A DNA stretch of 64,000 nucleotides from IMG/VR virus record IMGVR_UViG_3300023301_000008, positions 1-64,000 of that record. The stretch is one strand, 5' to 3'. How positions within the stretch are numbered: the stretch's first letter is position 1; every line of letters starts with the position of its first letter. Of the stretch, positions 1 to 64,000 are shown piece by piece. Below the pieces are notes generated by a model. That model was not told the DNA's origin. It worked only from the letters and a program-made list of their open reading frames with translations, and did not search any database. Position numbers and translations under genes: made by a program. Source of the stretch: a virus.

Positions 1-2
1 AC

Positions 3-56
3 AAGGTTCAACAGATTCGGGAGCGATACCCGTACCCCGACGAAGGAGAAAAATAA
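3..56 (+). CDS. 3' end of an upstream gene (partial)
   Basis: The left edge cuts a gene whose last 17 codons are visible, ending with TAA at 54-56. The tail is charged and proline/tyrosine containing (ends PYPDEGEK). The stop overlaps the ATG of the next small gene (TAATG). Product unknown. Confidence 0.55.
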   Translation, partial: KVQQIRERYPYPDEGEK

Positions 57-133
57 TGTCAACACTCAAAAATCACCCCGGCTTCGAGCTGAGGGACGGG
101 CACTGCGTCTATATGGCCCTTGAGACCGCATAG
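56..133 (+). CDS. Small hypothetical protein, 25 aa
   Basis: ATG overlaps the preceding stop codon, and a GAAGGAG ribosome site lies just upstream, so translation is probably coupled. The product begins MSTLKNHPGFEL and has no recognisable domain. Its support is the strong ribosome site and the overlap; function unknown. Confidence 0.45.
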   Translation: MSTLKNHPGFELRDGHCVYMALETA

Positions 134-152
134 ATAGAGAGAATACCATAAA

Positions 153-623
153 ATGTATGAAGTAAAAGACGGTACACGTACTCTCCGGTTCTCCGGCGAG
201 CTTTTAGGCGAATCCTCATCCCACAGATTCGGTTCGGGACGCTGGATAGAATTCCGACTCTACCGAACGGACAAGGGCACCTACATTCTGTCTCGCGTCG
301 GTGTGTCCAATATATTTCACTCTTCAACATGCCCACTCGTGTCCCGATACGGCCTACATGAGATGGATGTGGAGAGGTTGCCCCCCGGTGCAGTGCCGTG
401 CGAGGACTGCACTCCAGGTAGAACGAACCCTCTAGTATTCCCGGAACAGTATCGATACTGGACTTTGGTGTCCGAGGACCCTGAAGCAATCATCAACGCG
501 CTCTACAAGCCGGACGATTCCGGGGCTAGGTACCTCACTAACGTAGCCCGCCGTGTGCTTGACCAGGCTGCAGAGATGGACCCAGACATTGACCAGGCGT
601 ATCGCATCGAGTTCATTCCGTAG
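153..623 (+). CDS. Hypothetical protein, 156 aa
   Basis: An open frame of normal length and composition. Residues about 60-90 contain an HxxxC (HSSTC) and a CEDC pair, which could bind a metal; this is inference. No transmembrane segment or known domain is recognised. It lies between two small genes at the left edge of the replication module. Confidence 0.7.
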   Translation: MYEVKDGTRTLRFSGELLGESSSHRFGSGRWIEFRLYRTDKGTYILSRVGVSNIFHSSTCPLVSRYGLHEMDVERLPPGAVPCEDCTPGRTNPLVFPEQYRYWTLVSEDPEAIINALYKPDDSGARYLTNVARRVLDQAAEMDPDIDQAYRIEFIP

Positions 624-647
624 ACCTAAATGAGGTAGACTGGGTAA

Positions 648-869
648 ATGCTAGAGAATCCAGAAGAACACGCCACCGGCGTAGACGATGTAAGCCCACT
701 GCGGAGCCTCATTGTGGAAATTCACGAGATTTATCAGGAACTGATAGATGTTGGCTTCTCCTCCAGCGTTGCGGCACAAATCGTAGGGCATATGCTCTCC
801 GTAGCCGTTGGCTCTCGCGGAGACGATGACGACGATGAAGATGAGGTTGAAGACGAACCAGAAGTCTGA
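648..869 (+). CDS. Small acidic protein, 73 aa
   Basis: The middle (about residues 20-50) predicts two helices, and the C-terminus is an Asp/Glu-rich tail. Proteins with a helical UBA-like core and acidic tail are common just before actinophage polymerase genes, but I cannot name a family. The -10 box TAGACT (636-641) ends six bases before the ATG and there is no Shine-Dalgarno site, so the message is probably leaderless. Confidence 0.65.
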   Translation: MLENPEEHATGVDDVSPLRSLIVEIHEIYQELIDVGFSSSVAAQIVGHMLSVAVGSRGDDDDDEDEVEDEPEV

Positions 870-902
870 TAGACTCACAATTTCAAAGACAGAGACAGGA
901 CA

Positions 903-3743
903 ATGACAACAGACCTCAGCAACGTACAGCTACACTTCGTGGATAACCTTGAGAAAGCCATGGAGTTCAAGCGGTGGCTTGGACAGGCCCGACCCCTTAA
1001 CATGATCAGCATTGACATTGAGACCGGAGAAAAACCCGGAAACCACAAAGACGATGCACTATCTCCTTGGCACGGCAAGATTCGACTCATGCAGGTCGGA
1101 GACAGCGAGCAAGGTTGGGCCATCCCATGGGAAGACTGGGCCGGAGTCTTCTATGAAGCTATGGCCGACTTCAACGGCCCCATCGTATGCCACAACATCG
1201 CCTTCGAAGCCAAGTGGATGGCTGTACAATCCAAATGGAAAATGCCGTGGCACAACGCCCACGACACCATGATCATGTCCCAAATCATTAAGCCCAACCG
1301 TAGGTCACACGGTCTGAAACCACTAACTGCCGAGTTGGTAGACTCCAAAGCTGCAGCTATGCAGGCTGAGCTGGATAACGCCTTCTCCGAGAACGGATGG
1401 ACTTGGGGCACGGTCCCCGTCAATTTCAAATGGTACTGGATGTACGGAGCCCTCGACCCAGTAATCACGACACGTCTGGCACTAGAACATTTCTACAAGT
1501 ACGTCCAGCCCGGAGCCGTCTTTAGTGAGGCATACGAACTGGAGATGGCTGTCCGTAAGATCGCCACAACCATGGAGATCAACGGGGCCCGAGTAGACCT
1601 AGAGTATTCACAGAAAAAACTGGACGAACTGCAGCTATACACCGAAAGTGTGAAGGCATGGGGATTCAGTCGATACAACGCCTCCATCACGAGCAACATT
1701 CAGATGGTGAAGCTCTTCGAAAGCTTGGGTGGAGAGATCACTCAATTCACACCCAGCGGGGGCAAGTCCGTCAACAAGGACCAGATCGCAGTGTTTGCAC
1801 TCAGTGAGAACACTGAGGTTCGCACCCTAGCCGAAACGATCCTCAAACAGAGACAGGCCGATAAGCTCGCCTCCTCCTACTTCTCGAACTTCATAAGCGA
1901 CCAGATTGGCGGTGTACTGCACCCATCGATCAATATCATGGCCGCACGCACGAGCCGTATGTCAATCACTAAGCCCGCACTCCAGACTCTTCCTGCCGGG
2001 GACGCTGCTGTGCGCCGAGCGTTCGTTCCCCGGCATGAAGGTGAGGTTCTGATTACGTCTGACCTCGATCAGGTGGAGTTCCGACTCACCGCGTGCTTCT
2101 CAGAGGACCCCGCGCTTATAGAGCTGTTCCACGAGGCTGACCGTGTAGGTGGTGACGTGTTCACCTCGATCATGCGTCAGGTCTATCACGACAACACACT
2201 CGTGAAATCTGATCACAGAAGGAAACTCATTAAGGGTTGTGTGCCGCTAGACTCTGAAATTTTAACTAGACGTGGGTGGCTCACCTATGATCAGGTTGCT
2301 CCGGGTGATGAAACTTTGGGGTACAACATAGAGACGGGCCGGAGCGAGTGGACAACTGTAGAAGGTGTGCACACATTTGACGACTCAGACATCTACAAAT
2401 TATCTAACGGGCACAAATCATTCCTATGCACAGAGGACCATAGATGGATTGCGGATAACGGACGCTCCGGGGATCGCGCCTCAAAGGCAAAAATTATCCA
2501 CGCCGATGAGTTCATTGAGGGAAACAAGAGGCTAATACTAGCTGCAGGTGCTGAGGACGGCGCGTTTGATGTTTCGGACAGTGAGGCCCGTCTTCTGGGG
2601 TGGATTCTTGGTGATGGCTCGATCAAGCGCTCTAAATTTACTGGTGGGCCTTCACAGGCAGGTGGAGCCGGGGTGGGGTGTGCTGTGGAAATCTACCAGA
2701 CCAAGGCAGTAGGAGAGGCAGCAATTGATGTGCTAGCCCAGGAGTATGAGCACACCAGAATTGTCAATCCAAAAACAGGACAAGTAGTTTGGAGTTTCCA
2801 CCCAGACAAGATGCGAGACCTTTTGGGACGTGCTCAGATCGTAGACAAGAATACATTTGATCCTTGGGCACTTGCAGCAGGTCTTACGTTATCTGCCCGA
2901 AACCAGATGATTCGAGGACTAGATGAGGCTAACGGGAAAAATAAGACATCGCAAAAAACAAGGACCAAAATTGATGTAGCTATTGTCCAATCAGCGGCAA
3001 GCCCTGTGGCTGAGTTAGTGGTGGCTCTGGGGTACCTAACTGGGCAGTTCGCTAGGCAGACTACCTACGGCCCGGAGGGCAGCGCTTGGACAAAAAATCC
3101 GTACAAAGTTGTTTGGCATCAGCCCGGGAGAATGACTAATCAGCGTGCATCGCTGGAGTACGTGGAGACTGGCTCCGTGTGGTGTGTGACTACCGGTTCG
3201 GGAACTTGGACCATGCGCCAAAAGGACAAAGTTCCTGTCTTGACAGGAAATACAGTCTACGGTAAATTGTACGGAGCCGGAGTTGACAAGATGGCTGCAA
3301 CCTCCGGTGTCTCTTTTGGCGACATGAAAGAGGTGGTTGACGCATTTGACAACAACTATCCAGGAGTCAAGAGATTCCAAAAGCAGATTGAAAACGAGGG
3401 GGCCGCACGCCTCCGGGCTGAGGGTGAGGCGTATGTGCTCACAAAGACCGGTCGGAAGCTCCCTGCCGATGATGACCGTATCTACTCGCTCACCAACTAC
3501 AAGATTCAGGCCACCGCTGCGGAGGTATTCAAGCAGAACCTCGTAAAGCTGGATAAGCAGGGGCTCTCTGAGTACATGGTTGTCCCGGTGCACGACGAGA
3601 TCGTGCTGTCAGTACCTGAAGCCAACGCCGAAGATATTAAGGCGGTAGTCAAAGAGGCTATGACCTCTACCGAAGGCTGGGTTGTCCCCTTGACCGCTGG
3701 TGTGGACGGTCCATTCAAAAACTGGGGAGAATCCTATGAGTAG
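903..3743 (+). CDS. polA: Family A DNA polymerase with an in-frame intein
   Basis: Replicative DNA polymerase, 946 aa before splicing and 608 aa after removal of the intein at residues 446-783. The N-terminal 3'-5' exonuclease shows a DIE motif (about residue 40), HNxxFE (about 100) and YGALD (about 180). The polymerase part has motif A (SDLDQVEFRL), motif B (RRKLIKG joined to TVYGKLYG after splicing) and motif C (VHDE). There is no 5'-3' exonuclease domain, as in other phage Pol A enzymes. The intein sits inside motif B, so splicing is required for activity. The final codons overlap the resolvase start at 3736. Confidence 0.96.
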   Translation: MTTDLSNVQLHFVDNLEKAMEFKRWLGQARPLNMISIDIETGEKPGNHKDDALSPWHGKIRLMQVGDSEQGWAIPWEDWAGVFYEAMADFNGPIVCHNIAFEAKWMAVQSKWKMPWHNAHDTMIMSQIIKPNRRSHGLKPLTAELVDSKAAAMQAELDNAFSENGWTWGTVPVNFKWYWMYGALDPVITTRLALEHFYKYVQPGAVFSEAYELEMAVRKIATTMEINGARVDLEYSQKKLDELQLYTESVKAWGFSRYNASITSNIQMVKLFESLGGEITQFTPSGGKSVNKDQIAVFALSENTEVRTLAETILKQRQADKLASSYFSNFISDQIGGVLHPSINIMAARTSRMSITKPALQTLPAGDAAVRRAFVPRHEGEVLITSDLDQVEFRLTACFSEDPALIELFHEADRVGGDVFTSIMRQVYHDNTLVKSDHRRKLIKGCVPLDSEILTRRGWLTYDQVAPGDETLGYNIETGRSEWTTVEGVHTFDDSDIYKLSNGHKSFLCTEDHRWIADNGRSGDRASKAKIIHADEFIEGNKRLILAAGAEDGAFDVSDSEARLLGWILGDGSIKRSKFTGGPSQAGGAGVGCAVEIYQTKAVGEAAIDVLAQEYEHTRIVNPKTGQVVWSFHPDKMRDLLGRAQIVDKNTFDPWALAAGLTLSARNQMIRGLDEANGKNKTSQKTRTKIDVAIVQSAASPVAELVVALGYLTGQFARQTTYGPEGSAWTKNPYKVVWHQPGRMTNQRASLEYVETGSVWCVTTGSGTWTMRQKDKVPVLTGNTVYGKLYGAGVDKMAATSGVSFGDMKEVVDAFDNNYPGVKRFQKQIENEGAARLRAEGEAYVLTKTGRKLPADDDRIYSLTNYKIQATAAEVFKQNLVKLDKQGLSEYMVVPVHDEIVLSVPEANAEDIKAVVKEAMTSTEGWVVPLTAGVDGPFKNWGESYE
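2238..3251 (+). mobile_element. Intein with LAGLIDADG homing endonuclease in DNA polymerase
   Basis: A 338-residue intein begins with Cys (codon 2238) and ends with Thr-Gly-Asn, followed by a Thr +1 residue. Two LAGLIDADG-type motifs are visible (LLGWILGDGS and MIRGLDEANG), so the homing endonuclease looks intact. The insertion splits polymerase motif B, a highly conserved site as is usual for inteins. The penultimate residue is Gly rather than the common His. Confidence 0.93.
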
Positions 3744-4200
3744 GAGACGAGTGTTGGCTGTAGACCCCGGAAAGGAAACCGGACTGAGCTGCTTTGAGAT
3801 CGAACCCGGGGGCGAGCCCGTTCTGATCTGGTCTGCCGAAGTGGACGAGGAGACGTTCATTATACCAATCAGAAAAGAGTTGGCAGAACACCCTCACCTG
3901 GAGGTGGCATGCGAGCGGTTCACGATCAACGCGGAAACAGCCAAGAAAAGCCAGGCTCCCTTCAGCTTGGAGACAATCGGCAACCTGAAACAGGCTGTGA
4001 GAGACGTTGGACGGGCCGCAGAGAGCATCAAACTGCAGTCACCGGCAGACGCTAAGAAACTGTTCCCCAACCCCGCACTGAAGCAGCTAGGCTACTGGCA
4101 CGTGGGTGGAAAAGGCCATGCTATGGATGCAATCCGTCACGGACTGCTTTACCTTGTCAATACGGGCTGGGTCCCGTCCCGGCTATTGGATGATGACTGA
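3736..4200 (+). CDS. RuvC-like Holliday junction resolvase, 154 aa
   Basis: An RNase H-fold resolvase expected to cut four-way junctions during recombination and packaging. The N-terminus carries VLAVDPGKETG with the first catalytic Asp. An ACERF segment provides the Glu (about residue 55), and HAMDAIRHG near the C-terminus provides the last Asp. The start at 3736 overlaps the polymerase stop (ATGAGTAG) and fits the family N-terminus; an upstream in-frame start would run into the polymerase gene. Confidence 0.85.
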   Translation: MSRRRVLAVDPGKETGLSCFEIEPGGEPVLIWSAEVDEETFIIPIRKELAEHPHLEVACERFTINAETAKKSQAPFSLETIGNLKQAVRDVGRAAESIKLQSPADAKKLFPNPALKQLGYWHVGGKGHAMDAIRHGLLYLVNTGWVPSRLLDDD

Positions 4201-4254
4201 GAAATTAGGTTAGATGTCTGATAGTGTCATGAATGAAAGAATGGAAAGAGACGA

Positions 4255-6201
4255 ATGTCAGTACTTGTAGAGTTGGATGAAACTGGAAAACTCATCCTTA
4301 TCCACGCCGAGTGGCGGTTTAAGGAGCTGTGCCAGACGATCCCCGGAGCACGATGGAATGATCCTACAAACACGTGGCGCATGCCTGTGTCTTGGACGGG
4401 GTGCCTTGCGCTGCGCTCTACCTTCAAGGATGCTTTGGAGATTGGTCCCCGGCTAGGGGAGTGGGCCCAGAACGAGTTGACGACTCGGGTGGCCCCGGCT
4501 AACGCTCTTCGGGAGCTGCTGGATTTCGAGGGTGGGGACGCAGACTTATTTGCCCACCAACGTGCGGGGGTGGAGTTTCTAGCCACAGCTCGTCAGGCCT
4601 TGTTGGCCGATGAACCGGGACTAGGCAAGTCTGCGCAAGCTATTCGTGCTCTGGCGTATATCATAAAAAAGAACCCAAATGATCACGCGTTTCCAGTTCT
4701 AGTGGTGTGCCCGAACACCCTGAAGAAGAACTGGCAACGAGAGTTTGAAAAATGGGGTCCTCCCAATCGTGATGTACTGGTAGTTACTGGGAGTGCTGCT
4801 CAAAAGCGCAAGCAGTTTAAGGACTACCACGATAGGATCAAAAAATGTCAGGTTCACGGTACACATGCTCAAATAGAGAGTTTCGTGGAGCCCTCTGCCG
4901 ACCCTGCAACATTGCTCTCCACCCAGGAGACAATGATATTGCCTGGTTTGATCGTGCCCGGGTGTACTTGCTATCTAGGCCTGATAGTTAACTGGGAAAG
5001 TCTCAGGTCCCACTCCAGGCTCGCCCCCTACGGCTCTATTGCGCTCAAGAAGTGCAAGGAGCACGGTGGTGCGGACCCCAAGATTTCTGCCAACGCGTGT
5101 GAGGTGCACGAGCGAGAGCTAAACGAGATTGAGTTCCGTAGCGTCATCGCGGACGAGATTCACCGAGCCAAGGACCCCAAGAGCAAGCAGACGCGAGCCC
5201 TATGGTCTGCGTCCGGCAAGGCAGACATTCGCTTCGCCCTCACCGGCACTCCACTGGCTGCGGACGTACTAGACCTCTGGCCGACACTCCACTGGCTGAG
5301 CCCGGACGAGTGGCCGACCAAGACCAAGTGGATTGACCGCATGATCGATGTCATGAGTAACGCCTTCGGTGGTCTAATAGTGCTGGGAGTTAAGCCCCAG
5401 ATGGAGTCTGAATTCTTTAGCGCACTGCATCCTCGTATGCGTAGGATGCTTAAGCAGGTTGTACTGCCATGGCTTCCGGAGATCGTCTACGACAAGCGGT
5501 ACGTAGAGATGAACCCCAAGCAGGCCAAGGCCTACAAGCAGATGAAGACCAAGATGGTTGCCGGTCTGGACAGCGGAGGCTACGTAGTTGCAGCCAACTC
5601 GCTGACCCAGATGGGCCGTCTTCTCCAGTTCGCTTCCGCGTACGCCGAGATTCATGTTGACCCGGACTCTGGAGATCAGAAGGTTGTTCTCTCGGAGCCG
5701 TCCGCTACGGTTGATGCTGCATTCACTGACCTCACCAGTGGTGACTTTGGGTCAGACTCAATTGCGATATCCTCGGTCTCCCGTCAGTTGCTGGAACTCA
5801 TGAGTGCTCGACTAACTAAGGCAAAGATTCCCCACGGTATGATTACGGGGCTAGTCGATGTCTACACTAGACAGGCGGCAGTAGATGATTTCCAGTCAGG
5901 GAAGACTAAGTACATCCTGTTCACCGCACAAGCCGGTGGAGTGGGTATCACGCTGACCAAAGCCCGTAGACTGATTCGTCTGCAGAGGCCGTGGTCTCTC
6001 GTTGATGACCTCCAGGTGCGCGACCGCGTGCACCGTATTGGGTCTGAGGTTCACGACAGCATTATTGTCACCGACTACATCGTGGCCGGGACAGTGCAGG
6101 ATGCCGTGGATGCAGTGCTTGACGGCAAGGCCGACAACTTTGAAGAGATTGTGAAAGACCAGGACCAGCTTAGGAAGCTACTAACTACGGAGGTATTTTG
6201 A
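4255..6201 (+). CDS. SNF2-family DNA helicase/translocase, 648 aa
   Basis: Superfamily 2 helicase. Motif I is DEPGLGKS (about residue 118), motif II is DEIH (about 300), motif III is ALTGTP (about 327), and motif VI is in RDRVHRIGS (about 595). An insertion of about 70 residues between motifs Ia and II contains several Cys/His residues. Phage SNF2 proteins act in replication or recombination; the substrate cannot be read from sequence. The stop overlaps the next ATG (TGATG). Confidence 0.92.
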   Translation: MSVLVELDETGKLILIHAEWRFKELCQTIPGARWNDPTNTWRMPVSWTGCLALRSTFKDALEIGPRLGEWAQNELTTRVAPANALRELLDFEGGDADLFAHQRAGVEFLATARQALLADEPGLGKSAQAIRALAYIIKKNPNDHAFPVLVVCPNTLKKNWQREFEKWGPPNRDVLVVTGSAAQKRKQFKDYHDRIKKCQVHGTHAQIESFVEPSADPATLLSTQETMILPGLIVPGCTCYLGLIVNWESLRSHSRLAPYGSIALKKCKEHGGADPKISANACEVHERELNEIEFRSVIADEIHRAKDPKSKQTRALWSASGKADIRFALTGTPLAADVLDLWPTLHWLSPDEWPTKTKWIDRMIDVMSNAFGGLIVLGVKPQMESEFFSALHPRMRRMLKQVVLPWLPEIVYDKRYVEMNPKQAKAYKQMKTKMVAGLDSGGYVVAANSLTQMGRLLQFASAYAEIHVDPDSGDQKVVLSEPSATVDAAFTDLTSGDFGSDSIAISSVSRQLLELMSARLTKAKIPHGMITGLVDVYTRQAAVDDFQSGKTKYILFTAQAGGVGITLTKARRLIRLQRPWSLVDDLQVRDRVHRIGSEVHDSIIVTDYIVAGTVQDAVDAVLDGKADNFEEIVKDQDQLRKLLTTEVF

Positions 6202-6305
6202 TGGCTTCTCAGAATTCTAAGGCCTGCAAAAAATCAAGAAAACGAATGAGTGACGCAGCTAAAGCTCGCCACCAAAACAAAAGAAGGGAAGGTGATGCCA
6301 TATGA
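6201..6305 (+). CDS. Small basic protein, 34 aa
   Basis: It starts inside the helicase stop codon (TGATG) with an ACGGAGGT ribosome site. It ends by overlapping the next start (ATATGA). The protein is strongly basic (runs of Lys and Arg, begins MASQNSKACKKS), suggesting nucleic acid binding. The tight coupling on both sides supports it as a real gene. Confidence 0.6.
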   Translation: MASQNSKACKKSRKRMSDAAKARHQNKRREGDAI

Positions 6306-7264
6306 ACACTATCACTAACGGACAGGCCTACAAAGTCTCAAACTCAGAGATTCAGGTATTCAAGGACTGTCGCAGAAAATGGTGGCTGACCTATTACAGA
6401 CGGCTCAAGCCGAAGGACAAGAAATACACAGGGCCTCTGGCTCTGGGAAGTCGTGTTCACGAGGCACTAGATCGTCACTATACTTCTGGCGATGATCTAA
6501 TAGAGACGTACAACCTTCTACTCGCTGAAGACCTTCTAGCCATCGAAGAGGCTGAGATGTTTATCCCAGACAACTTTGGTTCCGAAGGGGAACTCGGTCG
6601 TATAATGCTGGAAGGCTACATCGACTGGTCTGACGAGGAGGGTATCAATTCCGACCTAGAGCTGGTCTCTACAGAGGAGATTCTATCTATGTTCCTCATG
6701 GACGGCACCGTAGAACTTCAGGGAAAGCTAGACATGCGTGTGCGCCGTCTCTCCGATGGTGCACGCCTGTTCCGTGACTGGAAGACTGCGATCTCATTCA
6801 CAGACTTCGAATCCACGGCCCAAATGAACGAGCAGATTATGACCTACATGCTCTTGGAGCACGCCAACAACCCTGACCCCGAAACTCGGAGCATGGGTGG
6901 AATCTTTACGCTTTTCCGTAAAGTCAAGCGCACCGCGTCAGCCAAGCCACCGTTCTATAAGCAATTTGAGGTCAATCACAACGTGTTCACCATGCGATCT
7001 TTCTGGGAACGCATCCACGGGGAACTAAACGACCTCATGGCGCTCAAAAATGCGCTAGACTCAGGAGCATCACATAGGCAGGTCGCGTATCCACGTCCAT
7101 CCAGAGACTGTACATGGAAGTGCGACTTCTACTCCATCTGCACGATGTTCGATGACGGTAGTGCCGTAGAGGAGGCGGTGGCAGAACGATTTGAAGTATC
7201 CGACCCCTACGACTACTACAACAGCACACTAGACAAAACGAAAGAAGGAAAAGACAATGGCTGA
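6302..7264 (+). CDS. Cas4/RecB-like PD-(D/E)XK exonuclease, 320 aa
   Basis: Phage Cas4-like nuclease. The N-terminus has SEIQVFKDCRRKWW with the first Cys of a likely Fe-S cluster. The catalytic core includes GKLDMRV (Asp, about residue 143) and RDWKTA (Lys, about 163). Three more Cys lie near the C-terminus (CTWKCDFYSIC). Adjacent Sak4-like ATPase and SSB genes indicate a recombination cassette, with the nuclease making single-stranded ends. Confidence 0.88.
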   Translation: MNTITNGQAYKVSNSEIQVFKDCRRKWWLTYYRRLKPKDKKYTGPLALGSRVHEALDRHYTSGDDLIETYNLLLAEDLLAIEEAEMFIPDNFGSEGELGRIMLEGYIDWSDEEGINSDLELVSTEEILSMFLMDGTVELQGKLDMRVRRLSDGARLFRDWKTAISFTDFESTAQMNEQIMTYMLLEHANNPDPETRSMGGIFTLFRKVKRTASAKPPFYKQFEVNHNVFTMRSFWERIHGELNDLMALKNALDSGASHRQVAYPRPSRDCTWKCDFYSICTMFDDGSAVEEAVAERFEVSDPYDYYNSTLDKTKEGKDNG

Positions 7265-8024
7265 TATGAGACGATCTCTCACGATGCTCATCTACGGTGA
7301 GTCCAAGGTCGGTAAGTCCTCACTTGCCGCCACCGCGCCCTACCCCCGTTTGATGTTGGACGTGGAGGGTGGACACCGCTTCCTCCCTATCGTACCCACC
7401 TACTGGAACCCAGCGCTAGAGGAGCCACCAATGGCTGATGGCACATGGGACACCTGCATTGTGGAAGTGAATGACTACGACACAGTACTTAAGGCGTACC
7501 AGTGGCTCCGATCCGGAAAGCACCACTTCCGGTCCCTAATCATCGACTCAATCTCGGAGCTGCAGGTTAAGCTCTTGGACAAGTTGGTAGGAATCGATCA
7601 GGTCAAGATGCAGGAATGGGGAGACGTTCTACGTCAACTCGGTAGCCTGTTGCGAGACCTTCGTGACCTCACGATGCACCCGACCAACCCACTGGAGGCC
7701 GTAATTTTGACCGCCATGGCGAAGCCGGACAAGAATGGAAAGTACCACCCGTACCTCCAAGGGCAGCTGGCAGTTATGGCTCCCTACTTCTACGACATCC
7801 TTGGTGCCGTAGCGATTGACACATTCCCGAACCCCGAGCCCGGACTACCTCCGCTATCGTTCAGACGACTCTACGTTGTTGGGACCGAAAAGTATGAGGC
7901 CGGAGAACGAGTCCAGGGCCGTCTCGGAACCATTGTCGAGCAGGAAAACCTAAATGTGGTTAGAATGTTGGATATGGTATTCGGAGAACGTCCAGCACCG
8001 CAGCCCGTACAACCAGCTGAATAA
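7257..8024 (+). CDS. Sak4-like RecA-fold ATPase, 255 aa
   Basis: P-loop ATPase of the phage Sak4 single-strand annealing/recombinase type. Walker A is GESKVGKSS at the N-terminus, and a Walker B-like SLIIDS lies near residue 100. It overlaps the nuclease gene by 8 bases and precedes the SSB gene, the usual order of such cassettes. Confidence 0.85.
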   Translation: MADMRRSLTMLIYGESKVGKSSLAATAPYPRLMLDVEGGHRFLPIVPTYWNPALEEPPMADGTWDTCIVEVNDYDTVLKAYQWLRSGKHHFRSLIIDSISELQVKLLDKLVGIDQVKMQEWGDVLRQLGSLLRDLRDLTMHPTNPLEAVILTAMAKPDKNGKYHPYLQGQLAVMAPYFYDILGAVAIDTFPNPEPGLPPLSFRRLYVVGTEKYEAGERVQGRLGTIVEQENLNVVRMLDMVFGERPAPQPVQPAE

Positions 8025-8059
8025 ACAAACAAACAAGAAAAAAAGAAAGAGAGCACAAA

Positions 8060-8716
8060 ATGACAGGCAGTGTAAACTGGGGAGAGGTTATTCAAGAGGC
8101 CCGTGAAGGCGGCGGCTCTTTCGAACCCATCCCCGCAGGAGACTACGATCTCCTCGTAACCAACCCGACACATAAGGTGTCACAGGGCGGCAAGATGATG
8201 TACGTGATTGAAGCCACAGTGCAGGGTGGACCTTACAACGGCAGAAAGATTTGGGACAACCTCGTTGTCTCGCCGGACAGCGGAACCGCCATGGGCTACT
8301 TCTTCAAGAAGATGAAGGCAATCGGTCTACCGACTGAATACTTCCAGGGTGGCCCGTCTGATGACCAGATCGTTAATGATCTGCGCAACCGTAGCTTCCG
8401 TGCCAAGGTCGGCATCAAGACCTTCAACAGCAAGGACAGCAACAGTATCGTTGAGTACTACCCCTCAGCCGCAGCTCCCGGTGGGCCAGTACCAGCGACA
8501 CCAGTGGCTGCAGCAGCGCCGATGCAGGCCGCACCTGCACCTGCACCTGCACCAGCTGCAGCAGCACCGCAGTACGCTGCACCCGCGCCACAGGCTGCCC
8601 CGCAGCCCGCAGCGCCTCCTGCAGCTGCACCGCCCGCAGCAGCGCCTCAGGCCGCTCCGGTAGCAAGTCCGTGGGATGCTTCAACTCCCGCTCCACCGCC
8701 GCCCACGCCTTTCTAG
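8060..8716 (+). CDS. ssb: Single-stranded DNA-binding protein (DUF669-like), 218 aa
   Basis: The N-terminal 130 residues match the DUF669-type phage SSB pattern (EPIPAGDYD, GPYNGRKIWDN, FRAKVGIK). The remaining part is a low-complexity Ala/Pro/Gln tail ending in PTPF instead of the usual acidic DDDIPF. A strong terminator follows at once. Confidence 0.82.
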   Translation: MTGSVNWGEVIQEAREGGGSFEPIPAGDYDLLVTNPTHKVSQGGKMMYVIEATVQGGPYNGRKIWDNLVVSPDSGTAMGYFFKKMKAIGLPTEYFQGGPSDDQIVNDLRNRSFRAKVGIKTFNSKDSNSIVEYYPSAAAPGGPVPATPVAAAAPMQAAPAPAPAPAAAAPQYAAPAPQAAPQPAAPPAAAPPAAAPQAAPVASPWDASTPAPPPPTPF

Positions 8717-8726
8717 GCGGCACTTA

Positions 8727-8759
8727 CGGGCGAGTCGTTTATACGGCTCGCCCGTTTTT
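8727..8759 (+). terminator. Rho-independent terminator after ssb
   Basis: CGGGCGAG (8727-8734) pairs perfectly with CTCGCCCG (8747-8754), followed by five T. It ends the replication operon. Confidence 0.9.
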
Positions 8760-8765
8760 CTTTTC

Positions 8766-8774
8766 TGTTATAAT
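8766..8774 (+). promoter_or_regulatory. Extended -10 promoter
   Basis: TG at 8766-8767 followed by TATAAT (8769-8774), directly after the terminator and 26 bases before the next ATG. No clear -35. Confidence 0.6.
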
Positions 8775-8800
8775 GAAGACTTAACGATTTAAGGAGCACC

Positions 8801-9223
8801 ATGCCCAAGGTTAATTACGACTGGGTGAGAGCCCAATTTGTGTCCGCTGGGGTCCAGCAGGGCGTGGGCGACACCGTACTGAAACTTCTCGCTGTGTGGG
8901 AGGATGTGGACGTACCTGAGAACATGCTTGAGGATTCCATTGAGTTCTTCTCGAAGGTAGCTCTCCAGCACTCACTGAATAATACCCCTGTAGAGGAGAC
9001 CTGGGTCCAGGCACACTCCGGGGGCAATTCAATCGTAGGCGGCACCGTACGCGTCCGTCACAACTACTTCGCAGGCGAGGCAGGCATCCTCCACAACGGG
9101 CGCAAAGGTCGAGTCACGGCTGTCCGATCCGGAGATGTCATTGTGCGTTCCACTGACGACCTTGAGCCGTTCCTGGATAATGTTCACTACCCATTCGAGG
9201 CTCTAGAGATTCGCGTCCGCTGA
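8801..9223 (+). CDS. Hypothetical protein, 140 aa
   Basis: AAGGAG lies 5 bases before the ATG. The N-terminal half is helical. The C-terminal half (about residues 75-140) alternates Val/Arg/Gly strands (GRKGRVTAVRSGDVIVR) reminiscent of a KOW/SH3-like barrel, which is only a suggestion. Single gene with its own promoter, between ssb and whiB. Confidence 0.75.
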   Translation: MPKVNYDWVRAQFVSAGVQQGVGDTVLKLLAVWEDVDVPENMLEDSIEFFSKVALQHSLNNTPVEETWVQAHSGGNSIVGGTVRVRHNYFAGEAGILHNGRKGRVTAVRSGDVIVRSTDDLEPFLDNVHYPFEALEIRVR

Positions 9224-9245
9224 TCGAGCGCGTCTCTTTTAAAAA

Positions 9246-9254
9246 TGGTATGAT
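9246..9254 (+). promoter_or_regulatory. Extended -10 promoter for whiB-like gene
   Basis: TGG TATGAT (9246-9254) is 35 bases upstream of the WhiB start. Confidence 0.5.
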
Positions 9255-9289
9255 GCTATTTAGTCTAGTATTAGAGGAAGTAGAATATT

Positions 9290-9865
9290 TTGTCAATAAG
9301 TAATGGGGAAGCTACCAACTGGGAAGCGGAGTCTCTTTGCTCCAAACCGGAGAACAAAGAACTCGACTTCTTCTCTACAGACCCTGGCGAGGTGTCTGCC
9401 GCCAAGAATCTCTGCTTCAGTTGTCCCGTTCGTGGAGACTGCATTGAGTTTGCCCTGGAGAACGGTAAAATCTGGGGAGTCTGGGGTGGCCGGGATGCCA
9501 ACGAGATCAGACGAATCCTGTCAGTCAACGCCAATGGCGAGGAAGTCCGAAGAGGACGCTTCCCCCAATGCGGGTACTGCGGAGCACGCACGAGCCGACT
9601 CACCACCAAGACTGTAGACAAGCCTGATGGGGGACGCTGGACTACCGTTAAGGCTGTGGAGTGCACAGAGTGTGGATTCGAGTGGAAGAGCCGTACAAGT
9701 GCAAACGCAGTAAATGCGTACCACACCGCTCGCGCTGTGAAAGCTGAGCGTAGAGACAAGAAAAGGGCCCTCAACAAGAAAGGGCCCTCAACTCGTTCAG
9801 CTTCTAAGGCTAGCGCAAAACCTGCTCGTCCCGTAGACGCTCCTGAGGAGTCATCACAAAAGTGA
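9290..9865 (+). CDS. WhiB-like Fe-S regulator with extra zinc ribbon, 191 aa
   Basis: Residues about 17-70 carry the WhiB cysteine pattern (SLC, then CFSCPVRGDC) and the GVWGG turn that contacts the sigma factor in host WhiB proteins. After it, CGYCG and CTECG form a second four-Cys zinc-ribbon-like unit not found in a standard WhiB, followed by a basic tail. Start TTG at 9290 with GAGGAAG upstream. The last 56 bases overlap the convergent phosphoesterase gene. It probably reprograms host transcription. Confidence 0.85.
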   Translation: MSISNGEATNWEAESLCSKPENKELDFFSTDPGEVSAAKNLCFSCPVRGDCIEFALENGKIWGVWGGRDANEIRRILSVNANGEEVRRGRFPQCGYCGARTSRLTTKTVDKPDGGRWTTVKAVECTECGFEWKSRTSANAVNAYHTARAVKAERRDKKRALNKKGPSTRSASKASAKPARPVDAPEESSQK

Positions 9866-11138
9866 GCATACCGGGGAGTGAATACTCTCCGGTGGACTGA
9901 CGGAAGTACTCACTACCGCCATCCATGGCTGGTGTCTGTCGCCAGAGGCACGCACCCCAGTCACTGAGCTTGTCGTGGTGGAAGTGGTGTGTGATCAGAA
10001 GATCAGCCGCACCAATCGGGTCACGGCCAGCGGCCATATTTTTGAACCAATTTTGGGCTTTCTTGTCCTGCGTGGCACCCTGCACGCCCTTGCCATATAC
10101 GTCTCCGTGTGTCGTGGCCAAACGCCAACCAGCCACGTCTACATACACGCCAGCCTCAGCCTCCGCGATGGTATATTCGACGTGCTGGAGAGCGGGGTCA
10201 CGCTCAGTAGCCAATCGTGCCATCTCGAAGACCATAGTGTCGTCGTTGTCATAGAGTGTGGTCTTGTGGCCGTTGATCCGGTTCTCACCGTGGTTGCCTC
10301 GGGTGGCCAATACGATGACATCATCAAAGTACGGGGCGAGTCGGTCAATAGTATCCAAGATCGCAGTGACAGCTGTGTTAATCTGGCCGCGCCGAGTAAG
10401 GTCCAAACTGTACGACTGGTTCGGGTAGATCGTGCACCCCTCGATGATATCTCCACCTCCGATGATAACCAACGTACCGATGCTTCGACCAATCAGTCTC
10501 AGCTCCATGACGCGTGCTTCGACCATAGCGAGGTATTTGTCCAAGCGAGCCAGTGTGGCGGGAGTTCCACCGTTCTCGTCCTTACCGAACTGGGTGTCGT
10601 TCAGTGAGATAACGAACACCCCACTGCCGGATGTCTGCAAGTTGCCTGTGTTGGCCACCGGAGATTTGGCTCTGAGGTTTCTCAGGCATTCAATCGGATC
10701 GAAGTCCTCTAGGACTACCTCATCAGACGCTGCAGTTGCGGCGATCTTCTTGAGGTTCGGCCATGCGGATAGCTTATTCGAGAATAGGCCATCACCGTAG
10801 GCGATAGATCGCACTGATACGTGGAAGTCTTCCGGCCTGTCTCCGGAAGAGCGCAGCCAGTCTCGCGCATCCTCCATAGTTACGGGGCGGTCGCGGACTG
10901 CCGCGTACCCTGTAACGGACTTGGTGCCCGTGGAGGAAGTTTCGGTGACCTCGCTCTGCATAGTTACATCGCGCTCTCCGAGTTTGGGATCGGGGCCGTG
11001 CTTATAGTGCCTGCGGACACTGGCCTCCGATACGTCTAGTAGTTCTGCATAGAACGTGTTGGTGTGTTCTTCTTGGTCAAGGTGTACACCCTGAGCCAGT
11101 GAGTTTACACACACGCTGCAGCTGGAGTTATTTGCCAT
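9810..11138 (-). CDS. Metallophosphoesterase-like protein with N-terminal zinc/HTH region, 442 aa
   Basis: The N-terminus has a CSVC motif and a helix-turn-helix-like stretch (DVSEASVRRHYKHG). The catalytic part shows SLNDTQFG, GGGDIIEG, TRGNHGE and TTHGD/THHFHHD motifs, all typical calcineurin-like metal ligands. Similar long proteins occur in many actinophages; the substrate is unknown. GAAGGAG precedes the start. The 3' end overlaps the convergent WhiB gene. Confidence 0.82.
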   Translation of the reverse strand: MANNSSCSVCVNSLAQGVHLDQEEHTNTFYAELLDVSEASVRRHYKHGPDPKLGERDVTMQSEVTETSSTGTKSVTGYAAVRDRPVTMEDARDWLRSSGDRPEDFHVSVRSIAYGDGLFSNKLSAWPNLKKIAATAASDEVVLEDFDPIECLRNLRAKSPVANTGNLQTSGSGVFVISLNDTQFGKDENGGTPATLARLDKYLAMVEARVMELRLIGRSIGTLVIIGGGDIIEGCTIYPNQSYSLDLTRRGQINTAVTAILDTIDRLAPYFDDVIVLATRGNHGENRINGHKTTLYDNDDTMVFEMARLATERDPALQHVEYTIAEAEAGVYVDVAGWRLATTHGDVYGKGVQGATQDKKAQNWFKNMAAGRDPIGAADLLITHHFHHDKLSDWGACLWRQTPAMDGGSEYFRQSTGEYSLPGMLTFVMTPQERLRDEQVLR

Positions 11139-11181
11139 TTGTCTTTATTTCTCCTTCGTAGGCAAGTTGCCTATAGCTATA

Positions 11182-11736
11182 CTAGCTTATTTCGGAGTGT
11201 GTTGCAGGGTCAGTCTGCTCCGGTGTTGTGATAGGGCCTGTGCTGGTTCCGAGCTTGTATCGGACTAGTTGTGTTCTTTGTTCGTCAATCTGCTCCATGG
11301 CTTCGCGGAGGTCGTTAACAGAACGGTCTCGTTCTCTTGTCAGACTGTCGATAATCTCTTTCTGGGTGTCAGCAGATTTAGTCAGAGTGATGATGAGCTG
11401 GTTCAGGGTAGCTACAGTCTCTCGCAACGAGACAACTTGCTTGTCTGCCATATCCAAAAGATGTTGGATTGTCCGAACAGCTGATTCTTTTTGGCTTCGC
11501 TCCTCGATTGCAGCCTCTTTGTATCGGTTGACGAGGTCAGACTCCTCGTCTACATCATTCTTGCGCTCCTGAACATTGGAGTTTCGTCTATTGATAAGGA
11601 ACTGAATCACTCCGGTCACTATGGCACTGAAGACGGAGGCCGAGATGATAGCTCCGACGACCACACTTATTATGTCTTGGCTTTCAGATGCCAGAGATGG
11701 TGCTACCTGGAGGACGTGTTGGAGGACGTATAGCAT
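11182..11736 (-). CDS. Membrane-anchored coiled-coil protein, 184 aa
   Basis: One membrane segment (about residues 20-45, DIISVVVGAIISASV) is followed by a long coiled coil rich in Glu, Lys and Arg up to about residue 160. The start at 11736 is chosen because GAGGAG lies 8 bases upstream; an earlier Met would overlap the upstream gene. One membrane helix plus coiled coil next to a multi-span protein could be a lysis-type or membrane-protection pair, but this is inference. Confidence 0.7.
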   Translation of the reverse strand: MLYVLQHVLQVAPSLASESQDIISVVVGAIISASVFSAIVTGVIQFLINRRNSNVQERKNDVDEESDLVNRYKEAAIEERSQKESAVRTIQHLLDMADKQVVSLRETVATLNQLIITLTKSADTQKEIIDSLTRERDRSVNDLREAMEQIDEQRTQLVRYKLGTSTGPITTPEQTDPATHSEIS

Positions 11737-11740
11737 AGGG

Positions 11741-12220
11741 TTAGGGCTCCTCACTGCCTGCATCGAAGATGTCTATCGGAGTTGTGTCTGGATTCACGGC
11801 CTCTTTTACTCTGTTCGCTAGTTCTCTTCGTCTGTAATTCAGTGGGATGAAAAGCCACAAACCAATCAAGATGACGCTGATTCTCATAAGAGGAGTGTCA
11901 GGCTCCGGTGATCTAATCTCATAGATGATGATACCTAACTGAAGGACTGCGTACGTGAGCGGAGTGATCATCAGTATTGTCACTCCTAGGCGCTCAAGTA
12001 TGAGGTTACTTCTTTTGAGTATTCCTGCAATACCGACTACGGCAGCAATCATTGTGAGTCCGGTCCACACGATAATCCCGGAATAGGTCAACACGTCAAC
12101 GGAAGCGGCAGGGGTGAACACAGCGTAGGATAGGGCCCACAGAAAGCTTACAGAGTAGATATACAAATACTCTTTCCGCGTCCCTGTGGTTCCCCGAACC
12201 GATTCACGTAGTGTGCTCAT
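11741..12220 (-). CDS. Four-helix membrane protein, 159 aa
   Basis: Four hydrophobic segments (about residues 20-40, 48-68, 75-98, 112-130) with a charged C-terminal tail. GGAG lies 7 bases before the ATG. It is cotranscribed with the coiled-coil membrane protein gene that follows. Holin-like in general build, but no lysin gene is visible nearby, so function is open. Confidence 0.68.
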   Translation of the reverse strand: MSTLRESVRGTTGTRKEYLYIYSVSFLWALSYAVFTPAASVDVLTYSGIIVWTGLTMIAAVVGIAGILKRSNLILERLGVTILMITPLTYAVLQLGIIIYEIRSPEPDTPLMRISVILIGLWLFIPLNYRRRELANRVKEAVNPDTTPIDIFDAGSEEP

Positions 12221-12398
12221 GTCGTATCTCCGAGCGGGTCAGTTTTTGGGTGGTCAGTACTCTATTGTAGGTCGAGATATACTGTTCTATCCCGGCCAGT
12301 CTGTACAGCACAGACAGTTTTGTACAGACAAAAGTGACGTAACTGCGGACCGACTTCTGTGCTAGAGTGGGGACACACTTCAGGTAGTTCGGTACGGT

Positions 12399-12427
12399 TT
12401 GACTTATTTCTGGGGAGTCACTACACT
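12399..12427 (+). promoter_or_regulatory. Promoter for primase-helicase gene
   Basis: TTGACT (12399-12404), 17-base spacer, TACACT (12422-12427). A leader of about 40 bases with an AAAGG site follows. Confidence 0.75.
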
Positions 12428-12473
12428 GAACGGTATCCCCGTCCAGTTCATTAATTACGTATAAAGGCAGCAC

Positions 12474-15074
12474 ATGGCAAATGACAATCTCTCTGTAATG
12501 GCGGAGCACTACGGCAGCATCGGCTGGAGCATCATGCCCACGCACGGGTTATTCCAGACCGGCCTGTGTACCTGTGGCGAGCGGCACAGCGACCCCAAAG
12601 ATATTGGCAAGCACCCGGCCACCACGGGCGGGTTAAATGATGCCACCACCAACGGAGCAACCATTCACGGATGGTGGGCCAACCAGCCCCTCTATAATGT
12701 TGCAGTAAACTGCGCCAAAACTGGTGTGTTTGTACTGGACGTTGACCCCCGTAACGGCGGTGTAGATTCGTTCCTCAAACTAGAGGCCGAAATCAGCGGA
12801 GAATTTTTTGCCGAGGGATTCACCAAAACTGTGACGGCAACCACCGGAGAGTACACTCTCAACGGCCAGCCGATTCGGGGTACACACATGTACATCCTCG
12901 CACCGGAAGGTGTAGCACTCAGTGGAAAATTGAAGGACTTCCCAGGAATTGACATCAAGCATAAGGGGTACACTCTTGTTGCGCCCTCACGACACGTCTC
13001 CGGAGTTTTATACGGCTGGGCCCCGGGGCTGGCTCCGTGGGAGACCGTTATGGCCAAGCCGAGTCAGGTTCTTCTGGACCTGCTGAGCAAGAACACTGCA
13101 CCCAGTTCCGGAGGCTCTGGCGGCATCGGTCGAACCAACTGGGACTGGCTGGGCGAGAAAATCAACCTAGAGAGGTTCTTCTCCGAAGGCATTGACGAGG
13201 GGTCCCGAGTCACAGACATCTATACCATCGCATGTGCCATGGCGAACAAGTACGGCACCTCCGACATGGACCGTAGTTTTATCGAGACACAGCTGTTGCG
13301 CTTCAACCACGAGATGGTCAGGCCCCCACTGGAGCTGGAAGGTACAGACGGCATCCTCCGGCACATCCACAACGCTATTGACTTCGTGGCCGCGAACCCC
13401 AAAGACAAGAACATGCAAGGCATGGGCGGGTTCAGTGAGACTGTGCAGCGCGATGTTATGGGCTGGGCGAGGGGCACCGTAGAAGTCAAGAACACGATGA
13501 CGAGAACCCAATCTGCGGATGAGAAGAACGAGCCCTACACCCGCGACGATGATGATGCTACCGGAGAGGACACTAACAGTGTGCCTCTGGATGTGAGCAT
13601 TGCTATGGACGTAGACGCACTCTCCGAAGACGATGGAGGAACAGTAGGTGAGCGTACGCTCTCTGATCTCGGAAACGGTCGTAGGTTTGTAGACGCGTTC
13701 GGCAACATCATGCGCTACACCCCCGGGCTCGGGTGGTTCAAATGGAACGGCCAGTACTGGAAGCCAGACACTGAGGACCTTGAGGTTCGTGAGCTAGCCA
13801 AGAAGTTAGGCTCGCTGATTAGCGCCGAGGCGGCTCATTATGAAGACTCGGATGCTCGCAAAGTTGTTCAGGCGTGGGCGAAGAACACCAAGTCCAATGC
13901 TCGTCAAGCTGCAGCTGTTGAGTCGTCACAGTCTGACCCTCGCGTAGGAGTAGATGTTGACCACTGGGACAACAACCCGCACCTTCTTGGTGTGGCCAAC
14001 GGTGTCATCGACTTGCGTACCGGGGACTTGCTTCAGGGTCGCCCGGACCTGCACATCACGCGTAGGTCCCCTATCCGGTATAGCCCCGGATTCAGCACGC
14101 CGCGTTTCCAGGAGTTCCTTGACTTTGCCACACAAGGAGACAAGGAATACCAGAACTGGCTTAAGCGTGCGTTCGGCTACACACTGACGGGTCGCCGCGA
14201 CTATGACGTTCTGTTCATCGTGTACGGTCCTGCCGGTTCTGGTAAGAACGTGTTTGTGGAGTCCCTAGTGAAGCTGCTAGGAACTAAGCAGTACGCGTTC
14301 CCACTGGACTCGCAGATTCTTGCACAGGGTGATGGTCGAGCCAACGCGGCAGACCTCTATCACTGGGCTGAGCTGCGTGGTCGCCGGATGATCTGGGTGG
14401 ATGAGTTGCCCGAGTCCGAGCGTCTGAAAGAGAACGCGGTCAAGAAGCTGACCGGCTCCTCAGAAATCTCGGCCCGCTCTCCAGGAGAGAAGCCGTTCAC
14501 ATTCGAAAGCCAAGGCAAGCTTTGGATCACCACGAACCACAGACCGGTCATTACTGACGATGCCATGTGGCGCAGAATCCGTCCGATTCCGTGGATCAAT
14601 GTTCCTGAGGTTGCGGACCCAACTTTGAAGGCGTACTTGCACGACCCCGAGGGCGGCCTTCCGGCTATTCTAGCTTGGGCCGTTGAGGGTGCTATGGAGT
14701 TATATGCCTCCCGTGAGATTGATGCTCTCGGATGGTGCACCGCTGTTACGGATGCGGCAGAAGTTTACCGCAAGAACGAGGACCGTCTGGGGCTCTTCCT
14801 TGAGGATGAAACTGAAGACGATGTTTCGTCCAGCCTGAAGATGCGTGACCTTTACGAAATTTACAAGGTCTGGAGTGAGGACCGCACCGAGCGTCCAATG
14901 TCTCGTATTGCTTTGGACCGTAAGCTGGCCGACCGTGGCCTACAGATTAGTGGTTCGGGGGGTAGTGCTGTAGTTTTGAGTAAGCGTCTGAAGACTCCAG
15001 GTGCTCCGGCACCTACGCACACTCCGGGGACCACTGATTGGGGACTAGCTGCTCGAATATCAAGAGACGTATAG
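12474..15074 (+). CDS. Primase-polymerase/SF3 helicase fusion, 866 aa
   Basis: The N-terminal prim-pol (AEP) domain has VLDVDPRNGG with catalytic Asp pair (about residue 85) and a GTHMYI motif. A D5-type region (residues about 400-560) leads to an SF3 helicase with Walker A GPAGSGKN (about 584), Walker B IWVDE (about 640) and a TTNHRP sensor. Together these prime and unwind DNA at the fork. Linker residues 345-395 are acidic and low complexity. Confidence 0.92.
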   Translation: MANDNLSVMAEHYGSIGWSIMPTHGLFQTGLCTCGERHSDPKDIGKHPATTGGLNDATTNGATIHGWWANQPLYNVAVNCAKTGVFVLDVDPRNGGVDSFLKLEAEISGEFFAEGFTKTVTATTGEYTLNGQPIRGTHMYILAPEGVALSGKLKDFPGIDIKHKGYTLVAPSRHVSGVLYGWAPGLAPWETVMAKPSQVLLDLLSKNTAPSSGGSGGIGRTNWDWLGEKINLERFFSEGIDEGSRVTDIYTIACAMANKYGTSDMDRSFIETQLLRFNHEMVRPPLELEGTDGILRHIHNAIDFVAANPKDKNMQGMGGFSETVQRDVMGWARGTVEVKNTMTRTQSADEKNEPYTRDDDDATGEDTNSVPLDVSIAMDVDALSEDDGGTVGERTLSDLGNGRRFVDAFGNIMRYTPGLGWFKWNGQYWKPDTEDLEVRELAKKLGSLISAEAAHYEDSDARKVVQAWAKNTKSNARQAAAVESSQSDPRVGVDVDHWDNNPHLLGVANGVIDLRTGDLLQGRPDLHITRRSPIRYSPGFSTPRFQEFLDFATQGDKEYQNWLKRAFGYTLTGRRDYDVLFIVYGPAGSGKNVFVESLVKLLGTKQYAFPLDSQILAQGDGRANAADLYHWAELRGRRMIWVDELPESERLKENAVKKLTGSSEISARSPGEKPFTFESQGKLWITTNHRPVITDDAMWRRIRPIPWINVPEVADPTLKAYLHDPEGGLPAILAWAVEGAMELYASREIDALGWCTAVTDAAEVYRKNEDRLGLFLEDETEDDVSSSLKMRDLYEIYKVWSEDRTERPMSRIALDRKLADRGLQISGSGGSAVVLSKRLKTPGAPAPTHTPGTTDWGLAARISRDV

Positions 15075-15075
15075 A

Positions 15076-15106
15076 CGCGCCTCTTGATTAAATTGGCGCG
15101 ATATTT
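15076..15106 (+). terminator. Possible terminator after primase-helicase gene
   Basis: CGCGCC (15076-15081) pairs with GGCGCG (15095-15100), followed by ATATTT. The T tract is short, so termination may be partial and feed the tRNA array. Confidence 0.45.
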
Positions 15107-15188
15107 GCCTCAGTATCGTCGCTGTCTTATAAACAGTCCTATCTAATGACGTAATTGGTGGATGTGGGTTCAATTCCCATCTGGGGTA
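15107..15188 (+). tRNA. tRNA-like gene, possibly Ile(TAT), lacking a D arm
   Basis: Ends can pair (GCCTCAG with CTGGGGT, two G-T wobbles), the T arm is canonical (GTGGG TTCAATT CCCAT), and a stem carries loop CTTATAA (anticodon TAT). Only seven bases separate acceptor and anticodon stems, so there is no D arm, while 26 bases fill the variable region. Likely degenerate or a non-tRNA structured RNA. Confidence 0.35.
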
Positions 15189-15192
15189 CCTA

Positions 15193-15221
15193 TTGACAAA
15201 GAAGAAAATACGTGATAGAGT
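15193..15221 (+). promoter_or_regulatory. Promoter for first tRNA group
   Basis: TTGACA (15193-15198), 17 bases, TAGAGT (15216-15221). A second extended -10 (TGC TACAAT, 15296-15304) lies closer to tRNA-Trp. Confidence 0.8.
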
Positions 15222-15319
15222 TTCTCTAGAAGCACAAAGCCAAACCCGTGTGAACTTGGTGATCCGGTCTTGCGGTTACTGACCGGCCCGCCGAGTGTGC
15301 TACAATGTATGAACAACAT

Positions 15320-15390
15320 AGGGCTATAGTCTAACGGTAAAACAGCAGTCTCCAAAACTGCATTTCCCAGTTCGAATCTGGGTAGCCCTG
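15320..15390 (+). tRNA. tRNA-Trp(CCA)
   Basis: Acceptor AGGGCTA/TAGCCCT pairs fully. Anticodon loop CTCCAAA lies on a GCAGT/ACTGC stem. T arm CCCAG TTCGAAT CTGGG. No encoded CCA. Confidence 0.93.
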
Positions 15391-15411
15391 CTCTATACAA
15401 CTAAAAACTTA

Positions 15412-15483
15412 GCGAGGTAACCCGGAGGTGGTTCCGGTCAGGTCTCATACGCCTAGGACGAGGGTTCGACTCCCTCTCTCGCA
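15412..15483 (+). tRNA. tRNA-Met(CAT)
   Basis: GCGAGGT pairs with CTCTCGC except one inner T-C mismatch. D stem CCGG/CCGG, loop CTCATAC gives CAT. G1-C72 pair, so not an initiator. Confidence 0.85.
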
Positions 15484-15493
15484 ACTATACCAA

Positions 15494-15566
15494 CGCAGAG
15501 TGACTGGAGGGGTCCCAGCACGGTCTCATACGCCGAAAGACGCGGGTTCAAATCCCGCCTCTGTGA
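15494..15566 (+). tRNA. tRNA-Met(CAT), second copy
   Basis: CGCAGAG/CTCTGTG acceptor, loop CTCATAC (CAT), T arm GCGGG TTCAAAT CCCGC. It begins with a C1-G72 pair. It could also be an Ile tRNA if the C is modified to lysidine. Confidence 0.88.
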
Positions 15567-15607
15567 CTTATACGTCTCCTTTACGATCCCCGCAGCCACA
15601 ACCGAGG

Positions 15608-15739
15608 ATGTTGAGTGGAATACTCGGTCCAAGGGTGTGTGTGTGGGACCTTGAGGCTGTAGACACTTCCGGGGCAGTTTATCGGCTCTTCTTTGGGAGC
15701 GTCAAAATCTCCTGGGATGCTACCCGAGACGTAGTGTAG
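15608..15739 (+). CDS. Small hypothetical protein, 43 aa
   Basis: Starts MLSGILGPRVCVWDLEAVDTS. The composition (Trp, Tyr, Phe and alternating strands) looks protein-like and unlike a tRNA shadow. No clear ribosome site and no family recognised. Confidence 0.4.
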   Translation: MLSGILGPRVCVWDLEAVDTSGAVYRLFFGSVKISWDATRDVV

Positions 15740-15772
15740 CCGGACTCTTCTCAAAGAATTTTGAGAAAACTC

Positions 15773-15801
15773 TAGACACACCTCAAAATGTGTGTTAGTA
15801 T
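15773..15801 (+). promoter_or_regulatory. Promoter of a 14-codon minigene
   Basis: TAGACA (15773-15778), 17 bases, TAGTAT (15796-15801), then six bases to ATG 15808. Confidence 0.65.
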
Positions 15802-15807
15802 TCATAC

Positions 15808-15852
15808 ATGAACGTTTTCGAGCACCCATTTGAACTGGATTACCCCCAGTAG
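15808..15852 (+). CDS. Leaderless 14-aa minigene
   Basis: Encodes MNVFEHPFELDYPQ. It has a dedicated promoter with the exact -10 to ATG distance seen at other leaderless genes, and a dedicated terminator 23 bases after the stop. It may act as a peptide or as a short RNA of about 100 bases. Confidence 0.4.
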   Translation: MNVFEHPFELDYPQ

Positions 15853-15875
15853 AGGTCGAACACGCTTAAAAACTC

Positions 15876-15910
15876 GGCCTCCAATTCTGACACAGAATCG
15901 GGGGCCTTTC
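15876..15910 (+). terminator. Rho-independent terminator after minigene
   Basis: GGCCTCC (15876-15882) pairs with GGGGGCC (15900-15906), with an inner GATTCTG-like extension, followed by TTTC. Confidence 0.75.
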
Positions 15911-16018
15911 TAATTTAAACTCAAATCGAGTCTGAAAATTGATAACTACACAGAGTGAAGTAGTAGAAAGTAGTCTAGAGTTAAGTTCGACTCTCTAGAT
16001 TGCTGGTATACTGTTGTA

Positions 16019-16738
16019 ATGAGAATAAACAGTAATACCCCATCCAAAGAGATGGTGGAGGATGCTATTAGCAAATCAGAGACCATCAAGGAAGTTGGGC
16101 TACACCTCGGATACAAAGTCGGAGGCAGTCTAAACACTAGAGTGAAGTTCCTCGCAGAGCTTTACGAGCTGGACCTGCCCAAATTTGATTACCGCCTTGC
16201 TGCACAAAGAGTGGGCAGGTATAACAGGCTTTCAGACGAAGAGTGGTTCTCTCAAGGAACTTTCCGAAGTGGGGTACACACCAGGAAACGACTTGTGTCC
16301 CTCGGGGTTCCTGATATTTGTGCGGTTGTGGGATGTCCACTGAATCGTGGATTTTCGTGGCTAGGAGCTGATATAACCCCGCACGTAGATCACATAAATG
16401 GAGATAAATTTGACAACAGAAGAGATAATTTACAGTTTTTGTGCCCTAACTGCCACCAACAGACGGGAACCTGGGGGAACACTAGAAGAGGACCATCAAA
16501 CGTAGAAGTTAATGTCTGTATCGACTGTGCAGATGAAATCTCTGTAGGGTCCGTACGGTGTAGGACATGTGACTCGAAAAATAAGATAGTGACTGGACGG
16601 GCAAGTAGAATATCTTGGCCCAAGGATCAAGAGCTATTGGTCATGGTTGAAAGAGATGGGTGTCGGGGGACAGGAAAAATTCTTGGTGTCTCCGACAACT
16701 CAATAAAGAAAAGACTTAGAAGGCAGAATCTTCTTTGA
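16019..16738 (+). CDS. HNH homing endonuclease, 239 aa
   Basis: Free-standing HNH nuclease. The HVDHINGDKFDNR core and CPNCHQQTG zinc site lie at about residues 120-150, with two more Cys pairs (CIDC, CRTC) and a C-terminal helix-turn-helix (ILGVSDNSIKKRL). It lies inside the tRNA array, and tRNA-Pro begins two bases after its stop. TATACT ends six bases before the ATG, so it is probably leaderless. Related to the protein at 17835. Confidence 0.88.
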   Translation: MRINSNTPSKEMVEDAISKSETIKEVGLHLGYKVGGSLNTRVKFLAELYELDLPKFDYRLAAQRVGRYNRLSDEEWFSQGTFRSGVHTRKRLVSLGVPDICAVVGCPLNRGFSWLGADITPHVDHINGDKFDNRRDNLQFLCPNCHQQTGTWGNTRRGPSNVEVNVCIDCADEISVGSVRCRTCDSKNKIVTGRASRISWPKDQELLVMVERDGCRGTGKILGVSDNSIKKRLRRQNLL

Positions 16739-16740
16739 TA

Positions 16741-16814
16741 TCTGGATATGGTGTAAGGGTTAGCGTACGGCGTTCGGAACGCTGAGGACCAGTTTCGAGT
16801 ACTGGTATCCAGAC
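16741..16814 (+). tRNA. tRNA-Pro(CGG)
   Basis: TCTGGAT/ATCCAGA acceptor, anticodon loop TTCGGAA, canonical T loop TTTCGAG region. First of three consecutive Pro tRNAs. Confidence 0.88.
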
Positions 16815-16827
16815 GAATATGTAGTAA

Positions 16828-16901
16828 CAGAGAGTAGCTCAATTTGGTAGAGTGCTAGATTTGGATTCTAGAAGCTGCAGGTTCAAATCCTGTCTCTCTG
16901 A
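16828..16901 (+). tRNA. tRNA-Pro(TGG)
   Basis: CAGAGAG/CTCTCTG acceptor, CTAGA TTTGGAT TCTAG anticodon arm, GCAGG TTCAAAT CCTGT T arm. Confidence 0.92.
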
Positions 16902-16911
16902 CGAAGTACAG

Positions 16912-16985
16912 CAGAATGTGGAGCAGCCAGGTAGCTCGTCTTTCTGGGGAAATGAAGGTCGCAGGTTCGAATCCTGCCATTCTGA
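16912..16985 (+). tRNA. tRNA-Pro(GGG)
   Basis: CAGAATG/CATTCTG acceptor, D stem GAGC/GCTC, loop CTGGGGA with one mismatch in the anticodon stem, T arm GCAGG TTCGAAT CCTGC. Confidence 0.88.
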
Positions 16986-16994
16986 CAAAAGGTC

Positions 16995-17023
16995 TTGACA
17001 AACCTTAAAAATGTCTGTAGCAT
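16995..17023 (+). promoter_or_regulatory. Promoter inside tRNA array
   Basis: TTGACA (16995-17000), 17 bases, TAGCAT (17018-17023). It drives about 150 bases without a recognisable gene before the next promoter, so an untranslated RNA is possible. Confidence 0.7.
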
Positions 17024-17029
17024 AGAAGT

Positions 17030-17180
17030 AGACATGGTGCCTGGGTGCGCCAGCAACCTGAGCCTTACTAGTGTGCCGTAGGTGAAGAGAGGAAGTTGAG
17101 GCAGGCTTAGCGGCCTGATAGATGAGAATCTCATCCCAGACATGGTGGTTGAAGCTCAAGTAGTCGAGCCTTGACGAAAA
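17030..17180 (+). ncRNA. Unassigned transcribed stretch in tRNA array
   Basis: Lies directly downstream of a strong promoter and upstream of another. No open frame or cloverleaf is convincing. A GATGA...TCATC hairpin is visible near 17120. Candidate small RNA only. Confidence 0.25.
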
Positions 17181-17186
17181 ATGTTC

Positions 17187-17215
17187 TTGACAAAACTTGA
17201 AACTGTCTGTGGAGT
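17187..17215 (+). promoter_or_regulatory. Promoter upstream of tRNA-His
   Basis: TTGACA (17187-17192), 17 bases, TGGAGT (17210-17215). Predicted start about 17222, ten bases before tRNA-His. Confidence 0.72.
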
Positions 17216-17231
17216 AGTAAAAGTACCGCCT

Positions 17232-17304
17232 GGTGGGCGTTGTATAAAGGTTATTACATCCGATTGTGATTCGGAAGATGGGGTTTCGATTACCCTCGTT
17301 CACC
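17232..17304 (+). tRNA. tRNA-His(GTG)
   Basis: Anticodon arm TCCGA TTGTGAT TCGGA. The extra G(-1) at 17232 faces C73, the His identity pair. Acceptor GTGGGCG/CGTTCAC uses two wobbles. Confidence 0.9.
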
Positions 17305-17333
17305 CGAAGAGGCAGTTGCTGTCTCGAATGTAA

Positions 17334-17396
17334 GACCCCGTAGTTACTGGACGTGACCTTAGTCGCGGGGTCGTGCATCGAAGGGGAGTCACGTCC
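17334..17396 (+). ncRNA. Interlocked stems: candidate RNA pseudoknot
   Basis: GACCCCG (17334-17340) is complementary to CGGGGTC (17366-17372), and GGACGTGAC (17349-17357) to GTCACGTCC (17388-17396), all perfectly. The two helices cross, giving an H-type pseudoknot or two alternative folds. Function unknown. Confidence 0.5.
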
Positions 17397-17409
17397 CTGA
17401 GCAACACTT

Positions 17410-17482
17410 GCATTTGAAGACAAAAGGTAGAGTCGCTTCCCTGTCACGGAAGAGGTAGTGGGTTCAAGTCCCATCATTTGCG
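17410..17482 (+). tRNA. tRNA-Asp(GTC), weak acceptor
   Basis: Anticodon arm CTTCC CTGTCAC GGAAG and T arm GTGGG TTCAAGT CCCAT are good. Acceptor GCATTTG/CATTTGC has two central T-T mismatches. Its last bases can instead form the helix of the permuted RNA at 17475-17565. An intact Asp tRNA follows at 17626. Confidence 0.7.
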
Positions 17483-17565
17483 CGAGGGGGTGTTTGTGGG
17501 TTCGAATCCCATCTGGCGGGGGTCACCCTGCCGGTACGCTAACGGTAACGCGGCCTCCGTGAATG
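17475..17565 (+). ncRNA. Circularly permuted tRNA-like RNA (candidate Y RNA)
   Basis: Order of parts: T arm (GTGGG TTCGAAT CCCAT, 17496-17512), 3' acceptor strand CTGGCGGGG (17513-17521), tetraloop GTCA, 5' acceptor strand CCCTGCCGG (17526-17534), D-arm-like CGC TAACGGTAAC GCG (17537-17552). The ends CATTTGCG-C-GAGG (17475-17487) and CCTC-CGTGAATG (17554-17565) form a 12-bp helix with one bulged C where the anticodon arm would be. This is the YrlA-type layout known for bacterial Y RNAs bound by Ro. Identification as a Y RNA is inference. Confidence 0.65.
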
Positions 17566-17576
17566 TCAGAAAAGTC

Positions 17577-17605
17577 TTGACAAGATACTTATTTTCTGGT
17601 AGTGT
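17577..17605 (+). promoter_or_regulatory. Promoter upstream of tRNA-Asp
   Basis: TTGACA (17577-17582), 17 bases, TAGTGT (17600-17605). Confidence 0.75.
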
Positions 17606-17625
17606 TATAAACAAGTAGTAAGTAA

Positions 17626-17698
17626 GGTCCGTTAGCTCAGTGGTTAGAGTGCCTGCCTGTCACGTAGGAAGTCGCCGGTTCAAGTCCGGTACGGGTCG
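17626..17698 (+). tRNA. tRNA-Asp(GTC), intact copy
   Basis: GGTCCGT/ACGGGTC acceptor, CCTGC CTGTCAC GTAGG anticodon arm, GCCGG TTCAAGT CCGGT T arm. Confidence 0.93.
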
Positions 17699-17712
17699 CG
17701 GTAATTGCTGTG

Positions 17713-17742
17713 TTGAACCCTGCAGTAATTGTGTGGTAGAAT
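17713..17742 (+). promoter_or_regulatory. Promoter upstream of tRNA-Glu(CTC)
   Basis: TTGAAC (17713-17718), 18 bases, TAGAAT (17737-17742). Confidence 0.6.
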
Positions 17743-17761
17743 GTATCTAAGGGTTCAATTG

Positions 17762-17832
17762 GGCCCTATGGTGTAGAGGTAGCACACATCCCTCTCAAGG
17801 ATACGGAAGCGGATCGTTACCGCTTAGGGTCA
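17762..17832 (+). tRNA. tRNA-Glu(CTC)
   Basis: GGCCCTA/TAGGGTC acceptor, CATCC CTCTCAA GGATA anticodon arm. T loop is ATCGTTA. The HNH gene ATG follows two bases after the discriminator. Confidence 0.9.
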
Positions 17833-17834
17833 CA

Positions 17835-18521
17835 ATGAAAACTACGGACGAAGGTTTTGCAGAACTAGTAAAAGACAGCACTAGTTACGCCGATATGTTT
17901 AGAAAAATGGGGTGGTCCACTAATGGAACATCATACCGACACTCACGTAAGCGAGTGGATAGGTTGGGGCTAGACACCTCCCACTTTAGGCGCGGGACTC
18001 CGGCTGGAGCACGGAAAAAGAATCAAACTGATCGACTAGTTCTAGGAGGTTTGGGGGGTTCAATTAGTGGCAGAGTTTTGAAGGCTGGTCTTCTTCAGAT
18101 CGGTAGGCAATATGTGTGCGAAGGTGTATACGAGTTTTGTGGCAATCTGGGGGTGTGGCAGGGCCAGGAATTGACACTAGATGTTGACCACATAAATGGA
18201 GTTCGAAGTGATAATAGACCCGACAACCTAAGATTTTTATGCAAGAACTGTCACGGAATTACTGAGACATTCGGGTCAAAAAATAGAAAAATTCGACCCC
18301 CGTCACGTTGCCACTGTGGTAGAGTGAAGGGTTCTCGATCTGTGGAATGTTCAGTTTGTTATGTATCTTCTGGAAGAAACAGAGAGTCTCAAACTAAAAA
18401 AATTGATTGGCCCTCCAGGGAAGAACTTCTACTGAGGCTAAGCAGAAGTAGCTACCTAGCGGTATCAAAAGAGTTAGGAGTGTCAGACAATGCAATACGT
18501 AAGCACCTGAAAAACAATTAA
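17835..18521 (+). CDS. HNH homing endonuclease, 228 aa
   Basis: Paralogue of the protein at 16019: the DVDHINGVRSDNRPDN core and CKNCHG lie at about residues 115-145, with CHCG/CSVC zinc pairs and a C-terminal helix-turn-helix (ELGVSDNAIRKHL). It begins two bases after tRNA-Glu(CTC) and ends five bases before tRNA-Glu(TTC), so it probably arrived by homing between two Glu tRNA genes. No ribosome site is visible. Confidence 0.87.
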   Translation: MKTTDEGFAELVKDSTSYADMFRKMGWSTNGTSYRHSRKRVDRLGLDTSHFRRGTPAGARKKNQTDRLVLGGLGGSISGRVLKAGLLQIGRQYVCEGVYEFCGNLGVWQGQELTLDVDHINGVRSDNRPDNLRFLCKNCHGITETFGSKNRKIRPPSRCHCGRVKGSRSVECSVCYVSSGRNRESQTKKIDWPSREELLLRLSRSSYLAVSKELGVSDNAIRKHLKNN

Positions 18522-18525
18522 ACAA

Positions 18526-18599
18526 GCCCCGTTGGTCTAGCGGTTATGATTCCAGATTTTCACTCTGAGAGATCGTCGGTTCGAATCCGACACGGGGTA
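18526..18599 (+). tRNA. tRNA-Glu(TTC)
   Basis: GCCCCGT/ACGGGGT acceptor (G1-T72 wobble), loop TTTTCAC on CAGA/TCTG, T arm GTCGG TTCGAAT CCGAC. Confidence 0.9.
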
Positions 18600-18622
18600 C
18601 GCAACAACTAAATAAAACACAC

Positions 18623-18704
18623 GCCGTGTTATCCAAGTGGACAAAGGGTGCTGACTGTAAATCAGATGTCAACGACTTCGTGAGTTCGAATCTCGCACGC
18701 GGTA
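18623..18704 (+). tRNA. tRNA-Tyr(GTA)
   Basis: Class II tRNA with long variable arm. Acceptor GCCGTGT/ACGCGGT, anticodon loop CTGTAAA. Confidence 0.92.
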
Positions 18705-18720
18705 CGCAATAAGTGAATAA

Positions 18721-18794
18721 GCCAGCTTAGCTCAGTAGGCACGAGCGCATGACTGAAAATTATGAGGACACCGGTTCGAAACCGGTAGCTGGCA
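18721..18794 (+). tRNA. tRNA-Phe(GAA)
   Basis: GCCAGCT/AGCTGGC acceptor, CATGA CTGAAAA TTATG anticodon arm, ACCGG TTCGAAA CCGGT T arm. Confidence 0.93.
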
Positions 18795-18836
18795 CAATGA
18801 GTGGGAGGAGGGTTTGATCACCTGACATCTACTCAG

Positions 18837-18882
18837 GGAGTGGCCGTTCTAGTAGAATCGATTCGGGACGGAATCACGCTCC
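18837..18882 (+). ncRNA. Structured spacer RNA between tRNA-Phe and tRNA-Leu
   Basis: GGAGTG pairs with CGCTCC. Inside, CCGT pairs with ACGG and TTCT-AGT-AGAA forms a small hairpin. Not a cloverleaf; role unknown. Confidence 0.3.
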
Positions 18883-18886
18883 ATTT

Positions 18887-18970
18887 GGGTGTATGGCGCA
18901 ACGGCGACGCAGCTGGCTTAGAACCAGTGACCTGAAAGATGGTTTCTCAGTTCGAATCTGAGTATGCCCA
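18887..18970 (+). tRNA. tRNA-Leu(TAG)
   Basis: GGGTGTA/TATGCCC acceptor, CTGG CTTAGAA CCAG anticodon arm, long class II variable arm, CTCAG TTCGAAT CTGAG T arm. Confidence 0.92.
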
Positions 18971-18985
18971 CAAAATTCAATACAA

Positions 18986-19060
18986 GCTCTCATAGCCCAA
19001 CTGGTAGGAGGCGGGTGTCTCAAAAGCACCACAGTGTGAGTTCGAATCTCACTGGGAGTA
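18986..19060 (+). tRNA. tRNA with CAA (Leu) anticodon but short variable loop
   Basis: GCTCTCA/TGGGAGT acceptor, GGTGT CTCAAAA GCACC anticodon arm, GTGAG TTCGAAT CTCAC T arm. The variable region is only five bases, unlike normal Leu tRNAs. Confidence 0.82.
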
Positions 19061-19061
19061 C

Positions 19062-19134
19062 GCGTTTATAGCCCAACGGCAGAGGCAGAAGATTTAAATC
19101 CTTCTCAGTGCGGGTTCGAGTCCCGCTAGACGTA
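19062..19134 (+). tRNA. tRNA with TAA (Leu) anticodon, short variable loop
   Basis: GCGTTTA/TAGACGT acceptor, loop TTTAAAT on a GAAG/CTTC stem with an A-C mismatch next to the loop, GCGGG TTCGAGT CCCGC T arm. Variable loop five bases. Confidence 0.8.
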
Positions 19135-19135
19135 C

Positions 19136-19204
19136 GCAGATATGTTGGAATAGGTAGACAAGCATCGCTGCAAGGGCGTGGGAGTTCAACTCTCCCTATC
19201 TGCA
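19136..19204 (+). tRNA. Shortened tRNA, anticodon uncertain (GCA or CAA)
   Basis: GCAGATA/TATCTGC acceptor and GGGAG TTCAACT CTCCC T arm are perfect, and the D arm is Leu-like. Only 16 bases remain for anticodon arm plus variable loop (ATCGC TGCAAGG GCGT), so it is about seven bases short. Probably degenerate. Confidence 0.5.
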
Positions 19205-19214
19205 CTAGATGAGA

Positions 19215-19243
19215 GCCTCAGGCATTGCGCCTGGGGCTTTTTT
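19215..19243 (+). terminator. Rho-independent terminator of first tRNA block
   Basis: GCCTCAGGC (19215-19223) pairs with GCCTGGGGC (19229-19237), then six T. The following promoter overlaps it. Confidence 0.9.
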
Positions 19244-19253
19244 CATGTAGACT
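19225..19253 (+). promoter_or_regulatory. Promoter of leaderless gene at 19261
   Basis: TTGCGC (19225-19230), 17 bases, TAGACT (19248-19253), seven bases to ATG. The -35 lies inside the terminator hairpin. Confidence 0.65.
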
Positions 19254-19260
19254 GCCTGTC

Positions 19261-19512
19261 ATGGAACACGAATTCATTTGTGAAGTCTGCGGACTCACCG
19301 AAATGCTGACTGACGAGCTGGCCTACACGAGCGGCTGGGACTACCCCCCTTTCGTAGGAGTGTGGGCAATCATCAGCCCCCGCGCATGCCCGGACTGCGA
19401 TATGACAGATACCGCATGGTGGGCCCTGCAGACCGGCACCTCGCCGGACGATCTCACGGATAAGCAGAAAGAAGCCGTAGAGAGAATTATCTATGAAGTG
19501 CCCCGGAGCTAG
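19261..19512 (+). CDS. Small zinc-motif protein, 83 aa
   Basis: Two Cys pairs (CEVC near residue 7 and CPDC near 45) suggest one zinc site. Leaderless: the -10 box TAGACT ends seven bases before the ATG. Followed by MazG-like and ThyX genes, so it may belong to a nucleotide metabolism group. Function unknown. Confidence 0.75.
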   Translation: MEHEFICEVCGLTEMLTDELAYTSGWDYPPFVGVWAIISPRACPDCDMTDTAWWALQTGTSPDDLTDKQKEAVERIIYEVPRS

Positions 19513-19534
19513 AGAAATTTGGTAGGGTAGACAC

Positions 19535-19978
19535 ATGACTCAAATACAAGAACTACAGAAGCGTATCGGTGAAACCAATGGCAAGAACGGGTTCAACGAG
19601 TACGAAAAACTTCCCCCCGAACACCAGAACAACTATATCGGCAACAAACTCATGCTGGTCGGCTCCGAACTGGCCGAGGCTCAAGACGAGCTGCGCACCG
19701 GGCACCCGATTGACGAAACGTATTACACCACTCCTCCAGTGCCTACCTCTCTGGCTGTGGAGTTCCCCAGCGGGGGGGACGCGCAAGAATACTGGAATGA
19801 GTATCAGGCCGCAATTCCTGGCCCCAAGAAGCCTGAGGGATTCCCCTCTGAGATTGCCGACGCAGTTATTCGACTGTTCGGAGTCGCCTACGAGACCGGC
19901 ATCGACCTAGAGGCCGCGATCCGGGAGAAGATGGCATACAACGACACCAGACCCTTCAAGCACGGAAAGAAGTTCTAG
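19535..19978 (+). CDS. MazG-like nucleotide pyrophosphohydrolase, 147 aa
   Basis: Two metal-binding helices are visible: SELAEAQDELR (about residue 47) and EIADAVIRLFG (about 107), the EExxE and ExxD pattern of all-alpha NTP pyrophosphatases. It would hydrolyse (d)NTPs or related alarmones. TAGGGT ends six bases before the ATG. It directly abuts ThyX. Confidence 0.78.
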   Translation: MTQIQELQKRIGETNGKNGFNEYEKLPPEHQNNYIGNKLMLVGSELAEAQDELRTGHPIDETYYTTPPVPTSLAVEFPSGGDAQEYWNEYQAAIPGPKKPEGFPSEIADAVIRLFGVAYETGIDLEAAIREKMAYNDTRPFKHGKKF

Positions 19979-20677
19979 ATGACTGATATAACACTAAGCT
20001 CGGAGGTCACCGTAAAGCTGATCCGAGCCCTTGCCTCAGATGATGGGGTTGTGCAGGCCGCACAGGTGTCTGTGAAGGGAGAGAATAGCCCCGAGACCGA
20101 TGCCCCACGGCTGATCAACTATCTGATGTCAAGCCGCCACGGGAGTCCATTCGAACACAACTCGCTCACTTTTTTCGTGGAAGCTCCAATCTTCGTGTTC
20201 CGCGAGTGGCACCGCCACAGGATCGCTTCGGTCAACGAGATGTCTGGCCGCTACTCCAAGCTCCTGCCTAAGTTCTACAGCCCCGCAGACGACCGCAAGC
20301 TGATCAACACGGGTACGAGCGCTCGCCCTGAGTTTGAGACCGGCACCGAGGGGCAGATGACCGTGGTCCAAGAAGGGGACCGCCTTGTGGCCCAAGTGGC
20401 ATGGAACGAGTACGAGATTCGCCTGAATTCTGGTATCGCCAACGAAATTGCGCGTACGGTACTTCCAGTCTCAATCTACTCCCAGATGTATTGGACGGTC
20501 AACGCTCGTTCGCTAATGAATTTTCTGTCCCTACGCACAGACTCACCGGACGCAGCAGTACGCTCGCGGCCACAGCGAGAGATTGAGCTGGGTGCTGAGC
20601 TGATGGAGGCCGAGTTCGCTCACCTAATGCCCGCCACACACGCTTCGTTCGTAGCGAACGGACGAATTGCTCCCTAA
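19979..20677 (+). CDS. thyX: Flavin-dependent thymidylate synthase ThyX, 232 aa
   Basis: Makes dTMP from dUMP with FAD and methylenetetrahydrofolate. The signature RHRxxSxNxxSxRY appears as RHRIASVNEMSGRY (about residue 77). The start is immediately after the preceding stop, so translation is coupled. Together with the nrd genes, dNMP kinase and nucleotidases it supplies DNA precursors. Confidence 0.95.
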   Translation: MTDITLSSEVTVKLIRALASDDGVVQAAQVSVKGENSPETDAPRLINYLMSSRHGSPFEHNSLTFFVEAPIFVFREWHRHRIASVNEMSGRYSKLLPKFYSPADDRKLINTGTSARPEFETGTEGQMTVVQEGDRLVAQVAWNEYEIRLNSGIANEIARTVLPVSIYSQMYWTVNARSLMNFLSLRTDSPDAAVRSRPQREIELGAELMEAEFAHLMPATHASFVANGRIAP

Positions 20678-20723
20678 GAAATAGGGTGTTTCGACAAATT
20701 GCTGTTTAGTGAGACAAAAGGGC

Positions 20724-20752
20724 TTGTAAGATGTTCCGATCTGTGCTAGAGT
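20724..20752 (+). promoter_or_regulatory. Promoter of a 22-codon minigene
   Basis: TTGTAA (20724-20729), 17 bases, TAGAGT (20747-20752), six bases to ATG. Confidence 0.65.
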
Positions 20753-20758
20753 AAGTAC

Positions 20759-20827
20759 ATGACGAAATCACAGCGCAAGCAAAGTACCGGGACAGTGAAT
20801 ACTGTGTCCGGTATCAGCGGGCTGTAA
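20759..20827 (+). CDS. Leaderless 22-aa minigene or small RNA
   Basis: Encodes MTKSQRKQSTGTVNTVSGIS plus two residues. A hairpin (ACCGGGACAG with CTGTGTCCGGT) lies in the coding part, and a terminator follows 25 bases after the stop. The unit, promoter to terminator, spans about 130 bases and could act as an RNA. Confidence 0.4.
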   Translation: MTKSQRKQSTGTVNTVSGISGL

Positions 20828-20852
20828 CCAAGTCATAAACAGACTTAGAAGA

Positions 20853-20884
20853 AGCCCCTGGTTGTAATAACCTAGGGGCTTTTC
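20853..20884 (+). terminator. Rho-independent terminator
   Basis: AGCCCCT (20853-20859) pairs with AGGGGCT (20874-20880), then TTTCT. It ends the minigene unit. Confidence 0.88.
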
Positions 20885-20943
20885 TATTGGAACGGAAAGC
20901 AACTTGTCCACTTGATGGGCTTGAAGTGTGTTATAATTATATA

Positions 20944-21483
20944 GTGGAAGATAAATGTAGATATCCTGAGTGTGGGAAAATTCCTGGAACTCGGCATCGT
21001 GGGCTGTGTCCGTATCACTATGGACACTGTAAAAACCTTGGAACACTGGAGGAGCACGCGAGACCGTCAAGAACTGGAAAAACCCACTTATTGACGAATG
21101 TAGATGAAAAAACTAGACACGGAACTTGTTCAGTGTGTGGGGCCACATCAGTATTCCTAAAAAGTAACAGCAGATGGTATTGCTCCAGCACCAGGAACTC
21201 TACGGACCGTAGACCATATAACGTGGCGTACTACTACAAGAACAAGTACGGACTGGAGCCAGACGGCAAACAAAAGCTTGCTGAATCCCAAGACAACAAA
21301 TGTCCAATTTGTGACACAGAAATTGACTTGACACGGACAAAATCTCACATCGATCATAACCACGAAACTGGAGTGATTCGAGGGGTTTTGTGTAACACGT
21401 GTAATATGGGTTTAGGGCTGTTCTACGAGAATAGAAATCTTCTACTAAAAGCTGTGGCTTACTTAGATAAGCACGAAAATTGA
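20944..21483 (+). CDS. Endonuclease VII-like His-Me nuclease, 179 aa
   Basis: The C-terminal half matches recombination endonuclease VII: CPIC, then SHIDHNHETGVIRGVLCNTCN. The N-terminal half has extra zinc pairs (CRYPEC, CSVC). I prefer start GTG 20944, because TATAAT ends exactly six bases before it, the leaderless spacing used here; an in-frame TTG at 20887 is an alternative. Placed among tRNAs, it is probably a homing endonuclease rather than the resolvase. Confidence 0.83.
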   Translation: MEDKCRYPECGKIPGTRHRGLCPYHYGHCKNLGTLEEHARPSRTGKTHLLTNVDEKTRHGTCSVCGATSVFLKSNSRWYCSSTRNSTDRRPYNVAYYYKNKYGLEPDGKQKLAESQDNKCPICDTEIDLTRTKSHIDHNHETGVIRGVLCNTCNMGLGLFYENRNLLLKAVAYLDKHEN

Positions 21484-21612
21484 AACAAAAATAGTGGATA
21501 AGTATTAATCTCCCCATAGTTCCAGTACGGTCCTGCCCAAACGCAGGTTACGACTGGTGTTGGCGTTCAGGAAGGGAGACTTGTGGGGTAGAGTGAACGT
21601 AGCCCCACGCCT
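21484..21612 (+). other. Structured spacer before Ser tRNAs, nothing assigned
   Basis: CCTGC/GCAGG and GTGGGG/CCCCAC hairpins and a TCTCCC/GGGAGA pairing can be drawn, but no cloverleaf or reading frame is convincing. Confidence 0.25.
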
Positions 21613-21696
21613 GGAGTGTGACCCTGACTGGTGGAGGGGTACGCTTGGAAAGCGTCACGTACCGAGAGGTATGAAGTTCGATCCTTCCGCGCTCCG
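21613..21696 (+). tRNA. tRNA-Ser(GGA)
   Basis: GGAGTGT/GCGCTCC acceptor, D stem CCCT/AGGG, loop TTGGAAA, variable arm GTACC-GAGA-GGTAT. Confidence 0.9.
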
Positions 21697-21747
21697 CATA
21701 CTCCCCTACGCAGCGTGTGAAATCCGTGACGGTGTTTGGGGTTAAAT

Positions 21748-21831
21748 GGATAGTAAACCGGCCAGGTGGTCGGGACAGCTTCGAAAACTGATCGCACCGA
21801 GAGGTGTGAGAATCGTGTTCTCTGCTATCCG
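21748..21831 (+). tRNA. tRNA-Ser(CGA)
   Basis: GGATAGT/GCTATCC acceptor, loop TTCGAAA on a CAG/CTG stem with an inner mismatch, variable arm GCACC-GAGA-GGTGT. Confidence 0.87.
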
Positions 21832-21835
21832 CACT

Positions 21836-21921
21836 GGAAAATAAATCTGGGGGGTCCCAGAACTAGTCTTGAAAACTAGCGGTACCTGAGAGGGTATGGG
21901 TTTCGAATACTCTGTTTTCCG
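21836..21921 (+). tRNA. tRNA-Ser(TGA)
   Basis: GGAAAAT/GTTTTCC acceptor, CTAGT CTTGAAA ACTAG anticodon arm, class II variable arm. Confidence 0.92.
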
Positions 21922-21925
21922 CTTT

Positions 21926-22009
21926 GGAGGGTAATTCAGTCTGGTGGCTGAGCATCCCTGCTAAGGATCGCGCACCGAAAGGTGTAGGTTTCGATTACTT
22001 TGCCCTCCG
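21926..22009 (+). tRNA. tRNA-Ser(GCT)
   Basis: GGAGGGT/GCCCTCC acceptor, ATCC CTGCTAA GGAT anticodon arm, variable arm GCACC-GAAA-GGTGT. Confidence 0.92.
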
Positions 22010-22012
22010 CGA

Positions 22013-22041
22013 TTGACTTGCAGGTTTCGATCTGTTAGACT
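22013..22041 (+). promoter_or_regulatory. Promoter upstream of tRNA-Lys
   Basis: TTGACT (22013-22018), 17 bases, TAGACT (22036-22041). Confidence 0.8.
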
Positions 22042-22060
22042 AGTTTTACCCGACCCTCAT

Positions 22061-22131
22061 GGGCCTATAGCTGAGGGGATTAGCATCTGGCTCTTAACCA
22101 GAGGACGCGGGTCCGATTCCCGCTGGGCCTA
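22061..22131 (+). tRNA. tRNA-Lys(CTT)
   Basis: GGGCCTA/TGGGCCT acceptor with wobbles, TCTGG CTCTTAA CCAGA anticodon arm, GCGGG TCCGATT CCCGC T arm. Confidence 0.9.
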
Positions 22132-22262
22132 CAATGAGAGATAAGCTTTCTGTTCTAGAGCAGGAAGTCTAAGACTCAGGAACACAGGAAACAACTTGTA
22201 GTCTAGACCTTCAGTTGCTCCTCCCGTACAGTCGGGCGAACCGGGTTTCGATAAGCCCACTT
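22132..22262 (+). other. Structured spacer between Lys tRNAs
   Basis: A CTTTCTG/CAGGAAG hairpin and a T-arm-like GGG TTTCGATAAG CCC are visible. No complete tRNA can be folded; possibly a decayed tRNA. Confidence 0.25.
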
Positions 22263-22334
22263 GGGTCTCTCGTATATCGGAAAATACTGTAGGCTTTTAC
22301 CCTTCAAAGCGGGGTTCGACTCCCCGGGGACCCA
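22263..22334 (+). tRNA. tRNA-Lys(TTT)
   Basis: GGGTCTC/GGGACCC acceptor, D stem GTAT/ATAC, loop CTTTTAC, CGGGG TTCGACT CCCCG T arm. Confidence 0.88.
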
Positions 22335-22378
22335 CTCGACCGTTCCGTTAGCCGGTCTCTAAAATGTTAGCGGGGTGC

Positions 22379-22449
22379 GTGGGTGTAGCTTAATGGTAAA
22401 GTACGACTCTTCCAAAGTTGTGATGCCGGTCCGATTCCGGTCACCCGCT
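22379..22449 (+). tRNA. tRNA-Gly(TCC)
   Basis: GTGGGTG/CACCCGC acceptor, CGACT CTTCCAA AGTTG anticodon arm, GCCGG TCCGATT CCGGT T arm. Confidence 0.9.
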
Positions 22450-22455
22450 CTCTAA

Positions 22456-22526
22456 CCCCCTGTAGCTCAGAGGAAGAGCAATCACCTTTAAGCGATGGGC
22501 CGAGATATCGTAATTCTCTGGGGGGA
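22456..22526 (+). tRNA. Irregular tRNA, best anticodon TAA
   Basis: CCCCCTG/TGGGGGG acceptor and GCTC/GAGC D stem are clear. The anticodon stem TCACC/GATGG has one mismatch around loop TTTAAGC, and the variable region is very short. Other registers are possible, so identity is unsure. Confidence 0.5.
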
Positions 22527-22543
22527 CGCATGAAACTTAGGTA

Positions 22544-22588
22544 GTCAGGCATCTAAGGAACTGCGCCCGCCGTGTGCGGTGGCCTGAC
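22544..22588 (+). ncRNA. Structured RNA element between tRNAs
   Basis: GTCAGGC (22544-22550) pairs perfectly with GCCTGAC (22582-22588), and an inner CCGC-CGTGT-GCGG hairpin is present. Not a tRNA; role unknown. Confidence 0.4.
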
Positions 22589-22590
22589 AT

Positions 22591-22661
22591 GTGGATATGG
22601 TGAAATGGTATCATCATAGCTTGCCAAGCTATGGGCGCGGGTTCGATTCCCGCTATCCGCT
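22591..22661 (+). tRNA. tRNA-Gly(GCC)
   Basis: GTGGATA/TATCCGC acceptor, ATAGC TTGCCAA GCTAT anticodon arm, GCGGG TTCGATT CCCGC T arm. Confidence 0.93.
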
Positions 22662-22689
22662 CGATAAGGGTACGCGACCCTTAGAAAGT

Positions 22690-22743
22690 CCTTTGATGCC
22701 TCTCGTTAAGTGGGAGAGGGTAGTTGGGAATCCAATTCAAAGG
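22690..22743 (+). ncRNA. Three-way-junction RNA element between tRNAs
   Basis: CCTTTGA/TCAAAGG closes a junction with two perfect hairpins, CCTCTC-9-GAGAGG and TTGG-GAAT-CCAA. It resembles a tRNA missing one arm. Function unknown. Confidence 0.45.
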
Positions 22744-22748
22744 CATTT

Positions 22749-22821
22749 GCCTCCTTAGCTCATCAGGTAGAGCGCCACTCTTGTAAAGTGGATGTGATCG
22801 GTTCGATTCCGGTAGGTGGCA
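22749..22821 (+). tRNA. tRNA-Thr(TGT)
   Basis: GCCTCCT/AGGTGGC acceptor with one T-T mismatch, CCACT CTTGTAA AGTGG anticodon arm, T arm ATCGG TTCGATT CCGGT. Confidence 0.9.
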
Positions 22822-22840
22822 CGGATACAGCATAGCTCAA

Positions 22841-22897
22841 GCAGGGCCCCAGTCGCGGTACCACGCGATCAGACGGTCCCCGAAGTGCTCCCCCTGC
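22841..22897 (+). ncRNA. Structured RNA element between Thr tRNAs
   Basis: GCAGGG (22841-22846) pairs with CCCTGC (22892-22897), and TCGCG-GTACCA-CGCGA is a perfect inner hairpin. Role unknown. Confidence 0.38.
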
Positions 22898-22966
22898 CGT
22901 TCGTGACAAATGGTTCTAGACGGCGGTAAGGGTAAGGAGAGGTTGGCTCTTCTCTGGTTTCCACCC

Positions 22967-23038
22967 GCCTCGTTAGCTCAGTGGTAGAGCACTTCTCTCG
23001 TAAAGAAGGGGTCGTCAGTTCAATCCCGACACGAGGCT
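22967..23038 (+). tRNA. tRNA-Thr(CGT)
   Basis: GCCTCGT/ACGAGGC acceptor, CTTCT CTCGTAA AGAAG anticodon arm. T stem GTCAG/CCGAC has one mismatch. Confidence 0.9.
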
Positions 23039-23087
23039 CAATAAAAGACCTAAGGGGGAAATGCCCTCGGAGGAGAAAGATAGCATC

Positions 23088-23225
23088 ATGGCAACACAAT
23101 CAGAAGCAGTAGCCTTGGCATTGGATACACTGGTCAAAATGGTGGAGGACAATGAAACGCCCTACGGGACGCGACTTGAAGCCATCAGAGAGATTTTCAG
23201 ATACGACATGAGTCTACGACAGTAG
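23088..23225 (+). CDS. Small helical protein, 45 aa
   Basis: Starts MATQSEAVALALDTLV. GGAGGAG lies about 12 bases before the ATG. Amphipathic helical composition, no known domain. A genuine small gene inserted in the tRNA array. Confidence 0.6.
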   Translation: MATQSEAVALALDTLVKMVEDNETPYGTRLEAIREIFRYDMSLRQ

Positions 23226-23257
23226 CTTGAAGAGGGGTGCGACTCTAACGCACAATT

Positions 23258-23329
23258 GCCGCCTTATATCAGTGGTAGATGGCGAACTTGGTAAGTTCGA
23301 GGCCGTGAGTTCAATCCTCACAGGCGGCA
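23258..23329 (+). tRNA. tRNA-Thr(GGT)
   Basis: GCCGCCT/AGGCGGC acceptor, CGAAC TTGGTAA GTTCG anticodon arm, GTGAG TTCAATC CTCAC T arm. Confidence 0.92.
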
Positions 23330-23347
23330 CGGCAGCAGACGAATATC

Positions 23348-23475
23348 GGGGTTGCACCTGAGAGTTTCGTCTAACCTAGGCATCGGATTTTTCAGTTCCG
23401 CGTGCGGTCTAGGGACACATGGGGGCTTATGGCTTTGTACTCCAAAAACTGACAGGCTGGCGAGGATGCAACTCC
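23348..23475 (+). ncRNA. Long-range paired RNA element between tRNAs
   Basis: GGGGTTGCA (23348-23356) pairs over nine bases with TGCAACTCC (23467-23475, one wobble). It encloses CCTAG/CTAGG and CCGC-GT-GCGG helices. No coding frame; candidate structured RNA. Confidence 0.45.
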
Positions 23476-23486
23476 GGACCAGCTAT

Positions 23487-23558
23487 GATCGTATAGCTCA
23501 GCGGTAGAGCTGCAGTGTGACACACTGCCTGTCGGGGGTTCAAATCCCTCTACGATCA
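23487..23558 (+). tRNA. tRNA-Val(GAC)
   Basis: GATCGTA/TACGATC acceptor, GCAGT GTGACAC ACTGC anticodon arm, GGGGG TTCAAAT CCCTC T arm. Confidence 0.92.
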
Positions 23559-23561
23559 CGC

Positions 23562-23590
23562 TTGACTAACAGACCCAAGTCTGGTAGACT
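23562..23590 (+). promoter_or_regulatory. Promoter upstream of tRNA-Val(TAC)
   Basis: TTGACT (23562-23567), 17 bases, TAGACT (23585-23590). Confidence 0.8.
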
Positions 23591-23668
23591 AAAGAAGTAG
23601 TGGTTGGGTTTCTTCAAGCTAACTAGGATTGTAACCTTCCGGCAGGTACCGCTGGAAACAACTCCCCC

Positions 23669-23737
23669 GGACCGGGGGCTGGTGTTCGATTGACTTTTAC
23701 ACGGTCGATTTGCTGAGTCCGATTCTCAGTCGGTCTA
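23669..23737 (+). tRNA. tRNA-Val(TAC) with reduced D arm
   Basis: GGACCGG/TCGGTCT acceptor, six-bp anticodon stem with loop TTTACAC, CTGAG TCCGATT CTCAG T arm. Only about 14 bases replace the D arm. An overlapping palindrome CCCCCGG-A-CCGGGGG could compete with folding. Confidence 0.6.
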
Positions 23738-23762
23738 CAAGGCTTGCATCCTACTGCTGTAT

Positions 23763-23833
23763 TCCTCTTTAGCTCCAAGGCGGAGCAAACGGCTGTTAAC
23801 CGTAAGGGTCAGGTTCGATTCCTGAAGGGGGAG
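23763..23833 (+). tRNA. tRNA-Asn(GTT)
   Basis: TCCTCTT/AGGGGGA acceptor, ACGG CTGTTAA CCGT anticodon arm, TCAGG TTCGATT CCTGA T arm. Confidence 0.92.
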
Positions 23834-23922
23834 CGACGAGGGTTTTTGCAAGTTTTACTCGGAGTGGAGGAAAAATGTGACGGATGCGGTCCAGAGTTCT
23901 AGAAATGGAGCCGTATCAACCT

Positions 23923-23995
23923 GTCTCCATAGCTCAGTGGATAGAGCGATTGACTACGCATCAATAGGCCGGGGGTTCAAATCCCTCTGGGGATA
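23923..23995 (+). tRNA. tRNA-Arg(ACG)
   Basis: GTCTCCA/TGGGGAT acceptor, TTGA CTACGCA TCAA anticodon arm, GGGGG TTCAAAT CCCTC T arm. A34 would need editing to inosine by a host TadA. The 89 bases before it hold nothing I recognise. Confidence 0.9.
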
Positions 23996-24000
23996 CGCAT

Positions 24001-24072
24001 GCCTCTATAACTCAACGGAAGAGTAGTAGCCTTCGAAGCTAAAAGTTGGGAGTTCGAATCTCTCTGGGGGCA
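24001..24072 (+). tRNA. tRNA-Arg(TCG)
   Basis: GCCTCTA/TGGGGGC acceptor, TAGC CTTCGAA GCTA anticodon arm, GGGAG TTCGAAT CTCTC T arm. Confidence 0.9.
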
Positions 24073-24126
24073 CTAGAGGGGGAGCGACCTCTAGGACACC
24101 TGGGTGTCCGGTAAAAACGCTCGTAT

Positions 24127-24197
24127 TCCCCGTTAGTGTAACGGTAACACGACTGACTCTGACTCAGTTATTCTTGGTTCGAATCCAGGATGGGGAG
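24127..24197 (+). tRNA. tRNA-Gln(CTG)
   Basis: TCCCCGT/ATGGGGA acceptor, ACTGA CTCTGAC TCAGT anticodon arm. Preceded by a perfect GGACAC-CTGG-GTGTCC hairpin in the spacer. Confidence 0.92.
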
Positions 24198-24214
24198 CAA
24201 CATTCAAGACACTA

Positions 24215-24243
24215 TTGACAATGACAGAAAGAACAGGTAGTCT
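24215..24243 (+). promoter_or_regulatory. Promoter of leaderless AAA ATPase gene
   Basis: TTGACA (24215-24220), 17 bases, TAGTCT (24238-24243), six bases to ATG 24250. Confidence 0.8.
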
Positions 24244-24249
24244 CAGAAC

Positions 24250-25416
24250 ATGACACATTTTATCAAACAAGGATCGCGCTACATGGTGGCCCCAGCTGAG
24301 GCTATCGATATGCGCAAGACCCTTCCTGAAGGGACGTACACGGTAAAGTTTGACGAAATGAGCGGATCGTTCTACCTAGAGGTCATCGAAGACTTCACAG
24401 TAGCCACCAAGATTTACGGCGACACCACCAAGCATGCCAACCGAATCCTCGAAACTTTCGCGGACCGCCCCAACTCTACCGGAGTCATGCTCTCGGGGGA
24501 GAAAGGCAGCGGCAAGACGCTCTTGGCCAAGGTCATTAGCGTCCGTGCTCGCAAGGCCGGTATCCCCACCATTGTCATCAACAACGCGTGGTGCGGTGAA
24601 GTATTCAACGGGTTCATTCAAATGATTGAACAGCCTACTGTCATCATCTTTGACGAGTTCGAGAAAGTGTACGACCGAAACGAGCAGGAAAAAATGCTCA
24701 CTCTGTTGGATGGTGTCTACCCCAGCAAGAAACTCTTTATCCTCACGTGCAACGACAAGTACCGCGTGAATACGCAGATGACCAACCGCCCCGGTCGAAT
24801 CTTTTACCGCATGGACTACGCTGGTCTGGAGAACTCATTCATCATGGAGTATTGCGCCGATAACCTTGAGAACAAGGGCCACACGGACTCCATCTGCAGG
24901 ATCGCCATGGCGTTCTCGGAGTTCAACTTTGACATACTCAAAGCTTTGATCGAAGAGATGAACCGCTACAAGGAAACTCCTCAACAGGCCATGGAAATGC
25001 TCAACGCCAAGCCTGAGTTCAGCGAGGGTGCTGATTACATGGTTCAGATCAAGGTCAACGATGTCAAGATTGATAAGGACAAGTTTGACGACTACTGCTG
25101 GAGCGGAAACCCGCTGGCTGGCACTGTACGAGTCGGCTACTACACCTCAGGCCCGGTCAGAAAAAAGCGCAGTCGCCCGGGCCGTGATACAAGCCCTGAG
25201 GCTCCGGTTTCCGCGAAGGAACTGATGGACAATCTCTTCGGTGACGATGACGTGGCTGAGGAGTCCGCATACACGTACCAGGACTTCACAAGCGCGGACC
25301 TCAAGGTGGTAGATTCTGCCGGAGGCAAGTTCAAGTTCGTGAACGGTGCTGGCTCCAAGCTCACCCTCACACGAATCCGTGCTCCGAAGTCCAACGTGGA
25401 CTACAGCGCGTTCTAG
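24250..25416 (+). CDS. AAA+ ATPase, 388 aa
   Basis: Single AAA+ module: Walker A GEKGSGKT (about residue 83), Walker B VIIFDEFEK (about 133), sensor-1 LTCND (about 165) and an arginine region NRPGR (about 178). The C-terminal 130 residues are unlike known partners and partly basic. Typical of large-phage ATPases of unknown client. Leaderless from its own promoter. Confidence 0.88.
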   Translation: MTHFIKQGSRYMVAPAEAIDMRKTLPEGTYTVKFDEMSGSFYLEVIEDFTVATKIYGDTTKHANRILETFADRPNSTGVMLSGEKGSGKTLLAKVISVRARKAGIPTIVINNAWCGEVFNGFIQMIEQPTVIIFDEFEKVYDRNEQEKMLTLLDGVYPSKKLFILTCNDKYRVNTQMTNRPGRIFYRMDYAGLENSFIMEYCADNLENKGHTDSICRIAMAFSEFNFDILKALIEEMNRYKETPQQAMEMLNAKPEFSEGADYMVQIKVNDVKIDKDKFDDYCWSGNPLAGTVRVGYYTSGPVRKKRSRPGRDTSPEAPVSAKELMDNLFGDDDVAEESAYTYQDFTSADLKVVDSAGGKFKFVNGAGSKLTLTRIRAPKSNVDYSAF

Positions 25417-25457
25417 TAGCAACCGGCGAGGTGCCCCCGGTAAAATTGGCACCGTAT

Positions 25458-25531
25458 TCCCCGGTAGCACAATTGGTAGTTGCGGCAGTCTTTGAAACTG
25501 TAGGTTGTTGGTCCGAATCCAACTCGGGGAG
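25458..25531 (+). tRNA. tRNA-Gln(TTG)
   Basis: TCCCCGG/TCGGGGA acceptor, GCAGT CTTTGAA ACTGT anticodon arm, GTTGG TCCGAAT CCAAC T arm. A GGTGCC/GGCACC hairpin precedes it. Confidence 0.92.
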
Positions 25532-25553
25532 CACTACTTATCCACTATTTTCT

Positions 25554-25624
25554 GCCTCTCTAGCTCAGCGGAAGAGCACATCTTTCCTAAAGATGTGGCC
25601 CCGGTTCGATTCCGGGGAGGGGCA
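25554..25624 (+). tRNA. tRNA-Arg(CCT)
   Basis: GCCTCTC/GAGGGGC acceptor, CATCT TTCCTAA AGATG anticodon arm, CCCGG TTCGATT CCGGG T arm. Confidence 0.92.
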
Positions 25625-25625
25625 C

Positions 25626-25654
25626 TTGCATTGAGTCTCCTCAGATGATAGACT
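25626..25654 (+). promoter_or_regulatory. Promoter of leaderless gene at 25661
   Basis: TTGCAT (25626-25631), 17 bases, TAGACT (25649-25654), six bases to ATG. Confidence 0.75.
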
Positions 25655-25660
25655 GCTCTA

Positions 25661-25906
25661 ATGACTGACATAGAAACAGAACACGAACCCTGGACCGTCA
25701 ACACCTTGATCGAAATTCTCGGGGAATATGACAAAGACGCGAAGATTAACGTCACCATGTACCCCTCTTGGAGAGGCATCTTCGTGATGATTCTTTGGAG
25801 AGTTCCGTACGTTGGTCGCTGGTCTCTCAAGCACAACCTTGATGTCCTTCCAAGCATGCCCATCACTGCGGTGTCCACCTCAGATAGTGGAGTGGATATT
25901 GGTTAA
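25661..25906 (+). CDS. Hypothetical protein, 81 aa
   Basis: Begins MTDIETEHEPWTV. The middle is hydrophobic and aromatic (RGIFVMILWRVPYVG) but too polar for a confident membrane span. Leaderless from a dedicated promoter. No family recognised. Confidence 0.65.
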   Translation: MTDIETEHEPWTVNTLIEILGEYDKDAKINVTMYPSWRGIFVMILWRVPYVGRWSLKHNLDVLPSMPITAVSTSDSGVDIG

Positions 25907-25910
25907 GGGC

Positions 25911-25939
25911 TTGCACTCCTAGTGCAGACCTGCTAGAAT
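25911..25939 (+). promoter_or_regulatory. Promoter of leaderless gene at 25946
   Basis: TTGCAC (25911-25916), 17 bases, TAGAAT (25934-25939), six bases to ATG. Confidence 0.75.
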
Positions 25940-25945
25940 CTTGAT

Positions 25946-26176
25946 ATGGCAAAAGACAGAGATGAATTCAGTGACGTAAAATCAGGCACGGCTGTTGCAG
26001 ACCTTATAGGTAGAAGGCATGGTCGTGTAGTGGTCGTAATCGGCAAAGGTATGTTCCGAATCCGCTGGGAGGACGACGAAGACGAGATTCTTCAGCGTCA
26101 CCAGCTCCTGGTTCGGTACACCACCGAGAGCCCCAAATTCATCCCAGGGCGCGTCAAGGTCTCAGAGAGGCCGTGA
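25946..26176 (+). CDS. Small basic beta-rich protein, 76 aa
   Basis: Residues 20-60 alternate strands with GRRHGRVVVVIG and FRIRWEDD, resembling a small KOW- or SH3-like barrel; this is only suggestive. Leaderless. A 12-codon frame (26190-26228) follows but has weak support. Confidence 0.65.
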   Translation: MAKDRDEFSDVKSGTAVADLIGRRHGRVVVVIGKGMFRIRWEDDEDEILQRHQLLVRYTTESPKFIPGRVKVSERP

Positions 26177-26283
26177 TAAGGTAGTCCTATGAGAAACGAA
26201 ATCTACACTGACTATGACACTATTTAGGTCATAGATTCGAAGCGGGAACCGACCCGCTATCTATGGCCGGAAATGAGGTCATT

Positions 26284-26928
26284 ATGTCGAGAACCGACAA
26301 AGATCGTCCCTACTGGGTCAGGCAGAACGATGACGGAACAAACACCGATCACGGCCACCTTAAGCTGGGCAAGACGATCTACAGAACGTATTACGTGTAT
26401 GACGAAAATGGCAAGGTCGTCTTCCACGAAGAGCCACAGTTCTATTCTGCAAGCCTCATTGTGCAGAACGTCAGTGGACTTACACGCTACTACACCATTT
26501 ACACCTTCTCTGAAGAGGCAGTCAATGAGGCGCGTGAGCTAGTCAAAAAGGGCAAACCATACGATCAGGTGCAAACCGGTGTGCGGCTCGTGGCTCAGAC
26601 AGAGAAGGTCGTGGCCGTGGTGCTCAAGGACTACTGCACCGAGGGTGAAAAGCTCACGGGCGGTGGCTACGGGCACTATGACGATCTGCCCTGCACCCCA
26701 GCAATGGCTCCAGGCGACTGGGGGTATTGCTACAGCTCTTTTAGCAGTAGCGGAAAGAAAAAGCGCGGATACTACGATATGCGTAATGGCTTGTCTCGAC
26801 GTACGTCCCGAGACTATCTGCGTGGTGTCGTCGATAGCTTTAACACCTACGGAGAGGCCTTCGATGACGATGACGAGCTGCCCCTGACCGCACAGCACCG
26901 TCACTCTATGTTGTGGGACCTTTACTAG
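26284..26928 (+). CDS. Hypothetical protein, 214 aa
   Basis: I prefer ATG 26284, with GAGGT just upstream; an in-frame ATG at 26263 is the alternative. Rich in Tyr and Gly, with a Cys/Gly-rich central part and an acidic patch (DDDDE) near the C-terminus. No domain recognised. Confidence 0.7.
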   Translation: MSRTDKDRPYWVRQNDDGTNTDHGHLKLGKTIYRTYYVYDENGKVVFHEEPQFYSASLIVQNVSGLTRYYTIYTFSEEAVNEARELVKKGKPYDQVQTGVRLVAQTEKVVAVVLKDYCTEGEKLTGGGYGHYDDLPCTPAMAPGDWGYCYSSFSSSGKKKRGYYDMRNGLSRRTSRDYLRGVVDSFNTYGEAFDDDDELPLTAQHRHSMLWDLY

Positions 26929-26935
26929 AAAAGGC

Positions 26936-26964
26936 TTGACGACAGGGTAAGAGCCTGATAGAGT
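26936..26964 (+). promoter_or_regulatory. Promoter of small gene and macro-domain gene
   Basis: TTGACG (26936-26941), 17 bases, TAGAGT (26959-26964), six bases to ATG 26971. Confidence 0.78.
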
Positions 26965-26970
26965 AAGAGT

Positions 26971-27078
26971 ATGATAACCAACGTATACCCTGTAGCACTG
27001 CCGGGAGCGGTACACGAGACCCTGATGTGGGCGAACGAAGTGGCCCACTTGCAGACGATCCTCTGCGTGAAAGGCTAA
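26971..27078 (+). CDS. Leaderless small protein, 35 aa
   Basis: Begins MITNVYPVALPGAVHE. Exact leaderless spacing. It ends three bases before the macro-domain start, so it may serve as a translated leader for that gene. No family known. Confidence 0.55.
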   Translation: MITNVYPVALPGAVHETLMWANEVAHLQTILCVKG

Positions 27079-27081
27079 ACC

Positions 27082-27552
27082 ATGGGAATGATTATCCACC
27101 AAACAGGAGACCTGTTCACAACTGACGCACGTGCTATTGGGCATGGTGTTAATGTCGATGGCATTATGGGCTCAGGCATTGCTTTGCAGTTCAAAGAACG
27201 CTTCCCCGATATGCACAATGAGTACAAAAAGCTCTGCAAGTCGGGTGAACTGGAGCCTGGAGGCCTTATGGTCTACGAACAGGCTCCGGGGCTGTATATT
27301 TACAACCTCGCGTCACAGGATCGCCCGGGGGCTAACGCCTCCTACGAATGGCTGTCTGAGAGCTTCAGACGTGCGCTGGGTGTTGCCGAGGCTGATGGGT
27401 TGAAAGAGATTGCTCTCCCACGGATTGGTTCTGGTATCGGTGGGCTCAATGAGCGTCAGGTTGAGGGCATGATTGCAGACATCATTGCCCCTACCCGGGT
27501 GAACGTAGAAATTTGGTCCCCCCCTCAAAAGGACATTTATGTGGTAATCTAG
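27082..27552 (+). CDS. Macro-domain ADP-ribose-binding protein, 156 aa
   Basis: Complete macro domain. GHGVNVDGIMGSGIA at residues 17-31 and LPRIGSGIGGL near 113 are the ADP-ribose loops. The pattern resembles the ALC1/TARG1/DarG-type macro domains, which remove ADP-ribose from proteins or DNA, or process ADP-ribose-1''-phosphate. In a phage it could reverse a host ADP-ribosylating defence (for example DarT) or recycle RNA-repair by-products. The substrate is not readable. Confidence 0.85.
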   Translation: MGMIIHQTGDLFTTDARAIGHGVNVDGIMGSGIALQFKERFPDMHNEYKKLCKSGELEPGGLMVYEQAPGLYIYNLASQDRPGANASYEWLSESFRRALGVAEADGLKEIALPRIGSGIGGLNERQVEGMIADIIAPTRVNVEIWSPPQKDIYVVI

Positions 27553-27559
27553 TAGTAAT

Positions 27560-27631
27560 GGTGGTGTGGCTGACTGGTTTAGGCGCTGCTCTGCAAAAGC
27601 AGATAAGGGAGTTCAATTCTCCCCATTACCT
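27560..27631 (+). tRNA. tRNA-Cys(GCA)
   Basis: GGTGGTG/CATTACC acceptor with two wobbles, CTGCT CTGCAAA AGCAG anticodon arm, GGGAG TTCAATT CTCCC T arm. Confidence 0.88.
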
Positions 27632-27635
27632 CCAC

Positions 27636-27709
27636 CTCTCCATAGCTCAGCGGATTAGAGCAGAAGGTTTCTACCCTTCGTGCCGGGGGTTCGACTCCCT
27701 CTGGAGAGA
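27636..27709 (+). tRNA. tRNA-Arg(TCT)
   Basis: CTCTCCA/TGGAGAG acceptor, GAAGG TTTCTAC CCTTC anticodon arm. Its 3' end GGAGAG lies 4 bases before the next ATG and could double as a ribosome site. Confidence 0.92.
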
Positions 27710-27710
27710 C

Positions 27711-27974
27711 ATGACAAACAAAAACGAAGACATGAAATTGAGCCTCCACCCGGACGCTTTGGATAGAAACTGCGGGTCCTTGGACGTGTCCACGGACTTT
27801 GATTCCTCTTGCCTCCCTACAACCTGGATTTGGCTGACCTTCAACACTCCGTATGAGCCGTGGTTCAGACTGACGTTTGCTGAGGCGGCGGAATTGCGAG
27901 ACCGACTCAGCGACGAGCTGGTTGTCTACGACACACTGACCGATGAGCAGAAGCGCATTGCCGATACGGAGTAG
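27711..27974 (+). CDS. Hypothetical protein, 87 aa
   Basis: Starts MTNKNEDMKLSLHPDALD, one base after the tRNA-Arg discriminator. The middle has WIWLTFNTPYEPWFRLTF, then a helical acidic end. No family recognised. Confidence 0.65.
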   Translation: MTNKNEDMKLSLHPDALDRNCGSLDVSTDFDSSCLPTTWIWLTFNTPYEPWFRLTFAEAAELRDRLSDELVVYDTLTDEQKRIADTE

Positions 27975-27989
27975 GTGCTATGATGTTGG

Positions 27990-28079
27990 ATGGCTTCCGC
28001 TTGCAAATGCCGTCACAGGTGCTCACAGCCGAATTGTGGTTGTGGGTCATCCTGTGATTATTGTTCCCATAAAGCCTAG
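27990..28079 (+). CDS. Cys-rich 29-aa protein, metallothionein-like
   Basis: Eight Cys and two His in 29 residues (CKCRHRC, CGCGSSCDYCSH). TATGAT with a TG extension ends five bases before the ATG, so it is probably leaderless. The stop codon overlaps the next promoter's -35. Metal binding is inferred from composition. Confidence 0.5.
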   Translation: MASACKCRHRCSQPNCGCGSSCDYCSHKA

Positions 28080-28105
28080 ACAAACGATATAGAGTATGCT
28101 AGAAT
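28077..28105 (+). promoter_or_regulatory. Promoter of Ile/Ala tRNA group
   Basis: TAGACA (28077-28082), 17 bases, TAGAAT (28100-28105), about 15 bases before tRNA-Ile. Confidence 0.7.
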
Positions 28106-28119
28106 GTAAATTCACGCAC

Positions 28120-28193
28120 TGGGGTTTAGCTCATCTGGTTAGAGCGCGTCACTGATAATGACGAGGCACGCAGTTCAAGTCTGCGAATCCCAA
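28120..28193 (+). tRNA. tRNA-Ile(GAT)
   Basis: TGGGGTT/AATCCCA acceptor, GTCA CTGATAA TGAC anticodon arm, CGCAG TTCAAGT CTGCG T arm. The only tRNA here followed directly by CCA (28194-28196). Confidence 0.92.
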
Positions 28194-28210
28194 CCAATAC
28201 AATTCAATAT

Positions 28211-28283
28211 GGGGGTCTAGCTCAATGGGTAGAGCGTCGGTTTTGCAAATCGAAGGCAGGGGGATCGTAGCCCCCGACCTCCA
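28211..28283 (+). tRNA. tRNA-Ala(TGC)
   Basis: GGGGGTC/GACCTCC acceptor, TCGGT TTTGCAA ATCGA anticodon arm. T loop is ATCGTAG instead of TTCGANT. Confidence 0.9.
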
Positions 28284-28288
28284 CTTAT

Positions 28289-28361
28289 GGGCCTTTAGCA
28301 CAATTGGTAGTGCACATTTCTGGCAGGAATGAGGTTGCGCGTTCGAGTCGCGTAGGGTCCA
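28289..28361 (+). tRNA. tRNA-Ala(GGC)
   Basis: GGGCCTT/AGGGTCC acceptor with wobbles, CATTT CTGGCAG GAATG anticodon arm, GCGCG TTCGAGT CGCGT T arm. Confidence 0.9.
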
Positions 28362-28400
28362 CTCCTATTTTACAGGTTTTCCTGCAATTTTAAGAAAGAC

Positions 28401-28429
28401 TTGCGCCCGTGAAAGTTTCGTGCTAGAGT
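28401..28429 (+). promoter_or_regulatory. Promoter of structured-RNA array and Ro operon
   Basis: TTGCGC (28401-28406), 17 bases, TAGAGT (28424-28429). The predicted start near 28436 lies just before the first RNA unit. Confidence 0.75.
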
Positions 28430-28462
28430 CTTACTTAGACGTTACAACTTAACAGAGAATTC

Positions 28463-28555
28463 GGTGTACGAGCCGGATGACAGACCGTTATCAAATCCGA
28501 CTAATAATCAGACACGGCGAAAGCCAATCGGTCTTCAATAACATGCTCGTTCACC
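28463..28555 (+). ncRNA. Y-RNA-like unit 1
   Basis: Ends GGTGTACGAGC (28463-28473) and GCTCGTTCACC (28545-28555) pair at 10 of 11 positions. Inside, GTTAT (28487-28491) pairs with ATAAC (28538-28542), leaving an asymmetric loop CGGATGACAGACC opposite AT. The interior has a GGC-GAAA-GCC hairpin but no T arm. It shares the end/loop layout with the three following units. Confidence 0.6.
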
Positions 28556-28562
28556 ACAAGCT

Positions 28563-28670
28563 TAGTGGGCCGGATGTTTTCGGTTATCTCTCACATAGAA
28601 GCGAAGGCACGTTCGATTCGTGCGACGGTCTGGCTACCTAGTTACCCCGATGGCAATTACATGCCCACTA
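28563..28670 (+). ncRNA. Y-RNA-like unit 2 with T arm
   Basis: TAGTGGGC (28563-28570) pairs perfectly with GCCCACTA (28663-28670). The internal motif GCCGGA...CGGTTATC is opposite ATTAC-AT. It contains a T arm (GCACG TTCGATT CGTGC), then GACGGT with a weaker partner ACC..GTT, so the acceptor-like stem comes after the T arm. Confidence 0.6.
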
Positions 28671-28677
28671 TAACAAC

Positions 28678-28809
28678 TTGACGAGCCGGAGATTGTTCGG
28701 TTATCTATGGAACAGAAGAGGTTGTCGGTTCGAGTCCGGCAACACCCTTAGGGGTGTTTAGCTCAATCGGCAGAGCACTAAAACCCGAGTGTCATAACAT
28801 GTTCGTCAA
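28678..28809 (+). ncRNA. Y-RNA-like unit 3: permuted tRNA with tetraloop
   Basis: Ends TTGACGAGC (28678-28686) and GTTCGTCAA (28801-28809) pair over nine bases, and GTTAT (28700-28704) pairs with ATAAC (28794-28798). Inside: T arm GTCGG TTCGAGT CCGGC (28724-28740), AACACCC (28741-28747), loop TTAG, GGGTGTT (28752-28758), then D arm TAGCTCAATCGGCAGAGCA. So the acceptor stem is closed by a tetraloop and the ends sit at the anticodon position, as in YrlA-type Y RNA. Confidence 0.72.
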
Positions 28810-28819
28810 TAACCTTTCG

Positions 28820-28987
28820 GTGCGAGCCGAAGAGAATTGGTTACCCATGGAAGCCAGAGGTACGGTCGCTTGACGGCCCACTGCACTCTGGACTAGGCTG
28901 AGCTAGGCTCTCAGATATTGTGCGTAGAAACGCTCAAATAGCTGGAGGAAGTACCAGCACTTCCGATTTTCACACACATGTTCGCAC
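28820..28987 (+). ncRNA. Y-RNA-like unit 4
   Basis: GTGCGAGC (28820-28827) pairs with GTTCGCAC (28980-28987, one wobble). GAGCCGAA...GGTTACC matches the shared 5' motif, and CAC-AT-GTTCG the 3' motif. Inner CCAGAG/CTCTGG and GGTCG-CTTGA-CGGCC helices are visible. It ends 76 bases before the Ro gene start. Confidence 0.5.
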
Positions 28988-29063
28988 TACAACTTCGCAG
29001 CCAAAGATGTCTGCACAAATATGTTCGTCACAGGGCGAGCCGGAAAAGAAAGAAGACAAAGAA

Positions 29064-29627
29064 ATGACAGATTCACTTAAGACAGTACGCACCCGTGCCG
29101 CATCCCAGCTTGATCCTGCAAAAGCTCCTCAGACTGTTCGGACCCGCGAGGACCAGGTGCAGAACAACGCAGGCGGTTTTGTATTTTCCGTCAACGACAT
29201 GGAACGCGCCAAGCGCTTCCTCATTCTAGGTTCTGAGAAGAACTTCTACACTTCTGGGCAGAAGCTCTCGAAGGAGAACGCTGGTGTCATCACCAAGCTG
29301 GCTTCCGACGCTGAGGCTGGCATCCAGCTCGTGGACCTGATCACGGAGATTTCTGTGGCCGGTCGCGCTCCCAAGCAGAACCCTGCTCTCTTCGCTCTGG
29401 CTATTGCAGCTTCGAGTCCCGAAGAGTCGGTACGTTCGTATGCCCTCGACAAGTTGACTGATGTTGCGCGAACCGCTACACATTTGTTTATCTTCGTAGG
29501 GTATGTTGAACAGTTCCGTGGTTGGGGCCGTGCACTTCGTCGTGCTGTTGGAGGTTGGTATCTGTTCCACGAAGGACGTGGGTCTCTTGCATACCAAGTG
29601 ACAAAGTATCGTAGTCGTGTGGTATAA
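29064..29627 (+). CDS. Ro/TROVE protein, N-terminal part, 187 aa
   Basis: The first section of the TROVE HEAT-repeat ring of a Ro60-type RNA-binding protein: QNNAGGFVFSVND, RFLILGSEKNFY and ending LAYQVTKYRSR are family hallmarks. Ro rings bind Y RNA outside and misfolded RNA 3' ends in the hole. The frame stops where Ro proteins normally continue to the W(T/S)HRD motif; that continuation is the next gene. Start ATG 29064 suits the family N-terminus. A GCGAGCCGGA motif like those of the RNA units lies 28 bases upstream. Confidence 0.82.
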   Translation: MTDSLKTVRTRAASQLDPAKAPQTVRTREDQVQNNAGGFVFSVNDMERAKRFLILGSEKNFYTSGQKLSKENAGVITKLASDAEAGIQLVDLITEISVAGRAPKQNPALFALAIAASSPEESVRSYALDKLTDVARTATHLFIFVGYVEQFRGWGRALRRAVGGWYLFHEGRGSLAYQVTKYRSRVV

Positions 29628-29693
29628 TGGAATCTTTCTGATTCTCATTTTCGAAAATTATGCTCACTAGTTGTGAGCCGAAAGGAATAAAAA

Positions 29694-30764
29694 ATGACAA
29701 ACACTGCTTGGACACACCGTGATGTCTTACGACTATCACATCCCAACATTACGGACGATAATCTGGTGAATTGGATGACCGGCAAGGATTTTGATCTAGA
29801 TACCCTACCTGCTCAGACTAAGGGGTATGAGCTTGCCAAGAGCCCTGGCGCAGACGTGCCTGCACTCATTCGTGAGTACGGGCTGAGCTGGGAGATGATC
29901 CCGACTCAGGCACTCAACACGCCTGCCACGTGGGATGCACTGATGGACGGTAACGTTCCTCTCGGTGCGCTGATCCGTCAGCTCCCGCGTCTGACTCGTA
30001 TTGGGTGGCTTGCACCTATGAATGCGAACACGGCTTTGGTCGTGACTCGTCTCACCGATACAGTCCAGTTGGAGAAGGCTCGTATTCACCCGTTGAATGT
30101 TCTGTCCGCGATGAAGACATATTCCGCAGGCGGCGCGACGTACGGGTACAGCAGCTCTGCACGTAAGCCGCAGATTCCGTACACTCCAGTGCGTGAGATC
30201 ACAGATGCGTTGGATGCCGCGTTCTACTTGGCGTTCAAGTCAGTCACCCCCGCCAATAAGCGGACGATGGTTGGTGTGGACGTGTCAGGATCGATGGCCT
30301 CGTACATCGGTGACAGCCCGCTATCCGCAGCAGAAGTTGCTGCAGCTATGGCGCTCGTCACTGTGGCTACCGAGCCGATGGTTGTGGTCTATGGGTTCTC
30401 CCACCAGATCGCAGAACTGCCGATCAGCCCGCGTCAGCGTCTTGACGATGTTCTGGACCTTACGAGGGATCGTAACTTTGGTGGTACGGACGCAGCTCTT
30501 CTAGTGCGTACGGCATCTGCGAAGAACATTCTCGTGGATACGTTCATCGTGATCACTGACAACGACACCTGGGGTATGAGACACGTGTATGCCGAATTGG
30601 AGAAGTACCGCGCCAAGACTGGAATTTTGGCCAAGATGATCGTCTTGGCCTGCACCGCAAGCGAGTTCACTGTTGCGGACCCGAGGGATGATCTGAGCCT
30701 AGATATTGCGGGCATGGACTCTGCAGTGCCGCAACTGATTGCTGAGTTCAGTAGAGGGGATTAA
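29694..30764 (+). CDS. Ro/TROVE protein, C-terminal part with vWA domain, 356 aa
   Basis: Starts MTNTAWTHRDVLRLSHPN, which is the point where an intact Ro protein would follow the upstream gene. HEAT repeats run to about residue 190. A von Willebrand A domain follows with a full MIDAS: DVSGS (about 201), GTDA (about 264), ITDND (about 285). AAAGGA precedes the ATG. It is in the same frame as the upstream part, but two stop codons (29625 and 29688) separate them. Confidence 0.85.
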   Translation: MTNTAWTHRDVLRLSHPNITDDNLVNWMTGKDFDLDTLPAQTKGYELAKSPGADVPALIREYGLSWEMIPTQALNTPATWDALMDGNVPLGALIRQLPRLTRIGWLAPMNANTALVVTRLTDTVQLEKARIHPLNVLSAMKTYSAGGATYGYSSSARKPQIPYTPVREITDALDAAFYLAFKSVTPANKRTMVGVDVSGSMASYIGDSPLSAAEVAAAMALVTVATEPMVVVYGFSHQIAELPISPRQRLDDVLDLTRDRNFGGTDAALLVRTASAKNILVDTFIVITDNDTWGMRHVYAELEKYRAKTGILAKMIVLACTASEFTVADPRDDLSLDIAGMDSAVPQLIAEFSRGD

Positions 30765-30816
30765 CAAATAGAATTCACCCTGTTTTATTTTTAAAAAAGG
30801 TTCTTAGAACTTTGCC

Positions 30817-30845
30817 TTGCTGTATCATCATCAATCTGATAGACT
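30817..30845 (+). promoter_or_regulatory. Promoter upstream of 99-aa gene
   Basis: TTGCTG (30817-30822), 17 bases, TAGACT (30840-30845). It directly abuts the terminator hairpin, so its transcript would begin inside the hairpin. Confidence 0.6.
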
Positions 30846-30880
30846 GGGGCTCGACTTATTAATAGGTCGGGCCCCTTTAT
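30846..30880 (+). terminator. Rho-independent terminator of Ro operon
   Basis: GGGGCTCGAC (30846-30855) pairs with GTCGGGCCCC (30866-30875, one wobble), followed by TTTAT. Confidence 0.85.
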
Positions 30881-30900
30881 CTTTTAAGGAAGCAGAATAA

Positions 30901-31200
30901 ATGCGCGTACGTGAAGTTCATCAGAACGGCAGTGTTATCGAACTGCGTGGACTCTTTAGGGTCAACAAAGCGCTGAAGGAGTGGCGAGATCGCCAGGAAG
31001 AAGTGCCCAAGAAGGAGGACCCTGAAGACTCCAGACCTAAGGTTACCGGAGTATCTGCTCAGGTGCACGGCAGCGGCCAGCGTGACTATCAGATCAGTAA
31101 GGGGCGTATCCCCGAGATCAACGCGGAAACCCCCTTCAAATTCGGGTTCCAGCCTAACCCTGCAGCTCCTGTGGAGCCCAATACTTATCCTGAGGTGTAG
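30901..31200 (+). CDS. Hypothetical protein, 99 aa
   Basis: AAGGAAG lies nine bases before the ATG. Charged and basic N-terminal half, Pro-rich end. No domain recognised. Last gene before the convergent minus-strand block. Confidence 0.65.
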   Translation: MRVREVHQNGSVIELRGLFRVNKALKEWRDRQEEVPKKEDPEDSRPKVTGVSAQVHGSGQRDYQISKGRIPEINAETPFKFGFQPNPAAPVEPNTYPEV

Positions 31201-31227
31201 AGCGATCTTCAGATAGCCTGTAGGCCG

Positions 31228-31395
31228 TCAGTGGGCATCCTGTGCCCTCCAGAGACAGAAATAGCCGGGCACTTTGTGCTCGGCTTCTGTGCTTCCCGAC
31301 CACTGGTAGGCCACCGCCAATATATGCGTATGGCCCCAGATCGAGATCGGGATCACCTCCCTGTTAGAGAATGGGGGTGACCATTCGGATGTCAT
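31228..31395 (-). CDS. Small hypothetical protein, 55 aa
   Basis: Begins MTSEWSPPFSNREVIP. GGAG lies five bases before the ATG. Its start lies within the 27-aa frame below. Contains WGHTH and Trp/Tyr-rich strands. Product unknown. Confidence 0.5.
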   Translation of the reverse strand: MTSEWSPPFSNREVIPISIWGHTHILAVAYQWSGSTEAEHKVPGYFCLWRAQDAH

Positions 31396-31447
31396 AGCTC
31401 CAGATCAGGCCGCTAAGGGCCAGTTCGGTGAGTTTACGTTCGTTCAT
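31364..31447 (-). CDS. Small hypothetical protein, 27 aa
   Basis: Begins MNERKLTELALSGLI. GGGAG is well placed upstream. It overlaps the 55-aa frame by 32 bases in another phase, suggesting coupling. Confidence 0.4.
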   Translation of the reverse strand: MNERKLTELALSGLIWSYDIRMVTPIL

Positions 31448-31513
31448 GTAGCTCCCATCTGGAGGCAGTATGCCATCCGTTAGTTTTGTTGTGTCTCCAT
31501 TGTAGCGAAATTT

Positions 31514-32794
31514 TTAGACCACGACCGGAGTCTCAATGTCAATATTCTTGAAGAATCTGGACACGTTGGGGTCCACACGAATGTCACTGGGGGCCAGTGG
31601 GTGGCGCAGCATAAGTCCGCTGGCTGATGTCACACGACTCAGTGCCACGTACGTCTGCCCCGGGCTAAATGCTCCGGCTCCGAGGTCAATCTCAATCTCA
31701 TCCTTGGTCATGCCCTGAGACTTGTGGATTGTTACGGCCCACGCGAGCTTCAAAGGTAGTTGAATGTATTTAGGAGAGAGCGGGAACATGTCTGGTGCAC
31801 AGTCGGATGGAATCCACGGGTGGGGACTGATATTGTAGCGTTCTCCATCAATCTCTACTGTCACCCACCCTTCATCAGTGCAGGTGACAATCTCGCCTAC
31901 AGTTCCGTTGACCCAGCGATCCTGGCCATCGTTTGTGAGCATGATGACCTTGGCACCGGGCTTAAGGTGGATCACGCGTTCGGCTGGTTCGTCTCGTCCG
32001 AAGCCGGTACTGACTTTGGCCTCGTAGGAGTACATTTTGCCGGGCAGCTGTGCGAGACTTTGGGAGTTCTTATCGAACACGGTCTTGTTGTACCCGGCCA
32101 AGAGGAGTGTGTCGTCGGTGGGTTTGTTCATTCCCCCCACGATATTGATTAGACGTAGCTCATCAGAAGTGATCGACCCATCCCGCACCGCGTTCAGCAA
32201 GTGGGTGAATTGTTCATCTCCTCGTTGGCGCTGAATCTGCTCCAAAGCGAACGTGTCAAAGCTGGTGTCGTTCTTCCACACTTTTGCATCGAAGAACCAC
32301 TCCGAGCGGTACTTACGGAGCTTCAGGTATTTCTTGAAGTCGTCGTTGACTACTGGAGGTAGTTGGTAGGGGTCGCCGAACATTACCAACCGCATCCCAC
32401 CAAAGGGTTCGTGGCTGTTGCGAATGATCTGAAGGTTGCGATCCATAGCGTCCATGAGGTCTGAAGAGATCATCGAGATTTCATCGACAACGAGTACATC
32501 AAATTTTCTGATCCACGCGTGATTGTACTGGAGCTTGTTGTGGTCCGCGTACAGGTCTGCGGGGAGCGCGGTGCCTAGCCCTAGCAGCCTGTGCACGGTC
32601 TTGCCGTCCACGCTGAGCGCAGCCACTCCTGTAGATGCCGACACAAGAATTTTGTGTTTGCCTGAGGCCTGGTAGTGCTTGAGTACATGCGATTTGCCGG
32701 TACCGGCACGGCCAGTACAAAATACATGGCCAGAGGTATTATTTAGGTAGTCAATAACCTTCTGCTGCTCGTCACTAGGGGGTAAAAGTGTCAT
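31514..32794 (-). CDS. PIF1-like SF1B helicase, 426 aa
   Basis: Walker A GRAGTGKS (about residue 26), DEISM (about 104), GDPYQLPPV (about 144), and C-terminal TIHKSQGMT and YVALSRV motifs. A 5'-3' DNA helicase of the PIF1/RecD group, probably for replication or recombination. The promoter on the minus strand reads TTGACA, 18 bases, TAGACT, with an AAGGA site before the ATG. Confidence 0.93.
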   Translation of the reverse strand: MTLLPPSDEQQKVIDYLNNTSGHVFCTGRAGTGKSHVLKHYQASGKHKILVSASTGVAALSVDGKTVHRLLGLGTALPADLYADHNKLQYNHAWIRKFDVLVVDEISMISSDLMDAMDRNLQIIRNSHEPFGGMRLVMFGDPYQLPPVVNDDFKKYLKLRKYRSEWFFDAKVWKNDTSFDTFALEQIQRQRGDEQFTHLLNAVRDGSITSDELRLINIVGGMNKPTDDTLLLAGYNKTVFDKNSQSLAQLPGKMYSYEAKVSTGFGRDEPAERVIHLKPGAKVIMLTNDGQDRWVNGTVGEIVTCTDEGWVTVEIDGERYNISPHPWIPSDCAPDMFPLSPKYIQLPLKLAWAVTIHKSQGMTKDEIEIDLGAGAFSPGQTYVALSRVTSASGLMLRHPLAPSDIRVDPNVSRFFKNIDIETPVVV

Positions 32795-32829
32795 GGTGTC
32801 CTTAGTCTATAGGTATTTATTGGTCGTTG

Positions 32830-34338
32830 TCAACGTGTTTTCACATATCTAGATTTTCCGGCATCCCATACTCTGAACATGCCGTTGAGGGCTGCAAGCT
32901 CTTTTTCTGAGAGGCCTGGGATAGTTTTGAGGTCGGGGTCTCGATTGAATCTGTCTTTGCGGTAGTTGAACTTGTGCTCCCTACGGCGTGCCCCTCGTCT
33001 CAGGTATGTGTAGTCCGGAGGCAGAGTCTTATCTAGAACAAATCCTGTCTTCAAGTAGAGGTCTCCGGTGGAGACTCTAAGATCAGCGAAAGTGATCCAC
33101 TCATCCACCTCGTACAAGTTCTCTACGTATTTCATTAGTTTGGGCATCCCTCCCGGCACTCTGGCAGATGTGGCGTATCGTTCTAGATAGAATGCTCCAT
33201 TAAGTTTTGATTTTTGTTTGGCAACAAGAACAGCAACATCTTCTCCTTCCGGACTCACCAGCATTGCGTATACAGTGCCTCTTGCTGCCCCCTGTATGTG
33301 GTTGGCCTGTAGAAACGTGCTGGCGCGGTCATAGGACACAGACTCCATCGAACATTTTCTTGTGTTTATTTTAGAGTCTGTGCTCATGTTCAGCTTGTGT
33401 TTAATCATACGTTCTACTGCCTCTCTGTGGTATAGCCACTCGTCTTCCCAGATTTGAATAAGTTGGACACCTGAAGCTTCACACGCCCTTAGTCGATTTG
33501 CGTGGCTATGTCTGTCTTTATATTTTTCGCTGTGCCAGAAAATCCCATCTAACTCAAAAGCCTGTCTAGTTTCTGGAATATAGACATCCAACTCATAGGG
33601 GGGCACCACACCGGTAACACTATTTTGTGCGGTCGGCTGGAGTGTGTGGATAAATGAGTACAACTCCTGTTCAATCTTTGAGGTTCCAGTGGTATTGCAG
33701 TGTCTACATCCTTGCCCGGACGCACGGTGGTAGACTCCGGTGGACCAGACTCTGCTGCACATGTTACAGCGCCATTTGGCTCTGTACTTGGCAGACACCA
33801 TATAATCCTCGGGGTTCCCGTGATTGTCCTCGTGCCACTCTGAGGCCAGCTCTGGAAATTGATGTAGAAGAGAATTTTTACGAGATGGGTCAACCTTAAT
33901 TCCAGCGCAAAACGGACATCCGGATTTTGTTCGATTTCTTTGGTGAGGTGTGGCCTCCCAGGAGTGTTCTGGGTTGTTTTTGCAAAGCCACCACACTTTT
34001 TTTGAGTGGTTTGCAAGAATCTCAGTTGATCTTGTAGGGTTGGTCTTGGAGTACTCTTTATTAAGTTCTGGGTTAATGTCCGCCAATGAGTTGAACCCGG
34101 ATAGAACTTTTCGCATGGGTGTGGAGCAGTACGGGCATCCAAAGCCCCTGATGCGGTCTTTGGGGGTGGCCCTCCATGTGTGGTAGTGTCCACTCTCTGG
34201 GTCTGTATGGGACCACTCTAGGAGTTGGTGCGTACCGGGACGCACAGATGTGGTGTGGCTGTACTCTACTGCCTCACGAGCCAGGTCTGGGAACAGGTCG
34301 GCTACGCTTCCCCCAGGGAGAGGAATTTTTGATGTCAT
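32830..34338 (-). CDS. EDxHD (I-Bth0305I-like) homing endonuclease, 502 aa
   Basis: The N-terminal 220 residues hold several treble-clef zinc modules (CPYC, CPFC, CNMC, CRHC). The nuclease core ELDVYIPETRQAFELDGIFWHSE (about residues 250-272) has the Vsr-like EDxHD layout. The C-terminal 200 residues are shared with the protein at 34569-36029. TATACT ends six bases before the ATG. A selfish element beside essential helicase and nrd genes. Confidence 0.85.
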   Translation of the reverse strand: MTSKIPLPGGSVADLFPDLAREAVEYSHTTSVRPGTHQLLEWSHTDPESGHYHTWRATPKDRIRGFGCPYCSTPMRKVLSGFNSLADINPELNKEYSKTNPTRSTEILANHSKKVWWLCKNNPEHSWEATPHQRNRTKSGCPFCAGIKVDPSRKNSLLHQFPELASEWHEDNHGNPEDYMVSAKYRAKWRCNMCSRVWSTGVYHRASGQGCRHCNTTGTSKIEQELYSFIHTLQPTAQNSVTGVVPPYELDVYIPETRQAFELDGIFWHSEKYKDRHSHANRLRACEASGVQLIQIWEDEWLYHREAVERMIKHKLNMSTDSKINTRKCSMESVSYDRASTFLQANHIQGAARGTVYAMLVSPEGEDVAVLVAKQKSKLNGAFYLERYATSARVPGGMPKLMKYVENLYEVDEWITFADLRVSTGDLYLKTGFVLDKTLPPDYTYLRRGARRREHKFNYRKDRFNRDPDLKTIPGLSEKELAALNGMFRVWDAGKSRYVKTR

Positions 34339-34380
34339 TTTAAAAGTATATCACAACTGGAGTGGGTTGGTAGGACTAGT

Positions 34381-34572
34381 CTACGCGTACAGGTGTGTCG
34401 TCTCACATGCGGAGCAGTAGTAGCCCACCAGATTTTCGCGCTTCATGTAGCCGCGTTTCTCCGTCTGGGTGATCGAGTTGAGGTTATTGAATGACCCCCC
34501 GCACGTCTCACACGTGTCGGGGGTTTCAAACAATACGACAGGTTTAATACTTTCTTGATCTTCATTGTTCAC
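34381..34572 (-). CDS. Small zinc-finger protein, 63 aa
   Basis: CETC (about residue 21) and CSAC (about 54) pairs form one likely zinc site. Its start overlaps the stop of the upstream endonuclease gene (ATGA). Function unknown. Confidence 0.7.
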   Translation of the reverse strand: MNNEDQESIKPVVLFETPDTCETCGGSFNNLNSITQTEKRGYMKRENLVGYYCSACETTHLYA

Positions 34573-36029
34573 TGTAGGTTTCCTCTTTCTGTTTTAGTGT
34601 ACCTTATTTTACCGGCATCCCATACTCTGTAGAGCCCATTCAAAGTAGCCAGCTCCCGCTCTGTTAGTTCGGGTTGGTAGAGTAGATCATTATCGAGTCT
34701 GAATCTCTTTTTACGGTAATTGAATTTGTGGACACGTGTCTTTCTATTGGATAGGTATGTGTAGTCTGGGGGAAGAATTTTGTCTACTTGGAATCCAGTT
34801 GATTCATATAACCCCCCATCTGTTGTGGCTAGGTCTGCAAATGTGACCCAAGTCTTAACGTCCTCCACTTTGGCTATGTGGGCCATCAGTTTAGTGAAGC
34901 CTCCCCGGACTAGACCCACCGTGGCGTACCTATCGATGATGTGCTCTCCTGATGAAGACACTCTCCGGGCCAGTACGGCCCTGAGGACCCCGTCTGAGGT
35001 TTTTAGTCCATAGTACCGTGCAACTCTCGGCGGCCCCTGGATGTGGTTTATCATTAAGAATCGTCTCGCTTCTAGAGCAGAGACTATCCCGGGCACACAC
35101 TTATTGGCAGATACCCTCTCTCCTGAGAAATTTCCAGTAAGCATTAGTATTCTGTTTTCTATGAGGGATCGGTTTCTGTCCCAATCATCGCTCCATATTT
35201 GAAGAAGTGTGATATTTTTGTCTCGGCACTCCTGGTACTTGTCGTGGTGGTATCCTCTAGGACGGGTGCCTTCTTTGTGCCACCACAGGCCGTTGAATTC
35301 AATTGCCAAGTTGTGATTTGGTATCCAGATGTCCAGCTCTTTGGTTCGCAGTTGGGTTCTGTCTCTGGGTTGGTGTTCAATGTTGTGGTGGGTGAGGAAG
35401 GCCGACAGTTCCTCCTCGGGGCGACTGATAGAGTGTGCACACGTTGGACATCCTGTAGATTGGGATGTTCTCATATCTGGAGACGCTAACCACGTGTGCT
35501 TTTTGTTGCATGACCAGTCTACTTTTTGGTTGTGCCCTGCTACAACATCTTGAGGAGTCATTCGGCTGTCTGCCCAGTCTTTGGCTACTTCTGGGTGAGA
35601 TGTGCCTAGATCGTTGATTCCCACAACAACCTGTCTGTTGTAACACACAGCGCATTTTTGATTTCCGGCCACTCTATTGTTTACGGTGGCCTCCCACTCA
35701 TGTCCGCAGGAGCCCAGCCACCATGCCTTGGTTCGGTGTCCTTTTCGGATAGTCTCTGGACCATAGAGATTCTTTGTGGGGTGCCATTCATCGGCTATGC
35801 TGGGGTTTGTGGTGAGTAGGTCATTGAATCCTGCCCAGGTGGCCTTATTGGCACAGTATGGACACTTTGAACCACGGACGCGCGGTCCGGGCCAGCTCTC
35901 CCACTCGTGGTTTAGGGCACACACCCACCAGTATTTTTTGTGTCCAAATGGGCTAATTGTGTTTAACGTGGCAGGCAGATTTTTAGTGGGGTGCCACTCT
36001 AACAATAGTGATTCGGGGATAATAACCAT
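34569..36029 (-). CDS. EDxHD homing endonuclease, second copy, 486 aa
   Basis: Four zinc-ribbon repeats (CPYC, CAVC, CPTC and W-rich spacers), then ELDIWIPNHNLAIEFNGLWWH (about residues 225-246) as nuclease core. The C-terminus parallels the protein at 32830 (RVWDAGK..RY.KT). I prefer ATG 36029, since TACCAT ends six bases before it; an in-frame ATG at 36053 is possible. Confidence 0.84.
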   Translation of the reverse strand: MVIIPESLLLEWHPTKNLPATLNTISPFGHKKYWWVCALNHEWESWPGPRVRGSKCPYCANKATWAGFNDLLTTNPSIADEWHPTKNLYGPETIRKGHRTKAWWLGSCGHEWEATVNNRVAGNQKCAVCYNRQVVVGINDLGTSHPEVAKDWADSRMTPQDVVAGHNQKVDWSCNKKHTWLASPDMRTSQSTGCPTCAHSISRPEEELSAFLTHHNIEHQPRDRTQLRTKELDIWIPNHNLAIEFNGLWWHKEGTRPRGYHHDKYQECRDKNITLLQIWSDDWDRNRSLIENRILMLTGNFSGERVSANKCVPGIVSALEARRFLMINHIQGPPRVARYYGLKTSDGVLRAVLARRVSSSGEHIIDRYATVGLVRGGFTKLMAHIAKVEDVKTWVTFADLATTDGGLYESTGFQVDKILPPDYTYLSNRKTRVHKFNYRKKRFRLDNDLLYQPELTERELATLNGLYRVWDAGKIRYTKTERGNLQ

Positions 36030-36062
36030 ATACTGATGGTACCATAAAGTCACCGGATGCGG

Positions 36063-37124
36063 TTAGAAGTCCCAGTCCGTTTTCTCCATGGCCGCAGCCT
36101 TGGGGTCTTTGTAGGTTGAGCCGCCACCGCTGAAGAAGTCGTGATTCTCTCCCGTAAGGGATAGGGCAGACAGGATCGTGGCGTTGACCTGTGTCGTGTC
36201 GGATGGGAAGAGATTTGGGTATCCCAGATTCTGGAGTGCCTTGTTAGCATTATATCGGAGGTAGGTTTTGACCTGCTCGGTCAATCCAATCTCGTCGTAC
36301 AGGTCTTGGGTGAACTGAATCTCATTGTCGTAGAGGTCCATGGTCAAGTTGACCGCGAACTCTTGGTAGTAGTTCTGTTGTTCCTGTGGGAGCTTGCGAA
36401 CACCATTCTGGTATTTGTACCCGATGTATTGTCCGTGCACGGCCTCATCCCTAACGATTAGTCGGATGATGTCAGCACTGTTGGTAATCTTGCCTCGGGA
36501 GGACATGTAGAACGGCCAGAAGAATCCGCTGTAGAACAGAAACGACTCTAGGAGGGTGCTTGCAATCTTTCTCTTGTGCGGGTCATCTCCATCGTAGTAG
36601 CTGAGAATAATTTCAGCCTTCTTCTGCATCTGAGGATTCTCTTCAACCCAGCGGAAAAGGTCATCGATCTCCTCGGTAGAGCAGAGCGTACTGAAGATGT
36701 TGCTATAGCTTCGAGCGTGCACTGACTCCATGAAGGCAATGTTGGTGTAGACCGCAGCCTCATGAGGGGTCACAGAGTCCGGAATGAGGGAGATTGCGCC
36801 CACCTCAGATTGGATCGTATCTAGAGCCGTGAGGCCACCGAATACCTTGCGAGTGATGTCCTTCTCGTTCTCGGTCATATTTCTCCATGAGGGGAGGTCA
36901 TTGGATACGGCGATCTTCTCTGGGAGCCAGAAGTTCTCGGTGAGCTGGTTCCAAGCGATGCCGTCCATCGGGTCTGGGAGTCGGTTCCAGTTGATGGCCG
37001 GGACTAGTCGGGGGTTCACCACAGTTGGTCCCCTTGAGGGCAACCTACTCAAGAACTCTAGAGGACTGGTGGTGCATCCCGATTCGATGGTTTCTCTCTC
37101 AAGCGAGGAGGAATTGTCTGTCAT
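36063..37124 (-). CDS. nrdF: Class Ib ribonucleotide reductase small subunit, 353 aa
   Basis: Diiron or dimanganese radical subunit that supports NrdE. Metal ligands are visible: LTALD, MESVHARS (ExxH), LLESF and RDEAVH (ExxH). The start at 37124 (MTDNSSSLE) follows GGAAAGAG; a frame extension upstream begins with TTG. Downstream of nrdH, nrdI and nrdE in one minus-strand operon. Confidence 0.94.
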   Translation of the reverse strand: MTDNSSSLERETIESGCTTSPLEFLSRLPSRGPTVVNPRLVPAINWNRLPDPMDGIAWNQLTENFWLPEKIAVSNDLPSWRNMTENEKDITRKVFGGLTALDTIQSEVGAISLIPDSVTPHEAAVYTNIAFMESVHARSYSNIFSTLCSTEEIDDLFRWVEENPQMQKKAEIILSYYDGDDPHKRKIASTLLESFLFYSGFFWPFYMSSRGKITNSADIIRLIVRDEAVHGQYIGYKYQNGVRKLPQEQQNYYQEFAVNLTMDLYDNEIQFTQDLYDEIGLTEQVKTYLRYNANKALQNLGYPNLFPSDTTQVNATILSALSLTGENHDFFSGGGSTYKDPKAAAMEKTDWDF

Positions 37125-37255
37125 TTCTTTTTCTCTTTCCAAAACATTACGAGACCCAATGCGAGACCGCCTGGGAACCTACGGGGAACGGGTAGCCATC
37201 GTCTCAGTCTGGCACTCCTCCACCCACACTCTAGACCAGCACGGAGTCGTCCCAC
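37121..37255 (-). CDS. Possible small basic protein, 44 aa
   Basis: GTG start, Arg-rich, stop overlapping the nrdF start (ATGA). It fills the nrdE-nrdF gap, but codon use is unremarkable and no ribosome site is clear. Confidence 0.25.
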   Translation of the reverse strand: MGRLRAGLECGWRSARLRRWLPVPRRFPGGLALGLVMFWKEKKK

Positions 37256-37260
37256 CTTAC

Positions 37261-40200
37261 TCACAGCTCGCACGCAACACAGTTCGAGAGCTGAGTACCT
37301 TCCATCGGGTTCTGGTTTACACGGGTGTAGTAGATGGTCTTAAGGCCTTTCTTCCACGCGTAGATGTGCGCTTTAGTGATGTCACGAGTTGTGGCATCGC
37401 CGTTGATGAACAGTGTGCAGGAGAGGCCCTGGTCTACGTGTTCGGTTGCGGCAGCATAGACATCGATCAACGCCTCTGGGGAGAGGTGGTACGAGTCTCG
37501 GTAGAACTCTCGGTTGTCTTCGTTCATTCCGAAGGCCGGGTAGTAGATGCGTCCGAGCGCACCCTCCTTACGAATCTCAATCTGTGCTGAGATCGGGTGG
37601 ATGGATGCGGTGGAGTGGTTGATGTATGAGATCGAACCGGTCGGAGGCACCGCTTGAAGGTATCCGTTGTAGATGCCGTACTTAGCCACCACGTCCCGAA
37701 GAAGGGTCCATACCTCGACCCCGGGGACCGTAATTCCATACTTCTTGAATAGCTCCTGCACTCTCTCAGTTTTTGGTGCCCAACTCTGTGAGATGTACTT
37801 CTCAAAATACTCCCCAGAGGCGTACTTACTTGATTCAAATCCGTCAAAGGTCTCTCCACGTTCTTTCGCAATGGTGGCTGATGCTCTCACGGCATAGTAG
37901 GTAATGGCCGCAAAATACGCTGAAGTAAAGTCCACAGCCTCTGGAGAGTCGTAATGTATTTTCTCGGAGGCCAAAAATCCTGCAAGGTTCATCTGACCGA
38001 GGCCGATGGCGTGTGTCATGGCGTTTCCTTGTGCAATCGAAGGCACGGCTGACACATTGGAGAGGTCGGATACAGCGGTAAGTGCTCGAACAGCGATGTG
38101 TACCGTGTTTCCTAGGTCACCACCGTATATCGACTTGGCAATGTTCATAGAGCCTAGGTTGCAAGAGATGTCTCGACCAACGTGATCGTATGAGCCATCC
38201 TCATTGAAAGTGGAGGCGGTGTTGACCTGAAGAATCTCTGAGCAGAGGTTAGACATGTTGATGCGACCCTTCAGATTGGAGGCCCGGTTAGCAGTGTCCT
38301 CGAAGAGAAGGAACGGATAGCCGGAGGACATAGCCAACTCTGAGACGACCTCGAAGAATCGAAGTGCCTTGATCTTGGTCTTCCTGATCCTAGAGTCCTC
38401 TACCCATGCACGGTAGTGCTCGGTCACAGAGAGGTCGGTCATGGGCTTACCCATAACGCGCTCCACATCATAGGGCGAGAAGAGGTACATATCCTCGTCG
38501 TTCTTAGCCAAGTGGAAGGTGATATCCGGAATGACCACGGCGAGGGAGAGCGTTTTAATTCTGCTCTTCTCGTCCGCGTTTTCGCGCTTGGTGTCTAGGA
38601 ACGTCAGAATGTCCGGGTGGTGCGCGTTCAAGTAGACCGCACCGGCACCGGGGCGAGCCCCGAGTTGGTTAGAGTACGAGAAAGCATCCTCAAGCATCTT
38701 CATAACTGGCACGACACCGGAAGACTGGCCCTCGATCTTTTTTATGGGGGCACCGGCTTCACGAAGATTGGTGAGCGTAAACGCCACACCCCCACCGCGC
38801 TTAGACATTTGGAGCGCAGCATTATGAATGTTCGAAATTGATTCCATGTTGTCTTCAGTACGTACGAGAAAACAGTTGTGAACAACATACCCATTTGCAA
38901 CGTAGGTGTGATCATCCTCAACCTCCAAGTTGAAGACCTCTACAGGACTCTCTAGGGCTGTGTGGTCCACACTCCGCACCCTGTACATGGGGTGTCCGTC
39001 TATCACGCGCTTATGTACTGTGGACTGGTGGCTGTCAGTAATTCGGAACTTCTCAATGGTCTTGTCTACCGCATAGATATACTCAGTGTTTCTTCCGACT
39101 CCCTGTGTGATAATCAACTGGGCGGTAGGGTTTCCTGCCTGATTAGTATAAATTCTAGTTGTTGGGGCTAGGCCTGTTCGAAGGGCGGTATCAAAAAGTT
39201 GCTGAACTAGGGCTGGGTTTACGAGGTCCATAATTACCCCAGCCTTGACTGTTGTGCCGTCTCCCCGCATGGCTCCAATCAGGAGCCCCCACAGGAAATC
39301 AGCAGGAGCGTGAGTGTAAATTTCCGGTAGGGTTTTTCTATCAAAACCCGTACCAATGGTGTTTAGGAAGAAGTCCCCGACAGCTTGCGACCAGACAGCC
39401 ACATTGGTGGACCCGTCCTTGTTCACGTTTATGGTAGGGGTGAGGCCGAAAATCTCCTCAGACAAGGCAATGACATCCTCAATGTATTTCTCCTCATGGG
39501 ACCCAAAAGTAAATCGTACTCCCTTCACTGCGCCGTTGGTTCGATGTGTGTATCCCTCAGCCAGGTAGTATCCTATAAATCTTCCGAACTTCTCGTCAAG
39601 TTGCACGACATCCCGTACAGGCCGAGACTGTAGTGAGGTGGTGTGGCCTTTTCTTTTGTTGTTTTTAGCGTCCACTGTACCTACGGCCAGTACTCCTGCG
39701 TCTAGGCTATATCGAGTGCTGTTTCTCAGGTACGAGGACACCTGTATTTGAGTATCCTCTTCGAGTGTGGTGTCCACCCCCAAAGCCACATAGTCTCCGG
39801 GCTTTACATCCTGGAGGGGCACCCATTTCAGATTTTCGGTGGCTCCGTCTCCCAAGTGTACAGACGCTACGTCCCGGGGGGTAGATACCAGTACCGGGTG
39901 CTCCCCTGTGCCACGAAGGGGTCGGATGTTCCCACTCACAGCGAGAGTGACCATGAAGTCGGTCTCATATCTGGAGCCTACAGAGGTTACGGACATGAAT
40001 CGACCAGCATGTGTCAGTACTTTGTCTCCCGTTCGAATTTTCTCGATAGGTACAGAGCCGTTTTCGGTCGTAATCGGAGTCCCCGCTTCGAAGCACGAGA
40101 CCAATTCTCCTCGCTGAGCCTTGGCCGCGTTGAGGAACGTGGGGGTTGCGGGCTGGTAACGACCAGTCATGATTTCGTCTACAAGGGACTCTGCAGTGGA

Positions 40201-40635
40201 GACATCTCCACGAGCGAGATAGAGCGCGGTGGCCGAAACTCGGTCCTCGAATCGCTCAAGATATCGCTTACCATCGAAGGTTTTCAGGGCATACGTGGTG
40301 TAGAACTTGACCGCTCCGAGGAGTCCTGGGAATCGAAACTTGTACGCGTAGGAGAGCTTGTATATGTCCTTGACATCCTCAAAGTTGTACTGGTCGAAGA
40401 TGGCCTTCTCGTAGTACTCATTGTCGAATAGGAAGTCCAGCTTCTCTTCAAGGGTGTGAAAAAAGACCGTAGAAGGATTAATGTTCGTCAAGAAGTATTG
40501 ACGTGCGGACTCTCTGTCCATGTGGAGCTGGAGGGTCTTTTTCTCTTCATCGGCGTAGAAGTATGACATCGCGTTCAAGGCGAAGTAGTCGGACTCCCCG
40601 TGCGATGTGGTGCTTACGTCCTCAATGATTGTCAT
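37261..40635 (-). CDS. nrdE: Class Ib ribonucleotide reductase large subunit with intein, 1124 aa
   Basis: Reduces NDPs to dNDPs. The spliced protein would be 717 aa, normal for NrdE. Recognisable parts are RGELVS joined to CFLVRTEDNMESI, SKRGGGVA, NLCSEI and the C-terminal CVACEL redox pair. The intein occupies residues 181-587 at a conserved active-site Cys. The start overlaps the end of nrdI by 14 bases. Confidence 0.95.
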   Translation of the reverse strand: MTIIEDVSTTSHGESDYFALNAMSYFYADEEKKTLQLHMDRESARQYFLTNINPSTVFFHTLEEKLDFLFDNEYYEKAIFDQYNFEDVKDIYKLSYAYKFRFPGLLGAVKFYTTYALKTFDGKRYLERFEDRVSATALYLARGDVSTAESLVDEIMTGRYQPATPTFLNAAKAQRGELVSCFEAGTPITTENGSVPIEKIRTGDKVLTHAGRFMSVTSVGSRYETDFMVTLAVSGNIRPLRGTGEHPVLVSTPRDVASVHLGDGATENLKWVPLQDVKPGDYVALGVDTTLEEDTQIQVSSYLRNSTRYSLDAGVLAVGTVDAKNNKRKGHTTSLQSRPVRDVVQLDEKFGRFIGYYLAEGYTHRTNGAVKGVRFTFGSHEEKYIEDVIALSEEIFGLTPTINVNKDGSTNVAVWSQAVGDFFLNTIGTGFDRKTLPEIYTHAPADFLWGLLIGAMRGDGTTVKAGVIMDLVNPALVQQLFDTALRTGLAPTTRIYTNQAGNPTAQLIITQGVGRNTEYIYAVDKTIEKFRITDSHQSTVHKRVIDGHPMYRVRSVDHTALESPVEVFNLEVEDDHTYVANGYVVHNCFLVRTEDNMESISNIHNAALQMSKRGGGVAFTLTNLREAGAPIKKIEGQSSGVVPVMKMLEDAFSYSNQLGARPGAGAVYLNAHHPDILTFLDTKRENADEKSRIKTLSLAVVIPDITFHLAKNDEDMYLFSPYDVERVMGKPMTDLSVTEHYRAWVEDSRIRKTKIKALRFFEVVSELAMSSGYPFLLFEDTANRASNLKGRINMSNLCSEILQVNTASTFNEDGSYDHVGRDISCNLGSMNIAKSIYGGDLGNTVHIAVRALTAVSDLSNVSAVPSIAQGNAMTHAIGLGQMNLAGFLASEKIHYDSPEAVDFTSAYFAAITYYAVRASATIAKERGETFDGFESSKYASGEYFEKYISQSWAPKTERVQELFKKYGITVPGVEVWTLLRDVVAKYGIYNGYLQAVPPTGSISYINHSTASIHPISAQIEIRKEGALGRIYYPAFGMNEDNREFYRDSYHLSPEALIDVYAAATEHVDQGLSCTLFINGDATTRDITKAHIYAWKKGLKTIYYTRVNQNPMEGTQLSNCVACEL
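38875..40095 (-). mobile_element. Intein with LAGLIDADG homing endonuclease in nrdE
   Basis: A 407-residue intein begins CFEAGTPI and ends VANGYVVHN before Cys+1 (the catalytic-region Cys of NrdE). LAGLIDADG motifs are FIGYYLAEG and LLIGAMRGDG. The His-Asn terminus is canonical, so splicing is likely intact. Confidence 0.93.
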
Positions 40636-41038
40636 TGCTTTCCATTTCTGTGTAGGTGTGTAGCTCTGCTAGTACAGTGCTTACGTCTTCGTCTGAGCCA
40701 AGTAGCTCGAATCTGTGTAGTACGGGGACTTCACACTTTTGGGATACGATATCGCCTCCACGGCAGTATGTATCTCCGAAGTTGGTGTTCCCTGATGCTA
40801 CCACGCCTCGGATCAATGCGCGGTTGTCGGGGTCGTTCAAGAATTTGATGACCTGTTTGGGTACTGCAGCCTCAACATCTCGTCCTCCCGCGTAGGTGGG
40901 GAAGATCAGAATGTAGGGCTTGGTGACCTTGAGAAGCTCGTCGGTCGGGTGTAGGGGGATGCGATGGGCTGGCCACTCTAGGCGGTCAACAAAACGCCCC
41001 GTGTTGTTTGTGATGTTAGAGAAAAAGACAACGTCCAT
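40622..41038 (-). CDS. nrdI: NrdI flavodoxin-like protein, 138 aa
   Basis: Flavodoxin that activates the class Ib metal cofactor. FFSNITNNTGRFV at the N-terminus binds the FMN phosphate; FPTYAGG and GNTNFGDTYCRGG follow the family pattern. Between nrdH and nrdE. Confidence 0.93.
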   Translation of the reverse strand: MDVVFFSNITNNTGRFVDRLEWPAHRIPLHPTDELLKVTKPYILIFPTYAGGRDVEAAVPKQVIKFLNDPDNRALIRGVVASGNTNFGDTYCRGGDIVSQKCEVPVLHRFELLGSDEDVSTVLAELHTYTEMESNDNH

Positions 41039-41046
41039 AGCGAACC

Positions 41047-41280
41047 CTAGGCGCTGAGAGCTGACAACCTGTCAGGACGGAATCCGCTCCAGTGGTCGTC
41101 TCCGGCGATTACTACGGGGGCCTGCATGTAGCCGAGGCTCATAGCCAGCTCGTAGGCTTCGGGGTCTTCAGTTATATCGCGCTTGGTATATTCGAGGCCG
41201 CTCTTATCTAGGGCTCTCTGGGTGGCCGTACAAGGTACGCAGTTGGGTTTTGCCAGTAATGTGATCGTCATGTCTGTCAC
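41047..41280 (-). CDS. nrdH: NrdH glutaredoxin-like electron donor, 77 aa
   Basis: The CVPC redox motif at residues 14-17 and WSGFRPDRL at the end are hallmarks of NrdH, the thioredoxin-reductase-dependent donor for NrdEF. Start may be the Met at residue 1 or 4. First long gene of the nrd operon. Confidence 0.94.
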   Translation of the reverse strand: MTDMTITLLAKPNCVPCTATQRALDKSGLEYTKRDITEDPEAYELAMSLGYMQAPVVIAGDDHWSGFRPDRLSALSA

Positions 41281-41286
41281 CCTATC

Positions 41287-41364
41287 CTATTGACAAGATT
41301 CGCAGGCGAATTCGTCTGCTGGGTCTATTGGGATGGCGTATCCGTCTACAAATTCATTTTCCAT
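41287..41364 (-). CDS. Small acidic protein, 25 aa, leading the nrd operon
   Basis: Begins MENEFVDGYAIPIDPA and ends with a CESC pair. AAGGA is placed six bases before the ATG. It precedes nrdH by six bases. Confidence 0.5.
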   Translation of the reverse strand: MENEFVDGYAIPIDPADEFACESCQ

Positions 41365-41394
41365 GGGGTTCCTTTTTTGTCGTCCCCGGAAGCA

Positions 41395-41440
41395 AAAAAG
41401 ACAGACCAAAGCACCGTAAGGCACCCGATCTGTCACGTAG
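41395..41440 (-). terminator. Minus-strand terminator upstream of nrd operon
   Basis: Read on the minus strand, GACAGA...TCTGTC closes a hairpin followed by six T (A run at 41395-41400 on the plus strand). It implies a separate short minus-strand RNA from 41440-41570, in which I see no gene. Confidence 0.6.
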
Positions 41441-41565
41441 CGGGGTTGCGTGTATGTCCAGCGATTTGCTGGTCCTAACAGACTAGCACCAAAGGTCGCT
41501 TGCGTGCTTAGAGAGGTGGCTGGTATGCTCTCTAATACTATTTTGAACTCCTCAATAAAGACGGC

Positions 41566-41606
41566 AAAAACCCCGGTCACCTTAAGAAAAGGTGCCGGGG
41601 TTTTTT
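41566..41606. terminator. Bidirectional rho-independent terminator
   Basis: CCCCGGTCACCTT pairs with AAGGTGCCGGGG (one bulge), flanked by five A and six T. It can stop transcription from either side; it ends the membrane-protein gene at 41619. Confidence 0.85.
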
Positions 41607-41618
41607 GTCCTAAAGTGT

Positions 41619-42002
41619 CTAGACCTTGTTGGCAGAGACAGTTGTTTCCACTGCTTCTTGAGCGCCATTCGGGATGACGTGGACACCAATTGCGGCTAGG
41701 CCAGCTAGTGCAACACTGATCCAGTCACTTGAGGTAACTGCTCCCCATGAGAGCGCGGCCCCTAGAACCACAGCAAGGGCCATGAGTGAAGCTCCGGCGA
41801 GCACCACGAATGTCTTGCCAAACTTGGCCAGTCCTGCAGGCAGATTTGGAATCAAGTACACTCCGATGGCGGTCACCATGGCGATAGCGATGTTGACGTA
41901 TTCGATGGGTGTAACAAGATTGTCTGTGAGGGCCGATCCTAGGATAGCGATTCCTGCGGAGATGATCATCACAATAGCTTTAGCGTATACACTAATGTTC
42001 AT
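41619..42002 (-). CDS. Small membrane protein (holin-like), 127 aa
   Basis: Four hydrophobic segments (about residues 5-25, 35-52, 64-86, 92-112) with little else. AGGAAG precedes the ATG. The size fits a holin, but no endolysin is adjacent; assignment is tentative. Confidence 0.7.
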   Translation of the reverse strand: MNISVYAKAIVMIISAGIAILGSALTDNLVTPIEYVNIAIAMVTAIGVYLIPNLPAGLAKFGKTFVVLAGASLMALAVVLGAALSWGAVTSSDWISVALAGLAAIGVHVIPNGAQEAVETTVSANKV

Positions 42003-42073
42003 GTGCTTCTTCCTATCTATGCAGGCGACAGAGCGCGGGAGTGCACAAATGAGCCTACATTACTACTAATAGT

Positions 42074-42331
42074 TTACTCTACGTTTCTACGCTGATTAAA
42101 GAGTTTCCATCGCTCATCAATGATTTTGACAGCTGCAGCAGTGATTCCGGTCTTGTATTTGTTGAAGTGGTGGGAGCAGAACATGAGGTCTCCGTTACCG
42201 AGCAGCACACCTACGTATGCTTGGGCCCCGCACTGATCACATCTGTCCGAGACCACCAGAATATTGGTCTCATCCTCGGCTTCGGGTTCATCGGAGGCTT
42301 TAACCTCTGGGTCTATTGTTGCAGTTTCCAT
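42074..42331 (-). CDS. Small zinc protein (CDQCGAQAY family), 85 aa
   Basis: RCDQCGAQAYV (about residue 30) and LMFCSHHFNKY (about 50) give a Cys/His zinc site found in a common actinobacterial and actinophage small protein. TACAAT ends six bases before the ATG on the minus strand, so it is leaderless. Confidence 0.78.
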   Translation of the reverse strand: METATIDPEVKASDEPEAEDETNILVVSDRCDQCGAQAYVGVLLGNGDLMFCSHHFNKYKTGITAAAVKIIDERWKLFNQRRNVE

Positions 42332-42471
42332 ATGTACATTGTAACCCGCAATCTACTTCATTGTCCAGCCCTATTCGGATTTTTCACGGTATCTCAGGCA
42401 TTCACTAGGCTTCGGGGGGATAGAGAACTGTCTGACTGGTGGGTTGTACAGATGCTACAAATAACTAGGGC

Positions 42472-42500
42472 TTGACTTGTGGCTTGCGGGGATATAGAGT
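42472..42500 (+). promoter_or_regulatory. Promoter of second whiB-like gene
   Basis: TTGACT (42472-42477), 17 bases, TAGAGT (42495-42500), about 35 bases before the start. Confidence 0.78.
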
Positions 42501-42535
42501 TGGGGTGCACCGTTACCAACAAGAAAGTAGACACT

Positions 42536-42838
42536 ATGAGAACCATTCCTATGCCCACATTCGAGGGTAAAGGACCTCGCCCTTGTGCAACCGACCCCGA
42601 ACTCTTTATGAGTGAGATCAACTTCCCGTCCAAGTCTAGAGAGGCCAGAGATATTGTAGTTGAGGCTAAAAAGATTTGTGCCACGTGCCCCTATAAGAGG
42701 GAGTGCGGAATTTATGCGCTTGACAGCCCTGACGAACGTGGTGTCTGGGGTGGCTTCTCTGAGCAGGAACGAAAGATGTTCCGTCAAACTATGTCCGGGG
42801 GGAAAGTTCGCCAGACTGCTCCAGTCGCACGCGGTTGA
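42536..42838 (+). CDS. WhiB-like Fe-S transcription factor, 100 aa
   Basis: Compact WhiB: Cys at about residue 17, then CATCPYKREC (about 49-58), then GVWGGFSEQER. A basic C-terminal tail suits DNA or sigma-factor contact. The 3' 50 bases overlap the convergent HTH gene. Confidence 0.9.
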   Translation: MRTIPMPTFEGKGPRPCATDPELFMSEINFPSKSREARDIVVEAKKICATCPYKRECGIYALDSPDERGVWGGFSEQERKMFRQTMSGGKVRQTAPVARG

Positions 42839-43271
42839 TCGAGTAATATATTGGGTTGGCTGAGCTGAGCCCGAGCATATCCGCCACCTTGGCCATTGAA
42901 AGTCCGGCCTCAAAGTATTTGTGAAGTGCAAGGTGATATTCTTCGGTGCTCGTCAGCTTGGCCACGATAATTTCAGCTAGTGCCGCATCGTAGACTTCCT
43001 GAGGGTACTTCGTACGTGCACGCCCAGAAGACGGCTTGAGGGACGCGGTGGTGACGCGCCTACGTAGACCGGCGTACGTGACTCCGAGGGCTGCAGCCAT
43101 ATCGAGCAGGGAGCCCCTCTTAGCGTAGTACTCGCAGAGGAGGCGTGTGTACTCACGGCTCGCGTCATGCTGTGGGGACACGGTGTCCCTACTACCGTAG
43201 GCTCGTACGGCCAACGGCAGCAGTGGCGCGACTAGCGCGGCGTACTCCTGAGTCATTTCTGTCTTCGTCAT
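42789..43271 (-). CDS. Helix-turn-helix protein, 160 aa
   Basis: Two HTH-like segments: SLLDMAAALGVTYAGLRRRV (about residues 52-71) and SMAKVADMLGLSSA (about 128-141). Minus-strand promoter TTGACA, 17 bases, TATTGT, six bases to ATG makes it leaderless. Possibly a small-terminase-like or regulatory DNA-binding protein; unresolved. Confidence 0.7.
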   Translation of the reverse strand: MTKTEMTQEYAALVAPLLPLAVRAYGSRDTVSPQHDASREYTRLLCEYYAKRGSLLDMAAALGVTYAGLRRRVTTASLKPSSGRARTKYPQEVYDAALAEIIVAKLTSTEEYHLALHKYFEAGLSMAKVADMLGLSSANPIYYSINRVRLEQSGELSPRT

Positions 43272-43359
43272 ACCTCTACAATACTGACTAAAAGGTATAA
43301 TGTCAAGGGCTCTTTAAAATTTTCTCGTTACGTTTTTAGAAATCCTGTAGGATGGGGGA

Positions 43360-43986
43360 ATGACTTCACCACAACCGCCATCTTTCCCGTTTACTCCCCC
43401 TATGCCTCCGCCTCCTCCTGAGACGGTCTATACCACTGCGCCCGGGCTTCCTCGGATCGCCCCGCCGCCCATCCAAGAGTGGAACGCGCCTACACCCGCG
43501 CCCGTGAGCGAGCCTGCACAGGTGGTCTCTCCAGTGCGAAAGAAGAGTACACGACTAAATTTGGACTCCACATGGGTTCTGGTCTTCACCGTGTCCATTG
43601 TGTTCGGGTTGATGCTCGCCTCCTTCACTGCCTCGTTTGTTGCGATCTATGAGGTGGCTGAGTTTACGGGTATTGGTGAGCTTCGCTGGGTGTTCCCGGT
43701 CTTCATCGATGCGGCTATCCTCGCGTACACGCTGTCCCTCTTTATCTTCAAGCATCGCGGGGAGAGTACGTGGCGCACCCTTCTAGGCCTCTTCGGCTTC
43801 GCACTCCTCTCTGTTGCGGCCAACGTGGTCCACACGATCTCGTATTGGGAGGGGGACATCTCCAGTTACCAGTCTTGGATCGGAATAGTATTGACTGCTG
43901 CTGCGCCTATCGCGGTGTTGCTTGCGTCTGAGGAGATTGCTCGTCTGGCATTCGAGCCGGAGGGCCTAGACAAAACTTCTGTTTAG
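43360..43986 (+). CDS. DUF2637 membrane protein, 208 aa
   Basis: A Pro-rich N-terminal 60 residues precede four membrane helices (about 72-95, 108-128, 140-158, 172-190). The helix region has RWVFPVFIDAAILAYTL and SVAANVVHT, matching DUF2637 proteins of actinobacteria and their plasmids. Function unknown; often linked to DNA-transfer or regulatory loci. TAGGAT ends six bases before the ATG. Confidence 0.8.
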   Translation: MTSPQPPSFPFTPPMPPPPPETVYTTAPGLPRIAPPPIQEWNAPTPAPVSEPAQVVSPVRKKSTRLNLDSTWVLVFTVSIVFGLMLASFTASFVAIYEVAEFTGIGELRWVFPVFIDAAILAYTLSLFIFKHRGESTWRTLLGLFGFALLSVAANVVHTISYWEGDISSYQSWIGIVLTAAAPIAVLLASEEIARLAFEPEGLDKTSV

Positions 43987-43999
43987 CACTACATAGAAA

Positions 44000-44116
44000 G
44001 TGGTTAGAGCCCTGTCAAGATTCTTTGGCGGGACCCTCTCAGGACCAGTCATTATGATTGGAATGTTCCTGTTGCTTTCGGCTGGCCTCTTCATGGGGGT
44101 TCGCTGGGATGCGTAG
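44000..44116 (+). CDS. Single-span membrane peptide, 38 aa
   Basis: Begins VRALSRFFGGTLSG (GTG start) and has one membrane helix (residues about 14-34). No good ribosome site is visible. Confidence 0.4.
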   Translation: MVRALSRFFGGTLSGPVIMIGMFLLLSAGLFMGVRWDA

Positions 44117-44172
44117 GCGCGGTATGAATGTAGCGTAAACCAGTGTGAGACTCGTCTCATAGTGCTAGTATT

Positions 44173-44205
44173 GAGCCGTCCGGTAAATTGCCGGGCGGCT
44201 CTTAC
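44173..44205 (+). terminator. Rho-independent terminator
   Basis: GAGCCGTCCGG pairs with CCGGGCGGCTC, then TTACTATT; the T run is interrupted. A GAGAC/GTCTC hairpin lies just upstream. Confidence 0.7.
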
Positions 44206-44220
44206 TATTGGGGGGCACCG

Positions 44221-44412
44221 TTGTCAATCGAATTTGATTATAAAGAGAACTCGTACATGCTTGTGCGCGGCCCTGGAACAGGGGTCTGGATTCTCCTGGT
44301 CAAAGGCGAGACCGGTGCCTTCACGATCCTCCTCAGATTCAATGGGGACACAGACGAGAGCAAAGCAATTGACACAGCAAAAGGACATATCAATGAAAAA
44401 CGATCCGATTGA
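44221..44412 (+). CDS. Hypothetical protein, 63 aa
   Basis: TTG start at 44221 with GGGGGG upstream. Beta-rich (SYMLVRGPGTGVWILLV). It overlaps the next gene's start by 20 bases. Confidence 0.6.
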   Translation: MSIEFDYKENSYMLVRGPGTGVWILLVKGETGAFTILLRFNGDTDESKAIDTAKGHINEKRSD

Positions 44413-44671
44413 GATTGAGAGCCCCGCAGAACAGGAACGGCTATTCAAGAAACTGAAAGCCGAAAATGACGCAGACCTTAAGATGGAAATGACCACACTA
44501 GCTGACGGCCCCGCCAAGGGGACCGAGATGCTTATCCCCCACGGAGTGTACGTAGTCTCTGCCGAAGTTGAGGGTAACGAGTACATTTACATCCGTAGCG
44601 CACGTCTGACCGACACATTTCTACACCTACGTACGGACAATTCTAGCTCCTCAGAAACAGGTGTACAATGA
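44393..44671 (+). CDS. Hypothetical protein, 92 aa
   Basis: AAGGA lies eight bases before the ATG. Charged helical N-terminus, then beta strands (GVYVVSAEVEGNEYIYI). No family recognised. Confidence 0.65.
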   Translation: MKNDPIEIESPAEQERLFKKLKAENDADLKMEMTTLADGPAKGTEMLIPHGVYVVSAEVEGNEYIYIRSARLTDTFLHLRTDNSSSSETGVQ

Positions 44672-44722
44672 ATAAACACACAAAGTGTGTACCCCTCAAC
44701 GAGGGCCAAGAAGGAGGGCCAG

Positions 44723-44905
44723 ATGTCGCTTGATACCGCACCTCTAATCCTCTGTGTCCAGGACGATCTTCTACAGGTCCAGGACAACTTTGGGTCGGAC
44801 CTAATCTACGTGAAGTCAGTGCATGGCTTGGATGCCGTGCAGTTTAATGACGAAGGCGACGAGATCGCCCGTTACACCGTGGATGTGCAACTAACGAGGT
44901 TGTAG
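44723..44905 (+). CDS. Hypothetical protein, 60 aa
   Basis: AAGGAGGG precedes ATG 44723. Beta-rich, ends TVDVQLTRL. Overlap-free operon member. Confidence 0.6.
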   Translation: MSLDTAPLILCVQDDLLQVQDNFGSDLIYVKSVHGLDAVQFNDEGDEIARYTVDVQLTRL

Positions 44906-44907
44906 GT

Positions 44908-45171
44908 GTGTTCTCCGTCCTAGAGATTGTTCTATCCCTGGTTCTGGCATTTTTTGCCGGAGGCTCGGTTTGGCATGTCGTCAGCATTCGCACACACAGA
45001 CGAAGAATCTGCGCAATAGTCTCAGCGGACGACCACACCAGAGAGGCCGCACGTCTCGTGCACCGGGCAATCCGCACCAAAGACCTCGTATACAAACAAC
45101 ACCTCCGGGATGATGCCTTCCAGCACTATGTCCTTGCAGACAAGATTGAGAATGGGCCATATTTCCCTTGA
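44908..45171 (+). CDS. N-terminally anchored membrane protein, 87 aa
   Basis: GTG start two bases after the previous stop. One N-terminal membrane helix (residues 3-24) and a basic cytoplasmic domain with several His. Confidence 0.62.
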   Translation: MFSVLEIVLSLVLAFFAGGSVWHVVSIRTHRRRICAIVSADDHTREAARLVHRAIRTKDLVYKQHLRDDAFQHYVLADKIENGPYFP

Positions 45172-45196
45172 CTTTTTAATAGTCCTGCCCTAGACT
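45168..45196 (+). promoter_or_regulatory. Promoter of leaderless gene at 45203
   Basis: TTGACT (45168-45173), 17 bases, TAGACT (45191-45196), six bases to ATG. It overlaps the preceding stop codon. Confidence 0.85.
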
Positions 45197-45202
45197 AGGG
45201 GT

Positions 45203-45517
45203 ATGGATTACATCAAGCTTCAAGAAAAAACCAAGACACTGTCTAAGATAGCCATACGGGTAGGCATAGGATTTTATATCCTGCTCTGTCTAGCATTACT
45301 CACACTTCTGGGCATCATCCTCTCATCTATCTCATTCCCGGGAAACCTGATTTCCCTGGCCACCTACAGTGTGGCCCTTCTTGCTCTTCTTTCGTACGTC
45401 TTCCGGGAGTTCGTAGAGTATAAGGCCAGGCAGCAGATCAACAAGATCGAAGCTGCAGAGAGTTCGGCCAAATACCAAGCCGAACTGGCTGAGCTGAGAG
45501 AGCAGGCCAAAAAATGA
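45203..45517 (+). CDS. Two-span membrane protein with coiled coil, 104 aa
   Basis: Membrane helices at about residues 20-43 and 50-68, followed by a charged coiled coil. It overlaps the PRPP-synthetase-like gene start (ATGA). Confidence 0.7.
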   Translation: MDYIKLQEKTKTLSKIAIRVGIGFYILLCLALLTLLGIILSSISFPGNLISLATYSVALLALLSYVFREFVEYKARQQINKIEAAESSAKYQAELAELREQAKK

Positions 45518-46458
45518 GCATTAGTTTCCATTCCAAGCTTGAGAGCGGGCTCTATGTAGACTCCCCGTTTCATGCCCTGACCTTTCCAGCGGGGGAGGCT
45601 CACATTGTTACCCCGGACGCGTGGGACCCCAACGACTACACACTGCACATCGCAGACGTACGCGGCCACGACCCGCAAGACCTCTTCATGCTGGCCATGT
45701 GGGAGGAGATGCTGTACACCGTCAGTGACGACAGCAACAATCCCTGCAACTCTGCCGTTCTCATGCCCTACCTCCCCGGAGCACGCGCAGATCGCGGCAA
45801 CCCCGTTGGGGCCAAGGTCTACGCCAACTTTCTCAACGGACTATTCCTTGGGCAGATCGTTACCTTGGACCCGCACTCTCCAGTGATGCAGGGCTACATC
45901 TGCAATACTGACAAGGTCGGTGCCGGAGGAAATAACCTCACAGTCTTCCCGTTCGAGCGCATCATCAAGAACGAAATTCAGGACGCATCATCCGGCTCTA
46001 AGCCTCAACCGTACGTGGGAGTTATTGCTCCTGACAGGGGAGCAGTAGACCGAGCCGCACGAGCCGCACGTGTGATGGGTGTGCCCGTCTACCGTGCAGA
46101 GAAGACCCGAAACTTCGAGACCGGGAGACTCAGCGGATTCCACATGGTTGATTCTTTACCGGAATCTGGTAATTTCCTTCTGATCGATGACATCTGTGAC
46201 GGAGGACGCACCTTCGTTGGGCTGGCAGATGTTATCTATGAATCTAATCCCAACGTTAGTCTTGACTTGTGGGTGACTCATGGAGTTTTCCCCAAAGAAG
46301 ACGGATTCAAGCAGCTCACGCAGGTGTTTGGGAAAATCCACACCACCGATTCCTATCACATCCCAGACAACGACAACGCAAGGCTGATGAAGCTCCAGGA
46401 GAGTGTAGTAGTCCACAAGCTCGCTCCGTACCTCTACGGGGAACTCAACACTGTTTAA
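45514..46458 (+). CDS. Phosphoribosyl pyrophosphate synthetase-like protein, 314 aa
   Basis: PRPP-synthetase fold. LMPYLPGARADRG stands for the ATP-side flexible loop, VIAPDRGAVDRAARAA for the regulatory/ribose site, and LLIDDICDGGRTF is the PRPP-binding loop. It departs from housekeeping PRS in the ATP region. In phages, a PRS-like enzyme next to a NAMPT-like enzyme can form the NARP1 NAD+ restoration pathway (Adps plus Namat). The neighbour here is a NAMPT remnant. Role: NAD+ related or simple PRPP supply; undecided. Confidence 0.85.
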   Translation: MSISFHSKLESGLYVDSPFHALTFPAGEAHIVTPDAWDPNDYTLHIADVRGHDPQDLFMLAMWEEMLYTVSDDSNNPCNSAVLMPYLPGARADRGNPVGAKVYANFLNGLFLGQIVTLDPHSPVMQGYICNTDKVGAGGNNLTVFPFERIIKNEIQDASSGSKPQPYVGVIAPDRGAVDRAARAARVMGVPVYRAEKTRNFETGRLSGFHMVDSLPESGNFLLIDDICDGGRTFVGLADVIYESNPNVSLDLWVTHGVFPKEDGFKQLTQVFGKIHTTDSYHIPDNDNARLMKLQESVVVHKLAPYLYGELNTV

Positions 46459-46475
46459 TACTGATATTTTAGGTC

Positions 46476-46504
46476 TTGATTTATAGTCATTCTTCGTGTA
46501 GCGT
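46476..46504 (+). promoter_or_regulatory. Promoter of NAMPT-like gene
   Basis: TTGATT (46476-46481), 17 bases, TAGCGT (46499-46504), then GGAGGT and ATG. Confidence 0.65.
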
Positions 46505-46510
46505 GGAGGT

Positions 46511-46875
46511 ATGAGTAAATTTGATCTTATTGCCCCACTCCTAGACACGGATTTTTATAAGGTTGACCACCGAAGACAGTATATAGGGGGGACCACCAAA
46601 GTCCTCTCCAACTGGACAGATCGAGGGTCCCGACTGAAAGACGTTACCCACACGGTACACTTCGGCCTTCAAGCCTTCATTCATTCTTGGATGGTCGATG
46701 CGTGGAGACCGTTTTTCGCTGCGGACGAAGATACAGTTGCTTCCCTCTATGAGGAGTTCTTGCTGAACACCCTGGGGCCAAACGATGTCGGGAGCGAGCA
46801 CGTTCGTGATCTTCACCGGGGGAGTACACCTTCACTGAGGTCCGCGCTAACCTGCACCCGGAGGGCGTGATTTAG
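46511..46875 (+). pseudogene. Nicotinamide phosphoribosyltransferase remnant with internal deletion
   Basis: The first 100 codons match NAMPT (TDFYKVDHRRQY, VLSNWTDRGSR, HFGLQAFI, LGPNDVGSEHV). The frame then runs into unrelated residues and stops at 46868. In the -1 frame the last 17 codons before TAG 46873-46875 (EYTFTEVRANLHPEGVI) resemble the usual NAMPT C-terminus. About 350 codons of catalytic domain are missing, so the enzyme is dead. Promoter and start are still intact, which suggests a recent deletion. Confidence 0.78.
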
Positions 46876-46876
46876 T

Positions 46877-47512
46877 GTGAGTGAGAGATATGTTGTTGTC
46901 CCAGCGCGGGATCACAGTCCTCTCCTGGAGGGTCTTGCAGAGTCTGTGCTAGCGGTGGGGGCTCAGTTCATTATCATCCACACCAACCCCGACGCACCGG
47001 TAAGCAGTCCTACACCGGAGAGCACAGCACACGCGGAAACTCTTGTCCCGAAGATTGACATTCCAGGAGCCATCAACATTTTTGGTGACGCACAGAACTT
47101 CCAACGGTGGGTCAATCTTGGCCTCCGACGCGCCCTTGAATTGGGTGGGGATGACGCTCTCGTATTGGTCATCAATGATGACGTGATTGTGCCTCCGGAG
47201 TCCCTGGACTCGATGTTCTCTTTCCTAGAGAGCGCAGACCTGGTGTACCTGAACACCAGGCCGTTTGGTGCGCATACTCCTCTGACTGGTTGGCTGTTTG
47301 GAATTCGTCCGTCTGTCCTGATGATGGACGAACGATACACATGGTGGTACGGAGACGACCATCTATGGAAAGAGGCCACAAGCCGGGGGCTCAGGATACT
47401 CATGTTGGATTGTGAGCACGAACACGTACGCGGGGATAAGCCGCCGTGCGAGCCCTCGTTCATCTCCCTCACGGAACTAGATAACGCACTGTACCGAAAA
47501 CTTTGGGGATGA
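46877..47512 (+). CDS. GT-A glycosyltransferase-like protein, 211 aa
   Basis: Family 2-like fold: VVVPARDH at the N-terminus, VINDDVIVP (metal-binding DD, about residue 97) and TWWYGDDHLW (acceptor/catalytic region, about 155). Target could be phage DNA bases or host surface sugars; not resolved. GTG start one base after the NAMPT remnant. Confidence 0.75.
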   Translation: MSERYVVVPARDHSPLLEGLAESVLAVGAQFIIIHTNPDAPVSSPTPESTAHAETLVPKIDIPGAINIFGDAQNFQRWVNLGLRRALELGGDDALVLVINDDVIVPPESLDSMFSFLESADLVYLNTRPFGAHTPLTGWLFGIRPSVLMMDERYTWWYGDDHLWKEATSRGLRILMLDCEHEHVRGDKPPCEPSFISLTELDNALYRKLWG

Positions 47513-47515
47513 CGT

Positions 47516-47544
47516 TTGATTTCTCACACATTGTTTGGTAGGGT
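47516..47544 (+). promoter_or_regulatory. Promoter of leaderless gene at 47551
   Basis: TTGATT (47516-47521), 17 bases, TAGGGT (47539-47544), six bases to ATG. Confidence 0.75.
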
Positions 47545-47550
47545 ATCATC

Positions 47551-48273
47551 ATGACTCTAATTCTTCGCGCCGAGTACGGCTCTCGGGCCTACGGCACCTA
47601 TTCAGTTGACTCCGACCACGACATGGTGGAAGTCATTGTTGAGCCTCGTGAATATGTGACCGGGCTCTCTACTTGGGACACCAAGCACAACTCCACGGCA
47701 GGGGACGGCAACCGTTCGACCCGAGAGGACACCGACACCACGGTTTATGGTCTGCACAAGTTTGCTGACCTGGCCGTGACCGGCAACCTTTCGGTGCTGG
47801 GCGTGTTGTTTCTTCCGGAGTACGAGTCTATATCTGAATCTGGTCAAATGTTAGTGGACAATAGGAGCATCTGTGTGTCAAAATCTGCTGGCCACAGATT
47901 CTTGGGGTATATGGAATCACAACGTAAAGCCATCACCGGGGAGAGAAATAAACGAACAAACAGACCAGAACTCACGGAGCAATTTGGATGGGACGTGAAG
48001 TTCGGAATGCACGCTATTCGTCTGGGATATCTGGGGCTTGAGCTTATGTCTACCGGAAGCATTGAACTTCCGATGAGCGGAATGCCTCTCAGAGTCTGCA
48101 GAGCAATTCGTGGGGGAGAGGTCACGAAAGATCAGGGACTAGCTCTAATTGAAGACCTTGGCGTAAAATTGGAATCAGCTATTGATCAATCTACTTTCCC
48201 AGAAAGAGGTGATAGAGAGGTGATGTCTAAACTTCTCCACACTATCTACACAAGTGAGTGGGAGTCAAGATAG
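47551..48273 (+). CDS. RlaP-like nucleotidyltransferase, 240 aa
   Basis: DNA polymerase beta-type nucleotidyltransferase: GSRAYGTYSVDSDHDMV at the N-terminus supplies the GS and DxD metal site. DKRKA-type helices (ESQRKAITGER, FGWDVKFGMHAIRLG) follow the RlaP/YcgL (PF10127) pattern. RlaP proteins are linked to RNA ligase/repair systems. No RNA ligase is seen in this window. Leaderless. Confidence 0.82.
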   Translation: MTLILRAEYGSRAYGTYSVDSDHDMVEVIVEPREYVTGLSTWDTKHNSTAGDGNRSTREDTDTTVYGLHKFADLAVTGNLSVLGVLFLPEYESISESGQMLVDNRSICVSKSAGHRFLGYMESQRKAITGERNKRTNRPELTEQFGWDVKFGMHAIRLGYLGLELMSTGSIELPMSGMPLRVCRAIRGGEVTKDQGLALIEDLGVKLESAIDQSTFPERGDREVMSKLLHTIYTSEWESR

Positions 48274-48298
48274 TCAGCCAAGCACTAGGTGCAGCCTA

Positions 48299-48327
48299 TT
48301 GACAAACTGCGGTGGCCTCTGTAGACT
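48299..48327 (+). promoter_or_regulatory. Promoter of leaderless gene at 48334
   Basis: TTGACA (48299-48304), 17 bases, TAGACT (48322-48327), six bases to ATG. Confidence 0.85.
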
Positions 48328-48333
48328 TGGAAT

Positions 48334-48918
48334 ATGACTCAGCGATTTTTCTCCTCAGATTTTCATTTTCGTCACGACAAAGTTGTGGCCCTCCGCGGCT
48401 TTGGCCGCGAGGACGGTTCCGTGGATCACGATGCCTACGAGGAGCAGCTGGCGCACAACTGGGATAGCCGTGTCAAGAAGGACGACATTGTGTGTATCCT
48501 AGGAGACATCGCCCTCAACCCTCGGAAGGGTGCATTCGACTGGTTCGATGCTCGTCCGGGTAGAAAGGTGTTGATTTCTGGTAATCACGACAATATTCAT
48601 CCTATGCACAGCAAGGCTATGAGGGCTCTTCCCGAGTGGATGGAGCACTTTGAGTCGATCTGGCCGTTCCTGAGGATCAAGGTGGGAGGGCAGAATCTTC
48701 TGCTCTCACATTTCCCGTACACAGGAGAAGGGTCACGAGATATCGAGGACCGGCACATGGAGTACCGCCTAAGAGATGAGGGTTTGCCGTTGGCTCATGG
48801 TCACACACATTCCTCCACGGAAATCGCTCACGGACGGATGCTTCACGTAGGCCTGGACGCGTGGGACCTGGAGTTGGTTCACGAGCTGTCTGTTGAAGAC
48901 TGGCTCAAGACCCTCTAA
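48334..48918 (+). CDS. Metallophosphoesterase, 194 aa
   Basis: Calcineurin-like set: SSDFHFRH, LGDIALN, ISGNHD, LSHFPY and HGHTH. Similar single-domain phage phosphoesterases may be 2'-3' cyclic or mono-nucleotide phosphatases; the substrate cannot be told. Leaderless. Confidence 0.87.
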   Translation: MTQRFFSSDFHFRHDKVVALRGFGREDGSVDHDAYEEQLAHNWDSRVKKDDIVCILGDIALNPRKGAFDWFDARPGRKVLISGNHDNIHPMHSKAMRALPEWMEHFESIWPFLRIKVGGQNLLLSHFPYTGEGSRDIEDRHMEYRLRDEGLPLAHGHTHSSTEIAHGRMLHVGLDAWDLELVHELSVEDWLKTL

Positions 48919-48949
48919 AATAGTGGTATCCTGAGGGGGATGAACTCAA

Positions 48950-49126
48950 GTACCGGAGTACCTGTGTAGGCGCGACCTCGAAAAAACCGAGGCTAGAGCG
49001 CTACGAGGATTGGGCGCTTTCATTTCGCCTGGCTTCGGTTGCCTGATCGGATTGGCTGGCGACATAACGAACAGCCGTATGGAAGTGTACACCATACGGA
49101 GCGCGTCGGCCAATCCGATTCTCATT
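48950..49126 (+). ncRNA. Structured RNA candidate between phosphoesterase gene and 49167 gene
   Basis: About 250 bases without a reading frame. Perfect helices: CCTCG/CGAGG (48976-48992), CGGATTGGC/GCCAATCCG (49048-49056 with 49109-49117), CGAC/GTCG inside it, and CCGTATGG/CCATACGG (49075-49082 with 49092-49099). A TGG TATCCT extended -10 lies at 48925-48933. No known class recognised. Confidence 0.5.
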
Positions 49127-49131
49127 TACTG

Positions 49132-49160
49132 TTGACTTATTCCCGGAGTTCTGCTAGTAT
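49132..49160 (+). promoter_or_regulatory. Promoter of leaderless gene at 49167
   Basis: TTGACT (49132-49137), 17 bases, TAGTAT (49155-49160), six bases to ATG. Confidence 0.78.
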
Positions 49161-49166
49161 AGTGGA

Positions 49167-49427
49167 ATGACTACTGCAACTATTTTTATCGGCCTGTATC
49201 AGGGTGTGATCGGCGCGGAAGAAGATGCCACTTTGGTGGCCGTCTTCTCATCCAAGAATCAAGCCCTTCGGCTCCGAAATGAAATCTCCGACTCCCATAC
49301 GGACCTGAAACGCGCAGCCAACGAGGCTCGCCAAACTTACCGTCAGGAGACCGCTGAGGTTCCAGACCTGTACTGGGACTTTCGCCCGGTATCGTTCGAC
49401 CCCCGAAGCATTGAGGAACTCCTCTAA
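49167..49427 (+). CDS. Hypothetical protein, 86 aa
   Basis: Begins MTTATIFIGLYQGVIGA. Short beta start then long charged helix. Leaderless. Its stop overlaps the next start (TAATG). Confidence 0.68.
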   Translation: MTTATIFIGLYQGVIGAEEDATLVAVFSSKNQALRLRNEISDSHTDLKRAANEARQTYRQETAEVPDLYWDFRPVSFDPRSIEELL

Positions 49428-50239
49428 TGTTGGTAGGTCTCTGGGGGGACATCCACGGTGACTACACTTGGGTTCGTCACGCCCTTCCAGTTTTTGCGGC
49501 ACGTGGCATTACGCGTGTGATTCAGGTCGGTGACTTCGGCATCTACTCGGGCTTCAAAGGGAGCAAGTTTCTCCGGAAAACGGCCAAGCTGGCAACCGGC
49601 CTAGGTATCGATCTGTACGTGGTGCCCGGCAACCACGAAGGCTGGGACATGATCAACGATCTCACAGACGAGGCCACGGATTTTGTGACCCTCTGGCCGG
49701 GTCTTCATATCGCTCCTCGTGTGCACCGCTGGGAGTGGGAGGGCGTTTCGTTCGCCTCACTGTCCGGCGCTCCGAGTGTGGATAGGTGGTGGAGGACTCA
49801 AGCTCAAGCCGTGGACCCTGTAGGGGCTCGTGACTACTGGTTTGAAGCCGAGGCCATCACTCCCGGTCAGGCTATGCAGATGGCTGAGGGTGGACGAGCG
49901 GACGTAATGATCGGTCACGATGCTCCGGAGGGCGTAGCTACGATTGAGCAGGAGATCGGCCACAACCCTCACGGGTTCCGTGTCGCTGACATTCTGTATG
50001 CGGCTGAAGGCCGCCTCCGCATGGCCGAGGCATTCCGTGGTGTGTCTCCGGACTTGTTCGTTCATGGTCACTACCACTTCAAGGTGGACGAGGAGATTCG
50101 CAGTCCCGGTCGTGACGGCTGGACGCGCATCTTCGGTCTGGAGTGTAACAACCAAGAATTCAATCTGGGTGTGTTTGACACCGAGACTCGCAAAGCTGAG
50201 CACATCAGCATTTTTGAAGGGAATCAACCTAATGGCTAG
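49427..50239 (+). CDS. Metallophosphoesterase, 270 aa
   Basis: LWGDIHGDY, VGDFG, VPGNHEG, GHDAPEG and HGHYH are the metal-binding motifs of a calcineurin-like phosphatase. Third phosphoesterase in the window and the one closest to cellular Ser/Thr or Ap4A-type phosphatases. Function unproven. Confidence 0.88.
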   Translation: MLVGLWGDIHGDYTWVRHALPVFAARGITRVIQVGDFGIYSGFKGSKFLRKTAKLATGLGIDLYVVPGNHEGWDMINDLTDEATDFVTLWPGLHIAPRVHRWEWEGVSFASLSGAPSVDRWWRTQAQAVDPVGARDYWFEAEAITPGQAMQMAEGGRADVMIGHDAPEGVATIEQEIGHNPHGFRVADILYAAEGRLRMAEAFRGVSPDLFVHGHYHFKVDEEIRSPGRDGWTRIFGLECNNQEFNLGVFDTETRKAEHISIFEGNQPNG

Positions 50240-50612
50240 AGCAGCAAAACATCCAGGGCTATTGAAGGTCAAACTGAGCGTCAAGCGTGAGCGTGAGCTG
50301 GCGGCACGACGCGACTCATGGGATATGGACTTGGCGGTGGACGAAATTCTGGCCCAAGCCTTTGACGACTGGCGAGACGTTACAGGGTCTGTGCAGGGCT
50401 GGGCCAGCTATCTGGCTCTCTCCTTGGACGACCTCGCTCATGTGCCCTCCCAGGAAACTCTGGTTCTTGTGCAGAAAGCGCAAAAAGCCTCAGACGTAGA
50501 GGTGGTTCAAGAGTTCTTCGGAAATGTTCCGGAGGATACTGTGCTCGGGCACATCTCCAACGAACTGGCAGAAAGTATCGAAGACGGCCAACCCGTTCGG
50601 GTGGTCGGATAG
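50232..50612 (+). CDS. Hypothetical helical protein, 126 aa
   Basis: Begins MARAAKHPGLLKVKLS. It overlaps the phosphoesterase by 8 bases. Basic N-terminus, acidic helical rest. No domain recognised. Confidence 0.65.
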   Translation: MARAAKHPGLLKVKLSVKRERELAARRDSWDMDLAVDEILAQAFDDWRDVTGSVQGWASYLALSLDDLAHVPSQETLVLVQKAQKASDVEVVQEFFGNVPEDTVLGHISNELAESIEDGQPVRVVG

Positions 50613-50631
50613 TGACGAAAGGATTTATATA

Positions 50632-51213
50632 ATGAAGGACAACAAACAAGTGCGAATGTACGTGGATGTAGACGGCTGTATCAACGCTAGCCACTCGAAA
50701 TTGGAGTGGGACGATGCCCCGAGTAGGGGGTCAGCCAGCCCCGAAGGGGAGGGCGGCTTCCAATACAACATCACTTGGTCTCAGGCAATGATTGATGATC
50801 TCTCTCTTTTGGACGTGGAGATCGTGTGGCTGACCACGTGGTGTGAAGCTGCACCTGTGGAGATCGGTGGACTCACCGGTTTCGGCAGGAACGCCAGAGT
50901 ATTGCGCCCTTTAGGAGGTGGTAATATTTCATTCCCCTCTATCGGATGGAAAGTGCTCTCACTAATTGATGATCAGCAGAATGACCCGTCTCCGTATATC
51001 TGGATCGATGACGAGCTAAGCGATCAGATGTCTGTGATCGTCGATGAAGTCGGTCTGAAGTATGCAGGACTCTATATCAGACCTATTTACATCATGGGTA
51101 TCAGCAAACACCAAGTGGGCGAGATGGATAAATTCATCCAGTCCAGTTCTTCCCACGTCCCGGACGGGCCAGCAACCCTCGATCCCGGGCCCGGTCCAGT
51201 CGATCCTGGATAG
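50632..51213 (+). CDS. HAD-like hydrolase/nucleotidase, 193 aa
   Basis: MYVDVDGCIN (DxD nucleophile, about residue 10), WLTTWCE (Thr motif, about 68) and YIWIDDEL (acidic motif, about 122) define a HAD fold. The last 15 residues are Pro/Gly rich (PGPGPVDPG). The final 80 bases overlap the convergent gene at 51134. Confidence 0.78.
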   Translation: MKDNKQVRMYVDVDGCINASHSKLEWDDAPSRGSASPEGEGGFQYNITWSQAMIDDLSLLDVEIVWLTTWCEAAPVEIGGLTGFGRNARVLRPLGGGNISFPSIGWKVLSLIDDQQNDPSPYIWIDDELSDQMSVIVDEVGLKYAGLYIRPIYIMGISKHQVGEMDKFIQSSSSHVPDGPATLDPGPGPVDPG

Positions 51214-51694
51214 TACGAACGCTGTCCATCCCCAGGACCTCAGCAATTAGCTTTGCGGGTGCTGGGGTTTGGAACGTCTCCAGGAACTCATACATAAGAG
51301 CGGTATTGGTGACGACCTCGCCCTCGGGGTCCAGGAGTCCGATAAACGCTTCCAGGTGGTGGGCGATGTGCTTGGTGCGGTCGCCGGAAGATACGGCAGG
51401 GGCCACTCCACCGGAAGCCTGTTCGATCAATTCCAGCACGTCAGTAGAGATATGACTGACTCTACGCAGCGCCACCTCTCTGGAGCCACCGAATACGGGG
51501 ATCACGAGGAAGCCTGCCGCCTGTGCTGTCTCAGTGTTAAGTCTGGAGACCCACCACTCTGAGGTCCACCCCGTGTTAGACTGGTTGAGTTCAACGGTAG
51601 CTAGCATTTCACCTAGAGAAAACTCCAGTATTTCATTGGTATCTACGGGTGTACTGTAGGACGCAGGATAGTTACGGACTCGTGGATTCTTCAT
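51134..51694 (-). CDS. Hypothetical protein with C-terminal HTH-like segment, 186 aa
   Basis: The end carries AKLIAEVLGMDSVRTIQDRLDRARDRGLL, which looks like a winged or simple HTH. TAGAAT ends six bases before the ATG on the minus strand, so it is leaderless. A lone minus-strand gene in a plus-strand block may be a regulator. Confidence 0.68.
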   Translation of the reverse strand: MKNPRVRNYPASYSTPVDTNEILEFSLGEMLATVELNQSNTGWTSEWWVSRLNTETAQAAGFLVIPVFGGSREVALRRVSHISTDVLELIEQASGGVAPAVSSGDRTKHIAHHLEAFIGLLDPEGEVVTNTALMYEFLETFQTPAPAKLIAEVLGMDSVRTIQDRLDRARDRGLLARPGRGKNWTG

Positions 51695-51752
51695 GATCTA
51701 ATTCTACCCCATTATTTTACTCTGATCCGCATGTTGTAGAAAGGTTCCAGAC

Positions 51753-51935
51753 ATGAAAATGTCCCCCGAAGTGGTCACAATTTCTCTGACTGAAGAGGAA
51801 TCAGCCTTATTACTGGACTGGGCGGTGGAAATCCTGGGTCGAAAGCGGACAAAACCGGGTTCTGTGGACCACAGCCTGCATCAAAAAGTGTGGGACGCTT
51901 GGTCTGATGCTGCAAAAGGGAGAGAGATCGAGTAG
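51753..51935 (+). CDS. Small hypothetical protein, 60 aa
   Basis: AAAGG precedes the ATG. Begins MKMSPEVVTISLTEEE, helical. Its stop codon TAG is part of the next gene's -10 box. Confidence 0.62.
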   Translation: MKMSPEVVTISLTEEESALLLDWAVEILGRKRTKPGSVDHSLHQKVWDAWSDAAKGREIE

Positions 51936-51945
51936 ACTGTGCTCT

Positions 51946-52509
51946 ATGACGAAATTACGTATACTCTCGGACCTCGATGGTTGTATTGCTGACTGGGGCC
52001 ACGAGTGGGACCGCCATGCGGTGCTCTATCCGGGACTGAACCTGCCTACGACCGAGAAGCAGACCTCTTTTGATCTGACACTGGGTCTTAGCTCTGATGG
52101 GCGTGAGGCAGTGAAGTACATCATGGAGTACCCCGGGTTCTATGCAGCCTTGCGGCCTATTTATGGGGCTATCGAAGCCCTACACGAAATGGATGAGGCG
52201 GGGTACGATGTTCGTATTGTGACCTCTCCGTGGATTACGAATCCCACATGCGCTAGCGACAAGATCAATTGGGTTGAGCGTTTCGTGGGGGCCGGGTGGG
52301 GCAAGCGCGTGATCATTGCCTCAGACAAAACGCTGATCAGAGGGGATATTTTAATTGATGACAAGCCAGAGGTCACTGGAGCAGATGTTCCAGAATGGGA
52401 GCAGTTATTTTTCAGTCAGCCCTACAACATCAACTTAACTGGTAAGCGCAGAATAACCAATTGGAGCGATTGGCGTTCCATTATAGAAGAAGTGGAAGTA
52501 TTCGCATGA
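51946..52509 (+). CDS. 5'(3')-deoxyribonucleotidase-like HAD protein, 187 aa
   Basis: SDLDGCIADW (about residue 8), IVTSPW (about 93) and ILIDDKPE (about 138) match the NT5C-type deoxyribonucleotidases, which dephosphorylate dNMPs. TAGACT ends seven bases before the ATG (leaderless). The stop overlaps the kinase gene start. Confidence 0.82.
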   Translation: MTKLRILSDLDGCIADWGHEWDRHAVLYPGLNLPTTEKQTSFDLTLGLSSDGREAVKYIMEYPGFYAALRPIYGAIEALHEMDEAGYDVRIVTSPWITNPTCASDKINWVERFVGAGWGKRVIIASDKTLIRGDILIDDKPEVTGADVPEWEQLFFSQPYNINLTGKRRITNWSDWRSIIEEVEVFA

Positions 52510-53159
52510 GTGGACTACAAGCAGGGAGCACACTAGAGATGAGGGCTCCACGTACATCACGTACCCGACTGGTTGGTATCGGAGGCCTACTACAGGCCGG
52601 TAAGGATGCCGTGGCCGACTACCTTGTTAAGGAGCACGGCTGGGTGAAGATGGGCATGAGCGACCCGCTGGACCAGGCTCTACGGGCTATGAACCCATAC
52701 ATCCAGGTTCTCTCCGGAGAGCCCATGAACAAGAACAAAGGCCCGAAATACTTGCCCTACCAGGACATCAGAGACAAGCTCTCCTACGTGGAGGCCAAGA
52801 ACATCACTGACGTGCGCCGGAATCTTCAGACGCTCGGTACTGAGGTGGGCCGAAACCTAATCGGGGAGGACATCTGGGCCCATGTCGCACGAGACAACAT
52901 CAACGACCAGATGATTGACGGTAAGAGCGTAATCCTGACGGGCGTGCGCTACCCGAACGAGCTATACCTGATAAACCAGTTCGTGGATGCCGGTCAGACG
53001 TGGTTCGTTACGCGCCCCTCCAAGCGAACGGCAGCGCAACCCGACCAGCACTCTTCCGAAACCTCGGTAAGCGCTGAGGACTTCTCAGTGGTCATCGACA
53101 ACAGCGGCACTCTGGACGACCTGTACAAGTCCGTTGACGAGATTCTGTTTGGCTCCTAA
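52506..53159 (+). CDS. Deoxynucleoside monophosphate kinase, 217 aa
   Basis: P-loop GGLLQAGKDAVADYL (about residue 24) and the family pattern (MGMSDPL, GEDIWA, GVRYPNE) resemble T4 gp1-type dNMP kinases. Works with ThyX, RNR and nucleotidase to build dNTPs. The start overlaps the nucleotidase stop (ATGA). Confidence 0.85.
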   Translation: MSGLQAGSTLEMRAPRTSRTRLVGIGGLLQAGKDAVADYLVKEHGWVKMGMSDPLDQALRAMNPYIQVLSGEPMNKNKGPKYLPYQDIRDKLSYVEAKNITDVRRNLQTLGTEVGRNLIGEDIWAHVARDNINDQMIDGKSVILTGVRYPNELYLINQFVDAGQTWFVTRPSKRTAAQPDQHSSETSVSAEDFSVVIDNSGTLDDLYKSVDEILFGS

Positions 53160-53302
53160 TGGCTGTCGGAATTCAGGTGTACGCACAAGTTCCCCAGTGT
53201 ATTAGTCCGGGGACGCACAACTTTGAGCTGTCTCCTGGGATCATGCTCGCGGTGTGTACACGCTGCGGGCTGATCCGTAGGCAGGATGGCAGGTATGCCT
53301 GA
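53159..53302 (+). CDS. Small zinc-motif protein, 47 aa
   Basis: The start overlaps the kinase stop (TAATG). Cys at residue 14, His at 20 and a CTRC pair near 33 suggest a single zinc site (MAVGIQVYAQVP...). Confidence 0.6.
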   Translation: MAVGIQVYAQVPQCISPGTHNFELSPGIMLAVCTRCGLIRRQDGRYA

Positions 53303-53585
53303 TTTTCCAGTTGACGAGAGTACGCTCAACAATGTAAAGCACGCGCTCGGCGCACGCCTAGATGACCAGGGAGATGGGTACCCTATCGTTGTGGGGGCCG
53401 ATTTCACGCTGCACCAGCTCCTGGACTTCTACTCGGGCTATATGCCGGAAACCAACCGACCGCTCGGAATGATAGAGACACCCTTCGGGCGCATGGAAGC
53501 GGAAGAGGTAGAGGCCGAACTATACACGGTGCATGACTTGATTGAGGCCCTCATTGCTGAAGTCGAAAGACTGCGTGGAAAATAG
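53286..53585 (+). CDS. Hypothetical protein, 99 aa
   Basis: Start 53286, or three codons later. Acidic helical C-terminal half (EAEEVEAELYTVHDLIEAL). It overlaps the preceding gene by 17 bases. Confidence 0.65.
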   Translation: MAGMPDFPVDESTLNNVKHALGARLDDQGDGYPIVVGADFTLHQLLDFYSGYMPETNRPLGMIETPFGRMEAEEVEAELYTVHDLIEALIAEVERLRGK

Positions 53586-53598
53586 TTATATAATGGGC

Positions 53599-53627
53599 TT
53601 GACACTGCTGGTTTCGGCCTGTAGAGT
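53599..53627 (+). promoter_or_regulatory. Promoter of leaderless rIIA-like gene
   Basis: TTGACA (53599-53604), 17 bases, TAGAGT (53622-53627), six bases to ATG. Confidence 0.85.
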
Positions 53628-53633
53628 ATAACT

Positions 53634-55886
53634 ATGAAACTTCCTACTAACACAGTCGCCGCTTTCGGGAACATCGCCTACGTTAAGAACGTTCCAATGC
53701 AGATTGATCCGGGCGCTTCCGGTATCATCCTCGACTCGCTGATCCGGATTTACACGTCCCCCTATATTGCGGCTCTGCGTGAATACCTGAGCAACGCCAT
53801 GGACTCCCACAAAGAGTGCGGCCAGACGCGACCTATTGAGGTCTCGCTGCCGTCCGCTCTCTCTCCGATGCTGATCATCGAAGACTTCGGTACCGGGATG
53901 GACTCGTACACTCTCGGCCAGTACGGCCAGTTCGGCTGGTCCACCAAGCGCGACTCGAACGATGACATTGGTGGCTTCGGTCTCGGCTCCAAAGTAGGGT
54001 TGGCTCTGACAGCGCAGTATACGGTACAAGCTGTTAAGGACGGTAAGCTCTCCCTTGCAGTCATTGGCCGGGGCTCTAACGGCAACCCGGAGATGAACTT
54101 CGTCACTGTGGACGAGGACACAGACCTCCCCAACGGAGTCAAAATTATCATCCCAACCTCGGAGCACCGCCAGTTCTCCATCGACAAGGATCGATTCCTC
54201 ATGGGCTTCCCAGCTGGTTCTGTCCTGCTGGACGGCCACCCCAACACGGTTTCAGTCCACGACACTGACTACTTCACACCCATCGAGGGTGTGGGCTGGC
54301 GCTCAGACCGCACAAACTCCGCTGCCATTGGTGGCATCGCCCTGGTTCACGGCGTGGTCTACGACATTGAGTTCAGCAATCTTTCGGACGACTTCGACTA
54401 CTCATTGCGCCGTGGGCTCTTCCAGGAGGTTGTGCTGGACCTTGAGAATGGTGAAGTTGATATCTCCCGTTCACGAGAAACCCTGGTTTACTCCAAGCGC
54501 ACTCGTGAACTTCTTTCCAGTAAGTTGACTGCTATGGTAGATTTCCTGTCCATCAAATACGGCGAAGAGGTGGACGCGGCAGAGACCGCTCGTGAGGCCC
54601 TTCAGTTGACGGCGAAGGCTGCGGAAATTGGTCTGAACACTCACGAGTACACATGGAACGGCTCACCATTGGTTCGTCCGACTGCCATGAACTACCACGA
54701 CTCTATGACCACCCCGGAGGTTACAAAGATGGATCGCATCTGGTCCAGCGCTCGGACGACGAACACACGTTTGTCTCGTGAGTACACGCACTACGGGTAC
54801 TTGCTTTCGGGTTCGGGGTTCTCCTACATCTTCTCCAAGTCTCACACGACTCTGGTGCACAGTGCCCAAGAGCCCGTCCACCAGGCGAATGGAATTACTG
54901 TCCACGCGCCGGAGGCCAATGCTCTGCGTGTCTTCGCGGAACTCAAGCACGGTGACACCGCAATCGGTATGCAGTATTACATCACTTCAATGAAGTTGAA
55001 AAACCTCCCTGTGGAGTTTACTCAGGCCTTCTCTGAGGTTATATCGGCCACAGACATGCTGGCTGAGGTCACCGCTGAGCGTGAGGCTCGCCGTCTAGCA
55101 GCAGCCGCTCTGCGTAGGGCAAACGCGGCTCTAGCCCCTAAGGCACCTAAGGTTGCAGAACTTGAGGTTCGTCGGATCATCCTGACCGGCAACGCCAACG
55201 GCTACTCCAGTTCCTACAGAGAGTACGTGACATTCGCTGACAACTTGGAGCCGGATGACACTCACGTACTGATCCAGCGCGGGATCGGTGGGCCCACTGA
55301 GGCCATGCTTGATTTGTTCTCCACCAAGGGTGGGGCCTACCAGAATTCCGAACTGTATCGGACGTTGCTTCACTTGCAGAAAGAGCATAAGGTGGTCTTT
55401 TTGATTCTGAACGCGGGACGTAGCACCAAGCCCTACACATCCCAGGTGCCTAACCTTGTACTCGCCGGTGAGCTGTTCACACAGATCATCGAGCCGTTGG
55501 TTGAGGGCCTCCAGGCTAGCGTAACCAACGCGGCACGACAGGCCATGCAGGACTCGGCTCTACCTATGACCGGGTGGGTGAGTATGATCAGTGATACGGC
55601 GTGGCTGCAGATCACTAACGAAGATGTTCGCAACTGGGGTGCTTCAGTCCGGACCCACCGAACCGGGGGCTCTGGTATTATAGAGGTACGGGACAGCCTG
55701 CGGGTCCTTGAGGGGTGCAGGAGCGCATTCGTATCACTAGATGTAGACCTGTTCTCACTGGCTCCAATTGCCGGAGACACCACGGCTGAAGATGTCCTTC
55801 ACAAGCTTCCGCTACTCAAGAACGCACAAGATAGCGCGACCACGGATGATGTGGTTGAGTACATCAACTTCAAAATCGCAAAGTAG
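53634..55886 (+). CDS. rIIA: rIIA-like GHKL ATPase, 750 aa
   Basis: The N-terminal GHKL ATPase domain has YLSNAMDSH (N box, about residue 52), EDFGTGMD (G1, about 84) and IGGFGLGSK (G2, about 109). T4 rIIA is membrane associated and, with rIIB, protects against the lambda Rex exclusion system and influences lysis. The rIIB homologue follows directly. The messenger is leaderless despite the protein's size. Confidence 0.85.
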   Translation: MKLPTNTVAAFGNIAYVKNVPMQIDPGASGIILDSLIRIYTSPYIAALREYLSNAMDSHKECGQTRPIEVSLPSALSPMLIIEDFGTGMDSYTLGQYGQFGWSTKRDSNDDIGGFGLGSKVGLALTAQYTVQAVKDGKLSLAVIGRGSNGNPEMNFVTVDEDTDLPNGVKIIIPTSEHRQFSIDKDRFLMGFPAGSVLLDGHPNTVSVHDTDYFTPIEGVGWRSDRTNSAAIGGIALVHGVVYDIEFSNLSDDFDYSLRRGLFQEVVLDLENGEVDISRSRETLVYSKRTRELLSSKLTAMVDFLSIKYGEEVDAAETAREALQLTAKAAEIGLNTHEYTWNGSPLVRPTAMNYHDSMTTPEVTKMDRIWSSARTTNTRLSREYTHYGYLLSGSGFSYIFSKSHTTLVHSAQEPVHQANGITVHAPEANALRVFAELKHGDTAIGMQYYITSMKLKNLPVEFTQAFSEVISATDMLAEVTAEREARRLAAAALRRANAALAPKAPKVAELEVRRIILTGNANGYSSSYREYVTFADNLEPDDTHVLIQRGIGGPTEAMLDLFSTKGGAYQNSELYRTLLHLQKEHKVVFLILNAGRSTKPYTSQVPNLVLAGELFTQIIEPLVEGLQASVTNAARQAMQDSALPMTGWVSMISDTAWLQITNEDVRNWGASVRTHRTGGSGIIEVRDSLRVLEGCRSAFVSLDVDLFSLAPIAGDTTAEDVLHKLPLLKNAQDSATTDDVVEYINFKIAK

Positions 55887-55899
55887 TCTGACGGTAGGG

Positions 55900-55928
55900 T
55901 TGACAGAGTTGGCCCTACCTGCTAGACT
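55900..55928 (+). promoter_or_regulatory. Promoter of rIIB-like gene
   Basis: TTGACA (55900-55905), 17 bases, TAGACT (55923-55928). A leader of about 48 bases contains AAAGGAAG, so this message is not leaderless. Confidence 0.88.
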
Positions 55929-55982
55929 CATATAAGAACCTAAGACATATATACCAACTACAAACGAAAGGAAGTACCTGCA

Positions 55983-57116
55983 ATGTCCGTATTTTTCAGT
56001 AAGCAGACGAGCGAGGAGTTTGACGGAGCCATCGTACTTATCGATGGAGCCCCGGTGGCCATCGACTCGTCCCACGCGAACTATGAGGATGTCATTGATC
56101 TCCTCATGAGCGGCCTTGATATCTTGGAAGAAGAAATTCGAGACATGATCCGACCGTTCGATAACGCTGCAGCAGAGATGATTCGTCTCTCTGAGCGTGT
56201 CACTGCGGGGGGCAACGTCCTCTACTTTGATGGCGACCCCATTGATGGATCGCTGTCCTCGCATATCATCCGTATCCTCCAGGAAGAGGGGACGGCCAAA
56301 GAGGGCGGCTTCAGGAACTTCGTGGCCTTCCTTGAAAAATTGATGCAGAACCCATCTGAGGTCAGCCGTCAACACCTGTACGACTTCGTTACCCACCACG
56401 GAATCACGATCACGCCTGAGGGAGACCTCGCGCTGTACAAGAGCACTTGGGATGATGGCACCCCCACCTACGCGGGGTACGGTATTGTTACCACACCGGA
56501 CGGTGTGATTACCAAGTACGAGAATGGTCTTCTACCAAACGCTGTGGGAAACATCATCGAGATTCCACGCTCAATGGTGGACGAGAACCGCAACTCTGCG
56601 TGCTCTACTGGCCTCCACGTGGGAGCGTTTAGTTTCGCCAGAGGCTACTCCAGGAAGCTTTGGGACGTTGTCGTAAACCCGCGTGACGTTGTGGCCGTAC
56701 CTCACGATGCGTCATCCGCGAAGATTCGCGTGTGCCGATACGAGGTTGTTAGTGTCAACGAGGAGAAGAAGGAATTCGAGGGTCCTTCGATCCTTATCAA
56801 CATCGTTGTGGAGGACGAGTACGAGGATGAAGAGCACAGCGACGAGTGTGAAGAGGGCTGCGAGGAGTGTGACGACTTCTGGCTAGATGAAGAGGACGAA
56901 GACAACATCGTCTCGCGCCCCGCTTCTCTTGAGGACCAGCTTCCGGCCCTTGTGGTCGTCAGCAACTCACGCGTTCCGGAGTATGAGGACCTGATTAAGG
57001 GTCTCATGAGAGCTGACCCTACTGTGTCTCTGAATCGCTACAAGTCCAAGAGAATTACAGCTGGAAGGCGAGATCAGTTTGCACAGGCAGCGCACAATCT
57101 AGGGTACAAACTTTAG
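55983..57116 (+). CDS. rIIB: rIIB-like protein, 377 aa
   Basis: The middle section (residues about 130-250: TPEGDLALYKS, NRNSACSTGLHVGAFSFARGY) matches the rIIB core. The C-terminal part is extremely acidic with Cys pairs (DECEEGCEECDD) and ends with a basic helical tail resembling an IBR/HTH-type module. Partner of the rIIA-like protein. Confidence 0.82.
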   Translation: MSVFFSKQTSEEFDGAIVLIDGAPVAIDSSHANYEDVIDLLMSGLDILEEEIRDMIRPFDNAAAEMIRLSERVTAGGNVLYFDGDPIDGSLSSHIIRILQEEGTAKEGGFRNFVAFLEKLMQNPSEVSRQHLYDFVTHHGITITPEGDLALYKSTWDDGTPTYAGYGIVTTPDGVITKYENGLLPNAVGNIIEIPRSMVDENRNSACSTGLHVGAFSFARGYSRKLWDVVVNPRDVVAVPHDASSAKIRVCRYEVVSVNEEKKEFEGPSILINIVVEDEYEDEEHSDECEEGCEECDDFWLDEEDEDNIVSRPASLEDQLPALVVVSNSRVPEYEDLIKGLMRADPTVSLNRYKSKRITAGRRDQFAQAAHNLGYKL

Positions 57117-57147
57117 GATCGGCCCTTACGAAGACTACATAGGCCGT

Positions 57148-57189
57148 GGGAGGGACGCACATTCTAAAGAGTGTGTGTTCCTCCCTTTA
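57148..57189 (+). terminator. Rho-independent terminator after rIIB
   Basis: GGGAGG pairs with CCTCCC around an ACGCACA/TGTGTGT inner helix, then TTTATT. Confidence 0.85.
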
Positions 57190-57235
57190 TTAGTTGACCC
57201 TTTACTTTTGTATAGGGCGGGTGTAGACTTGAGAC

Positions 57236-57553
57236 ATGGAAGACATTGGACAAGAGCCCGACGAAAGTCAAGAGATGATGAAGGGTGTTTGCCGAAAATC
57301 GGAGGCGTTCGACCCTGACTACGTGATTGATAGTCCTGCAGACGTTCAGTACCTGGAGGTGGACCGGATGTTTGTTAAGCATATCTACGGCAATGCAGAG
57401 ATAGACGGAACGATGCACGAGTTTAAATTCAAGATGGGGCAGAAGCTCTACATGACGTGCGGACAAGATATGAGCCGCCTCCCTGACCCGTTGCAAAAAG
57501 AGTCTAACCCTATCTGGGCCCCTCCTATAGATACTTCTGACGAAACCGTGTAG
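57236..57553 (+). CDS. Hypothetical protein, 105 aa
   Basis: Begins MEDIGQEPDESQEMM. Acidic N-terminus and a YLEVDRMFVKHIYGN segment. TAGACT ends six bases before the ATG (leaderless). No family known. Confidence 0.65.
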   Translation: MEDIGQEPDESQEMMKGVCRKSEAFDPDYVIDSPADVQYLEVDRMFVKHIYGNAEIDGTMHEFKFKMGQKLYMTCGQDMSRLPDPLQKESNPIWAPPIDTSDETV

Positions 57554-57562
57554 ACTATCCCC

Positions 57563-57823
57563 ATGACTACTACAGATGAGACAAAGACAAACGAAGACCT
57601 CCCTAAGGACTCTCTCGTAAAGGGGGTGCGCGACTGGTTCGGATGGAGAGTTATTCTCTTCGGCATGTTCATCACCTCGAAAGACTTCCAGAGCACAGTG
57701 AAGGAAATGCTCGCTCTGGGTATGGCCTCCAAAATCAAGAGCATCATGGGAGAGACATCTTTTGACGACCTCCTGGATGCGATCAAGGACATAGAGGATG
57801 TTGACCAGACTGAAGAGTCCTGA
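57563..57823 (+). CDS. Hypothetical protein, 86 aa
   Basis: Begins MTTTDETKTNEDLPKD. A central amphipathic or weakly hydrophobic stretch (WFGWRVILFGMFITS) lies between acidic ends. TAGACT ends six bases before the ATG and includes the previous stop codon. Confidence 0.62.
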   Translation: MTTTDETKTNEDLPKDSLVKGVRDWFGWRVILFGMFITSKDFQSTVKEMLALGMASKIKSIMGETSFDDLLDAIKDIEDVDQTEES

Positions 57824-57851
57824 TAACCTATCTTTCAGTTGGGCCGGTCAC

Positions 57852-57885
57852 AGTCCCGGGGTGCTTATACACTCGCGGGACTTTC
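57852..57885 (+). terminator. Rho-independent terminator
   Basis: AGTCCCG (57852-57858) pairs with CGGGACT (57876-57882), then TTTC. Confidence 0.82.
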
Positions 57886-57887
57886 TA

Positions 57888-57916
57888 TTGACTTTCATTC
57901 TGCCGTGTTGTAGACT
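57888..57916 (+). promoter_or_regulatory. Promoter of leaderless CCA-enzyme gene
   Basis: TTGACT (57888-57893), 17 bases, TAGACT (57911-57916), seven bases to ATG. Confidence 0.88.
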
Positions 57917-57923
57917 ATTGAGT

Positions 57924-58613
57924 ATGGAAAAGATTAAGACGTATCTAGTTGGTGGTGCCGTTCGAGACCATATTTTGGGTCTTGACCCTAAGGACCTTGA
58001 TTATTCGGTCGTTGCTTCCAGCTTCTCTGCTATGAAGTCCTGGCTTGAGGATGAAGGATACACTATCTTTCTTGAGCATGAAGACTTCGGTGTGATTCGT
58101 GCACGGAAAGGGAAGCAAGTCGCTGACTACGTGATCTGCCGAAAGGACGGCGTTTACTCTGATGGTCGTAGACCGGACTTTGTGGAGGTCGGAACCCTCG
58201 AAGATGACTTGAGGCGGAGAGATTTCACCATCAACTCTTTAGCGATGGACGAGTCCGGCAAAGTCATCGACCTCTTCGGAGGTGTGAAAGACCTGCAGTA
58301 TCGACGGCTTCGCGCAGTGGGCGATCCTATGGATCGTCTACGTGAAGACCCGCTCCGAGCTTTCCGGGCACTTAGGTTCTCTGTTACGAAAGCGATGGAG
58401 ATTGATAAGGACCTCGCGCACGCCATGCAAGTCCTGAGTGTTATTGACAGCATGGAGTCGGTGTCCACGGATCGCATCCGTGTGGAGCTAGGCAAGATGT
58501 TCGCGTTCGATTCGACTGCGTCTATGGAGCTTTTGATTCGAACGTACCCCGACTACCTTCGAGTAGCTGTGGATCGTGGTATCTGGTTCGAACCGACAGT
58601 GAAGGGTCGATGA
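57924..58613 (+). CDS. CCA-adding enzyme/poly(A) polymerase-type nucleotidyltransferase, 229 aa
   Basis: Class II tRNA nucleotidyltransferase head and neck: YLVGGAVRDHILG, KDLDYSV (catalytic DxD), RRRDFTINSLA, DPLRAFRALRF and DRIRVELGKM. At 229 aa it lacks most of the C-terminal tail of bacterial enzymes (normally about 400 aa). Almost none of the phage tRNA genes encode CCA, so it probably completes or repairs them. Leaderless. Confidence 0.88.
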   Translation: MEKIKTYLVGGAVRDHILGLDPKDLDYSVVASSFSAMKSWLEDEGYTIFLEHEDFGVIRARKGKQVADYVICRKDGVYSDGRRPDFVEVGTLEDDLRRRDFTINSLAMDESGKVIDLFGGVKDLQYRRLRAVGDPMDRLREDPLRAFRALRFSVTKAMEIDKDLAHAMQVLSVIDSMESVSTDRIRVELGKMFAFDSTASMELLIRTYPDYLRVAVDRGIWFEPTVKGR

Positions 58614-58807
58614 TGGTTGACGACTACTTAGTTGATGCTGAGTATCTTGTCATCCATCGGTTTGAGACTGGAGGTCGGGATTGTGTTCTCTCTTTGGGAT
58701 TGCACAACCCGGCCTACGTTCGAATCGAGTTCTACGGGGGCACCGGAGTAGTTGAAAAGTACTTCGACTTGGACAAAGAGTTTGACATCTCATTGGATGT
58801 CTGCTAG
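58610..58807 (+). CDS. Hypothetical protein, 65 aa
   Basis: The start overlaps the CCA-enzyme stop (ATGATGG). Beta-rich, ends FDISLDVC. Its TAG stop is the beginning of the next gene's -10 box. Confidence 0.62.
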   Translation: MMVDDYLVDAEYLVIHRFETGGRDCVLSLGLHNPAYVRIEFYGGTGVVEKYFDLDKEFDISLDVC

Positions 58808-58810
58808 ACT
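58782..58810 (+). promoter_or_regulatory. Promoter of leaderless gene at 58817
   Basis: TTGACA (58782-58787), 17 bases, TAGACT (58805-58810), six bases to ATG. Confidence 0.85.
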
Positions 58811-58816
58811 TGTTTC

Positions 58817-58984
58817 ATGTTTAAAAGACGGCATAAAGTAATCATCCACTACAAGAGTGGAATATCAGTCAAATTCCGAGCCAGCGAGTTCAGCATCAAC
58901 AATGACACGTACTCCTGGAAAGACGCATACCCCCGCCCCTTGAAGCTGGGTGCGGAGGACATCGAAAGCGTGTGGTACAAATAG
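58817..58984 (+). CDS. Small hypothetical protein, 55 aa
   Basis: Begins MFKRRHKVIIHYKSG. Basic N-terminus and beta strands (HYKSGISVKFRASEF). Leaderless from a perfect promoter. Its stop overlaps the next start (TAGTG). Confidence 0.62.
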   Translation: MFKRRHKVIIHYKSGISVKFRASEFSINNDTYSWKDAYPRPLKLGAEDIESVWYK

Positions 58985-59235
58985 TGGACCCCCTAACTGG
59001 TGCAGTCGTCGGAGCAATCGTGCTCTTCTTTCTCCGTGAAGTTGTCGCGGTGCTTATCGTCTGGATCGGAATGGTCCTAGGTATCGGTCTGGGCGGGGCG
59101 TTTGATGCACCCTGGCTGGCTGGATTTATTATCTTCTTCGCGTGGGTGGCCGCAGTCGTCTGGCAAGTCTTCGCCATCGTGTGGATCATCATTGACATCA
59201 TCACCATCATACAGATAGCCGCCGGGAGTGCTTGA
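58984..59235 (+). CDS. Hydrophobic membrane protein, 83 aa
   Basis: GTG start overlapping the previous stop. Two or three membrane helices with a Gly-rich turn (GMVLGIGLGGAF). Nearly no charged residues. Function unknown. Confidence 0.65.
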   Translation: MDPLTGAVVGAIVLFFLREVVAVLIVWIGMVLGIGLGGAFDAPWLAGFIIFFAWVAAVVWQVFAIVWIIIDIITIIQIAAGSA

Positions 59236-59260
59236 CTTTTCAGGTATCTACCTATAGACT
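59232..59260 (+). promoter_or_regulatory. Promoter of leaderless gene at 59267
   Basis: TTGACT (59232-59237), 17 bases, TAGACT (59255-59260), six bases to ATG. The -35 covers the previous stop codon. Confidence 0.9.
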
Positions 59261-59266
59261 TTAGGC

Positions 59267-59479
59267 ATGGATACATTAACATACGCGTTCATGAAGAAGA
59301 AGCTAGAGTTTAGGCTCCGGAAAGAAATGATCCAGGCCGGACTCGATCCCGCACACACACCTTTGGTTGGTGACGGAGAGACTGAATGGCCGGTTGGCGA
59401 GCAGATGCTGGCCCGGATGGTTACAGCGGCACTCGTAGTTTTTGAGGGGGCCTCCGATGGATGGACTTCAGATCAGTAA
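59267..59479 (+). CDS. Hypothetical protein, 70 aa
   Basis: Begins MDTLTYAFMKKKLEFR. Basic N-terminal helix. Leaderless. It overlaps the next gene by 23 bases. Confidence 0.62.
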   Translation: MDTLTYAFMKKKLEFRLRKEMIQAGLDPAHTPLVGDGETEWPVGEQMLARMVTAALVVFEGASDGWTSDQ

Positions 59480-59723
59480 TCTCAAGACGCTGCGCGAGTT
59501 TATGTGCAAGACCCAACACAAGGTCTACGCTGAGCCGGGAGGTCCTGAAAGCTACGAAGCTAAGATGATCTCAGAACTTATCCGGGAGATTGACCGTCTG
59601 CGGCCACTCGGGTCTGACGGCAAACACGGTAAGCTCCACACCTATTACTGCCAGTGTGATCTTACCGCTGACGAGCGAACAGATTTATACTGGAGCAGCA
59701 TTACGTGGGAGGATGTACAATGA
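59457..59723 (+). CDS. Hypothetical protein, 88 aa
   Basis: GAGGGGG precedes ATG 59457. Contains ELIREIDRLRPLG and CQC residues. Its stop overlaps the next start (ATGATG). Confidence 0.6.
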   Translation: MDGLQISNLKTLREFMCKTQHKVYAEPGGPESYEAKMISELIREIDRLRPLGSDGKHGKLHTYYCQCDLTADERTDLYWSSITWEDVQ

Positions 59724-60082
59724 TGGCCCTGACAATGGACGAAATTCGATATGACTTCATGGTTACTGAGGGGCGTTGGCTTGCTGAAAGCGACTCCTAT
59801 AAACGAGGAATAGCGGTCGGTCGTGTTCAGGATTATTTGCTAGGTTCCTATGAGGTAGACTACTACGAATCAGATTCCAACTGGCTCAGCAATAAGGACC
59901 TTCGGGAGCTGTTCCTGGAGGGGGTGCACGAGGGCCACACGTATGGTCGGACAGACAGCACAGCTGAGGAGCTGTTCATCGAAGCACACGAACTAGACGT
60001 GAAGACCTTCGGCCTCAAGAACTTGTTCGTGAAAGTTGTGCGTGAACCCTTGACTCCTTTAGTTGAGTTTGGTAGGGTATAG
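59720..60082 (+). CDS. Hypothetical protein, 120 aa
   Basis: GGGAGG precedes ATG 59720. Acidic and Tyr-rich; helical middle (RELFLEGVHEGHTYG). No family known. Confidence 0.65.
   Translation: MMALTMDEIRYDFMVTEGRWLAESDSYKRGIAVGRVQDYLLGSYEVDYYESDSNWLSNKDLRELFLEGVHEGHTYGRTDSTAEELFIEAHELDVKTFGLKNLFVKVVREPLTPLVEFGRV
60050..60078 (+). promoter_or_regulatory. Promoter of leaderless gene at 60085
   Basis: TTGACT (60050-60055), 17 bases, TAGGGT (60073-60078), six bases to ATG. It lies inside the end of the previous gene. Confidence 0.85.
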
Positions 60083-60084
60083 AC

Positions 60085-60303
60085 ATGACAACTTTTCTGG
60101 GTGTGTTCGCAATCGTTTTCGGCTTTGTGGTGATCTTGGTCACACTTGGTGGGGCAGTCTGCATGTGGAAATCCAAACACTATTGGCCCACTTCTCTGAA
60201 ACTGGCCCTCTCTTTTGGAGGGATTATCCTCTTGTCTCTGATCATCTCTTTGGGGGTTGACGCTGTTGTGGCTGCTTCCTCCTCTGTCTGCTACGTGAAT
60301 TAG
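60085..60303 (+). CDS. Two-span membrane protein, 72 aa
   Basis: Membrane helices at about residues 4-26 and 40-62, with a short basic loop between. Leaderless. Function unknown. Confidence 0.65.
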   Translation: MTTFLGVFAIVFGFVVILVTLGGAVCMWKSKHYWPTSLKLALSFGGIILLSLIISLGVDAVVAASSSVCYVN

Positions 60304-60311
60304 GGGCTGAG

Positions 60312-60659
60312 ATGTCTTCCAACTTTCCACCCCCGTTCGGGGAGATCACCAACAAAGTAACCCTAGTCTCACGGCAGAGCATGCTAGAGACTGTAGAGTG
60401 GCTGTCCGGTCCGTGTGGACACAGACATGCTATTACAGTTTTCCCGTTTATCAATCAAATCTGGATATCCGACTCAGCAATAGACTGCTTGTTTATCATG
60501 CAGAAAAATTTCGAGGCCGGTGAAGAGGTGGCTGAAGCGACAAATGGTGAGACGGAAGAAGAGAGGGAGATTGCGGAGTACAAAGGCCTGCCCAAATACG
60601 TGACTACACTAGACTCTGCAGACGAGGACTGGGAACTCAATGGTCAATCTGGTCTGTAG
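60312..60659 (+). CDS. Hypothetical protein, 115 aa
   Basis: Begins MSSNFPPPFGEITNKV. GPCGH near residue 33 and an acidic C-terminal third. No family known. It overlaps the next small gene by 20 bases. Confidence 0.6.
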   Translation: MSSNFPPPFGEITNKVTLVSRQSMLETVEWLSGPCGHRHAITVFPFINQIWISDSAIDCLFIMQKNFEAGEEVAEATNGETEEEREIAEYKGLPKYVTTLDSADEDWELNGQSGL

Positions 60660-60771
60660 ATTCTTGGGGTGTAGGCTGGTCATTCCGGTTGACAACCCAT
60701 TCGATGACATCTATTGCGAGCGATGTGGTGTATACTTGATACCACGAAATGAGGAGAACAATGACGAATGA
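60640..60771 (+). CDS. Small zinc-ribbon-like protein, 43 aa
   Basis: Begins MVNLVCRFLGCRLVIPVDN. C-x4-C and CERC give a four-Cys metal site. Real-looking despite no clear ribosome site; coupled to the upstream gene by overlap. Confidence 0.55.
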   Translation: MVNLVCRFLGCRLVIPVDNPFDDIYCERCGVYLIPRNEENNDE

Positions 60772-60823
60772 AGAATTGATGGAGACGCTAGTGAGTCTAA
60801 GAGATGATTTGAACAATGACTAA
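60761..60823 (+). CDS. Very small acidic protein, 20 aa
   Basis: Encodes MTNEELMETLVSLRDDLNND. GAGGAG precedes the ATG. It overlaps both neighbours, so it may couple translation into the glycosyltransferase gene. Confidence 0.45.
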   Translation: MTNEELMETLVSLRDDLNND

Positions 60824-61898
60824 CCCTACAGACCTGTGCCTAGTGCTGATCGTAAAGAACGAGGCACTGGTTATCGAACGTCTGATTGAGTCGGCGCGTC
60901 CACACATTACTTCATGGTGCATCCTGGACACTGGGAGCACGGACGGAACACAGGACGTAATTCGCACGGCGCTCTCGGACCTGCCCGGCAAACTCATGGA
61001 GAAGCCGTGGGTAGACTTCGCGCACAACCGATCACAGGTCATGGCCGAAGCGACCAAGATGACAGACGGTTGGATGCTCATGATGGACGCAGACTTCACG
61101 GTAGAGTATGAGCCCGGGCTCCTTGAAGCTTTGGCTGAGTTCGATACCGAGCAAGGACTGCTCCTGATTGACAATCACCACCGGCTCCCGATGCTGGCCC
61201 GAACCGGAATTCCATGGTACTACGTGGGACGTGTCCACGAATACATGACCGCTGACGTACCATTCAACCGCAAACCTTTTGATCACATTCGTCTGACACA
61301 CCATGCAGACGGAGGGTCACGTGTAGGCCGACATGCTCAGGACGTGAAGCTCCTGGAGCAAGACGTAGCGGACGACCCCACCAACACACGATCTGTGTTC
61401 TATCTGGCGCAGTCCTACCGTGATACCGGGGATATTGAACGGGCGGCAGAGGCGTACCGCATTCGGGCCACTATGGGTGGCTGGGACGAGGAAGTCTATA
61501 TGGCGCTCTTCCAGGCTGGAGTCATGGAGGAGAGGTTAGAGGACCCGAACTCAGTGCTCACCTTAGAGGCGGCATGGGAACTTCGACCGTCTAGGGCTGA
61601 AGCCACACACCAATTGGCGCGGCACCACCGTATCGCTGGAAACATTCGACTCGCGTGGCTGTGGGCTTACGCGGCTTACAACACTGATCGACCCGACGAC
61701 ATTCTCTTTGTTTACAGTTACGTCTACGACTGGGCTGCAGCTTTCGAGTACACGGACGCACTCTGGCGCAATGGGGCTTTCGGAGAGGCTGAGAAGGTGG
61801 CTCATAAGACTCTGAAGTCCGACCTGCCTGATGACTACCGTAACCATTTGGAGATGATTTTGAAGTACATCGAGGATCAGAGGGAGAGCAATGAGTAG
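60816..61898 (+). CDS. Family 2 glycosyltransferase with TPR-like tail, 360 aa
   Basis: GT-A domain: LVLIVKNEALVIERL, ILDTGSTDGTQ and MMDADF (DxD, about residue 90). From about residue 180 helical TPR-like repeats (YLAQSYRDTGDIERAAEAYR). A pattern common in large-phage glycosyltransferases; sugar and acceptor unknown. Confidence 0.87.
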   Translation: MTNPTDLCLVLIVKNEALVIERLIESARPHITSWCILDTGSTDGTQDVIRTALSDLPGKLMEKPWVDFAHNRSQVMAEATKMTDGWMLMMDADFTVEYEPGLLEALAEFDTEQGLLLIDNHHRLPMLARTGIPWYYVGRVHEYMTADVPFNRKPFDHIRLTHHADGGSRVGRHAQDVKLLEQDVADDPTNTRSVFYLAQSYRDTGDIERAAEAYRIRATMGGWDEEVYMALFQAGVMEERLEDPNSVLTLEAAWELRPSRAEATHQLARHHRIAGNIRLAWLWAYAAYNTDRPDDILFVYSYVYDWAAAFEYTDALWRNGAFGEAEKVAHKTLKSDLPDDYRNHLEMILKYIEDQRESNE

Positions 61899-62229
61899 AG
61901 TAGTTTTTATAGGCGGAGCGTTCAACGGAGTCGAAGTAGACCTGAAGCGATGGCCTGAGAAGGTTGAGATTGCCGGACTTCGGTACTCTCGAATTGATGA
62001 CCCGGACACAGGAGTGTTCCTGGGCGCGTATGTAGGAGGAGAACCAATGGATGACGAGAATGTCCCTATGGAGGCTGTGGCAATGAATGCTGAGGAGGTT
62101 GTGAAGGCAGCAGTTGCGTGGAAGAGTAGCAAGGGGGGTAGTCCCGTGATGGACCGCAAAGAGTGGGCTCTGTTTGACGCTGTTGAACAACATGGTGCCG
62201 CTACAGGGGGATTCGAGCGCGATGATTGA
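61891..62229 (+). CDS. Hypothetical protein, 112 aa
   Basis: It overlaps the glycosyltransferase end by 8 bases. N-terminal beta region (VVFIGGAFNGVEVDL), helical remainder. No family assigned. Confidence 0.62.
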   Translation: MSRVVFIGGAFNGVEVDLKRWPEKVEIAGLRYSRIDDPDTGVFLGAYVGGEPMDDENVPMEAVAMNAEEVVKAAVAWKSSKGGSPVMDRKEWALFDAVEQHGAATGGFERDD

Positions 62230-62605
62230 CAACTATCAAACTGCAGGGTGGCCACTAGGGCCGACCTCCACCATCTACATGGACGGCACAGCGGTATTCA
62301 ACGTGCGTGAATATGGAGAGCCCGGAATCAAGACGACCGTGGTGCTCACGCCCAAACAGGCTGAGGATATCCGCGAGGTCGTGTCTAACGAGATGGACGC
62401 AATGAGCGAATTTGATGCTCGGGAAGTTATGGCCGACGCAATGAAATACCTGAAGCGTGCCAAAGAGGCTGAGGCAAAGCTGGCCGCTATCGAAGAAATT
62501 CTGGAGCCCGAGTGGATACAAGGTAAAGTTCTTCCGGCCTACCTGGGGGCAGAGAATGCTGCTCGAATGGGGGCTATTATGCGGGTATGGAATGATAATG
62601 AGTAA
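62222..62605 (+). CDS. Hypothetical protein, 127 aa
   Basis: Begins MIDNYQTAGWPLGPTS. Coiled-coil-like middle (AMKYLKRAKEAEAKLAAIEEIL). It overlaps both neighbours by 8 bases. Confidence 0.62.
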   Translation: MIDNYQTAGWPLGPTSTIYMDGTAVFNVREYGEPGIKTTVVLTPKQAEDIREVVSNEMDAMSEFDAREVMADAMKYLKRAKEAEAKLAAIEEILEPEWIQGKVLPAYLGAENAARMGAIMRVWNDNE

Positions 62606-62747
62606 ATCTCTGAGAGAGGAGCTTATCGACCTTCAGCTTGCGTCCAAATCAGTCACCAGGTCAGACGGATACAAGTCCATTGTTACTGTGACGAACGAGG
62701 ACGCGGCTGATGCCTTAGAATTTCTAGACGCGAGGGAAGAGAGTTGA
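62598..62747 (+). CDS. Small hypothetical protein, 49 aa
   Basis: Starts MSKSLREELIDLQLA inside the end of the previous gene. Acidic C-terminus (NEDAADALEFLDAREES). Confidence 0.55.
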   Translation: MSKSLREELIDLQLASKSVTRSDGYKSIVTVTNEDAADALEFLDAREES

Positions 62748-62755
62748 GAGTGAAG

Positions 62756-63040
62756 ATGAAGGAACCGATTAGACGATTCAAAAAGAAGCCGGTCGAGATC
62801 GAGGCCATGTGGTTGGGTTCGTATATGTGCGCCCAGGATATCGTGAACTGGATTGGTGGAGACGCGTACGCACGCAACACTCAGGGTGGGAACGGACCTG
62901 TGGCTTTATTCATTCCGACCCTTGAGGGTGTGATGCGAGCCGATATCGGTGACTGGATCATCAAAGGTGTAGAGGGAGAGTTTTATCCTTGTAAGAGCGG
63001 CATATTTGATCATACCTACGAAGAAATCATTGACTTCTGA
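62756..63040 (+). CDS. Conserved phage protein (KKPVEIEAM family), 94 aa
   Basis: RFKKKPVEIEAMWL at the start and DIGDWIIKGVEGEFYPCKSGIF near the end are the signature of a widespread phage protein of unknown function. ATG 62756 chosen; in-frame TTG 62744 (overlapping the previous stop) is an alternative. Confidence 0.78.
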   Translation: MKEPIRRFKKKPVEIEAMWLGSYMCAQDIVNWIGGDAYARNTQGGNGPVALFIPTLEGVMRADIGDWIIKGVEGEFYPCKSGIFDHTYEEIIDF

Positions 63041-63064
63041 TCTAGAGTGTGGGAGGATATAGGC

Positions 63065-63118
63065 GTGCTTAGAGATAAACCACTAGAGGTTATACGGCTG
63101 GGGCGGCGGGTATTCTGA
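63065..63118 (+). CDS. Very small protein, 17 aa
   Basis: GTG start with GGGAGG nine bases upstream; stop overlaps the next ATG (TGATG). Encodes [17 protein letters not shown]. May be only a coupling leader. Confidence 0.4.
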
Positions 63119-63501
63119 TGGCTTCCGGGGCGGGCTCGAACTCTAGTAAACCTCGGGTCCTCGTAACGGGATCGCGGGACTGGCCGTGGGTGGACGTAAT
63201 CCTCTCAGAACTCCTAGACGTGCGAGAGAACCTGGGGGATTTTATTCTCGTCTCTGGAGCGTGCCCTACCGGAGCGGACAGCATAGCAGAGATGGTGTGC
63301 GAGTGGGAGGGCCTTGAGGTGGAGCGGCACCCGGCCAACTGGTCACTGGGTCGGAGTGCGGGATTCATACGCAACTCGGAGATGGTGAAGCTCGGGGCTA
63401 CCGTATGTGTGGCGTTCATTAAGGACGGGTCTAAGGGCGCAACGCACACGGCTGGTCTAGCTATAGGGGCGGGAATTCCACTGATTAAGTATTCGGCTTG
63501 A
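63118..63501 (+). CDS. SLOG-family protein (DUF2493/YspA-like), 127 aa
   Basis: [30 protein letters not shown] and [10 protein letters not shown] form the nucleotide-binding Rossmann-like SLOG fold. SLOG proteins bind nucleotides or NAD-derived ligands; some act in signalling or defence. Specific role here unknown. Confidence 0.82.
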
Positions 63502-63527
63502 CATTTATTGTTGAGGTCCTGTAGACT
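63498..63527 (+). promoter_or_regulatory. Promoter of leaderless gene at 63534
   Basis: TTGACA (63498-63503), 18 bases, TAGACT (63522-63527), six bases to ATG. Confidence 0.82.
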
Positions 63528-63533
63528 GTGTTT

Positions 63534-63827
63534 ATGGACCCGAATGATCTAACAACCAACATAGAGCTGCCCTCGGAAAAACTAGGGGAGGCTCTGAATG
63601 TGGCGCACACTGTGATGCTGTTGATGGGCATCAGAGGCGAAGACCGCCTAGAAGTCGCACTCTTCATGGGCTCTCCGGAGTTCCGTGCATGGAAAGCTGA
63701 GCACCGTAAAGAGGTACTGCTTGAGGCGGCGGATACGTGGGACTCACTGCAGACTCCGGAGAACGATCACTACTCTCGCCGTGATACGGCCCTGTGGTTG
63801 ACGGACCTTTCGGACTTGGATGAGTAA
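63534..63827 (+). CDS. Hypothetical protein, 97 aa
   Basis: Begins MDPNDLTTNIELPSEK. Helical with a WKAEHRKEVLLEAADTW segment. Leaderless. The stop overlaps the next start (TAATG). Confidence 0.65.
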   Translation: MDPNDLTTNIELPSEKLGEALNVAHTVMLLMGIRGEDRLEVALFMGSPEFRAWKAEHRKEVLLEAADTWDSLQTPENDHYSRRDTALWLTDLSDLDE

Positions 63828-64000
63828 TGGCCTCTCTAATACTGTGGGTGGTGGCTGCTTTGGCTTTCATGTTTGTGGGCATCTCGATGCCGGGGGTAGT
63901 CAAACGACACAAGCGTGCAAAGATATTGGCTCGCTGGGTACAAGACTTTGAACGGCTTGAGGGTGTGTTCGCTGGGATGACAGCATCTATGCGAGAAATG
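63827..64000 (+). CDS. Membrane protein, truncated by window edge
   Basis: An N-terminal membrane helix (residues 3-24) is followed by a basic helical segment. The reading frame is open at the right edge, so length and function are unknown. Confidence 0.6.
   Translation, partial: MASLILWVVAALAFMFVGISMPGVVKRHKRAKILARWVQDFERLEGVFAGMTASMREM

Follow-up and report, generated by a model that had tools for sequence, protein, structure and literature searches.

A phage Ro gene divided into two cistrons within the HEAT ring, with a Ro-leader-type hairpin in the gap

In the stretch of viral DNA analyzed here (the window, 64,000 nt in length, which is a 64,366-base virus record minus 366 bases), our comparisons support the conclusion that the Ro gene is divided, inside the region encoding the HEAT ring, into two complete-looking genes. 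Fission of Ro is known so far from this one phage record. The explanation that we favor, and consider probable, is fission into two cistrons with noncovalent reassembly of the products, in which a Ro-leader hairpin in the start region would place the gene under feedback from Ro.

Geometry of the split and comparison with intact Ro genes

The features at the split are as follows.

29064..29627, plus strand: Ro-N, 187 aa, N-terminal part of the TROVE/HEAT ring, with C-terminal end ...LAYQVTKYRSRVV (open reading frame, Pfam and alignment to human Ro60)
29619..29705, plus strand: inserted segment, 87 nt compared with 3 nt (a single codon) in intact Ro genes (tblastn junction geometry)
29694..30764, plus strand: Ro-C, 356 aa, remainder of the TROVE/HEAT ring plus vWA domain (MIDAS), with N-terminal start MTNTAWTHRDVLRLSHP (open reading frame and Pfam)

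Ro-N ends in TKYRSR-VV-stop, and Ro-C begins with MTNT-AWTHRD. Both lie in one frame, at an ATG-to-ATG distance of 630 nt; the stop of Ro-N is a TAA at 29625-29627, the intergenic gap comprises 66 bases (29628-29693), and a second in-frame TAA lies inside the gap at 29688-29690. These coordinates bear out a sequence-only reading of the same DNA, in which the two parts shared a frame and were separated by 66 bases with two stops. Whereas Ro60 and Rsr are single continuous polypeptides, two in-frame stops separate the halves here, and we therefore refer to the gene as a split Ro. As in splits of the 43A/43B type, an adjacent pair of cistrons covers what is one gene in relatives, and the divider is non-coding. 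An ATG that overlaps the Ro-N stop opens a four-codon frame (MESF-stop) within the gap, at window positions 29627-29641.

We used tblastn to align the two halves against 50,697 phage records; Ro-C matched in 338 of these and Ro-N in 340. Among the matches listed, 60 for each half and a spread of 60, the N alignment stops at residue 185, and the C alignment opens at residues 2-6, mostly at residue 5; in A3Wally, Cashline and BearBQ, which are among the records listed for both halves, 3 nt lie between the two matches. For counts of the junction, the locus set comprised 16 annotated phage loci, 160 viral contig loci, L001 and L002 (178 in total, with several contigs present twice); with the window added and three loci holding Ro-C alone subtracted, there are 176 places with both halves. 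The junction is exactly 3 nt (N end at 185, C start at 5) in 140 of the 176, a number that includes L054 and L011, in which the junction itself is contiguous, and nearly all of the remaining places deviate merely in alignment end points. The comparison with intact phage Ro genes thus confirms the split, and the terminal motifs of the two parts, which had been read as adjoining in intact Ro, are normally one codon apart in the relatives examined.

The 69-nt break is absent from all viral loci compared except the window and L002, which is the window's own record, and no clean split was found in other Ro loci among those examined. Locus L164 carries four additional codons, in frame, at the junction, and L122 has a contiguous junction with a long insert downstream of it. 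Among loci from bacterial genomes, 74 of 80 are contiguous without a stop; L205, L221, L245, L247 and L252 deviate in other respects, and an N match is missing from L248. Two scans of viral contigs for start-codon patterns gave 199 loci among the matches listed, of which L313 alone matches Ro, and it is contiguous. A megablast search of 28400-30800 against phages returned no matches. The closest intact relative, L099, is syntenic, with tRNA-Cys/Arg/Ile/Ala, Y-like units and a leader followed by an unbroken Ro.

Leader hairpin, Y-RNA-like array and start region

The features upstream of the two start codons are as follows.

28465..29012, plus strand: Y-RNA-like array, located between tRNA-Ala and Ro-N, with a YrlA core in one unit
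29015..29051, plus strand: hairpin element before Ro-N, stem 29023-29029 / 29034-29040 (R1 match)
29620..29628, plus strand: putative extended -10, TGGTATAAT, a perfect consensus match only, overlapping the Ro-N stop
29654..29689, plus strand: Ro-leader-type hairpin before Ro-C, stem 29662-29667 / 29673-29678 (R1 match and fold)
29681..29686, plus strand: Shine-Dalgarno-like AAAGGA, 7 nt 5' of the Ro-C ATG (from the sequence)

The perfect hairpin GCTCAC-TAGTT-GTGAGC that had been noticed in the gap is present at 29662-29678, and it is the same element as the one before Ro-N and before some intact Ro genes. Several Ro starts share a leader layout consisting of AT, a stem strand beginning with G, a loop of a few nucleotides, a stem strand ending with C, CGA or CGG, and a ribosome-binding site. 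Between -160 and +60 of the Ro start, a strict descriptor of this layout occurs in 8 of 129 distinct loci, compared with ~0.9 expected from its frequency across all loci on both strands; the eight include the window itself and L040, which looks spurious. With a looser hairpin scan, the count is 15 among 122 viral loci, including atypical cases.

From the Ro leaders of ten other records or loci, excluding the window, we built a covariance model (R1). Two loci with a similar hairpin aligned out of register (L116 and L012) were dropped before model building and pair counts, and L099 (irregular stem) and L108, L178 and L015 (atypical), all from the 15 loci, were also left outside R1. On both strands of the 64-kb window, the best match is the gap hairpin (26.7 bits, E 7.5e-6); next in order are the Ro-N leader (24.8 bits, E 2.9e-5), a unit boundary of the Y array at 28793-28836 (18.2 bits, E 0.0035) and a fourth match at 12.1 bits (E 0.26). 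The flanks of the hairpin had been likened to the unit boundaries of the RNA array, and the third match confirms this; the notion of an array-like scar alone is not upheld, as R1 identifies the gap element with the Ro leader element.

Among 90 viral loci outside the training set, R1 gave 19 matches of at least 13.1 bits, of which 2 immediately precede the assigned Ro start (L099 and L165, the latter with an uncertain start codon), 12 lie upstream within 1.5 kb and 5 lie elsewhere. Among 80 bacterial loci it gave 32 matches of at least 13.2 bits, with 4 directly before the Ro start, 10 upstream and 18 elsewhere; the bacterial Ro starts with a leader hairpin are those of L219, L204, L232 and L233. 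The leader element is therefore recurrent, yet most of the Ro genes examined do not carry it. In the aligned hairpins, 98.3% of cells are paired, and both partners have changed in 4 of the 6 pairs; because the sequences were selected for having a hairpin, this covariation figure is biased, and we relied instead on position and on the R1 matches outside the training set. A direct copy of the Ro-N leader was also considered as the source of the gap and rejected: the local alignment is suggestive only, being equaled by 12 of 1000 shuffles and exceeded at six places in the window.

The Y RNA foot is the place where Ro binds Y RNA. In the array, RF02553 (YrlA) matches partially at 28717-28779, with 35.1 bits (E 1.3e-5) against a gathering score of 69, and the match covers the core only. 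Four array units fold with closing stems of their own (z -1.56, -0.01, -2.44 and -2.35), one example of a unit foot being GACGAGC-CGG...ACATG-TTCGTC. YrlA-like cores, all below the gathering score, precede Ro in 4 of 8 loci searched (L099, L007, L010 and L003). The leader hairpin consists of both foot strands in reverse order, closed by a loop; it resembles a Ro-binding Y RNA foot closed at the other end, with a ribosome-binding site on its 3' flank. Likenesses to YrlA are the tRNA-like core in the adjacent array and, in the array units, a closing stem followed by CGA/CGG, which the leader hairpin shares; unlike YrlA, the leader hairpin is short, carries its loop on the other end of the stem and is located in an mRNA leader. 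A figure legend in PMC11277228 places Ro60 at the stem bulge of Y RNA.

With its extended -10, hairpin, AAAGGA and ATG, the gap reads as a probable start region rather than a bypass element. We infer promoter activity from the match at the Ro-N stop, where the first letters of the inserted segment are GTGGTATAAT. The best -35-like match by eye is GTGACA at 29598-29603, 19 nt from the -10 and thus poorly spaced, and the TGGTATAAT site is absent from the list returned by a promoter scan of the window. In the window there are 4 exact copies of the extended -10 TGNTATAAT, compared with 0.73 expected, and 1 of 100 shuffles reached 4; for the looser motif TGNTANANT, the counts are 33 on the plus strand of the window and 8 on the minus strand. 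Several TGNTANANT sites have TTGAC or TTGC ~17 nt upstream. From the putative transcript start to the ATG (29629-29693), the gap RNA folds with z -2.93; only 1 of 200 shuffles folds better, and most of the Shine-Dalgarno sequence is paired. Over the larger stretch 29600-29720, the fold does not stand out (z -0.68).

Under the explanation that we consider probable, splitting of the Ro gene would have produced two cistrons and two polypeptides, and Ro-N and Ro-C would reassemble non-covalently into one Ro ring. Translation of Ro-C would start from its own leader, with its probable promoter, hairpin, Shine-Dalgarno sequence and ATG. Because the hairpin is like a Y RNA foot and adjoins the ribosome-binding site, we hypothesize negative feedback on both cistrons: assembled Ro that is free of Y RNA would bind the leader hairpin and shut off translation, so that both subunits would be under a common control that Y RNA relieves. 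Extended beyond the window, the proposal becomes tentative, and we hold it with less than even confidence; it states that, in some phages and bacteria, a mimic of the Y RNA foot that is closed by a loop and carries the ribosome-binding site may allow Ro to repress its own translation, with Y RNAs titrating Ro, and that here the operator would be intragenic and Ro would consist of two subunits that meet at the Y RNA-binding surface and are both under feedback. The leader hairpin offers a direct and cheap way to ask whether Ro controls its own synthesis via a Y RNA mimic. Literature searches, with partial coverage, found no paper on split Ro or on leader-mediated control of Ro.

It is rather unlikely that fission into two cistrons occurred but that the hairpin, as a by-product of the Y array to which Ro does not bind, has no role beyond insulating or processing the transcript or controlling translation by folding. 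The likeness of the hairpin to array unit boundaries would fit such a role, and pairing of the Shine-Dalgarno sequence in the leader fold might suffice alone; however, other phages and a few bacteria carry the same short-loop hairpin immediately ahead of the Ro start codon, and the R1 matches with E <0.1 in the window are only the two Ro starts and the one array boundary.

Integrity of the halves and site of the break

Pfam TROVE (PF05731) scores above its cut-off in both halves. Ro-N matches profile positions 1-158 of 442 (E 8.3e-13), and Ro-C matches TROVE positions 278-351 of 442 together with positions 1-164 of 165 of vWA_Ro60 (PF25045; 157.7 bits), including DVSGSM, which fits the MIDAS motif DxSGS. 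In an alignment of 45 Ro proteins, we defined near-invariant columns as those at least 90% conserved among the other proteins; the window retains 38 of 38 such columns in the N half and 60 of 66 in the C half, and L099 retains 37 of 38 and 60 of 66. The C half is on the low side, as in L099, with 6 of the 44 other proteins retaining an equal or smaller share. The presence of complete conserved motifs in each part, as originally read, is thereby substantiated, retention being about equal to that of the closest intact relative. From these motifs the sequence-only reading had argued for stable splitting; the soundness of the halves stands, whereas stability does not follow, the arrangement being found in no other viral locus compared.

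An AlphaFold2 model of the two halves read through as one chain predicts a complete Ro fold (pLDDT 89.1, pTM 0.87). Confidence falls below a pLDDT of 50 at residues 189-194 and 206-212, which belong to the inserted segment, and at 360-365; it is also low over the first 20 residues. The model aligns with Xenopus Ro 2i91_A over 505 residues (Z 40.6), and Foldseek matches it to Xenopus Ro 1yvp_B with E 4.2e-35. In the same model, the break falls in a HEAT-ring loop between helices 172-181 and 218-225. The predicted read-through fold is only consistent with reassembly of the halves.

Residues 27-185 of Ro-N align with residues 11-174 of human Ro60, and residue 185 corresponds to residue 174 in Xenopus Ro as well. 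Mutations of Ro residues K170/R174 are known. Counting on from the alignment, the equivalent of human His187 is H16 of Ro-C, and the break lies 13 residues earlier. In a review, H187 is described as essential for Y RNA contact on the outer surface of the ring (PMC4030889), and an H187S mutant is described as lacking binding to mouse Y3 (PMC11277228). The protein is like Ro60/Rsr (Xenopus 1yvp/2i91, human 9nen and D. radiodurans Rsr 2nvo) and the intact phage 'Ro-like RNA binding proteins' in domain order, conserved residues, predicted fold and adjoining Y-RNA-like genes; unlike in these proteins, the chain is divided after the equivalent of human R174. A phage Ro dimer structure is available as 9l5y. 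A natural split across the Y RNA-binding surface provides a two-piece system in which to study the binding of Y RNA and of misfolded RNA by Ro.

The condition of the halves bears on recent pseudogenization, in which an insertion broke Ro and the halves are drifting. This is a single case, and broken Ro genes exist, with frameshifts in L011 (about 2525-2820), L031 (about 2450) and L054 (about 2409); we nevertheless regard pseudogenization as improbable, as both halves retain near-invariant residues about as fully as the nearest intact relative does, the 543 codons of the two halves contain no further stops, and a good ribosome-binding site and the leader element precede the second half. Judged from the sequence, the break of Ro may be very recent. 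The three frameshifted loci belong to phage SM23 and two viral contigs, and the frameshifts are either real or sequencing errors.

An assembly or sequencing artifact at the junction is very improbable. The junction is known from one assembly, a single metagenomic virus record; the sole second contig that matches (L001) begins within Ro-C, short of the junction, and a 21-mer from the gap had no match in the viral contigs scanned, a scan that may omit records very near the window. Against an artifact, the inserted sequence is non-random: its score marks it as a Ro leader element, and it sits exactly where two sound halves meet.

Bypassing, other split genes and neighboring genes

Translational bypassing needs a matched pair of take-off and landing codons. 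Programmed bypassing of the T4 gene 60 kind, in which ribosomes would hop the gap to give one Ro chain, had been raised as a speculative alternative and is hardly credible: the parts share one frame and a hairpin lies within the gap, but a shared frame is expected by chance in one of three cases, none of the codons before the stop (TAT CGT AGT CGT GTG GTA) is identical to one before GCT TGG (AAA ATG ACA AAC ACT), the sequence between the second stop and AWTHRD holds no matching landing codon, and bypassing would not need a Shine-Dalgarno sequence, an ATG and a Ro-type leader belonging to Ro-C.

In T4-like phages, PMC2988022 describes genes that are split, in some cases by homing endonucleases and in one case by non-coding sequence between the cistrons; in gene 43A/43B of phage 44RR the divider is an untranslated intercistronic segment. 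The same article describes the split nrdA of Aeh1 (mobE) as fully functional and reports that 43A/43B of phage 25 gives an active enzyme. The split Ro is like these genes (nrdA of Aeh1, 43A/43B of 44RR and the topoisomerase gene 60) in that one conserved gene is present as two coding regions; unlike them, it involves a different gene, and its divider is short, carries a Ro-leader-type hairpin and contains no endonuclease gene. Deinococcus Rsr and Y RNA are described as acting with PNPase (PMC7790460).

An intein in the gap is ruled out by the stops and the 66-base length, and the gap is too short for the gene of which a homing endonuclease remnant would be part. At the gathering threshold, the Rfam matches in the window are all tRNAs; for 28363-29720, with E values of up to 5 admitted, YrlA is the sole match, and therefore no known intron family there. 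Given candidate endonucleases nearby, a past endonuclease insertion is possible.

Two DUF4379 zinc-finger proteins are encoded near Ro (32830-34338 and 34569-36053, minus strand), one with a weak MTES_1575 nuclease match, and judged from these domains it is possible that they are free-standing homing endonucleases. The ribonucleotide reductase large subunit (37261-40635, minus strand) has an intein-like insert (Hint_2, LAGLIDADG_3), and DNA polymerase A (903-3743, plus strand) is interrupted by an insert that looks intein-like by eye. The record is tRNA-rich, with 33 tRNA genes in the window based on ARAGORN; on the plus strand of the tRNA region, 16019-16738, 17835-18521 and 20887-21483 encode two HNH-type proteins and an endonuclease VII-like protein. 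A macro-domain protein (27082-27552, plus strand) adjoins the tRNA/Ro region.
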